Origin: an uncultured Clostridia bacterium
GTDB taxonomy: Bacteria; Bacillota; Clostridia; TANB77; CAG-465
DNA length: 33,360 bases
NCBI GenBank assembly: GCA_944388565.1
Contig: CALXJG010000009.1
Coordinates: 1-33,360, forward strand
Direction of reading: 5' to 3'
Of this stretch, positions 1 to 33,360 are shown piece after piece. The translations under genes and the position numbers were made by a program. Position 1 is the stretch's first letter, and every line of letters starts with the position of its first letter. The notes beneath the pieces are model-generated. The model was given only the letters and a program-made list of their open reading frames with translations, searched no databases and was not told the origin of the DNA.

Positions 1-727
1 AGGTAACTGTAATTCTTCTAAATATCTTTTTCATATTTATGATTTAGATACTAAAGAGACTATTACTATTCTTAAATCAAGAGATTTTTCTACTATCGTT
101 AATTTCTTTAATAATATTACCAATAGAAATGATGTAGAATTAGTCACTATGGATTTGTACTCTCCTTTTAAGAATGCTGTTCAAGCTAAATTAAAAAATG
201 CCGTTATTATCGCTGATAGATTTCACTATACTCGTATCGTCGCACAAGCTATGGATTCTTTTAGACTTTTCTTATGGAGACATTGTAAAGGTAAAGAAAA
301 AAAGTATTTAAAAAACTTAAAAAAAATTTTATTAAAAGATATTGAATCTGTTCCAAAAGACAAACTTTTAGAATTTGAAGAAAAATTAAATCACGCTTTT
401 GATATTAGTAGTGAACTTAAATATGCATATCAACTTTACCAAAGTTTTTTAAGAATAAAAGATGCAGATACTTATGAGGAAAAATGTAAAAGATTTAAAG
501 ACTGGCTTTCAGATGCTCTATCTTCTACTATAAATGAGTTTAAATCTGCTGCCGAAACTTTACTTAAATGGAATAAAGAAATTCTTAATTCTTTTAAATA
601 TCAATATACTAACAGTTCTACTGAAGGTAAAAACAATAAAATTAAATCTATTAAACGTGTCTCTTTTGGATTTAGAAATCTTAATAATTTTAGAAACAGA
701 ATAAAAATTAGAGATGCAAATGTTTAA
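1..727 (+). CDS. ISL3-family transposase, C-terminal part
   Basis: The frame is open from the first bases of the window (codons begin at 2) to a TAA at 725-727, so the gene is 5' partial. The ATG at 149 is internal, because the homology begins upstream of it with a D-L-D-T and T-I-L-K-S-R-D stretch. The catalytic-core pattern of DDE ISL3 transposases is visible: V-T-M-D-L-Y-S-P-F around the second Asp, then I-I-A-D-R-F-H, and near the C-terminus S-T-E-G-K-N-N-K-I-K carrying the catalytic Glu, followed by F-G-F-R-N-L. The C-terminal part looks intact and has no frameshift. The reaction would be cut-and-paste or circle-mediated transposition of the element. Family assignment is firm; whether the whole copy is active cannot be judged. 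Confidence 0.88.
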   Translation, partial: GNCNSSKYLFHIYDLDTKETITILKSRDFSTIVNFFNNITNRNDVELVTMDLYSPFKNAVQAKLKNAVIIADRFHYTRIVAQAMDSFRLFLWRHCKGKEKKYLKNLKKILLKDIESVPKDKLLEFEEKLNHAFDISSELKYAYQLYQSFLRIKDADTYEEKCKRFKDWLSDALSSTINEFKSAAETLLKWNKEILNSFKYQYTNSSTEGKNNKIKSIKRVSFGFRNLNNFRNRIKIRDANV

Positions 728-753
728 TATTTCTATTATAATTTTACATAATA

Positions 754-772
754 CTCCAAATCTCATTTGGAG
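754..772 (+). terminator. Hairpin after the transposase gene
   Basis: An 8-bp stem (CTCCAAAT / ATTTGGAG, 754-761 with 765-772) with a 3-base loop is followed by CTTTTG. It lies 27 bases after the transposase stop and probably ends its transcript. The T-tract is short, so efficiency is uncertain. Confidence 0.5.
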
Positions 773-809
773 CTTTTGTGTTACCTAAATTTATTAATTT
801 ATTTAAAAA

Positions 810-840
810 AATTGAGATGAATTTTAAATCCATCTCAATT
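810..840 (-). terminator. Hairpin terminator reading toward the transposase
   Basis: A 10-bp stem (AATTGAGATG at 810-819 with CATCTCAATT at 831-840) is followed, in the minus direction, by a T-rich run (bases 810 down to about 804). It lies just inside the IS end, so it would stop transcripts entering the element from the flanking minus-strand gene at 976-1362 and could also serve as that gene's terminator. On the plus strand no T-tract follows. Confidence 0.5.
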
Positions 841-870
841 CTAGCAATTTTAATCAATTTTAGGATTTTG

Positions 871-894
871 CACCCCAACTATTGACAAAGAGCC
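871..894 (+). repeat. Terminal inverted repeat of the ISL3-like element
   Basis: Read inward from 894 the end is GGCTCTTTGTCAATAG followed by TTGGGGTG. ISL3-family termini commonly start GG(C/T)TCTTTGTCAA. The partner repeat is outside the window, so the boundary rests on family resemblance. Confidence 0.7.
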
Positions 895-975
895 ATAATT
901 TTTGGTTTTTTTAAAACAATTGTTTACAAAAAACATAATTTTAACTAAAGTTATTTACTACAATAATATTTAATA

Positions 976-1362
976 TTATATTTTCTCACCATATCTGTTG
1001 TGCTCATTAGTTGTATCTACCTCAAACTTAATTTTTTCAATACTTGCACCACAGTACGGACAAACATAATAATAAATATTATATGTTACATCAGCATAAA
1101 TGTCATCATCACCATATCCAGCATCACTAAAAATAAGTTTATTTTTAACAGTTTCTAGTCTACTTTTTATTTTCATTCTTGTTTTTAATGAATATTTATG
1201 ACATTTATCGCAAAATAAGTAACTCTTATTAATTCTTTCCTTCAATTTTTTTCGTCTTTGTAAAGTCCAATTAGAAATCTTTATCAATAATATTTCTTGT
1301 TGTTCAATTGACAAACCTTTTAAATTTGAGCTAATAAATGTGTCAAAATCCCGCTTTTTCAT
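976..1362 (-). CDS. Zinc-ribbon protein of unknown function
   Basis: The 128-residue product has two CxxC knuckles. C-D-K-C lies around residues 51-54 and C-P-Y-C around 100-103, separated by about 45 residues, so one zinc ribbon is likely. The N-terminal half is Lys/Arg-rich and helical-looking; between the knuckles is an acidic G-D-D-D-I-Y segment. There is no signal peptide or membrane segment. The start is fixed by GGAGG at 1371-1375, eight bases from the ATG, and a good promoter lies at 1421-1449, so the gene can be expressed alone. I do not recognise a named family. The ribbon suggests nucleic-acid or protein binding, which is inference only. It lies between the IS and secA. Confidence 0.7.
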   Translation of the reverse strand: MKKRDFDTFISSNLKGLSIEQQEILLIKISNWTLQRRKKLKERINKSYLFCDKCHKYSLKTRMKIKSRLETVKNKLIFSDAGYGDDDIYADVTYNIYYYVCPYCGASIEKIKFEVDTTNEHNRYGEKI

Positions 1363-1420
1363 AATAAAAGCCTCCTATTAAAATATTAATTACCAATATT
1401 AGATATTTACATTTACAACG

Positions 1421-1449
1421 ATTTTAACATATTACAATATATTAGTCAA
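1421..1449 (-). promoter_or_regulatory. SigA-type promoter of the zinc-ribbon gene
   Basis: On the minus strand TTGACT (1444-1449), a 17-base spacer and TAAAAT (1421-1426) form a near-consensus promoter. It lies about 60 bases upstream of the start codon at 1362 and just downstream of the end of secA. Confidence 0.7.
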
Positions 1450-1487
1450 TATATCATATATTCTTACCACAACAATTCTTGTATTTC

Positions 1488-4220
1488 TTACCACTTCCGG
1501 CAAATACATGGCTCATTTCTTCCAATCTTTTTTTCTGCCCTTACAGGCTTCCTTTTTACTGGGGTATTACCATTTTCATTAGTTGATATATTTTTTATAT
1601 TAGATTTACTTTCTTCTCTTACAATATTATTATATTTCTCTTGCTTTTGTGCTCTAAGTGAAAATACTGCCTTTGTAGCATCTTCTTGTATTGAAGAAAC
1701 TAAATCCTCAAACATATTAAAACATTCTATCTTATATGCCTCAATTGGATTTGTTTGACCATATGCTCTAAGTCCTATACCTTCCTTTAATTGAGATATA
1801 GCATCAATATGATCCATCCATTTTTCGTTTACTGTATTTAATATTAAAAATCTTTCAATATTATTTAATATCTCTTCACTTTTTAATTCTTTTGCCTCTT
1901 TATGTTTGTCTTCATAAATTTTTTCTATCTTTTCCATTAAGATATTTTCAACATTTTCATTATCAAGTATTTCTATATCTTCTTTTGAAATAATATTTTC
2001 TTTTGCAAATAAACTAGAAAGCATTGTATTCATAGTTGTAAAATCTATAGCATCAATATTATCAGCGTGAGATACATATGTATCAACTATTGATTTTACT
2101 TTTGGTCTAGCAAGTTGCATTACTATTTTAGAGATATCATCTGTATTAAGAACTTCTTTTCTTTGCGCATATATAATCTCTCTTTGTTTATTCATTACAT
2201 CGTCATATTCTAATACATTTTTTCTTATTGTAAAGTTTCTACCTTCTACTTTCTTTTGTGCACTTTCTATTGTATTTGTTAACATTTTTTGTTCTATTGG
2301 CATATCCTCAGGTAAACCAAGTGCATCAACAATTGTCATCATTTTATCAGAACCAAATAATTTCATTAAATCATCTTCAAGTGAAATATAGAATTTAGAA
2401 CTACCTGGATCTCCTTGACGTCCAGCACGTCCTCTTAACTGATTATCTATACGTCTAGATTCATGTCTTTCACTACCAATTATTTTTAGTCCACCAGCTT
2501 CTATAACTTTATTTTTTTCATCTTCTAATTCTGGCTCATATTTTTCTTCTATCTCTTTTATTGCTTCTTTAGCCTTTTTTACTTCTTCATTATCATAAGC
2601 TATAGGTGTAACAGCCATTTCTATTACTTCGCTAGTATAACCTTTTTTTGCAAGCTCTTCTTTTACTATATATTCAAGATTACCACCAAGTTTAATATCT
2701 GTACCACGACCAGCCATATTAGTAGCAATAGTAACAGCTTTATACTTACCAGCTTGAGCAACTATTTCTGCTTCTTTTTCATGATGTTTAGCATTAAGAA
2801 CTTGATGTGGGATATTTTGTTTCTTTAATAAATTACTTATAATTTCAGATTTATCTATTGATACTGTACCAACTAGTACTGGTTGACCTTTTTCATAACT
2901 TTCTTTTACATCTTCAACTATAGCATTGTATTTAGCTTTTTGAGTTTTGTAAATAACATCATGTAAATCTTTTCTAATAACTTCTTTATTAGTTGGTATT
3001 TCAACAATATCTAGTTTATATATTCCTTTAAATTCGTCTTCCTCTGTCTTAGCAGTACCAGTCATACCAGCAAGTTTGTGATATAATCTAAAGTAATTTT
3101 GGAAAGTAATTGTTGCAAGTGTTTGAGATTCCGATGCAATTTTAACATTTTCTTTTGCTTCTATTGCTTGATGTAATCCATCGCTATATCTTCTACCTTG
3201 CATAATACGACCTGTAAATTCATCTACAATTAGTACTTGCCCATCTCTTACTATATAATCAGTATCCTTTTTCATAATACCATATGCTCTAATAGCTTGA
3301 TTAATATGATGTGATATTGCAAGATTAGAAATATCAGATAAATCTTCTATTCCAAAGAACTCTTCTGCTTTTTTAGTACCTGTTTCTGTAAGTGCAACAG
3401 TCTTTGCTTTTAAATCGACTATGTAATCATATTTGTTATCATCGTCATCAAATACTCTATCGTTGTTTTCTACTATTACCTTTGCTTTTAAATTTTTAGC
3501 AAATTTATTTGCTCTTTCATATAGATCACTTTTTCTATCTACCATACCTGATATTATAAGTGGAGTACGAGCTTCATCAATTAAAATACTATCTATTTCA
3601 TCGACTATTGCATAATTTAAATCTCTTTGTACCATATCATTTTTTGACATAGCCATATTATCTCTTAAATAGTCAAATCCAAATTCATTATTAGTTCCAT
3701 AAGTTATATCAGCTGCATATGCTTTTTTCTTTTGCTCATGGTTCATTCCACTAACAACAAGACCAACACTAAGTCCTAAGAATTTATATAACTTACCCAT
3801 CCATACACTATCTCTTTTTGCCAAATAATCATTTACAGTTATAAGATGTACACCTTTACCTTCTAAGGCATTTAAATATATGGGTAAAGTCGCAACTAAA
3901 GTCTTACCTTCACCTGTTTTCATTTCAGCTATTCTTCCTTGATGTAATACTATTCCACCAATTAACTGAACTCTAAAATGTCTCATTCCAAGTACTCTAC
4001 TACTTGCCTCTGCAACAACAGCATAAGCCTCTGGTAATATATCCTCTAAAGTTTCACCTTTTTGCAATCTTTGTTTAAACTCATTTGTTTTTTCTCTTAA
4101 TTCATCATCACTTAAAGAAGCAAGAGTTTTTTCAATTTCTTCTATTTTATCTACTATTGGTTCTATTTTCTTTAACTCTTTTTTACTATATGAACCAAAT
4201 ATCTTTTCAATTAATTTCAT
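1488..4220 (-). CDS. secA: Preprotein translocase ATPase SecA, C-terminal tail frameshifted
   Basis: SecA is the ATPase that drives proteins through SecYEG. The product is 910 residues from the ATG at 4218-4220, chosen because GGAGG (4227-4231) lies six bases upstream; an in-frame Met 12 codons further upstream has no such site. Visible landmarks are the Walker A motif K-T-G-E-G-K-T near residue 102, the D-E-I-D Walker B, the [10 protein letters not shown] segment, the N-M-A-G-R-G-T-D-I motif V region, and [11 protein letters not shown]. The protein ends [12 protein letters not shown], where the family has a zinc-binding CxC-x8-CC tail. Skipping the single base at 1499 gives [17 protein letters not shown] and a stop at 1454-1456, so the normal tail is encoded one frame over. 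The motor is complete; only the SecB/lipid-binding tail is affected. It lies 59 bases downstream of the Thg1-like gene and may be co-transcribed with it. Confidence 0.97.
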
Positions 4221-4279
4221 ATTTTTCCTCCATTTATTTTTACTACATATTAACAACTTATATATTAATAAAAAAAACC

Positions 4280-4975
4280 TTATGTACCTAAAATATCTGA
4301 AAACATAGATTCATCAAATTCTATTACATCTTCTTTATCATTTATTACTGATATTTTATCATTTAAAAAACTTTCTAAATCAATTTGATTTCCACTGTAA
4401 TACATTACTCCTTTTTGTATATCTATAAATTTCTTATATTCTGGATATTCTAAACACATATCTATTTTTTCATTTAACTTTATATTACCTGCTTTATGAA
4501 CATTATTCTTTTTTAAGAAATATGTTGTAGTTAAAACTTCTATTAATTTTGACTTGTACTTTATAAAAGATTTTATTTTATCTTTATGTATTGAGAAACA
4601 TTTACCATGAAAGAATATTTTTTCACCATCATAAAATCTATTAAAGTAATCAAAAAAATATTGTGAAAACACTGAAATAATTTCAGTACTAAATGTATTA
4701 TTATCGCTGTTAATGTCATTAATTAAATCCATAGGATTTTCAAAGATAAAACTAATTTCATCACCGCCGTATATACATAAACATTTATACTTATTAGAAA
4801 AATACTTAGCTGCTAAACAAATAGCATAGCGGAAACTACCTTTATATTCTTCTAATATATTAAAATCTTTATTTTTTGTAACATATTTCCCATCAAAATT
4901 AATTATAAGAGGTTCTTTACTACTAACTCTCATACTATATTTTTTTCTTATTTGTAAAAAGTAATTATTCCACAT
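4280..4975 (-). CDS. Thg1-like 3'-5' nucleotidyltransferase (tRNA-His guanylyltransferase family)
   Basis: The 231-residue product matches the Thg1/TLP palm fold. I-I-N-F-D-G-K at residues 24-30 corresponds to the R-x-D-G-R metal-binding motif, with D28 and G29. G-G-D-E-I-S-F-I-F at 70-78 corresponds to the S-D-E-x-S-F motif, with D72 and E73. Further on, F-F-H-G-K-C-F-S-I fits the family's F-D-x-R-x-F-x-I-P region. Family members add nucleotides in the 3'-5' direction to tRNA 5' ends; bacterial members are usually tRNA repair enzymes rather than tRNA-His G-1 enzymes, since bacteria encode G-1. The start has an SD-like GAGGGAG at 4978-4984. The gene has its own strong promoter and a structured leader. 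The G-G-D-E string recalls GGDEF cyclases, which share the palm fold, but the upstream F-D-G-K motif favours Thg1. Substrate unknown. Confidence 0.65.
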
Positions 4976-4990
4976 AACTCCCTCATAAAT

Positions 4991-5081
4991 AAATTGGTAT
5001 GTAATATACTAACAATAATGTTAGTTCTACAAAAAAATTCGTGGATTACTCCAATATATAATAAATATTACATACCAATTT
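4991..5081 (-). promoter_or_regulatory. Structured 5' leader of the Thg1-like gene (17-bp closing helix, two inner hairpins)
   Basis: Bases 4991-5007 and 5065-5081 are a perfect 17-bp inverted repeat. Inside it, in the minus direction, are a small hairpin TGGA-GTAA-TCCA (5053 to 5042) with a GNRA-type loop, and a 7-bp hairpin ACTAACA-TTAT-TGTTAGT (5025 to 5008) directly abutting the closing helix. The predicted transcription start of the promoter at 5086-5114 falls at about 5079-5081, so the mRNA would begin with the 5' strand of the helix. The 3' strand ends 15 bases before the start codon, just above the Shine-Dalgarno. It could stabilise the mRNA or regulate it. I do not recognise a known riboswitch class. 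Confidence 0.6.
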
Positions 5082-5085
5082 CTAT

Positions 5086-5114
5086 ATTTTATCAAACTAA
5101 TAAAAGTTTGTCAA
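5086..5114 (-). promoter_or_regulatory. SigA-type promoter of the Thg1-like gene
   Basis: TTGACA (5109-5114), a 17-base spacer and TAAAAT (5086-5091) on the minus strand are almost consensus. The start of transcription would fall at the first base of the leader helix. Confidence 0.78.
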
Positions 5115-5187
5115 TATTAATAAATTCACTAACATTTTAACATATTTTTATTAAATATACAATAATATATAATCTATTAAATAAGAA

Positions 5188-5210
5188 ATGCCAGTATTAT
5201 ATACTGACAT
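5188..5210 (-). terminator. Terminator after the membrane protein gene
   Basis: A 10-bp stem with one G-T wobble (ATGTCAGTAT / ATACTGGCAT on the minus strand, 3-base loop) is followed by TTTCTTATTT. It begins seven bases after the stop codon of the 5217-6692 gene. Confidence 0.65.
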
Positions 5211-5216
5211 CTGTTT

Positions 5217-6692
5217 TTATATATTAACTTTTATAACCGCACAATTTTTGTCTTTATATACAGTTTCATAATTAGGGTTATTTTCTACATTATAATATAA
5301 ATTTGAATCTGTTGAAATAAATAAATAATCTATATTATACTTTTCAAATACCTTATTAAAGTCTTTTTTACATCGTATAGCATCTATATAATCAATAGCT
5401 ACATTTGTTCCTTTATTATACTCGCTTGTATATAAATCACATCTTGAATCAATAAATACTTTTCTATTGTTTAACATCATTAAACTTCCCCAAGTATATT
5501 CATTAAAAATTCTACTATCTTCTGGTATATTTTCATTTATATAATTCATTGCTTCTAGTGGGTAATTTTCTTCTGGTAAAAATTCATAACTATCTGTCCT
5601 TCCTAAAAAAGCTGTCGTAACAAATATAACGACTATATAAACTGAACAAATCATAATATTCATATTTTTTATTTTCTCTTTTTTTACCCCATTTATATAT
5701 GCATTATACATTTGCAAAATAACATTAAATAAATGTTCCATATTTGTAGCTGAAACTATTACCATCAAAGAAAAATGCCTTATTGAAATTAATGTCATAA
5801 ACATAGTACCATAAAGTAGTAACATTTGATATGTCTTTATTTTTTTCTTTGTAAAAATGTATATATTTATCCAAATAAACATATACACAAAAGCTATTAA
5901 AAAGTTTGATATATTTGATGGCTGAAATTCTGATATATTTTCAGATATAAATGTATTATCTAATGTCTTTAACGAATATGTTACACTATCAATTCCAAAT
6001 GGATTTATAAACATTAAAATACTTCCTACAATAATTGGTATGAATAAGTATTTTAAATTCTTTTTTCTTTCTTCATCATTTACAAGCTTTTGTGTATTAA
6101 CTTTTATATATCCAAGTAAGTAAACTCCTATTATTATAAAATAAAAGAATATAGTTCCTGCATGAAAATTTATTATAAATAAAGGTAATACTGAAAGTAA
6201 AGCAAGATATCTAAATTTTTTAGTACTTAAAAACTTTTCTATACATATTATTTCTACTAAAAATAGTATATAACTATACATTTGAGCTCTAACTGATATA
6301 AATGGTAGCATAAATAGCATCTCAATAAAAATAGCAAAATAAGCAAGTTTAGTGCTCTTTAAGAAAATTTTATTTGCAGTAAAAAATAAAAATGCTATTA
6401 TAAGTGTAAGCAGTATTTCTAATATATATAGTCCTACAAATCCAAATGTATTATATACTAAAAATGTTATTATATTTACTAAAAAATGATGTGATACATA
6501 TTTTAAGTTTTCATGTATAGAAAAATCATCATTTGTATTAATCCCTTCAGTTAAATATTTTTCTCCAAGTTTTATATCAAATAAAGTATCATTTTGTAAT
6601 GGAATTTTTGAAATCAATAATACAAAGATTAATACTCCAAATATAGCAAATAATGTTATTATAATCTTTTTACTTTTTTTATTTTCAGCCAA
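5217..6692 (-). CDS. Polytopic membrane protein with a GT-C-like N-terminal signature
   Basis: The 491-residue product has an N-terminal membrane segment (about 10-27), then roughly ten more hydrophobic segments to about residue 365, then a soluble C-terminal domain of some 125 residues. The first extracellular loop has D-T-L-F-D-I-K-L-G-E-K-Y, later T-N-D-D-F-S and Y-V-S-H-H-F-L, in the order seen in large membrane proteins of the GT-C glycosyltransferase type, where acidic and His residues sit in this loop. The tail contains R-I-F-N-E-Y-T-W-G-S-L and F-I-D-S-R-C-D-L-Y, typical of the same group. A lipid-linked sugar transfer role is inference. The start is TTG at 6690-6692, because AGGAGG (6700-6705) is seven bases away and the nearer ATG is out of frame. 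It has its own promoter and terminator. Confidence 0.72.
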   Translation of the reverse strand: MAENKKSKKIIITLFAIFGVLIFVLLISKIPLQNDTLFDIKLGEKYLTEGINTNDDFSIHENLKYVSHHFLVNIITFLVYNTFGFVGLYILEILLTLIIAFLFFTANKIFLKSTKLAYFAIFIEMLFMLPFISVRAQMYSYILFLVEIICIEKFLSTKKFRYLALLSVLPLFIINFHAGTIFFYFIIIGVYLLGYIKVNTQKLVNDEERKKNLKYLFIPIIVGSILMFINPFGIDSVTYSLKTLDNTFISENISEFQPSNISNFLIAFVYMFIWINIYIFTKKKIKTYQMLLLYGTMFMTLISIRHFSLMVIVSATNMEHLFNVILQMYNAYINGVKKEKIKNMNIMICSVYIVVIFVTTAFLGRTDSYEFLPEENYPLEAMNYINENIPEDSRIFNEYTWGSLMMLNNRKVFIDSRCDLYTSEYNKGTNVAIDYIDAIRCKKDFNKVFEKYNIDYLFISTDSNLYYNVENNPNYETVYKDKNCAVIKVNI

Positions 6693-6728
6693 GACATTTC
6701 CTCCTTTAATATGTTAATTTATTATATT

Positions 6729-6757
6729 ATTATATAAAAGTTATTAGATAAAATCAA
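6729..6757 (-). promoter_or_regulatory. SigA-type promoter of the membrane protein gene
   Basis: TTGATT (6752-6757), a 17-base spacer and TATAAT (6729-6734) on the minus strand. It begins right where the T-tract of the pilus-operon terminator ends, so this gene is transcribed separately. Confidence 0.68.
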
Positions 6758-6801
6758 GCAGAAAAAATAAAACACTAGTAATACTTTAAATTACTAGTGT
6801 T
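6758..6801 (-). terminator. Terminator of the type IV pilus operon
   Basis: A 12-bp perfect stem (6771-6782 with 6790-6801, 7-base loop) is followed on the minus strand by TTTTATTTTTTC. It starts 34 bases after the pilC stop codon. Confidence 0.8.
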
Positions 6802-6835
6802 CCACAATATATTTATTATATTATAAAAGCTATAA

Positions 6836-8185
6836 TTACGTTGGCATATCGATAAATCCACCCATATAAACATTTATTACTGGTACAACAATTGCTACAA
6901 CAAATATAATTAATGCAATACCAACAAATAAATATGTTACATCAGGTAATACTTTAACAAATCTAGCAACAGATTCGTCAATTTCCATTTCAATATATTC
7001 ATTAACTTTTTCCATCATATCAGCTAGGTCTGTTTTCATACCTATACCTACCATTTGGCTTACCATTGGTTTAAATAATTTTTTCTCTTCAAATGGGCCA
7101 AGCCAAGATTCACCAGCAAGAGATGCTGCTTTTGCCGATTCAATTACAGATAGAAAATAGTAGTTATTCGTTACACTTTTAGATATTTCAAGTGCCTCTT
7201 GTATTCTCATACCATTTCTTAGGTTAAGTAACATTGCCTGGAAGAACTTATTTACAGTTATATTATTCATTAAAGGACCAAGTACAGGGAATGTAAGTAA
7301 AAACTTATCCCAATTAAATTTACCACGAGGAGTATTAATGTATACTAGGAATAATCCAACAATAAGACCTATTACTGCTATTAACCATACCCAATTTGCA
7401 AGTAACCAGTTTGAAAAGTTAAGAACTGCCATTGTTGCCGCTGGAATTTGTTGAGAAGAATCAAACATATCATATACTTGTTCAAGTATTGGTACACCAA
7501 CAATAACAGCTACTATCATTGCAGCATTTATTCCAACAAATTGAAGGATTCTTGGTATTACGGCTTTTCTTATTTTCTTTTTTAGTGCCATTGAAGATTC
7601 TACATAATCTCTAGCATGTAGTAAAGCTGTATCAAGTGTACCAGAGTCTTCACCAACTCTTATAAAGTTAGTAAACATTGGTGGAAAAATTTTGGGATAA
7701 TTTTCCATAGTTATATGTAACTTTTCACCGGCTTGTACTCCTATTAATACATCTTCAATTACATCTTTAAATGTAGGATTTTCAATACCTTGATAAACAG
7801 CTTGTAAAGCTTGTATATTATTAAATTTTGCTTTCTTTAATATATAAAAGTTATTTACAAAAGAAATTATATCTTTTTCATTTACTCTAGCAAAAGGATG
7901 TATATCTAATTTCGATAAGTCTTTAAAAGTAAGTTTACTAAAATCAATATTTTCTTTATTTTTCCTTTGACGTCCAGAAGGATTATTATTCTTATTTCTT
8001 CTAGCAAGTCTTGCATAATCAATTCTTCTATACTTCTTTTTAACTTCTTTCATCCTTTTTATAGTTATAGGTTGAATATTTTCTTTTTTTAAACTTTCTA
8101 TGGCATGGGATTTATTTAGAGCCATTATTTTGCCTCTACCAATCTTACCGTTTTCAAAGATTACCCTATATTTATAACTTGGCAT
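6836..8185 (-). CDS. pilC: Type IV pilus platform protein PilC
   Basis: The 449-residue integral membrane protein is of the GspF/PilC family, which forms the core that the PilB and PilT motors act on. It opens with a small domain found in many PilC proteins (Y-K-Y-R-V-I-F-E-N-G-K, about 1-45). A basic linker rich in K, R and N follows (45-80), then two T2SSF repeats (about 105-230 and 310-440). Each repeat carries the family's F-x-x-x-F-x-x-L/I and G-E-x-L/W signatures: A-G-E-K-L-H near 153 and A-G-E-S-W-L near 353. Three strongly hydrophobic segments lie near 210-230, 255-280 and 415-440. GGGGTG precedes the ATG. It is the last gene of the operon, 29 bases after pilT, followed by a strong terminator. 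Confidence 0.94.
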   Translation of the reverse strand: MPSYKYRVIFENGKIGRGKIMALNKSHAIESLKKENIQPITIKRMKEVKKKYRRIDYARLARRNKNNNPSGRQRKNKENIDFSKLTFKDLSKLDIHPFARVNEKDIISFVNNFYILKKAKFNNIQALQAVYQGIENPTFKDVIEDVLIGVQAGEKLHITMENYPKIFPPMFTNFIRVGEDSGTLDTALLHARDYVESSMALKKKIRKAVIPRILQFVGINAAMIVAVIVGVPILEQVYDMFDSSQQIPAATMAVLNFSNWLLANWVWLIAVIGLIVGLFLVYINTPRGKFNWDKFLLTFPVLGPLMNNITVNKFFQAMLLNLRNGMRIQEALEISKSVTNNYYFLSVIESAKAASLAGESWLGPFEEKKLFKPMVSQMVGIGMKTDLADMMEKVNEYIEMEIDESVARFVKVLPDVTYLFVGIALIIFVVAIVVPVINVYMGGFIDMPT

Positions 8186-8214
8186 TAATTTTGCACCCCT
8201 TCTAACAACGTTTT

Positions 8215-9312
8215 TTAATTTACATTAGCTCCTAAGTTAATAATTAATCCTTTTATGGCTTCTATTCTACTAGGATCTACTTGAGATTTTATAATATCCA
8301 TATCAACCAAACCTTCTACATATAGCTCAGCAAATGATGTTTCAAAGCTTCTACATCCAATTTCACGTAAAGTATGTATTGTATCTTCAATATCAGAAAC
8401 AGAAAATTTCTCTTGACGGATTTGAGCAGCAATTGTATTATTTACAACCATTACTTCTGGTACCATCTGTAATTCTCCTTTTAAATTAACAATAAGCTTT
8501 TGAGATACAACCATCTTAAGTACACTTGAAACTGCATTTTTTATTGACATCTGATCTGCAGGATTATACATACTTAATATTCTTTCTACTGTTTCACCAC
8601 AAGATCTAGTATGTAATGTTCCTATTACTAATCCACCTGATTCAGCTAAATCTATAGCTACATCCATCGTTCTTCTATCTCTTATCTCTCCAAGAACAGC
8701 AATGTCAGCATCTTCTCTTAGTAAGTTTATAAGGCCATCATAATAACTAAGAACATCTAATTCTTCACCAATTTCTTTTTGAATTATAATAGATTTATCA
8801 GATTTATGCTCATATTCTATTGGATCTTCTAAAGTAACAATTTTTTTATTTACTTCTTTATTTACTTCTTGTATGAAAGCATTCATAGTTGTTGATTTAC
8901 CAGAATTTACTTTACCAGTTAAAAGTATAAGACCTGAATTTATTACTTTCATTTTATTAATTATTTCTCTTAAGCCTAAATCTTTTATTGCAATCTCACC
9001 ATTAGGTATAATTCTTATAGAAAATGTAGGAACACCCTTTGTTAAAGATACATTTATTCTAAATTTATGATCAGAATACATGTATGAAAAGTCAGCTTGT
9101 TTTTTTGTTTCAAATACCTTTTTTAAACTAGGTTTTTCTACATAAAAATCCTCCACTATTTTAGCTAAAGTTGTATTAGTTATTGGCATTTTTGATTCAT
9201 CAAAAAATAGCTTTCTACTTATCCTATATACTGGTAATTGTCCAGGTGCCAAATGTACGTCAGTAGCACCTAGACTTATAGCTTTTTTCAAAATTAATTG
9301 TAAGTATTCCAT
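8215..9312 (-). CDS. pilT: Pilus retraction ATPase PilT
   Basis: The 365-residue hexameric motor ATPase depolymerises pili. Walker A is G-K-V-N-S-G-K-S-T at 133-141; it lacks the usual P-T-G but keeps G-x4-G-K-S. The Asp box is L-E-D-P-I-E-Y near 161-167, Walker B is D-I-A-V-L-G-E-I-R-D near 203-212, and the His box is G-T-L-H-T at 231-235. There is no tetracysteine zinc site, which separates it from PilB. The PilT-specific C-terminal A-I-R-x-L-I-R-E region is not obvious. The start has GGGAG seven bases upstream. It lies 12 bases after pilB and 29 before pilC, so it is co-transcribed. Presence of pilT predicts dynamic, twitching-type pili rather than a pseudopilus. Confidence 0.92.
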   Translation of the reverse strand: MEYLQLILKKAISLGATDVHLAPGQLPVYRISRKLFFDESKMPITNTTLAKIVEDFYVEKPSLKKVFETKKQADFSYMYSDHKFRINVSLTKGVPTFSIRIIPNGEIAIKDLGLREIINKMKVINSGLILLTGKVNSGKSTTMNAFIQEVNKEVNKKIVTLEDPIEYEHKSDKSIIIQKEIGEELDVLSYYDGLINLLREDADIAVLGEIRDRRTMDVAIDLAESGGLVIGTLHTRSCGETVERILSMYNPADQMSIKNAVSSVLKMVVSQKLIVNLKGELQMVPEVMVVNNTIAAQIRQEKFSVSDIEDTIHTLREIGCRSFETSFAELYVEGLVDMDIIKSQVDPSRIEAIKGLIINLGANVN

Positions 9313-9324
9313 TATTTATCTCCC

Positions 9325-10965
9325 TTATATTGTTATTTTTCTCTTTAATTCATCTATTGTTGTTAATCCACTTAAAACTTTACTTATTCCATCACATACT
9401 AATGGTTTATAATCTGTATTTTCAATAGCATATTTCTTTATATCAATAATTGAAAATCCTTCAGATATCATATATCTTAAATAATCATCTATACAAAGTA
9501 CTTCAAATAAACCTATTCTTTCATAATAACCTGTATTATTACAATAATCACATCCAACAGGCTCGTAAGTTTGGTATTCTTTTTCTAAATCGTATTCTAC
9601 TCCAGTTAATTTTGTAACTTTTTCAATATATTTCTTTTCATCATCTGTTAATACATGTGGTTTTTTACATTTATCACATAATGTTCTTACAAGTCTTTGT
9701 GATATTGTAGTAACAAGAGTTGCAGAAACATCATAATCAGAAATTCCCATTTTTCTTATTCTAGTAATTGCCTGTATTGAATCAATTGTATGTATTGTAC
9801 TTAATACTAAGTGACCTGTTTGACCAGCTTCAATAGCTATTCTTGCAGTTTCTTCATCACGAATCTCACCAACAAGTACTATATCTGGGTCCTGTCTTAA
9901 AACTGTTCTTAAAGCAGATGCGAATGTTATATTTGCACCTATTTCAACTTGGTTTATTCCAGGAATTCTACGTTCAACTGGGTTTTCAATAGATATTATG
10001 TTTATTTCTGGTCTATCCAAATATTCTATAACACTATATAATGTTGTAGTTTTACCCTCACCTGTTGGGGCACAAACTAATATTAAGCTATTTCTTTTAT
10101 CAAAAGCTCTCTCTACTAATTCTTTATCTTCTTTAAATCCTAGTTCAAATAATGTTTTTGAAGTTGCATTTTTCTTTAATAATCTTAGAACAAATTTTTC
10201 ACCATTTACATTCTTTTGGCTAGATACACGGATACTAAAATTATCATATGTATTAATACTACCATCTTGGTCATATACAATTTCTTGATGCATATTTGAA
10301 ATAGATTTTATTCTACCAGCTACAATATCTTGTCTTGATTTAGGTAGCTCTGTTACTGTTACAAGCTCACCATCAATTCTATATCTTATTCTTACTTTAT
10401 CTTCCATAGGCTCAATATGAATATCACTAGCTCTCTTTTCGATAGCTGTTAAAATAATGTTATCTATTAATTTAGTTACATCTTTTTCTTCTTTATCAAC
10501 AAATTTTGTACCTACACTTTTTATATTAGATATTTGTTTCATTATAGATGTATATAATGTAACATATATTTCCATATCAAAGCCTTGATTCATAAGTAGT
10601 AATTCAACTTCTTTTACTCTTGCTACATCCATTGGATCTGAGAAAGCAACTTTTAGAGTATTTCCATCAAGATCAAAAGGTAAAACTCTATAGTTTATTA
10701 TTATATCTCTTGGTAAAAATTGAGCTGGATTTATATCAAGTTCTCCATCTAACATTTCTGGAGTTACTTTTAGCTTATCTGCTATAACATCTAATAGTTT
10801 TTCTTTATCACACATATCAAGTATGTCAACAATTTCACCAAATTTTAAATCTCTATGATCTTTTTGATAATTTAATACTCTATCAACTTGTGCTTCTGTA
10901 AGTAAACCTTTTTTTATAAATTCGACACCTATCGGATTATTCTTAGATCTAATATTCTCAAACAT
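9325..10965 (-). CDS. pilB: Pilus extension ATPase PilB
   Basis: The 546-residue GspE/PilB family ATPase powers pilin polymerisation. An N-terminal MshEN-type domain (about 10-140, with F-G-E-I-V-D and V-L-P-F-D-L-D) leads into the motor. It has R-A-S-D-I-H-I-E-P near 178, Walker A A-P-T-G-E-G-K-T-T at 299-307, Asp box I-E-N-P-V-E near 326, Walker B with G-E-I-R-D at 366-370, and His box S-T-I-H-T near 389. The zinc site uses C430, C433, C472 and C475 (C-D-K-C and C-D-Y-C). In Walker A the usual Ser is Glu (T-G-E-G-K), which occurs in some Firmicutes PilB proteins. MshEN domains bind cyclic di-GMP in some homologues, but whether this one does is not visible. Start supported by GGGGAG. Confidence 0.95.
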   Translation of the reverse strand: MFENIRSKNNPIGVEFIKKGLLTEAQVDRVLNYQKDHRDLKFGEIVDILDMCDKEKLLDVIADKLKVTPEMLDGELDINPAQFLPRDIIINYRVLPFDLDGNTLKVAFSDPMDVARVKEVELLLMNQGFDMEIYVTLYTSIMKQISNIKSVGTKFVDKEEKDVTKLIDNIILTAIEKRASDIHIEPMEDKVRIRYRIDGELVTVTELPKSRQDIVAGRIKSISNMHQEIVYDQDGSINTYDNFSIRVSSQKNVNGEKFVLRLLKKNATSKTLFELGFKEDKELVERAFDKRNSLILVCAPTGEGKTTTLYSVIEYLDRPEINIISIENPVERRIPGINQVEIGANITFASALRTVLRQDPDIVLVGEIRDEETARIAIEAGQTGHLVLSTIHTIDSIQAITRIRKMGISDYDVSATLVTTISQRLVRTLCDKCKKPHVLTDDEKKYIEKVTKLTGVEYDLEKEYQTYEPVGCDYCNNTGYYERIGLFEVLCIDDYLRYMISEGFSIIDIKKYAIENTDYKPLVCDGISKVLSGLTTIDELKRKITI

Positions 10966-10981
10966 TTACTTCTCCCCTTTT

Positions 10982-11203
10982 CTATAAATTATTGATCATA
11001 ACTCTATTATAATAATCTTCTATATTTTCCATATCTTTTTCATAATATTCCATATTATTTTTTTCATATTTATTTAACATTATACTAAAATGCTCATTCT
11101 CAGCAAAAGTAGTCATAGTGTATATAGAAAAAGCAATTGCAACAAAGATAACTACGATTATCCCAGAACCTTTTATTTTTTTCTTAATATTTATTCTTTT
11201 CAT
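10982..11203 (-). CDS. Small PilX/GspK-like minor pilin
   Basis: The 73-residue protein has a Lys-rich N-terminus (I-K-K-K-I-K-G-S-G) followed by a hydrophobic helix I-I-V-V-I-F-V-A-I-A-F, then a charged helical tail. The layout, and the A-E-N-E-H-F-S sequence after the helix, recall the N-terminal helix of PilX/GspK-type minor pilins. Cleavage could follow the first or second Gly, and neither choice puts Glu at +5. The usual globular domain is missing, so it is essentially a pilin stalk. Its ATG overlaps the stop of the upstream gene by one base (TAATG), indicating translational coupling. Assignment is by position and N-terminal pattern only. Confidence 0.6.
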   Translation of the reverse strand: MKRINIKKKIKGSGIIVVIFVAIAFSIYTMTTFAENEHFSIMLNKYEKNNMEYYEKDMENIEDYYNRVMINNL

Positions 11204-11673
11204 TATACCACATCACCTACTGTTACAAAAATTTGTGTCTCAAATTCTTGACCATATTTTTTAAATTTCACAGATACACATGAATAATCTTTATTTCTAT
11301 CAGTTGTTAATGATGTAAAAGTAGTTGGAATTCCAGTTAAATCATTTATAGTTATAATTTTAAACTCTTCAACATTTGTAACTAAAATACCACCGTTTTT
11401 ATATATAACTTTTTTCTCACTGTCATAGCTATATTCATCATTATTTGAAAATACCACTCTACCTGATATATGATCAATTGTTGTACTCTTTTTTGCACTG
11501 TTTAACATATTATATTGTAATTTTTGTGCTTGTTCATTAACCCAAACCTCACCTTTTTGTGATAGATTTCTATAATTCATATTTAAACTCATTCCAACTG
11601 CAAAGGCTGAAAATGCAAAGAATAAAGCAACATATATAACCATAGACATTAAAGAGATACCTTTTTTATTCAT
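11203..11673 (-). CDS. Minor pilin / pseudopilin (PilW-like)
   Basis: The 156-residue protein starts with a class III prepilin leader, N-K-K-G|I-S-L-M-S, followed by a hydrophobic helix to about residue 27. The +5 residue is Ser rather than the usual Glu. The remainder is a predicted extracellular beta-rich domain containing a Y-D-S-E-K-K-V-I-Y-K-N-G-G segment, which resembles the beta-strand repeats of PilW/GspJ-type minor pilins. AAGGTG precedes the ATG. It lies two bases after the fusion gene and overlaps the next gene, so the three pilin-like proteins are made together. Its role would be in fibre initiation at the tip, inferred from family and order. Confidence 0.72.
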   Translation of the reverse strand: MNKKGISLMSMVIYVALFFAFSAFAVGMSLNMNYRNLSQKGEVWVNEQAQKLQYNMLNSAKKSTTIDHISGRVVFSNNDEYSYDSEKKVIYKNGGILVTNVEEFKIITINDLTGIPTTFTSLTTDRNKDYSCVSVKFKKYGQEFETQIFVTVGDVV

Positions 11674-11674
11674 A

Positions 11675-12478
11675 TTATAACACCTTACCCTTTAAAGTTT
11701 TGATATTCTTTTCTATGATATTTCCCTCATACATATAAGAGACTTTTGCATCTATAGTTTTTACTAAATCTTCTTTTGAAAAATCTTGATCAGACAATTT
11801 GGTTACATTAACAGTTATGGTATATGTATTTCCATCAATTGTATCTTGCAAAGTATATGAAGATAAATCATCATAATTAGTTGCAAGGCAAACCTCAACA
11901 TTTTTTACCAATAAAGAATAAGCATGTGCGTCTAACATATTTTTTACTGATGTATTATTATAATTTCTATTTATTACTATTGAAGAAACTATAAGTATTG
12001 TAAACATTATCATTGCAACTATTAGTTCAGATACAAATACACCTGCTTTTTTATTAAGTTTTGACTCATTCTTTACTTCTTGTTTTTCTTCTTCAGTCAT
12101 ATTTTTTGACATTATTATTGATCCAATTATTACAAAAATTACTGCATATATTAAAGCAACAATTAGACATTTTATTGTATATCCAAAAATTAAATAAAAG
12201 CCCACAAAAACAAATCCATTTATTGTTTCAAGTAAAAAGTATCTTAAACTTATTTTATCTCCACAATATTTGCATTTTCCGCCTCTTATTATATAACTTA
12301 AAACTGGTATTAAATCCAAAAATTCTAATCTATGTTTACATTTTGGGCAATATGATCTTGTTGCAACTATATCTTGATGTCTTGGTAACCTGTACGTTGC
12401 AAGAGAAAAAAAGCTACCAAACAGACTTCCTATAATAAACATACAAAGAATTACAAAACAGTTTAAAAAAATTATCAT
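11675..12478 (-). CDS. Fusion: prepilin peptidase N-terminal (methyltransferase) domain plus pseudopilin
   Basis: The 267-residue product joins two proteins that are normally separate. Residues 1-125 are the N-terminal part of PilD: a membrane segment with G-S-L-F-G-S-F-F, then Y-R-L-P-R, the zinc site C44-P-K-C47 and C69-K-Y-C72, P-V-L-S-Y, S-L-R-Y and two more membrane segments. The C-terminal peptidase half with its catalytic aspartates (first Asp and GxGD) is absent. After an acidic linker (126-140), residues 141-267 are a pseudopilin: N-K-K-A-G146|V147-F-V-S-E151 with Gly at -1 and Glu at +5, a hydrophobic helix, and a soluble domain. Predicted topology puts the cleavage site in the cytosol, as for normal prepilins. 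No start codon exists at the junction (the codon is CTT, Leu), so this is one polypeptide. GGGGG precedes the ATG. Confidence 0.85.
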   Translation of the reverse strand: MIIFLNCFVILCMFIIGSLFGSFFSLATYRLPRHQDIVATRSYCPKCKHRLEFLDLIPVLSYIIRGGKCKYCGDKISLRYFLLETINGFVFVGFYLIFGYTIKCLIVALIYAVIFVIIGSIIMSKNMTEEEKQEVKNESKLNKKAGVFVSELIVAMIMFTILIVSSIVINRNYNNTSVKNMLDAHAYSLLVKNVEVCLATNYDDLSSYTLQDTIDGNTYTITVNVTKLSDQDFSKEDLVKTIDAKVSYMYEGNIIEKNIKTLKGKVL

Positions 12479-12548
12479 GCTATTCCCCCTTTATATGCAT
12501 ATTTTACAAAATACTATCATACTCTCTAAAATACACACATATTATATA

Positions 12549-12593
12549 TTGGTAAGGACATATACACAAGGTAAGCATATATGTCCTAACCAA
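12549..12593 (-). terminator. Long hairpin between the first pilin gene and the fusion gene
   Basis: Bases 12549-12564 and 12578-12593 pair over 16 positions with one mismatch, leaving a 13-base loop. It begins 11 bases after the pilin stop codon. On the minus strand it is not followed by a T-tract, so it is more likely an attenuating or mRNA-protecting hairpin than a full terminator. It would allow pilin mRNA to be more abundant than that of the downstream assembly genes (inference). Confidence 0.55.
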
Positions 12594-12603
12594 ATTAAGT
12601 TAT

Positions 12604-13128
12604 TTAAGGTTCATCAGTTTCAATCTCAGGAAGTGATTCTCCTACTTTATAATATACAGCTGGAGTATCATCAGTAGCTGGAGTCTTTACAGTTCCATTA
12701 ACTCCCCCTTGAGTTGGTACAGCTCTTACTTTACCATTTTTTGCATTAAATTGAATTTCTGCAATTGTAGATGGTTGCTTAATTCCTAATGCTGACCAAG
12801 TTACACCTTTTGCATATGTTTGACCAGCTGTTTCTGACCCATATTGTGCATCTGTTCCACTAAATCCAACTTGGATCCAAGAGTCATCTTCAGCTTCACT
12901 TGTCTTAAATGGTCCATCGTGTATTGGATTTTTTGCTATAAAGTTTGATATATATATATTTAATGCACTTGTTACTTCTGCAACGTCACTATCGAATGTT
13001 GCTTGTTTTGAATTTGCAATTGGGTTATTGTTATTTAATGTTAAAATAACCGCTGCTGCTAGTATTATTATAACAATTATTGTTATTACTAATACGATTA
13101 AAGAAATACCTTTTTTATTTGTTTTCAT
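12604..13128 (-). CDS. pilA: Type IV pilin, copy 1 (downstream)
   Basis: The 174-residue prepilin has leader M-K-T-N-K-K-G7, then I-S-L-I-V and a long hydrophobic helix ending near residue 31 with L-N-N-N-N-P-I. Its start has AAGGAG upstream. The +5 residue of the mature protein is Val12, not the Glu found in most type IV pilins. The helix carries on into F-D-S-D-V-A-E-V-T-S-A-L-N and a C-terminal domain with W-S-A-L-G-I-K-Q-P. It is a tandem paralogue of the gene at 13203-13688; the first 75 residues or so are almost identical, and the C-terminal tail is longer here and ends in an acidic P-E-I-E-T-D-E-P. Being duplicated and followed by hairpins suggests high expression, so these are the best candidates for the main fibre subunits. 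Confidence 0.85.
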   Translation of the reverse strand: MKTNKKGISLIVLVITIIVIIILAAAVILTLNNNNPIANSKQATFDSDVAEVTSALNIYISNFIAKNPIHDGPFKTSEAEDDSWIQVGFSGTDAQYGSETAGQTYAKGVTWSALGIKQPSTIAEIQFNAKNGKVRAVPTQGGVNGTVKTPATDDTPAVYYKVGESLPEIETDEP

Positions 13129-13157
13129 ATCTTTTCTCCTTTTAAATTAATATACAT

Positions 13158-13191
13158 TTTAAAACATTTATTAATACCATAAATGCTTTAA
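13158..13191. repeat. 34-bp palindromic element, copy 1 (3' of pilin copy 2)
   Basis: A hairpin of 11 bp with a 7-base loop (13161-13171 with 13179-13189) lies 12 bases after the stop of the gene at 13203. The 34-base block is the reverse complement of the block at 13737-13770 with a single difference, so the two copies flank pilin copy 2 in opposite orientation, which is told by their loops (TAATACC against GGTATTA). Confidence 0.75.
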
Positions 13192-13202
13192 GTTTTATTT
13201 AA

Positions 13203-13688
13203 TTAGAATGATTCTCCTACTTTATAGTTTCCACCACTATCTTTTGGAGATCCAACAACGCCTGTTTGTGTTGGTATAGCTCTTACTTTACCATTTACTG
13301 CATTAAATTGAATAGCTGCAATTGTAGATGGTTGTTTAATTCCTAATGCTGACCAAGATACACTTGTAGAATATGTTTGGCCAGCTGCTTCTGATCCATA
13401 TTTTGCATCATTAGCAGTTAATCCACCAACTGTAATCCAAGAGTTAGCTTCAGTTCCACTTGTCTTAAATGGTCCATCGTGTATTGGATTTTTTGCTATA
13501 AAGTTTGATATATATATATTTAATGCACTTGTTACTTCTGCAACGTCACTATCAAATGTTGCTTGTTTTGAATTTTGAATTGGGTTATTGTTATTTAATG
13601 TTAAAATAACAGCTGCAGCTAGTATTATTATAACGATTATTGTTATAACTAATACGATTAAAGAAATACCTCTTTTGTTTGTTTTCAT
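13203..13688 (-). CDS. pilA: Type IV pilin, copy 2 (upstream)
   Basis: The 161-residue prepilin has leader M-K-T-N-K-R-G7 and then I-S-L-I-V, again with Val rather than Glu at +5. The helix and the segment up to about residue 75 are nearly the same as in the paralogue at 12604-13128. The two diverge at residues 76-95 and in the tail, where this copy ends at K-V-G-E-S-F. Long stretches are also nearly identical at the DNA level, indicating recent duplication or gene conversion. The start has GGAGGGG-like spacing at 13695-13700. It is flanked by two oppositely oriented copies of a 34-bp palindrome. Probably a main fibre subunit; which copy dominates cannot be told. Confidence 0.85.
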   Translation of the reverse strand: MKTNKRGISLIVLVITIIVIIILAAAVILTLNNNNPIQNSKQATFDSDVAEVTSALNIYISNFIAKNPIHDGPFKTSGTEANSWITVGGLTANDAKYGSEAAGQTYSTSVSWSALGIKQPSTIAAIQFNAVNGKVRAIPTQTGVVGSPKDSGGNYKVGESF

Positions 13689-13736
13689 ATTTTCCCCTCC
13701 TTTTATAATATAATATAATATAAAATTAAATATATA

Positions 13737-13770
13737 TTAAAACATTTATGGTATTAATAAATGTTTTAAA
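13737..13770. repeat. 34-bp palindromic element, copy 2 (5' of pilin copy 2)
   Basis: A perfect 11-bp stem (13739-13749 with 13757-13767) with a 7-base loop GGTATTA begins six bases after the stop of the 13776-14249 gene. It is the inverted partner of the copy at 13158-13191. On the minus strand no strong T-run follows, so it may act as a weak terminator or RNA-processing hairpin. Confidence 0.75.
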
Positions 13771-13775
13771 CAAAG

Positions 13776-14249
13776 TTATTGATTTGGAACTTTAAGAGCA
13801 TCCATTGTGTAATTCCACCATTCTGGTTCTTCACTATATTTGACTCTTAAAACCTCTCCATCTTTTATATACCATTCTAAATAAGAATACTTTGATAAAT
13901 CAATTTTTAAGTTTTCTTTTAATTGTTCTAAAGAAATTTTATAATATATTTCCCCACCTATTTCAATTTTTTCATCCTTATTTGCAATATGTGGTAAAGC
14001 ATTCCCATCCATGTTTTTTATTTCTTCATCATCATTGTACCCTGTTATTATCTGACCCTTGTCATATGCATTAAAAGTTTCTGATGCCATGCCACCTATA
14101 TAGTAAGAAATTTTATCTTGAGCATTTACTAAGTCAGAAATGAAATCAGACTTTTTTGATGTAGATGTAAGAATTAAATATACAACTAAAGCTACTACTG
14201 CAACTAATAATACAAATATTACTATATCTTTTATTTTTTCCTTATTCAT
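13776..14249 (-). CDS. Single-pass membrane protein of the pilus operon, unknown
   Basis: The 157-residue protein has a short cytosolic N-terminus (M-N-K-E-K-I-K-D), one membrane helix (about 9-28), and a predicted extracytoplasmic domain. There is no prepilin Gly before the helix. The soluble part begins with a helix (D-F-I-S-D-L-V-N-A-Q-D-K-I-S-Y-Y-I-G) that resembles the start of pilin or pilin-accessory domains. A segment with Y-Y-K-I-S-L-E-Q-L-K follows and a W-W-rich end (P-E-W-W-N-Y-T). I do not recognise a named family. It is 12 bases from the upstream gene and lies between the PilO-like gene and the pilins, so it probably belongs to the assembly platform or the pilus base. Confidence 0.7.
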   Translation of the reverse strand: MNKEKIKDIVIFVLLVAVVALVVYLILTSTSKKSDFISDLVNAQDKISYYIGGMASETFNAYDKGQIITGYNDDEEIKNMDGNALPHIANKDEKIEIGGEIYYKISLEQLKENLKIDLSKYSYLEWYIKDGEVLRVKYSEEPEWWNYTMDALKVPNQ

Positions 14250-14260
14250 GCTACATCTCC

Positions 14261-14644
14261 TTACTTATTAGTAGAAGGTGGATTTGGTGTACCACCATTA
14301 CTATTTGTTATTTTATCAGTAGTAGATGTATCATCATTTTCGTCTGTTTCTGTATTTTCACCATATGGAGTAAAAGGATCTGAATTTCCAGGGTCATATT
14401 GATTACTATTCTTAAATGTAGTCATTTCAGTATCTGAAATTGTGTATTGCTGTATTAAAGCTTCTTTAGATATATCTTTTGTTTTTGTATATAAATAATC
14501 TGATTTATTTATAGAATCATAGTCTTGCAATGAAGATTCAATAATAGTTGTAGTTTGTGGTAATAATATCATTAAAGCAATAATAACAACAGTTGCAAGT
14601 ACTAGAAAAGATATACTAAAAGTCAATATATATTTTTTATCCAT
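14261..14644 (-). CDS. Single-pass membrane protein with a Pro/Thr/Asn-rich tail, unknown
   Basis: The 127-residue protein has a 5-residue N-terminus, one membrane helix (about 6-28), a short helical segment containing D-Y-D-S-I-N-K-S-D-Y-L-Y, and an acidic, low-complexity end (E-T-D-E-N-D-D-T-S-T-T then N-S-N-G-G-T-P-N-P-P). There is no prepilin cleavage motif. It lies 14 bases after the PilO-like gene and 11 before the next, all in one transcript. In other pili this position can hold lipoprotein or PilP-like alignment proteins, but no sequence feature supports that here and no lipobox is seen. Function unknown. Confidence 0.66.
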   Translation of the reverse strand: MDKKYILTFSISFLVLATVVIIALMILLPQTTTIIESSLQDYDSINKSDYLYTKTKDISKEALIQQYTISDTEMTTFKNSNQYDPGNSDPFTPYGENTETDENDDTSTTDKITNSNGGTPNPPSTNK

Positions 14645-14658
14645 TACCTTACTCCTTT

Positions 14659-15444
14659 CTATTTTAATATAATTGTATTCTTTACATCAAATGTAGCTTT
14701 TATTGTTCTTCCAGATACATATTCAATAGAAATATTATCAAGTTTAAACTTTAAGTCTTTATCATTTTCTACTTCAAATATAAAATCTGAAACATTTATA
14801 TAACTACCTGTAACTTGTATCTTTAATACATTATCAGTTTGTGTTTCTTCTGTATTTTCACCATCTGTATTAGCAGCAGGTGGTAATGTAGTACCATCGT
14901 TACCTGTTGATGATGTATTTTCTGCTCCTGTTGTAGAATTATTAGTAGAACTTGTTGTATTAGAAGTAGTCGTACTAGAAGTTGCCGCAGGAGTTGTAGT
15001 TGTTGTATTAGTAGAAGTGTTTGTACCATTTGTTCCACTTCCTTGTGTTCCACCAGGTTCTACTAATACAATACCTAGATTGTTAGTTTTAGCATAATTT
15101 CCTAACTTAATCCACATGTATTCTATACTATAATTTTGTTGTTTTGTTGCCTCTTTAATTACGCTAACAGTTTCATCACTTATTGCTTCATACTTTTGTT
15201 TTTCTGTACTATAATTACTTTTTTCTGTTTCAAGGTTTTTTAAAGTATTTTTGTAATTATTTTCTTCTGCAGTAAGTGAAGCTTGAGCTTTAACTACATT
15301 ATCATGTTCTGACATAATAGTAGATATAGACGAAATTTTAATTGGTCCTAAATTTATATCAACAAGAGCAAATAATGTTAAAAGCCCTAAAGAAACAACA
15401 ATTATTAATATAGATATTAGAAGATTTTTATATACCTTTAACAT
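14659..15444 (-). CDS. PilO-like alignment protein with a Thr/Ser/Asn-rich insert
   Basis: The 261-residue bitopic protein has a membrane helix at about 9-29, a coiled-coil region (about 50-95, with T-A-E-E-N-N-Y-K-N-T-L-K-N-L-E-T-E-K), and a C-terminal domain with L-K-I-Q-V-T-G-S-Y-I-N-V-S-D-F-I, which matches the PilO ferredoxin-like domain where a strand and helix begin with V-x-G-x-Y. Between them lies a long Thr/Ser/Asn-rich stretch (about 130-200), which is not usual for PilO and may be a flexible linker or glycosylated. The ATG overlaps the stop of the PilM-PilN gene by one base, so they are translationally coupled. PilO partners PilN in the inner-membrane platform. Confidence 0.75.
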   Translation of the reverse strand: MLKVYKNLLISILIIVVSLGLLTLFALVDINLGPIKISSISTIMSEHDNVVKAQASLTAEENNYKNTLKNLETEKSNYSTEKQKYEAISDETVSVIKEATKQQNYSIEYMWIKLGNYAKTNNLGIVLVEPGGTQGSGTNGTNTSTNTTTTTPAATSSTTTSNTTSSTNNSTTGAENTSSTGNDGTTLPPAANTDGENTEETQTDNVLKIQVTGSYINVSDFIFEVENDKDLKFKLDNISIEYVSGRTIKATFDVKNTIILK

Positions 15445-17096
15445 TATGGTAATTCACCACCAATCTCTATAACAGTTGTTTCACCATTATTTATTTTATT
15501 GATTTTTACATTTTTTAATGTGCTACTTAATTTTAGCTCAGCTACAAAATAACCTAAATCTGCATAGCTATCAGATTGTGCTGTTATTTTTATATTTTTG
15601 TTATCATCTGAAGTAATAGTTTTAAGTTGAACATTTTTAGGAATGATCCTAATTATATTTTGCATAAATGATGCAACATTATATGTTGTAAACTTACCAA
15701 TTTGATTATTCTCAATTTGTTGAACTATATCAGATACATTATCATTAATTTCTTTATACTTTTTCATGTTAGTATTTATATATTGTATATCTGAGTTTAC
15801 TTGATCTTTTAAGTTTGAAATTTCAGTTTTTGTTTTATCTATATTATTTAAAGTTTTATTTACAGTACCAGTATATAATGAGCTAAATAATATATAAGCT
15901 ACAAGAACTATACAAGTAACGATCGCAGTACAAATAGCAATAGGTGTTGTATTTTCTTCTTGTATATCAATACTCAAACTTTTTAGTTTATTCATTCTAG
16001 CTTCTTTAGCTGCTTCTTTGGCTGCTTTTTTATCCTTAGGCGTTTTTTGAGCCCTAGATTTTTTATCGAATAAGTTAGAAAATCCTTTCTTCATTTTACT
16101 TATAGAATTTAAATAACCTACTCCCAGTTTTTGTTGTGATAAATGTTCATAAGCTATAGCCATAGCAGGTGTTGTTTCTAAAACTTCTGCTATGTTTTTT
16201 ATATTAGAGTTCATTTGTATAAAATCTGGTTTTAATATATCAGTTTTCATATCCAAATATTCTCTAAATAATATATCTATATTTGTAAATACAATTCCTG
16301 TACCAGTTAGTATAACTTTACTAACATCAGACCTATATTTATTCACCATAATAGCTATACTTTTTAATATATCTTGTAAAATAGGTTCTGCTATACTTTC
16401 TAACTCTTTATCGTTATTACTTTCTCCCTCACTATATACATTAAGTTGTTTACATGCCTCATAAGCCTTCTGAGTAGAGCCTAATTTTGTAGAAAAGTCA
16501 GTTAGTAATTGTCTCATACCAAAATCATAGAATTTAATATCAGCAACTTTGCCATTAATTACCACAAATATAGACAATAAATCATCTAGGTTAACAAGCA
16601 TATATCTATCTTCATTTGCTGGAACAATCCTAGTCATAACCAGCTCAGGTGGATAAATATTTGCAACAGGATAACTTTCTATTTGTGTATAACCATTTAT
16701 TTCATTCTTTTCAACAAAATTTAATACTGAATTATATTTATATTCATTATTTTTTAAGTCAGAATTTCTATGTACATATAAATACTTATCTGGAGATTTT
16801 GCGTTTCTTTCGCACCAAGCCTCAAATTCCATTTTAGCAATATCATTTGATATAGATTTATTGTTTTGAACTTGATCAAACATTTGATAATTTAAAAATT
16901 TGCTATTTTGAGGATTGATTACTATTGGAATGTATTGCGAATTAGTCTCTTCTATTATATTTTTTAATACAGACTTTGGATTATCATGTACAAACCTCAC
17001 TCCAGAACTTTCAAGTTTTGTTTCTTTTCCATCATTTGAAAGTTTAGCATATTTTACTATATTATTGCATAAATAAATTCCCAAACAATTAGCCAT
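15444..17096 (-). CDS. pilM/pilN: PilM-PilN fusion protein
   Basis: The 550-residue protein joins two platform proteins. Residues 1 to about 340 are PilM-like, an actin-fold cytosolic protein starting M-A-N-C-L-G-I-Y-L, with a V-I-L-T-G-T-G phosphate-loop-like segment near 265 and A-M-A-I-A-Y-E-H near 320. A basic linker (about 345-380, K/A-rich) leads into a membrane helix (about 388-410), a coiled coil (415-480) and a PilN-like periplasmic domain (485-550) containing I-I-P-K-N-V-Q-L and V-A-E-L-K-L. In most bacteria the two are separate and PilM binds a short N-terminal peptide of PilN; here the contact is covalent. AAGGAG precedes the ATG at 17094-17096. It is the first gene of the operon. 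Confidence 0.82.
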   Translation of the reverse strand: MANCLGIYLCNNIVKYAKLSNDGKETKLESSGVRFVHDNPKSVLKNIIEETNSQYIPIVINPQNSKFLNYQMFDQVQNNKSISNDIAKMEFEAWCERNAKSPDKYLYVHRNSDLKNNEYKYNSVLNFVEKNEINGYTQIESYPVANIYPPELVMTRIVPANEDRYMLVNLDDLLSIFVVINGKVADIKFYDFGMRQLLTDFSTKLGSTQKAYEACKQLNVYSEGESNNDKELESIAEPILQDILKSIAIMVNKYRSDVSKVILTGTGIVFTNIDILFREYLDMKTDILKPDFIQMNSNIKNIAEVLETTPAMAIAYEHLSQQKLGVGYLNSISKMKKGFSNLFDKKSRAQKTPKDKKAAKEAAKEARMNKLKSLSIDIQEENTTPIAICTAIVTCIVLVAYILFSSLYTGTVNKTLNNIDKTKTEISNLKDQVNSDIQYINTNMKKYKEINDNVSDIVQQIENNQIGKFTTYNVASFMQNIIRIIPKNVQLKTITSDDNKNIKITAQSDSYADLGYFVAELKLSSTLKNVKINKINNGETTVIEIGGELP

Positions 17097-17195
17097 AATA
17101 TACTCCTTCTTTTTTCTTGTGTTTAATTAATATTATTTTAACCATTTTTTAGATTAATATGTTTTTTTACGTTCTTAATCATTCCATATGTCTAT

Positions 17196-17224
17196 ACTTT
17201 ATCATATTTTTATTTTATTTTCAA
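17196..17224 (-). promoter_or_regulatory. Possible promoter of the pilus operon
   Basis: TTGAAA (17219-17224), a 17-base spacer and TAAAGT (17196-17201) on the minus strand lie 100 bases upstream of the PilM-PilN start. The match is moderate. This 329-base gap between spoIIIAH and the pilus operon otherwise holds only the spoIIIA terminator, the operon's AAGGAG site and AT-rich sequence; I saw no other structure. Confidence 0.42.
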
Positions 17225-17298
17225 TAATTTTATACGCTGTAACTTTTTTTTAATTTCTGCGTAATATTTTTGTAATATTTTAGGATAATAAAGCAATA

Positions 17299-17333
17299 AA
17301 AAGTAACCCAACTTTTACCGTTTGGTTACTTTT
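17299..17333 (-). terminator. Terminator of the spoIIIA operon
   Basis: On the minus strand a 14-bp stem with one mismatch (AAAAGTAACC... / ...GGGTTACTTTT) with a 7-base loop is followed by TTATTGCTTTATT; the stem's own last bases are TTTT. It lies about 90 bases after spoIIIAH and upstream of the pilus operon, separating the two units. Confidence 0.7.
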
Positions 17334-17425
17334 ATTTTTTACATAAATAAATGAATTTATCAAAAAGGCTCTAATTTACACATTCACAAATAATTCTTTT
17401 TGTTTTCTTTTAAGATTAATTTTTT

Positions 17426-18007
17426 CTATCTTTTTTCTGTTATACTTAGTTTATTAGGATCAGCTCCCAACTGATCTACTAATATTTGCTGTATTTGAGC
17501 TATTTGTTCTTGTTTTAATTCTTCACTGGATTTTACAACAACATTTATATTATCATTATTTGTTGGTATTATTACAATATCTTCAATTCCTTTTGACTTA
17601 ATAACATTTTCCACCATCATTATTAAATTCTTTTTTTCTATTAATTCATCTAACTTCTTTTGATATTCATTAACTTGTTCTGTGCTAGTATTTGCATTAC
17701 TAATTATATTAGTATAATTTTCACTTAGTTCTGAAAACATATTATCTCTATCATATTTAAACACTGCTATAGAATCATCTTGTGAAGAATATTCATCAGT
17801 TGATGTATTCGTATTAACACTTTCATTTTCAGAATTTTCATATATACTTACATTTTCATATGTATAACCATCTTTTCCATTAACATATACAGTTTGACCC
17901 AAATTTTTTTCTCTTTCTGGATTATATCTATAATTAATATATCCTGCAACTGTGACCATAAGCCCAACTGAAAGTAATGCTAAAGTACTTCTTTTTATAA
18001 ATTTCAT
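17426..18007 (-). CDS. spoIIIAH: Stage III sporulation protein AH (SpoIIIAH)
   Basis: The 193-residue protein is the mother-cell half of the SpoIIIAH-SpoIIQ channel. It has a basic N-terminus, a single membrane helix at about 8-25 ending in G-Y-I-N-Y-R-Y-N-P, and a disordered Ser/Asn/Asp linker (about 45-80). The YscJ/FliF-like ring domain follows (about 95-190) with E-I-I/V-I-P-T and V-V-V-K-S-S-E-E-L, ending in L-S-I-T-E-K-R. Y-N-P at residues 27-29 and the closing V-D-Q-L-G-A-D-P motif agree with the family. AGGTG precedes the ATG at 18005-18007; it is 8 bases after spoIIIAG. It is the last gene before the terminator. Confidence 0.93.
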   Translation of the reverse strand: MKFIKRSTLALLSVGLMVTVAGYINYRYNPEREKNLGQTVYVNGKDGYTYENVSIYENSENESVNTNTSTDEYSSQDDSIAVFKYDRDNMFSELSENYTNIISNANTSTEQVNEYQKKLDELIEKKNLIMMVENVIKSKGIEDIVIIPTNNDNINVVVKSSEELKQEQIAQIQQILVDQLGADPNKLSITEKR

Positions 18008-18015
18008 AGTATCAC

Positions 18016-18564
18016 CTACCCTTGCTTTTCAAAGACCTGAACTTTATAGACAGGAATTCCTGTTACTGTTGCTATTGCAGTTGCTATTTTTGACCTAATA
18101 TCAACACTACTTGCACCTTTTGCAACGACTAATATCCCCTCTACTTTAGGCATTTCTATTGATTCTACTATAGCTGTTTTTTTACTTCCATCTTCATTGT
18201 ATGCAACTGACTTTTCACTTGTTTTTTCTCCATCTTTTTCTGATTCTTTTGTATTATATGCAACATTTTGTTTGCTATCTTGAGAATATGTAACTACTAC
18301 TGATACCTCACTTACACCTGATATTTGCGATAATACATTAGCAAGCTTTGTTTCAAGTTCACTTTGGGTGTTAGAACTTGTATTACTACTATTATCTATT
18401 ATATTTTGATTAGAACTTGTATTATTACTATTTTTATCTTTATTGCTAAATATAACATTTATAGCAATTAAAAGTACAACAAGTAAGATAACCAAAAAAA
18501 CTAAATTTTCTACTCTTTTATTCTTATCTTTTGTAATATTTTTAATAGTTTCCAAATAATTCAT
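18016..18564 (-). CDS. spoIIIAG: Stage III sporulation protein AG (SpoIIIAG)
   Basis: The 182-residue protein has one membrane helix (about 21-40) and an Asn/Ser-rich linker (45-65). The conserved ring-building domain follows, with L-A-N-V-L-S-Q-I-S-G-V-S-E-V-S-V-V-V-T-Y near 75-95 and I-E-M-P-K-V-E-G-I-L-V-V-A-K-G-A near 140-155, both diagnostic of SpoIIIAG. In Bacillus subtilis AG forms a large ring in the mother-cell membrane at the septum. GGGGGAT lies upstream of the ATG. It is three bases downstream of spoIIIAF. Confidence 0.94.
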   Translation of the reverse strand: MNYLETIKNITKDKNKRVENLVFLVILLVVLLIAINVIFSNKDKNSNNTSSNQNIIDNSSNTSSNTQSELETKLANVLSQISGVSEVSVVVTYSQDSKQNVAYNTKESEKDGEKTSEKSVAYNEDGSKKTAIVESIEMPKVEGILVVAKGASSVDIRSKIATAIATVTGIPVYKVQVFEKQG

Positions 18565-18567
18565 AGT

Positions 18568-19089
18568 CTAATCCCCCTCTTCAATAACTTCAATTTTAGA
18601 ATAGCCTATATCATATTCTTCATTTATATATTTAACAATTTGTGTAACTGATGATATACTAGCTTTACTTGTATCAATTTTCTCTATATTTATCTCTATT
18701 TTTTCTATATCATAATTATCAGATATAAATACATCAACACTTTTAACGACAATACTTTTTCCCTCTAATTTTGATTTTACATCATTTTTTATACTTTGAA
18801 TAAAACTCTTTTTTACAGCTTCTTCTTTAACATTACTATATTTTTCAGTATCAACATTTACATTTTCTTGTTCATCTAAATTGGATAACACACTTTTTAT
18901 ACTATCTTGCATATCATTATTTTTAAATATATCTATAAGAGGAGATACTAATGCAATTATTGTTATTATTCCTATTAATGAATATATATATTTTCTTAGA
19001 TTATTTTTTGGAATTACAAGCCTTATAATTGTCACAAATATTCCCAAACATAGTAACACACTAATCCAATTTCTAAATAAATCAATCAT
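18568..19089 (-). CDS. spoIIIAF: Stage III sporulation protein AF (SpoIIIAF)
   Basis: The 173-residue protein has two membrane helices near the N-terminus (about 7-25 and 33-52, with N-L-R-K-Y-I-Y-S-L-I-G between) and an extracytoplasmic ring-like domain from about 90. F-R-N-W-I at the start and K-Y-I-Y-S-L-x-G at 33 are family marks. GGAGAGG precedes the ATG. It sits 21 bases after spoIIIAE and is part of the engulfment-stage channel complex. Confidence 0.9.
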   Translation of the reverse strand: MIDLFRNWISVLLCLGIFVTIIRLVIPKNNLRKYIYSLIGIITIIALVSPLIDIFKNNDMQDSIKSVLSNLDEQENVNVDTEKYSNVKEEAVKKSFIQSIKNDVKSKLEGKSIVVKSVDVFISDNYDIEKIEINIEKIDTSKASISSVTQIVKYINEEYDIGYSKIEVIEEGD

Positions 19090-19110
19090 TTTTACCTCTC
19101 CTCTTATGTA

Positions 19111-20289
19111 TTATTTAACAACACTATTAGCTAAATTAAATATTATTCCACTTGATATTACAAACAAAATCGTTACACCAATTAATATACCAAGTATCGT
19201 CTTATATATATTTGCAAATCCAGATATAAATTTATTAATTTGTTCTGATCCACAAATCGGTTCAACCACTGCTCCAAGCAACATATAGATTATCATTATA
19301 CTTAACACTTTAAGTATTGGTACTAAAGCTATTAATACAATAGCTAATATTGCTACCCCTCCACCAACTTTAGCTATTATCTTACTTGCTCCAACAACTG
19401 TTTCAAAACTATCTGAAAAGAATTTGCCTACAACCGGCACAAAATTTGACACAGCTGTTTGAGTTGTCTTTACTGCAAGCGAATCAACCGAACTAGAAAG
19501 TGATGTTTCAAGTGATAGTATTCCTAAAAATATCGTTAAGATTACACTTACTATCCACATACTAGAACTTGAGAATAGTTTAGATAACTTATTTAATCTT
19601 AAATTTTCAGATATTGAAGATATTACATTAAATGCAACCGATATACTTAAAAAAGGTATAACTATATATGTTATTATAAAGCCTATTGCACTTGCTACAA
19701 ATAAAAGTAATGGTTGAATTATACCTGTACTTGTAATCGCTCCTGTTGCTATTAGTATTGCCATCATAAAAGGTGATATTGTTTGCATAAGTGTAGTAAG
19801 GGCATTTATTACATCTTTTAACATAGAGATAACATCTATAAATGTAGCAATTGTTATTGTAGCAATTACCAAAAAGCAAGCTAAATGTGCTATTTTAGTA
19901 ACATCACTTTTATTTTCAAGTTCAATACTATTAATTAATGCCATTACTATTATTATTATAAATATTGATATAGCACCATTTAAAGCTCCTAGTATTTCTT
20001 TTGAAAATACACTTAATACCTTACCAAGTAAAGAGTTATAATCTAATTTTGAGTTTGTCATAAGTTCATCAGTTATACTATTTATATCTATATCATAAAG
20101 TCCACTTTCCTTTATATGTTCATCAATTGTTTTTATATATTCATCAAAATCTAAATCTTGTGCTAAGTTTTCTTTTACATCTTGATTTTCCTCATTTCCT
20201 TCAGCTTTTATATTTACAAAAAACATATTAAAAACTGATATAACAATTAAAAAAAATATAATTATTCTCTTCTTTTTTACCATACTCAT
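19111..20289 (-). CDS. spoIIIAE: Stage III sporulation protein AE (SpoIIIAE)
   Basis: The 392-residue polytopic membrane protein has an N-terminal signal-like segment (about 8-25), an extracytoplasmic acidic region (D-V-K-E-N-L-A-Q-D-L-D-F-D-E-Y), and about eight hydrophobic helices from 90 onwards. The last ones contain V-V-E-P-I-C-G and I-S-G-F-A-N, conserved in SpoIIIAE. It is the large permease-like component of the SpoIIIA-SpoIIQ complex. It overlaps the end of spoIIIAD by four bases (ATGA), showing translational coupling; a second in-frame ATG two codons later is the alternative start. Confidence 0.94.
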   Translation of the reverse strand: MSMVKKKRIIIFFLIVISVFNMFFVNIKAEGNEENQDVKENLAQDLDFDEYIKTIDEHIKESGLYDIDINSITDELMTNSKLDYNSLLGKVLSVFSKEILGALNGAISIFIIIIVMALINSIELENKSDVTKIAHLACFLVIATITIATFIDVISMLKDVINALTTLMQTISPFMMAILIATGAITSTGIIQPLLLFVASAIGFIITYIVIPFLSISVAFNVISSISENLRLNKLSKLFSSSSMWIVSVILTIFLGILSLETSLSSSVDSLAVKTTQTAVSNFVPVVGKFFSDSFETVVGASKIIAKVGGGVAILAIVLIALVPILKVLSIMIIYMLLGAVVEPICGSEQINKFISGFANIYKTILGILIGVTILFVISSGIIFNLANSVVK

Positions 20290-20669
20290 ACCAGTCCTGT
20301 TAATATACTTATTAATGAATTAATAATTGGTAGACTAAGTGTAACTATAACTACTTTTCCTGCCATTTCTAATTTTGTTGCTATGGCAGTTTGTCCAGCA
20401 TCAGTGCATATATTTTTACCAAATTCTACTATATATGCTATAATGGTGATTTTAATAATAATTATTAGGAAATCTTTGTTAATACCTGATTTATTTGCTA
20501 AACTATCTAAAAGATTAAATATATCACTCATCTTGTATATGGCAAATAACATTACTCCAACTGCTGCAGTAATTGTTAGTAATAACGCCATTTCAGGCTT
20601 CTGCTGTTTTATAATAATAATTAGAATTGTTGCTATTATACAAAAACTAACCACCTTAAAAATTTCCAT
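20286..20669 (-). CDS. spoIIIAD: Stage III sporulation protein AD (SpoIIIAD)
   Basis: The 127-residue small membrane protein has four hydrophobic helices. Residues about 75-100 (I-A-Y-I-V-E-F-G-K-N-I-C-T-D-A-G-Q-T) form the E-F-x-x-x-x-C-x-D-A-G motif found in both SpoIIIAC and SpoIIIAD. Length fits the family. AGGTG precedes the ATG at 20667-20669, and the next gene overlaps its stop. Part of the spoIIIA complex in the mother-cell membrane. Confidence 0.93.
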   Translation of the reverse strand: MEIFKVVSFCIIATILIIIIKQQKPEMALLLTITAAVGVMLFAIYKMSDIFNLLDSLANKSGINKDFLIIIIKITIIAYIVEFGKNICTDAGQTAIATKLEMAGKVVIVTLSLPIINSLISILTGLV

Positions 20670-20677
20670 TTTATCAC

Positions 20678-20872
20678 CTATAATTTAAACACAGTCCTTA
20701 CAGTTTCGAATAAATCACTAATTTGTGTTATAACTAGCATAAGTACTATTATAAGGCCTGTAAGAGTTGTCATCATTGCTTGATCCTCTCTACCAGCCTT
20801 ACTTAAAACTTGACTTAAAACAGCTACTAATATACCTATTCCTGCTATTTTAAACAGTAAATCTATGTCCAT
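20678..20872 (-). CDS. spoIIIAC: Stage III sporulation protein AC (SpoIIIAC)
   Basis: The 64-residue protein with two membrane helices matches SpoIIIAC in size: M-D-I-D-L-L-F-K-I-A-G-I-G, then L-S-K-A-G-R-E-D-Q-A and T-Q-I-S-D-L-F-E. The ATG at 20870-20872 was chosen because GGGGTG lies six bases upstream and the family starts M-D-(I/V)-D-x-I-F/L-K-I-A; the open frame extends 11 codons upstream into spoIIIAB, which is not likely to be translated. It is 8 bases upstream of spoIIIAD. Confidence 0.93.
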   Translation of the reverse strand: MDIDLLFKIAGIGILVAVLSQVLSKAGREDQAMMTTLTGLIIVLMLVITQISDLFETVRTVFKL

Positions 20873-20885
20873 AAATTTCACCCCA

Positions 20886-21404
20886 TCATATGAATATAAC
20901 CACAATCATTATCCCTGTTATAGTACCAATAGTTCTATATAGTTTTGAGTTTGTTATTTTAAATTCATTTGCCTCTTTAATTTGATTATCCAATATTTCT
21001 ATACCGTTTTCTATTATATTAATTTGCGATTCTAAATCGTTTCTACCTAAACTTTTTAATGTTGAGGCTATGATATTTTTATCATAACTTGATAGACTAT
21101 CTAATTTAGATATATTTTCTATTATACTTCTATCAACAGCATCAACATTTTCGAAAGTAACCATATCAACAGCTATTTGTCCAATAGCTTCTTTTAATGG
21201 TGTAGTAAGTTTTTGCCTTGCTATTTCGTATGCATTAGGTAGTATACACATCATATATTTCATCTCATTTTTTACAAGATTAAAAAATGTAACCGCTTCC
21301 CTTAAAATATATTCTCTTTGTTTTAATTTTGATGCTTTCATATTTCCTAAATATGCTGTAAGAAAAACTATAGCAGCAGAAAGCAATAATTTTAATACTA
21401 CCAT
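20886..21404 (-). CDS. spoIIIAB: Stage III sporulation protein AB (SpoIIIAB)
   Basis: The 172-residue membrane-anchored protein starts with a hydrophobic helix (about 2-18), then a helical domain of the GspF-like type and a C-terminal hydrophobic segment (about 157-172). The A-Y-L-G-N-M-K-A-S-K-L-K-Q-R motif near residues 17-30 is typical of SpoIIIAB. Its ATG at 21402-21404 directly follows the spoIIIAA stop (TAA-ATG), so translation is coupled. It is thought to partner the SpoIIIAA ATPase. Confidence 0.92.
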   Translation of the reverse strand: MVVLKLLLSAAIVFLTAYLGNMKASKLKQREYILREAVTFFNLVKNEMKYMMCILPNAYEIARQKLTTPLKEAIGQIAVDMVTFENVDAVDRSIIENISKLDSLSSYDKNIIASTLKSLGRNDLESQINIIENGIEILDNQIKEANEFKITNSKLYRTIGTITGIMIVVIFI

Positions 21405-22316
21405 TTATACCACCTCTTTTTTCATACTATTTAATTTCTCTATTTTCTCAATAGTACCAGGTCCATTCCTTCCTGATAATATAATTACTTCTTCAAATAA
21501 TCCGTTATCTATTAATTCTTTTATACCAGTCTTTCTTTTTATATCATCAACACTAGAACCATGCATTGTAAATATCATCTTAACTCCACTTAAACTTGCA
21601 TATTTTATAGCTTCAATATCTTTCATACTTCCTACTTCATCAGTAGCTATTACAGATACTCCCATACTTCTTACTATCATCTCCATGCCTATATGTTTAG
21701 GAGCATTAGATATTATATCAGTCCTCATACCAACATCTAAATTTGCAAATCCATTAGATACTGAAGCAATCTCTCCTCTCTCATCAACAAGTCCTACATT
21801 TAATCCGTAAAAATTTCTTTTCTTTACTCCATTGCTTACTTGTCTTATAACATCTCTAAGCATAGTGGTTTTACCACAACCGGGAGGAGATACTATAAGT
21901 GTATTTTCTATTGTATTATTTCTTAAAATGTATGGCATTAAATTATCTGCACAACCTATCATCTGCCTTGCTATTCTTATATTCATGCTATTTATGTTTT
22001 TTATATTTTTTATATCCCCATTAAGCATTACAGCTTCACCACATATACCAATCCTATGACCGCCTTTTACAACGACAAAACCATTATTTATATCATTTTG
22101 TATTGCATATATTGAATTTCTAGATACTTTAACTAATATTTCAAGCAAGTCATGAAGATTTACTACATAACTTAAAAATACTTCTATATTTGACGTTATA
22201 ACTATAACCCTTCTATTTACTCTTAATCTTATTTCATTTATTCCATCCTTTGAACCTACACTTCTTACTTCCGTTGCTATTTGTTCTGGTAAAAACTTTA
22301 AAATTTCTTCTATCAT
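21405..22316 (-). CDS. spoIIIAA: Stage III sporulation protein AA (SpoIIIAA), ATPase
   Basis: The 303-residue soluble ATPase is related to secretion ATPases. Walker A is S-P-P-G-C-G-K-T-T at 143-151; further motifs are V-D-E-R-G-E-I-A near 184, M-I-V-R-S-M near 216 and A-T-D-E-V-G-S near 228, all present in SpoIIIAA. The N-terminal R-L-R-V-N-R-R segment (30-36) and G-G-H-R-I-G-I-C-G (85-93) also fit. GAGGTG lies at 22323-22328. It is the first gene of the spoIIIA operon. A SigE promoter is expected in this family, but I could not identify a convincing one in the gap upstream. Confidence 0.96.
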   Translation of the reverse strand: MIEEILKFLPEQIATEVRSVGSKDGINEIRLRVNRRVIVITSNIEVFLSYVVNLHDLLEILVKVSRNSIYAIQNDINNGFVVVKGGHRIGICGEAVMLNGDIKNIKNINSMNIRIARQMIGCADNLMPYILRNNTIENTLIVSPPGCGKTTMLRDVIRQVSNGVKKRNFYGLNVGLVDERGEIASVSNGFANLDVGMRTDIISNAPKHIGMEMIVRSMGVSVIATDEVGSMKDIEAIKYASLSGVKMIFTMHGSSVDDIKRKTGIKELIDNGLFEEVIILSGRNGPGTIEKIEKLNSMKKEVV

Positions 22317-22410
22317 TTTCCCACCTCTATTATATAATGTTATACACTATATCTTTCAAAATTATTGTAGAAATATGATGTTATTAACTGATTTTTTTAT
22401 CTAGTTTTAG

Positions 22411-22446
22411 CAAAAAAAGAAGATATGAATATCATTTCATATCTTC
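22411..22446 (-). terminator. Terminator between the SNF2 gene and spoIIIA
   Basis: A perfect 10-bp stem (22419-22428 with 22437-22446, 8-base loop) is followed on the minus strand by seven Ts (22418 to 22412). It lies 160 bases after the SNF2 stop codon, after two other hairpins, and should keep vegetative transcripts out of spoIIIA. Confidence 0.7.
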
Positions 22447-22450
22447 TCCA

Positions 22451-22487
22451 GACTGTTGACAAAGTATAAAAACTTTTGTCAATAGTC
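22451..22487. repeat. Palindrome with ISL3-end-like arms
   Basis: A 15-bp stem (22451-22465 with 22472-22487; one G-T wobble, one bulge, 6-base loop) sits beside the terminator. The right arm contains TTTGTCAATAGT, identical over 12 bases to the ISL3 terminal repeat at the left of this window; the left arm differs by one base. No T-tract follows directly, so it is not an obvious terminator. Confidence 0.6.
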
Positions 22488-22490
22488 TGA

Positions 22491-22516
22491 AGTTATTTTT
22501 ATAAATAAAAATAACT
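22491..22516. repeat. Short palindrome in the SNF2-spoIIIA gap
   Basis: AGTTATTTTT (22491-22500) and AAAAATAACT (22507-22516) form a perfect 10-bp stem with a 6-base loop. With the two neighbouring hairpins it makes a run of three palindromes within 100 bases. Confidence 0.5.
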
Positions 22517-22606
22517 TTTAGAGTTTAAATAATTATTTTTGCAAAGTAAAATAATTTTACAAAAAAATAATGATGAATTTTTAATAAATTCACCATTATA
22601 TATTCT

Positions 22607-25600
22607 TTATGTATTAAACAAATCTAAAATTTCCTCTTTACTCATTCTACTTATAAATGTTTCTTTTGCTGATATAACTGAATCAGTAAGTTCCATTTTT
22701 ATATTTTGTAGATTTAAAATTTTCTCTTCAATACTATTTTGAGTAATAAGTTTAAAAACCTGTACATTATTTCTTTGCCCTATTCTATATGCTCTATCTG
22801 TAGCTTGATTTTGAGCAGATAAATTCCACCATGGATCATAATGAATTACCATATCTGCACCAGTAAGATTTAAACCTGTTCCTCCTGCCTTTAATGAAAT
22901 AAGAAATACTTTTATATTTTCGCCTTTATTAAATTTTTCTACCATTTCTATTCTAGTATCGACTTGAGTTTTACCAGTTAACATTAAATAATTTATATTT
23001 CTTTTTTCTAGTTCAGGAGTTATTATATCAAACATTGATGTAAAACCTGAGAAAAGTAATATCTTATGTCCTGCTGATGTTGCATCTTCAATTATTTGCA
23101 TGCACTGTTCTAATTTTGCACTGCCACTTTCATATCCTTGCATAAAAAGTGAAGGATGGCAACAAATTTGTCTTAATCTTGTTATTAATGATAAAATCTT
23201 CATTTTGCTCTTTTCAAATCCAACATTTTCAAATTCTTCTTCCATCTCTAATTTTGATTTTGCAAGAAATGCATTATATATTTCTCTTTGCTTATCTTCC
23301 ATCTCACTATACATTACAGTTTCAGTCTTATCTGGAAGTTCCTTTAAAACATCTTTTTTAATACGTCTTAAAACAAAAGGTGCTACAATTTTTTGTAATC
23401 TATCTAATACTTCTTTATTTCCCTCTTTTATTATAAGTTGTTCATACTGTTCTTTGAATTTATTGTATGAGAATAAGTAACCTGGCATTATAAAATCAAA
23501 AATAGACCAAAGTTCGGATAAAGAATTTTCTATAGGAGTACCAGTTAATGCAAATCTTGTCTTAGCATTAATTTTCTTTAAGGCCTTAGAATTTTTTGTA
23601 TTATTATTTTTTATATACTGTGCTTCATCAGCTATTGCATATTTAAAATTTATATCTTTATAATATTCAATATCTCTTTTTAATAAATCATAAGATGTTA
23701 ATATTACATCATATTTATTGATATTTTTTATTAATTCTTTTCTTACATCTGCAATACCAGAAACAACTAGTATTTTTATTTCAGGTGCAAACCTATTTAT
23801 TTCCTTTTGCCAATTAATATATAATGAACTTGGACATACTACTATAGAAGTTGAATTGGTATTTTTTAATTTCTCATCTAACAGTAATGTTATAATTTGT
23901 ATAGTTTTTCCAAGTCCCATATCATCAGCAAGTATTCCTCCAAATCCATAGTTTTCTAAATTCTTTAACCAGTTAAAACCTATTCTTTGATAAGGTCTTA
24001 AAATACCTACCATAGTTTTAGGAATTTCATACTTCTTTTCTTCTATATTTTTAATTCCATTTACAATCTCGCTAAATTTATTATCTTCTTCAAAATTTAT
24101 ATCTTCTTTTTGTTTTAGTAAGTTTTCCAAATAAAAAGCTCTATGTTTTTGTAATTTTATATTCCCATTTGATAGTTCTTTTTCTGATATTCCTAAATTT
24201 TGATTTAGACTTACTAAAGTATCAATACTAGTGCCTTCCAAATTTAAGTATGTACCATTTTTTAAACGGTAGTATTTTTTCTTAAGTTTATATCTTTTAA
24301 ATATGTCTTTTAATTCACTTTCACTAATTCCTAAGTCATCTAAATTAACTTCTATTAAATCATTTTTTATTCTTACACCAATATTTAATATTTTATGCCC
24401 AACAATTTGTTTGTTTTTTAATTTATCTGTTACTAATACCTCAAATTTTTCCATGAATTCGTTAATTCCTTCAGTTAAAAATCTGTATATTTTATCTTCA
24501 TTAGTTAGATATAAATTATTATCTTTAATATCAATAACAAATTCATACTTTTGGAAAAGTTTCATGGCTTTAGTTTCTTCATTATTATTTCTATTACATT
24601 TAACTTTTATATTTTTATCAAATGGATTAAATTCATAATCGTTATAGCAAAAGATAACTTGAGCTACTATATTAGAGTTATCATCTATATCAAGATATAC
24701 TTTAGTCCCAAGTTTATCTGCTTTATGTGTCTTAAGTATTTCCTCATCTATATTTACCTTGCAACTTTCTTTTACAACTGGAATTAAATATTCACAAAAA
24801 TTAGTTGCTTCTTCTTTTTGAATTTTTATACAATTGTTTTTCCTTTGTATAAACTCTTTTAAAAGTGGATAAACATTATTTTTAAACTCATTGCTACATT
24901 TGTATAATTTATCTTTATATAATATATATATAGCATCTTGTCCATTATATAGCATATATTTACCAGATACATCTAGTATATTTAGACCAACATTTTCATT
25001 TTCAACTACATTAAATTCAAGAGGTGGATTTTCTTCTATAAATTCGATTTCATCTACATCATAATTTTCTATATGTACTTTTTTTCCTTTCATAATATAA
25101 AAGAAATCATCAAAAGTAGAATATTCTAGATTTATAATGCTTTTAAATATTCTATTTATATCAATCCTACTATTTGCTATTTTGTTTAATTTAAAATATG
25201 ATGAAGCATAATTAAATATAAATTTAGCAAGTGGCTTTGAATTATCTGAAAAATTTTCTAAAACATTCTTAAATTCTAATTTTTTTCCAAGTTTTAATAT
25301 TTCTTCATCACTCATTGTTTCGAAAAACTCATATATGTCTCTTAGAATATATAATCTATCTATTCCAATTTTAAAACTTACTTCTAAATCCGAGTCATTA
25401 AATCCAGCTATTCTAAGGCTTGGAATTAAATTAACACCTAATTTTTTAGATTCTTCATTTTCTGCTTCTATATTTTCATAATATGATATAAGTCCACTAG
25501 TTCTTTTATTTTCATTTACAATACCTCTATATACCTTTTTATTTATAATAGTATCATCTATTGGTTTTATTTGTGATGAATTACTAAATTCTTGGTAATT

Positions 25601-25897
25601 TTCAGGATTTATATATATATCAAAAAAAGTTGCTATAATGTGTTTACAAGGTGCACGGTTTTTAAGAAAAGTTGGGCAATCACATTTATATTTTACTTTT
25701 CCCTTTTCTTTTAAAATATACACACTATACATTTCTTTTCCACAAACTAAGGTCCTTACTTTAAATGCCGTATTACTTTTTATAACACATTCATCAATTT
25801 TTACTTTTGATTGTTCAAAATATTTTTTACCACGATTTGTAATTTCACTCCCAGTAACACTTAATATTTTATTTATTTCTTCTGGACTTATCAACAT
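22607..25897 (-). CDS. SWIM zinc-finger SNF2-family helicase
   Basis: The 1096-residue protein is a bacterial Swi2/Snf2 DNA translocase. A SWIM-type zinc finger lies near the N-terminus (C72-D-C74-P ... C84-K-H86), followed by the long bacterial SNF2-associated region. The helicase core holds F-G-G-I-L-A-D-D-M-G-L-G-K-T (motif I, near 655), I-V-V-C-P-S-S-L, A-D-E-A-Q (motif II), L-T-G-T-P-I-E-N-S, and, in the second lobe, L-K-A-G-G-T-G-L-N-L-T and D-R-A-Y-R-I-G-Q. The role in the cell is not known; such proteins remodel protein-DNA or polymerase complexes. I chose the Met at 25895-25897 because GGAG (25904-25907) is six bases upstream; the Met four codons earlier has no SD. A consensus promoter lies at 25938-25966. 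Confidence 0.92.
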   Translation of the reverse strand: MLISPEEINKILSVTGSEITNRGKKYFEQSKVKIDECVIKSNTAFKVRTLVCGKEMYSVYILKEKGKVKYKCDCPTFLKNRAPCKHIIATFFDIYINPENYQEFSNSSQIKPIDDTIINKKVYRGIVNENKRTSGLISYYENIEAENEESKKLGVNLIPSLRIAGFNDSDLEVSFKIGIDRLYILRDIYEFFETMSDEEILKLGKKLEFKNVLENFSDNSKPLAKFIFNYASSYFKLNKIANSRIDINRIFKSIINLEYSTFDDFFYIMKGKKVHIENYDVDEIEFIEENPPLEFNVVENENVGLNILDVSGKYMLYNGQDAIYILYKDKLYKCSNEFKNNVYPLLKEFIQRKNNCIKIQKEEATNFCEYLIPVVKESCKVNIDEEILKTHKADKLGTKVYLDIDDNSNIVAQVIFCYNDYEFNPFDKNIKVKCNRNNNEETKAMKLFQKYEFVIDIKDNNLYLTNEDKIYRFLTEGINEFMEKFEVLVTDKLKNKQIVGHKILNIGVRIKNDLIEVNLDDLGISESELKDIFKRYKLKKKYYRLKNGTYLNLEGTSIDTLVSLNQNLGISEKELSNGNIKLQKHRAFYLENLLKQKEDINFEEDNKFSEIVNGIKNIEEKKYEIPKTMVGILRPYQRIGFNWLKNLENYGFGGILADDMGLGKTIQIITLLLDEKLKNTNSTSIVVCPSSLYINWQKEINRFAPEIKILVVSGIADVRKELIKNINKYDVILTSYDLLKRDIEYYKDINFKYAIADEAQYIKNNNTKNSKALKKINAKTRFALTGTPIENSLSELWSIFDFIMPGYLFSYNKFKEQYEQLIIKEGNKEVLDRLQKIVAPFVLRRIKKDVLKELPDKTETVMYSEMEDKQREIYNAFLAKSKLEMEEEFENVGFEKSKMKILSLITRLRQICCHPSLFMQGYESGSAKLEQCMQIIEDATSAGHKILLFSGFTSMFDIITPELEKRNINYLMLTGKTQVDTRIEMVEKFNKGENIKVFLISLKAGGTGLNLTGADMVIHYDPWWNLSAQNQATDRAYRIGQRNNVQVFKLITQNSIEEKILNLQNIKMELTDSVISAKETFISRMSKEEILDLFNT

Positions 25898-25937
25898 ATT
25901 TTTCTCCATTTCATATTTACAAATTCCTATCCTATCT

Positions 25938-25966
25938 ATTATATAATTTTATATACTATTTGTCAA
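25938..25966 (-). promoter_or_regulatory. Consensus SigA promoter of the SNF2 gene
   Basis: TTGACA (25961-25966), a 17-base spacer and TATAAT (25938-25943) on the minus strand match the vegetative consensus at all twelve positions. Confidence 0.85.
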
Positions 25967-26010
25967 TTTTTATATGAATTTATTTAAAGATTAAAATTTT
26001 TACTTAATAT

Positions 26011-26055
26011 ATAAAAAATTAATGAAGTAAGCAAATAATACTTACCTCATTAATT
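26011..26055 (-). terminator. Terminator of the GH18 gene
   Basis: A 15-bp stem with one G-T pair (26017-26031 with 26041-26055, 9-base loop) is followed on the minus strand by TTTTTTAT. It starts four bases after the GH18 stop codon. Confidence 0.85.
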
Positions 26056-26059
26056 AATT

Positions 26060-27694
26060 TTATTTTAAATTTTCATATATAACTTGCCAAATATCTGGAG
26101 TTTCTAGACCTTTTCTCCAACCAGTAATTCCAGCTAAGTTATACTTATTAACAGTTTCCACTCTTCTTTTTATAGAATCTTTATCTTCAATCCATAATTT
26201 ATATGTATAATCTCCTCTTGAATATTCAGCATAATTTTGACCTGCGTCTTGATCCCAGACAGGTGTTAAATTATTATCATTTATAAATTCTTGACAATCC
26301 TTCATTGTATATACTGTAGTAGTTGGTTTTTCTGTTCCTGCTTTTTCTGTCCAAAGTCTAGTATAGAAAGGAACACCAAGAATTATTTTTTCAGGTGGTA
26401 TCTTTGAATCGTTTAATAATGATTCTATATTTTTTTCAACCCAAGTAGCCTCTGCTATAGAACCCGCTTCAGATGACCATGATCCTCTTTGATCATATCC
26501 CATTAATATAACATAATCACTTGCTTGTCCTACTCTTTTTCTATCTATATATGCAACAAAATACATGTCTACAGATAATTTTATATTTTCTCTTCTAAGT
26601 ATTGGTGCCATCTCTCTTATTAGTTGAGTATATAAGTCTTTATCCTCTGTTTTCATAGATTCAAAGTCCATATTTATACCTTCAACTTTATCTTCTTTTA
26701 ATATTTCTACCAAGTTTTTAATAAACTTCTCTCTTGAATATTCACTATTTAGCATTTTTGATGTATCTTCAGGAGAATAATTTGTAGAATCTATACCATT
26801 AGTTATTATAGGCCAAATCTCATAGCCATTTGCTTTAGCTTTTTCATAGTATGACTTACTATATTCAGAGTTAATATCACCATTTGAATTTTTTAACTCA
26901 TACCAAGTTGGAGAAACAACATCTACTCCTTCTATTTTGTTACCTAAAGTATTAAGATTACTTCCATATTGCCAAAACATTGTTATTTTTTCGTTACTGC
27001 CACTTTCATTACTTTCCTCATTAGAATTGTTATTTTCTATATTTGGTATATCAATATTATTTTTTGAAATATATCCTATAACTCCAGAGTCTGTTTTTAT
27101 TTTATACCATCTGTTATGTTTTAAACTCTCAGTATATGCTGTTACCTTACTTCCTTTATTTAAAGTTTCTAATACTTGTGATTTTGTATTTATATCAGAA
27201 TACACCTTTACATTATTGTATTTTACTTCAATATCAGAAGTTTCTTTTCTATCTATAGAAATTGTAGAAGTATCATCATTATATTCTACATTTATATTAT
27301 ATAAATCCTTTAACAAATTTATATCAATGTATGGTGCATTATTAAGAAGTTTAGCTTCATTTTTTATATCAGAGTATTCAAAATTTGTTGACATCTTGTT
27401 TTCATCAATTTTAAATTTTAGAACCTTATCATATGTTGTTACTATTATTTTTGTAGCTACTTTATCATAATAAATATTTTCATCAATAAGCTTCTTAATT
27501 GTATCAACAGCTATATATATACCATCTTCCTCCACAAATGGTTTATACTCTGCATCTATATTATCTCCGAAAACAACCAAATTTGCCTCTTTAATATTCT
27601 TGTTATCTTGTCCAACTTTTAAAGTAAAAAATATAACAAATACTATACATAAAAACAGTATAGAACATATCAACCTTTTTAATAATTCTTTCAT
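26060..27694 (-). CDS. SleL/YaaH-like GH18 glycosyl hydrolase with SH3b domain
   Basis: The 544-residue exported protein has an N-terminal signal anchor (about 7-25) and no obvious cleavage site. A copper-amine-oxidase-N-like domain follows (about 40-150: P-F-V-E-E-D-G-I-Y-I-A-V, Y-D-K-V, T-I-S-I-D), then a bacterial SH3 domain (155-213, with W-Y-K-I-K and G-Y-I-S), an Asn/Ser/Glu linker, and a GH18 domain (236-544). The catalytic segment is E338-G-I-N-M-D343-F-E345, with the acid Glu345; a W-Y/W pattern ends G-I-T-G-W-R. This is the form seen in spore cortex-lytic N-acetylglucosaminidases such as SleL/YaaH. That fits a sporulating host next to spoIIIA, but the exact role is inferred. AAGGTGGG precedes the ATG and a SigA-like promoter lies at 27721-27749. 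Confidence 0.88.
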   Translation of the reverse strand: MKELLKRLICSILFLCIVFVIFFTLKVGQDNKNIKEANLVVFGDNIDAEYKPFVEEDGIYIAVDTIKKLIDENIYYDKVATKIIVTTYDKVLKFKIDENKMSTNFEYSDIKNEAKLLNNAPYIDINLLKDLYNINVEYNDDTSTISIDRKETSDIEVKYNNVKVYSDINTKSQVLETLNKGSKVTAYTESLKHNRWYKIKTDSGVIGYISKNNIDIPNIENNNSNEESNESGSNEKITMFWQYGSNLNTLGNKIEGVDVVSPTWYELKNSNGDINSEYSKSYYEKAKANGYEIWPIITNGIDSTNYSPEDTSKMLNSEYSREKFIKNLVEILKEDKVEGINMDFESMKTEDKDLYTQLIREMAPILRRENIKLSVDMYFVAYIDRKRVGQASDYVILMGYDQRGSWSSEAGSIAEATWVEKNIESLLNDSKIPPEKIILGVPFYTRLWTEKAGTEKPTTTVYTMKDCQEFINDNNLTPVWDQDAGQNYAEYSRGDYTYKLWIEDKDSIKRRVETVNKYNLAGITGWRKGLETPDIWQVIYENLK

Positions 27695-27720
27695 GCTTTA
27701 ACCCACCTTATTATTTTTTT

Positions 27721-27749
27721 ATTATACTATATATTTTAAAATTTGTGAA
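27721..27749 (-). promoter_or_regulatory. Promoter of the GH18 gene
   Basis: TTCACA (27744-27749), a 17-base spacer and TATAAT (27721-27726) on the minus strand, 27 bases before the start codon. One base off consensus. If true, the enzyme is made in growing cells too, not only under a sporulation sigma factor. Confidence 0.6.
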
Positions 27750-27907
27750 CCACTTTTTTAAATTTTGTTATTTTTTAAGTAATTTGTAAGTTTTGAAATA
27801 TATTTGTAACAATTTAAAAGTTTATTTTTGTAGAATATACTTTTTAAGAAATAAACGTTATTTGATTAAGAAAAATAGTTAAAAATATAGTTTTTTTAAG
27901 CATTTTA

Positions 27908-27916
27908 TGGTATAAT
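27908..27916 (+). promoter_or_regulatory. Extended -10 promoter of the first fic gene
   Basis: TGGTATAAT (27908-27916) is an extended -10 element. The -35 region is only T-rich. It lies 43 bases before the start codon, and AGGAGG (27947-27952) sits six bases upstream of that. Confidence 0.6.
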
Positions 27917-27958
27917 ATAATAGTAATAAAAAAGAAGATTTATACTAGGAGGTTTTAT

Positions 27959-28795
27959 ATGTCAAATAAAGAAAATTATATAATTGAAAATGAAATAACC
28001 GATAGTTCAAAGAAACAAGAATATTGGAATACAGGTATTGGATTAAATAAAGTTGATAACTTAGAGCCTTCTAAATATTTATTAGAATTATCTAAAAAAA
28101 ATATTAACGGTGATTTAAAATATTACGAAGTAGAAAACTTACTAAAAACATATTATGAAACAAAAAATTCAAAAGATGTAAACATTCAAAGAGAAAAAGA
28201 ATGTGATTTAGTATCTTTAAGAATAGCTGAACTATTAGAAGATAGAAGTTTTGGATTTAGTCCTATTACTTTAAAGAATATACATAAATACTTATTTAGT
28301 GGAATTTATGATTTTGCAGGAAATTACAGAAATTATAATATTACCAAAAAAGAAGAAATACTAAATGGAGATACTGTAAAATACGTAAATTATCAAGATA
28401 TTGAAAATTATTACGAGCATGATTTTAAAGAAGAAAAGGAATTTGATTATTCAGTGTTAAATAATGACGAATTTATAAAGCATATTGCAAGATTTACTTC
28501 TAACATTTGGCAAGTTCATCCTTTCCCTGAAGGTAACACAAGAACAGTAGCAGTATTTATTGAAAAATATCTTAATAATATGGGATTTACTGTTAATAAT
28601 GATATGTTTAAAAATAAAAGTTTGTATTTTAGAAATGCTTTAGTAAGAAGTAATTATGGAAATATTCCAAAAGGAATCTATCCTACATTTAATTATCTAA
28701 TAATGTTTTTTGAAAATTTATTACAGGGAAAAAATAACGAACTAAAAAATAAAGAATTGTATATTAAAGAATTATTTAAAAATAGTAACAAATGA
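27959..28795 (+). CDS. Fic-domain protein, class with HPFxEGNTR motif
   Basis: The 278-residue protein belongs to the Fic/Doc fold, whose members usually transfer AMP from ATP to a target hydroxyl. An N-terminal region (about 20-65) has Y-W-N-T-G-I-G-L-N-K-V-D-N-L-E-P-S. The Fic core runs from about 95 to 250 with G-I-Y-D-F-A-G-N-Y-R near 115 and the active-site loop H187-P-F-P-E-G-N-T-R195. The catalytic His and the metal-binding Glu are present. The usual second Gly is Thr, and the Arg three residues after R195 is Ala198. I see no separate antitoxin gene and no clear S-x-x-x-E-N inhibitory helix. It stands alone with its own promoter and converges on pcrA. Target unknown. Confidence 0.86.
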   Translation: MSNKENYIIENEITDSSKKQEYWNTGIGLNKVDNLEPSKYLLELSKKNINGDLKYYEVENLLKTYYETKNSKDVNIQREKECDLVSLRIAELLEDRSFGFSPITLKNIHKYLFSGIYDFAGNYRNYNITKKEEILNGDTVKYVNYQDIENYYEHDFKEEKEFDYSVLNNDEFIKHIARFTSNIWQVHPFPEGNTRTVAVFIEKYLNNMGFTVNNDMFKNKSLYFRNALVRSNYGNIPKGIYPTFNYLIMFFENLLQGKNNELKNKELYIKELFKNSNK

Positions 28796-28813
28796 TTAAT
28801 ATCCTTAAAAAAC

Positions 28814-28853
28814 AATTGAGAGAATTAAGTTATATTCTTAAATTCTCTCAATT
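28814..28853. terminator. Bidirectional terminator between fic and pcrA
   Basis: AATTGAGAGAATTAAG (28814-28829) pairs with 28837-28853 over 16 bp with one bulged base. T-tracts follow on both strands: CTTTTTATTTTTC in the plus direction and GTTTTTTAAGG in the minus direction. It terminates both converging genes. Confidence 0.85.
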
Positions 28854-28857
28854 CTTT

Positions 28858-31152
28858 TTATTTTTCTATTATCTCAAGTGGTGTAAAGTTTGCCATTAAT
28901 CTTTTAAAGCCAAAGTTTTCAAACTGTATATCTAGTTTAAAATCTTCTCCTTCTTCTTCTATTTTCTTAATTACACCTACACCAAATTTTTTGTGTTTAA
29001 CTTGCATACCTACAGTATAGTCATTATTAAAACTTTTGGATTCATATGAAGGTTTTGAACTAACTCCTGATATGTTCTTTAAGAAACTATCTACACTAAG
29101 TCCAAAACTAGATTTATTAGAAGTACTTTTTGGTATAAAGTTATTAGATGAGATTATACTATCAACTTGTGAATATTCATTGTCAAGATAATCCTCACTT
29201 TTCCTTTTCCTTAGTGATTTATTTTCTTGTGATTCTTCATCTAATAAATCATCTGAAATTTCATCAACAAACCTTGAAGGCATAGTATATGTTGTTGACC
29301 CATAAAGTGTTCTTTTTGAAGCATTTGTTATATATAGTCTTTCTTTTGCTCTTGTAATACCAACATAACATAGTCTTCTTTCCTCTTCTATTCCATCAAC
29401 TTCATCTATTGATCTTTTTGATGGAAATAGCCCATCTTCCATTCCTACTAAGAAAACATCATCAAATTCTAATCCTTTAGCACTATGCATTGTCATTAAT
29501 GTTACAGCTTCGGAACTTTCATCAAGCTTATCTACATCTGATACAAGTGCTATGCTATCTAAAAAGTCAGCTAAAGTTGCATCTGCAGTTTCATTTTCAA
29601 ATTCCATGGCAACTCCAATAAACTCCATTAAATTTTCAAATCTCATTTCGCTTTCTTTAGAATCTTCTTGATTTAGCATATCTTCATAACCTGATTTTTT
29701 TAATACTTCTTTCATAAGTTCAGATATTTTTATTTTATCTTTTAAAGCAATAAGTTCATTTATCATATCTCTAAACATTATTATATTTCCAGCACTTCTA
29801 ATACCAATTAAATTGTTGCTATCTTGTATTAGTTCAAATATAGATATGTTATTTTCTGTTGCAAGAATATCAAGTCTATCTAATGCCGTATCACCTATTC
29901 CTCTTTTTGGTTCATTAATTATTCTTTTTAATGAAATATTATCATCTTTATTTTGTATTAACTTTAAATATGAAGTTAAATCTTTTATTTCTTTTCTTGA
30001 ATAGAACTTTAATCCACCTATTAATTTATATGGTGTTCCATTTCTCATAAACACTTCTTCAAGTACACGTGCTTGTGCATTAGTTCTAAATAATACTGCA
30101 AAGTCTGAATATGTTTTATTTTCTTTTTTACAAATTTCATCTATTTTATCTACTACAAACTCTACTTCTTCATACTCATTTGGTAATGTTTTATAACAAA
30201 TTTTTTCTCCTTCATCATTTTCAGTCCATAGTTTCTTATCAATTTTAGATTTGTTATTTTTTATAACTTCGTTTGCAGCATTTAAAATATTCTTAGTACT
30301 TCTATAATTTTCTTCAAGTTTTACTACCTTAGCATTTGGATATTCTCTTTCAAAATTAAGTATATTTGATATATCTGCACCTCTAAATCCATATATACTT
30401 TGTGACTCATCACCTACAACACATATTTTGCCATGTGCAGCAGATAACAAGCTTATTAATATAAATTGAACTTTATTAGTATCTTGATATTCATCTACTA
30501 ATATATACTTAAATTTATTTTGATAATAATTTAGTCTATCTGGATTTTCTAGAAAAATCTTTACTGTAAGCATTATTATATCATCAAAATCTAAAGCATT
30601 ATTTTGTTTTAAAGTTTTTTGATAAAGTTCATATACCTCTGCTATTTTTTCCTTCCTAAAATCTCCTATTGCATCATTTTTATATTTTACATAGTCAATC
30701 ATTTTATCTTTTGCATTACTTATTTCATATTTTATTAAAGATACAGGGTAAACTTTATCATCTATATTAAGTTTTTTTAATACTTCCTTTATAACTTTCT
30801 CTTTATCTAATTCATCAAATATATTAAAATCTGTAGAATATCCAATTAAATTTATTTCTCTTTTTAATATTCTTACACAAACTGAATGGAATGTACCAAG
30901 CCAAATATCATTTCCATTTTCACCAATTAGGCTTTCTACTCTTGTCTTCATCTCTTTTGCCGCTTTATTTGTAAAAGTGATTGCCAGTATTTCCCATGGT
31001 TTAACAATTCCTTCTTCTAATAAATAAGCTATTTTATATGTAAGTGTTCTTGTCTTACCACTTCCTGCTCCTGCAAGTATTAAAAGTGGACCATCTACAT
31101 ACATAGCTGCTTCTTTTTGTTTATCATTTAATCCATTTAATAATTCACTCAT
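28858..31152 (-). CDS. pcrA: DNA helicase PcrA/UvrD
   Basis: The 764-residue superfamily 1A 3'-5' helicase acts in repair and in displacing RecA and RNA polymerase. It begins L-N-G-L-N-D-K-Q-K-E-A with the Q-motif, then Walker A A-G-A-G-S-G-K-T (27-34), A-I-T-F-T-N-K-A-A-K-E-M (motif Ia), V-D-E-Y-Q-D-T-N (motif II), G-D-E-S-Q-S-I-Y-G-F-R-G-A (III), L-E-E-N-Y-R-S-T (IV) and V-G-I-T-R-A-K-E-R-L (VI). The C-terminal 60 residues are the Tudor-like domain of PcrA (V-G-M-Q-V-K-H-K-K-F-G-V-G-V-I). Length and order are those of Gram-positive PcrA. The GAGAGG site is about ten bases from the ATG. A consensus-like promoter lies at 31203-31231 and the gene ends at a bidirectional terminator. Confidence 0.95.
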   Translation of the reverse strand: MSELLNGLNDKQKEAAMYVDGPLLILAGAGSGKTRTLTYKIAYLLEEGIVKPWEILAITFTNKAAKEMKTRVESLIGENGNDIWLGTFHSVCVRILKREINLIGYSTDFNIFDELDKEKVIKEVLKKLNIDDKVYPVSLIKYEISNAKDKMIDYVKYKNDAIGDFRKEKIAEVYELYQKTLKQNNALDFDDIIMLTVKIFLENPDRLNYYQNKFKYILVDEYQDTNKVQFILISLLSAAHGKICVVGDESQSIYGFRGADISNILNFEREYPNAKVVKLEENYRSTKNILNAANEVIKNNKSKIDKKLWTENDEGEKICYKTLPNEYEEVEFVVDKIDEICKKENKTYSDFAVLFRTNAQARVLEEVFMRNGTPYKLIGGLKFYSRKEIKDLTSYLKLIQNKDDNISLKRIINEPKRGIGDTALDRLDILATENNISIFELIQDSNNLIGIRSAGNIIMFRDMINELIALKDKIKISELMKEVLKKSGYEDMLNQEDSKESEMRFENLMEFIGVAMEFENETADATLADFLDSIALVSDVDKLDESSEAVTLMTMHSAKGLEFDDVFLVGMEDGLFPSKRSIDEVDGIEEERRLCYVGITRAKERLYITNASKRTLYGSTTYTMPSRFVDEISDDLLDEESQENKSLRKRKSEDYLDNEYSQVDSIISSNNFIPKSTSNKSSFGLSVDSFLKNISGVSSKPSYESKSFNNDYTVGMQVKHKKFGVGVIKKIEEEGEDFKLDIQFENFGFKRLMANFTPLEIIEK

Positions 31153-31202
31153 ATTTTATTTTCCTCTCATAAATACAAACAAAAGTTTATATTACATGAC
31201 AC

Positions 31203-31231
31203 ATTATATCAAATTTTTACATATTGTGCAA
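31203..31231 (-). promoter_or_regulatory. SigA-type promoter of pcrA
   Basis: TTGCAC (31226-31231), a 17-base spacer and TATAAT (31203-31208) on the minus strand, 51 bases before the start codon. Confidence 0.7.
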
Positions 31232-31248
31232 TATTATATATAAATAAT

Positions 31249-31962
31249 TTATATTTTAATAATGCCTCCATAATCTATTACATCAAATCCTTTAAAATCT
31301 ATTACATTTAGGTTTCTACTAGTTATAAAATTTCTTATTTTATTTTCTTTATCTATCTTGTTTAAATCTCCAAATACTATTACATTATTCTCCATTCTTT
31401 CTATTGCTCCACCTATAAATCCTGACATCTTAGAATAATTTCCTTTTTTATCTAATAGTTTTATATCTAGCTTTTCATCTATATATAATGTATCTATTCC
31501 ATATTCTTGTAACATATTTGCTATTTTCTTATCAGATACTATCGCACTATTATCATCTATTACTGCTATGCTACAATTAGAATACCCTTGATTTATATTA
31601 ATTTTATTAAGCCCTTTTTTATCAATAATTTCTAATAACTTTTTATCTGTATATTTAAAGTTATGTATTGCATTATTTCCAATAACGCATACATTATATA
31701 ATATATCATTTGGATAAGGATTTTTTACAGTTTCATTTCCTCTTACAATGCAAATATCATTATCTAATACCTTTTCTTTTATATTATCATACATTGCTTT
31801 TTCAATAATTAATGTATCTTTTATTTTTGAAATATAAATATCTACATGTGAGGAGATTTCTTCATACACATTGTTAATACTTGGTAAAGCAAGTATATTT
31901 CTATCTAATTTATTAAGAAACTCCATTTCTATTTTTCTTATTCTATTATCAACAATTATCAT
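31249..31962 (-). CDS. DUF6873-like protein (guanidino-modifying-enzyme fold)
   Basis: The 237-residue protein has D-N-R-I near the start, S-S-H-V-D-I-Y-I near 40-47, N-P-Y-P-N-D-I-L-Y-N near 80-90, I-N-Q-G-Y-S-N-C-S-I-A near 122-132, and G-F-I-G-G-A and V-I-D-Y-G-G-I near the end. Together they match a family of Clostridia proteins listed as DUF6873, whose fold is that of arginine deiminase-type enzymes. The conserved His, Asp and Cys of that set (H-x-D and Q-G-Y-x-x-C-S) are present and could be a catalytic triad, but no reaction is known to me. I start at the Met at 31960-31962: GGTGG lies five bases upstream, while the TTG four codons earlier overlaps that SD. It has its own promoter, divergent from the second fic gene. 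Confidence 0.68.
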   Translation of the reverse strand: MIIVDNRIRKIEMEFLNKLDRNILALPSINNVYEEISSHVDIYISKIKDTLIIEKAMYDNIKEKVLDNDICIVRGNETVKNPYPNDILYNVCVIGNNAIHNFKYTDKKLLEIIDKKGLNKININQGYSNCSIAVIDDNSAIVSDKKIANMLQEYGIDTLYIDEKLDIKLLDKKGNYSKMSGFIGGAIERMENNVIVFGDLNKIDKENKIRNFITSRNLNVIDFKGFDVIDYGGIIKI

Positions 31963-31994
31963 TTTTACCACCAAAAAATTTTTAAGTATATATT

Positions 31995-32023
31995 ATTATA
32001 CCAGTAAAATTTATTCTATGCAA
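31995..32023 (-). promoter_or_regulatory. Promoter of the DUF6873-like gene
   Basis: TTGCAT (32018-32023), a 17-base spacer ending TGG, and TATAAT (31995-32000) on the minus strand: an extended -10 promoter 33 bases from the start codon. Confidence 0.7.
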
Positions 32024-32050
32024 TTGTATATAAATGATATTAAAACTTTA

Positions 32051-32079
32051 TTGACAAATATATAACAAAAATATATAAT
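32051..32079 (+). promoter_or_regulatory. Consensus SigA promoter of the second fic gene
   Basis: TTGACA (32051-32056), a 17-base spacer and TATAAT (32074-32079) match at all twelve positions. GGAGG follows at 32116-32120, six bases from the ATG. Confidence 0.82.
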
Positions 32080-32126
32080 TACAATATATAAAGTATGAAT
32101 TGAAATAATATAATTGGAGGTTAAAA

Positions 32127-33107
32127 ATGAATTATCCACCATATAATATAACTGATAAAATGTTAGATTATGTATCTAGAATAATGAAAAAGGTTGGTAA
32201 AATCGATTATATAAATTTAAACAAACAACCTGAATTAAGGAAACAAAATAGAATTAACTCTATCCATTCTTCACTTGCTATAGAAAATAATCCATTATCA
32301 TTAAATCAAGTTAAAGATGTAATTAATGGTAAAGCAGTTATTGGTGATAAAAAAGATATACAAGAGGTAAAAAATGCTTATAATGCTTATAATGAATTAG
32401 AAAACATTAATCCATATTCTATAGAAGATATAAAAAAAATTCATGGAATAATGACTTTTTTAATTCAAGATGATGGTGGAAAATTTAGAAATCATGGAGA
32501 AGGTGTTTATGATGGTGAAAACTTAATATTTATGTGCCCACCATCAAAATTAGTTCCTTCATTAATTGAACAACTTTTTAATTGGTTAAACGAATCAAAA
32601 GAAACTGTTAATCCTTTAATACTTTCTTCAGTATTTCATTATGAATTTGTATTCATTCATCCATTCTCTGACGGCAATGGCAGGATGGCAAGATTATGGC
32701 AAACTGCTCTACTTGCTAAATGGGAAAAAATATTTGAATATATTCCGATTGAAAGTTTAATAAAAAAGTATCAGAATGATTACTATAAAGCAATACATAA
32801 TTGTAATAATAAAGGAAATTCTAATGAATTTATTGAATTTATGTTAAAAATGATTGATGAAACCTTAGATGAGCTATTAGAAACAACTACACAAGAAACT
32901 ACACAAGAAACTACACAAGAAAAAATTATTGAACTTATTAAAAAAAATCCAAGTATAACACAAAAAGATATGGCAGAGAAACTAAAAATTACCAGAGATG
33001 GAGTATCATATAATATAAAAAAATTAAAAGAAAATGGCATTATAAAAAGAATAGGTTCTACAAAAAAAGGTATATGGGAAGTAACAAAATTTCCATTTAA
33101 TATATAA
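32127..33107 (+). CDS. Class II Fic adenylyltransferase-like protein with C-terminal winged helix
   Basis: The 326-residue protein has the intramolecular inhibitory motif of class II Fic enzymes, S49-L-A-I-E53-N54, where the Glu blocks ATP gamma-phosphate placement. The canonical loop H178-P-F-S-D-G-N-G-R186-M-A-R189 is complete, so AMP transfer is expected. After the Fic core (about 95-240) comes an E-T-T-Q repeat (252-265) and a winged-helix domain (266-320) with S-I-T-Q-K-D-M-A-E-K-L and V-S-Y-N-I-K-K-L, as in many Fic proteins that may bind DNA. A consensus promoter and a good SD precede it. The target is unknown, and no toxin-antitoxin partner is visible. Confidence 0.9.
   Translation: MNYPPYNITDKMLDYVSRIMKKVGKIDYINLNKQPELRKQNRINSIHSSLAIENNPLSLNQVKDVINGKAVIGDKKDIQEVKNAYNAYNELENINPYSIEDIKKIHGIMTFLIQDDGGKFRNHGEGVYDGENLIFMCPPSKLVPSLIEQLFNWLNESKETVNPLILSSVFHYEFVFIHPFSDGNGRMARLWQTALLAKWEKIFEYIPIESLIKKYQNDYYKAIHNCNNKGNSNEFIEFMLKMIDETLDELLETTTQETTQETTQEKIIELIKKNPSITQKDMAEKLKITRDGVSYNIKKLKENGIIKRIGSTKKGIWEVTKFPFNI
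32886..32921 (+). repeat. Three perfect 12-bp tandem repeats in the second fic gene
   Basis: The unit ACTACACAAGAA occurs three times in a row and encodes T-T-Q-E each time, forming the linker between the Fic core and the winged helix. Being a multiple of three, copy-number change would lengthen the linker without shifting the frame. Confidence 0.85.
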
Positions 33108-33129
33108 TTGTTATAAAGGAGTGAATTTT

Positions 33130-33276
33130 ATGGGCAGAGGTAAATATGATTGTTGTAATAACTGCATTCATGGAAGTGAAAATAGAGATGGAACATACAG
33201 ATGTAGTTTAGATAAAAGAGATTACGAAGAGGATAATTGGTGTAAACATCATAAATCAGAAGATGAAGAAGATTAA
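33130..33276 (+). CDS. Small Cys/His-rich protein
   Basis: A 48-residue frame starts at 33130 with AAGGAG (33116-33121) eight bases upstream. The product has Cys pairs and His residues: D-C-C-N-N-C-I-H near residues 7-14, R-C-S near 28-30 and W-C-K-H-H near 41-45, then an acidic tail S-E-D-E-E-D. This C-C-x-x-C ... C ... C-x-H-H pattern would bind one or two metal ions. It follows the second fic gene by 22 bases and is probably co-transcribed with it. I do not recognise a family. It could be a regulator or partner of the Fic protein, which is inference from position only. Confidence 0.62.
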   Translation: MGRGKYDCCNNCIHGSENRDGTYRCSLDKRDYEEDNWCKHHKSEDEED

Positions 33277-33286
33277 AAAAGAGTAT

Positions 33287-33342
33287 AATGTACCCAATGG
33301 AGTGGACACTAAAAAAAAGAGTGTCTTCACATTGGGTACATT
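33287..33342 (+). terminator. Long double-stem hairpin, terminator and possible IS-end remnant
   Basis: AATGTACCCAATG (33287-33299) pairs perfectly with 33330-33342 over 13 bp. Inside it GACACT (33305-33310) pairs with AGTGTC (33320-33325), with A-rich sequence in the loop. It is followed by TTTG, with the last TTs of the stem making a TTTTT run. It lies 10 bases after the small Cys-rich gene and should terminate the fic transcript. Both ends read inward as TGTACCCAATG followed by GACAC, like the two terminal repeats of a tiny element. Confidence 0.65.
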
Positions 33343-33360
33343 TTTGTGTATAATAATATA

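Follow-up and report, generated by a model that had tools for sequence, protein, structure and literature searches.

Results and Discussion

The pilus operon and the fused gene

The window, by which we mean the whole stretch of 33,360 nucleotides analyzed here from an uncultured Clostridia bacterium, carries a type IV pilus operon of the monoderm type with the gene order PilM/N-like, PilO-like, two tandem main-pilin paralogues, a fused gene, a second minor pilin, PilB, PilT and PilC. The PilM/PilN-like assembly protein (15444..17096), the PilB extension ATPase (9325..10965), the PilT-like ATPase (8215..9312) and the PilC platform protein (6836..8185), all encoded on the minus strand, were recognized by the Pfam families PilN (3.2e-7), MshEN plus T2SSE, T2SSE and T2SSF, respectively; the PilO-like assignment rests on position and size only. 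Both major-pilin-like proteins (12604..13128 and 13203..13688, minus strand) start with GISLIVLV and have Val at residue 5. The second minor pilin (11203..11673, minus strand; GISLMSM..., Ser5) starts 1 nt past the stop codon of the fused gene. Main-pilin genes with Val5 and not Glu5 stand in tandem, two in the window (12604-13688) and six in locus L070. Directly upstream of the operon lie genes that were judged by eye to be spoIIIA-like sporulation genes (AE to AH; window positions 17426-20669). Elsewhere in the same genome, at L222 (217-1581), the pilin-type N-terminus GISLITLVITI is followed by a large domain, some 430 aa in length.

The fused gene (11675..12478, minus strand) is a single uninterrupted reading frame of 267 aa plus stop, running from 12478 to 11675. 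Its analysis confirmed that A24_N, the putative N-methyltransferase half of PilD, is joined in frame, through an extra helix and a linker, to a type IV pilin. The A24_N_bact domain occupies residues 15-97 (12188..12436, minus strand; Pfam PF06750, 2.2e-29) and retains the four zinc cysteines C44, C47, C69 and C72 and the [RK]-x-P motif. It is followed by a third predicted transmembrane helix at about residues 102-123 (12110..12175, minus strand), located by a helix at 102-125 in an AlphaFold model and by alignment to intact PilD, and by a predicted cytosolic linker, residues 124-146 (12041..12109, minus strand), which contains 6 K/R and 5 D/E and ends in KKAG. The remainder (residues 147-267; 11678..12040, minus strand) would be the mature minor pilin, starting VFVSE with Glu5 and modelled in a GspI/XcpV-type fold with a helix at 147-199 and a four-strand sheet.

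The fusion resembles PilD (GspO, ComC; A24_N_bact plus Peptidase_A24) in its CxxC...CxxC, FGSF and R-x-P motifs, and the predicted topologies agree as far as the third helix; an A24_N domain with four zinc cysteines, as expected of PilD, is present. Unlike PilD, which has eight transmembrane helices, the fusion has lost five of these together with the two catalytic Asp and has a pilin in their place; only three helices precede the pilin helix in the model. No Pfam match to Peptidase_A24 (PF01478) was obtained in the fused frame and GxGD is absent from it. In the alignment to intact PilD, the first catalytic Asp is expected at the end of the third helix, where GID is replaced by GS-I-I, and the junction lies just beyond this position. 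The sequence-only reading had proposed an intact zinc-binding domain, loss of the peptidase half and a pseudopilin leader near the first Asp of PilD, and all three are borne out. The processing site, KKAG/VFVSELIVAMIMF, meets the criterion for type IV pilins, with Gly at -1 (G146), V147 opening a hydrophobic stretch and Glu at position 5 (E151). The short hydrophilic leader of pilins (6-51 residues) is not found, since the stretch ahead of the site has 146 residues and three helices.

Predicted fold and topology

The AlphaFold model of the fusion contains helices at residues 2-33, 78-98 and 102-125, a linker helix at 129-141, a long helix that begins precisely at V147 and extends to residue 199, and four strands. 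Pilins are defined by a long alpha-1 helix that packs against an antiparallel sheet, and this arrangement is present, although in a predicted model only. The mean pLDDT was 79 and the pTM 0.57, indicating that the relative placement of the domains is unsure. The distribution of charges obeys the positive-inside rule: K/R residues number 11 in the zinc loop and 6 in the linker, and there are nearly none elsewhere. The predicted order of three helices, K/E-rich linker and pilin helix, together with these charges, places the G146/V147 bond on the cytosolic face, the side on which prepilin peptidase cuts, in agreement with the topology first suggested from the sequence; this location remains a prediction from the model. 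A24_N profiles gave no sequence match to PDB entries. A Foldseek search with the model of a degenerate PilD gave no meaningful match and NCBIfam yielded no informative name.

The fused pilin and residue 5

The structural matches of the pilin half were 2ret_A (Z 11.0, rmsd 2.5 over 82 aligned residues), 3ci0_I (Z 10.7), 3cfi_D (Z 10.5), 5bw0_F (Z 10.2) and 5vtm_V (Z 9.2); the six best (Z 8.9-11.0) were all GspI/EpsI/XcpV chains or an Xcp pseudopilus model, and Streptococcus sanguinis PilA scored Z 7.5. The fused pilin therefore meets the GspI fold criterion and is predicted, on the basis of the model, to be a GspI-type tip initiator. Minor pilins of the GspI type make up the tip complex at the end of the filament where assembly begins (PMC10191384). 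The likeness to GspI (XcpV/EpsI) and to S. sanguinis PilA includes the predicted fold, Glu5 and the cleavage site between Gly and a hydrophobic residue, and like GspI-type pilins the fused pilin is encoded beside another minor pilin. In contrast to GspI and PilA, an enzyme domain with three membrane helices replaces the short leader.

At residue 5 the 18 fused pilins all have Glu, the 18 second minor pilins all have Ser, and the main pilins of the family have Val, so that the fused pilin is the sole Glu5 pilin of the operon. In 55 of 64 loci of sister families, the pilin that comes first after A24_N carries D or E at this position, compared with 2 of 165 other candidate pilins, which contain some false calls. 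A search of the genome with Pfam N_methyl gave only two weak matches, pilins with Val5 and Thr5; since this profile misses the fused pilin itself, the search cannot exclude other Glu5 pilins in the genome. Glu5 is important to N-methylation of the Pseudomonas aeruginosa pilin. On this ground the fused pilin, the one pilin of the operon with Glu5, is the most likely target of methylation, a choice which is inferred only.

Conservation of the fusion

The sequence-only reading knew of no comparable fusion and proposed looking for both domains in one chain. This search recovered the full-length fusion in 18 genomes from 18 species, which cover all five sampled genera of the family. Nine aligned genus relatives share 44-74% identity with the protein encoded in the window. 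In the alignment of 10 sequences C44, C47, C69, C72, G146, V147, F148 and E151 were invariant; position 1 of the pilin is Ala, and not Val, in two more distant family members. The dN/dS ratio was 0.04-0.08 for the A24_N part and 0.14-0.21 for the pilin part, estimated from three pairs, two of them with high dS. These substitution ratios indicate that purifying selection acts on both halves of the fusion. Profile matches of full length were confined to the window's family among 391 genomes sampled from the class, a search which a fusion to an unrelated pilin could escape, and among the matches listed in a plasmid search only the A24_N region was matched, with at most 40% coverage. No precedent for a fusion of pilin and A24_N was found in the open-licence literature.

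An internal start yielding a separate pilin was also considered and rejected. No ribosome-binding site with a start codon in the linker is conserved among relatives, and none occurs in the window; weak GGAG/AGGA matches were seen in a minority of relatives only.

One genome of the family (G015) instead carries the halves as a pair of genes that overlap at ATGA. AGAGG precedes the second gene, and the pilin half on its own is an ordinary prepilin whose leader has 12 residues. The sequence-only reading had held that separate frames in close relatives would reveal a sequencing error in the window. Such a relative exists, but the inference of an error does not hold: G015 has two genuine genes, with a ribosome-binding site and the ATGA overlap, and it is nested inside the fused clade on the PilB tree (support 100/99; rooted for drawing only). 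Because of this position, the two-gene state probably represents a later fission, as far as the tree can tell. Linkage of the halves is therefore dispensable in at least one lineage. The two genes of G015 could also be taken as a sign that an error of sequencing or assembly joined two genes in the window, or that the A24_N part is a decaying relic. The 18 fused relatives rule out sequencing error or chance fusion: the identical junction recurs in 18 independent genomes. The dN/dS of the A24_N part and the place of G015 within the fused clade also speak against an artefact or pseudogene. We give this explanation practically no credence, and it is already refuted by the retention of the fusion in divergent species.

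A separate A24 peptidase in the same genome

The genome of the window (1.38 Mb, 98% complete) was searched for A24_N and for A24 peptidases. A24_N was detected once, in the fused gene, and neither a second copy nor an intact PilD was detected elsewhere in the genome. The A24 peptidase called for by the sequence-only reading was also detected once, as a separate gene on a different contig (L003, 776-1531). It encodes a protein of 251 aa with both Asp motifs (FSID...IP and GMGFGD), without the zinc cysteines. A remnant of the first A24_N helix is retained (FGQ...NKKMP) and the zinc loop is missing. With a single A24_N and a single A24 peptidase detected, in distinct genes, the two activities of PilD are partitioned and the two genes are complementary. 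TadV and the archaeal FlaK/PibD, which are peptidase only, resemble this protein in having two Asp and no methyltransferase domain. They differ from it in that the separate peptidase keeps the helix remnant and that its missing half is another gene of the same genome.

The separate peptidase was detected in 16 of the 19 family genomes with A24_N. It was not found by profile and protein searches in G008, G018 and G027; as these are draft genomes, its absence is weak evidence and perhaps reflects assembly gaps. In the sample of the order, A24_N was detected in 224 and A24 peptidase in 274 of 287 genomes, and many genomes of the genus have an A24 peptidase and no A24_N. Genus members without A24_N (L038-L050) mostly carry a divergent A24 peptidase starting MQS(I/L), without zinc cysteines.

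Sister families and the origin of the fusion

The states of PilD in sister families were compared at the same operon position. In most cases family f5 has an intact PilD (GID...IPN, GxGD), encoded immediately upstream of a minor pilin with Glu5, and two A24 matches were obtained in the majority of its genomes. PilD of families f3 and f4 still possesses its second half, with eight helices in the model, and the gene adjoins the orthologous pilin, lying directly upstream of it. Of the 65 PilD-like proteins of these families that were checked (L082-L146), none has GxGD and all have CxxC...CxxC, and in an alignment of 27 sequences the A24_N half has 28 invariant columns, the remainder 1. Peptidase-dead PilD with intact A24_N at this position is widespread in f3 and f4 (L082-L146, L210-L212). 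In two f3 genomes (L217, 1988-2813; L218, 1940-2750; gene-strand coordinates) a break just past the third helix divides the dead PilD into two frames, apparently a further case in which the peptidase half was lost. Family f2 has A24_N as a stand-alone gene of 127-134 aa (G036, G040; L202, 1948-2349; L203, 1984-2364). Like the fusion, these genes lack the peptidase half and have A24 peptidases elsewhere in the genome; unlike it, they are unfused and the neighbouring pilins have the canonical Glu5.

Profile comparison with hhalign matched the fused pilin to the next gene of the sister families with an E value of 1.8e-17, indicating that the two are orthologues, whereas E values of 0.002 and 0.77 against the second minor pilin gave no support for orthology. 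The fusion may thus have arisen from an intact PilD by way of a PilD with a dead peptidase half, followed by truncation and in-frame joining to the downstream pilin. This order of steps is plausible and is inferred from the states seen in the sister families.

Proposed mechanism and alternative explanations

The explanation that we favour, and which we hold to be somewhat better than an even bet, is that the fusion derives from a dismantled PilD, is cut by the separate peptidase and methylates, through A24_N, the pilin thus freed. As the sequences show, an operon-encoded PilD has lost its peptidase half, and A24_N with one further helix has been joined in frame to the following gene, that of a GspI-type minor pilin. 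Another A24 gene, located elsewhere, has retained both catalytic Asp but no longer has the zinc loop. The protein would insert via its three helices, leaving the linker and G146/V147 toward the cytosol. Cleavage there by the separate peptidase would yield, in a 1:1 ratio, the mature pilin with VFVSE at its N-terminus and an A24_N domain that stays in the membrane, and A24_N, with zinc and SAM, would methylate the new N-terminus of the released Glu5 pilin. The tip-initiating subunit would thereby be made together with its own modifier. Methylation by A24_N has been described as lacking formal demonstration (PMC4471445). The fusion, its conservation, the partition of activities, the operon context and the orthology of the pilin are demonstrated by sequence; topology, fold and GspI type are predicted; cleavage, methylation and substrate preference are inferred only. 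The favoured explanation is weakened by the lack of biochemical data, the known members being from MAGs of uncultured bacteria, and the peptidase may act poorly on a leader with 146 residues and three helices. The three family genomes in which the peptidase was not found and the dispensable linkage in G015 also count against it.

A24_N might instead have another role, with methyl transfer absent or secondary: stabilised by zinc, it would bind the separate peptidase and re-form a PilD-like complex in trans. Such a complex would receive the initiator pilin, and through the fusion the initiator would be the first pilin processed. In keeping with this, the genome contains two complementary halves, its peptidase keeps the first-helix remnant and lacks the zinc loop, and A24_N is maintained while the peptidase half decays. 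However, removal of zinc from PilD stops methylation and not cleavage (PMC3584216), and the many genus genomes with an A24 peptidase and no A24_N indicate that A24 peptidases need no A24_N; we regard this explanation as unlikely. It is also conceivable that the fusion remains uncut, the pilin part anchoring the protein at the assembly platform and A24_N acting on neighbouring pilins as they pass. The predicted topology would allow this, and the leader is atypical in length, known prepilin leaders having 6-51 residues (PMC6916266). All fused members, however, have Gly at -1 and a small or hydrophobic residue 1, as for a cut site. The orthologous pilins of sister families and of G015 have ordinary short leaders, and the presumed major pilins lack Glu5. 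An uncut, tethered enzyme seems to us more improbable still.

It may also be that the leader of a pilin has been turned into an enzyme that modifies the same pilin, a methyltransferase used once per molecule and dedicated to the initiating subunit. We advance this reading only tentatively and consider it doubtful. Should it be true, pilin methylation in this lineage would mark the tip initiator, the sole Glu5 pilin of the operon, and not the bulk of the filament.

The purpose of pilin methylation has been called a mystery (PMC10191384). In this family evolution has split the two activities of PilD into two proteins, each of which can be removed or assayed alone, providing a natural system for testing the role of methylation, and the identity of residue 5 gives a prediction of the substrate pilin. 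The presumed methyltransferase has been kept under selection after loss of the peptidase, attached to one particular pilin, and the series of families offers a readable example of the dismantling of an enzyme with reuse of one of its domains.
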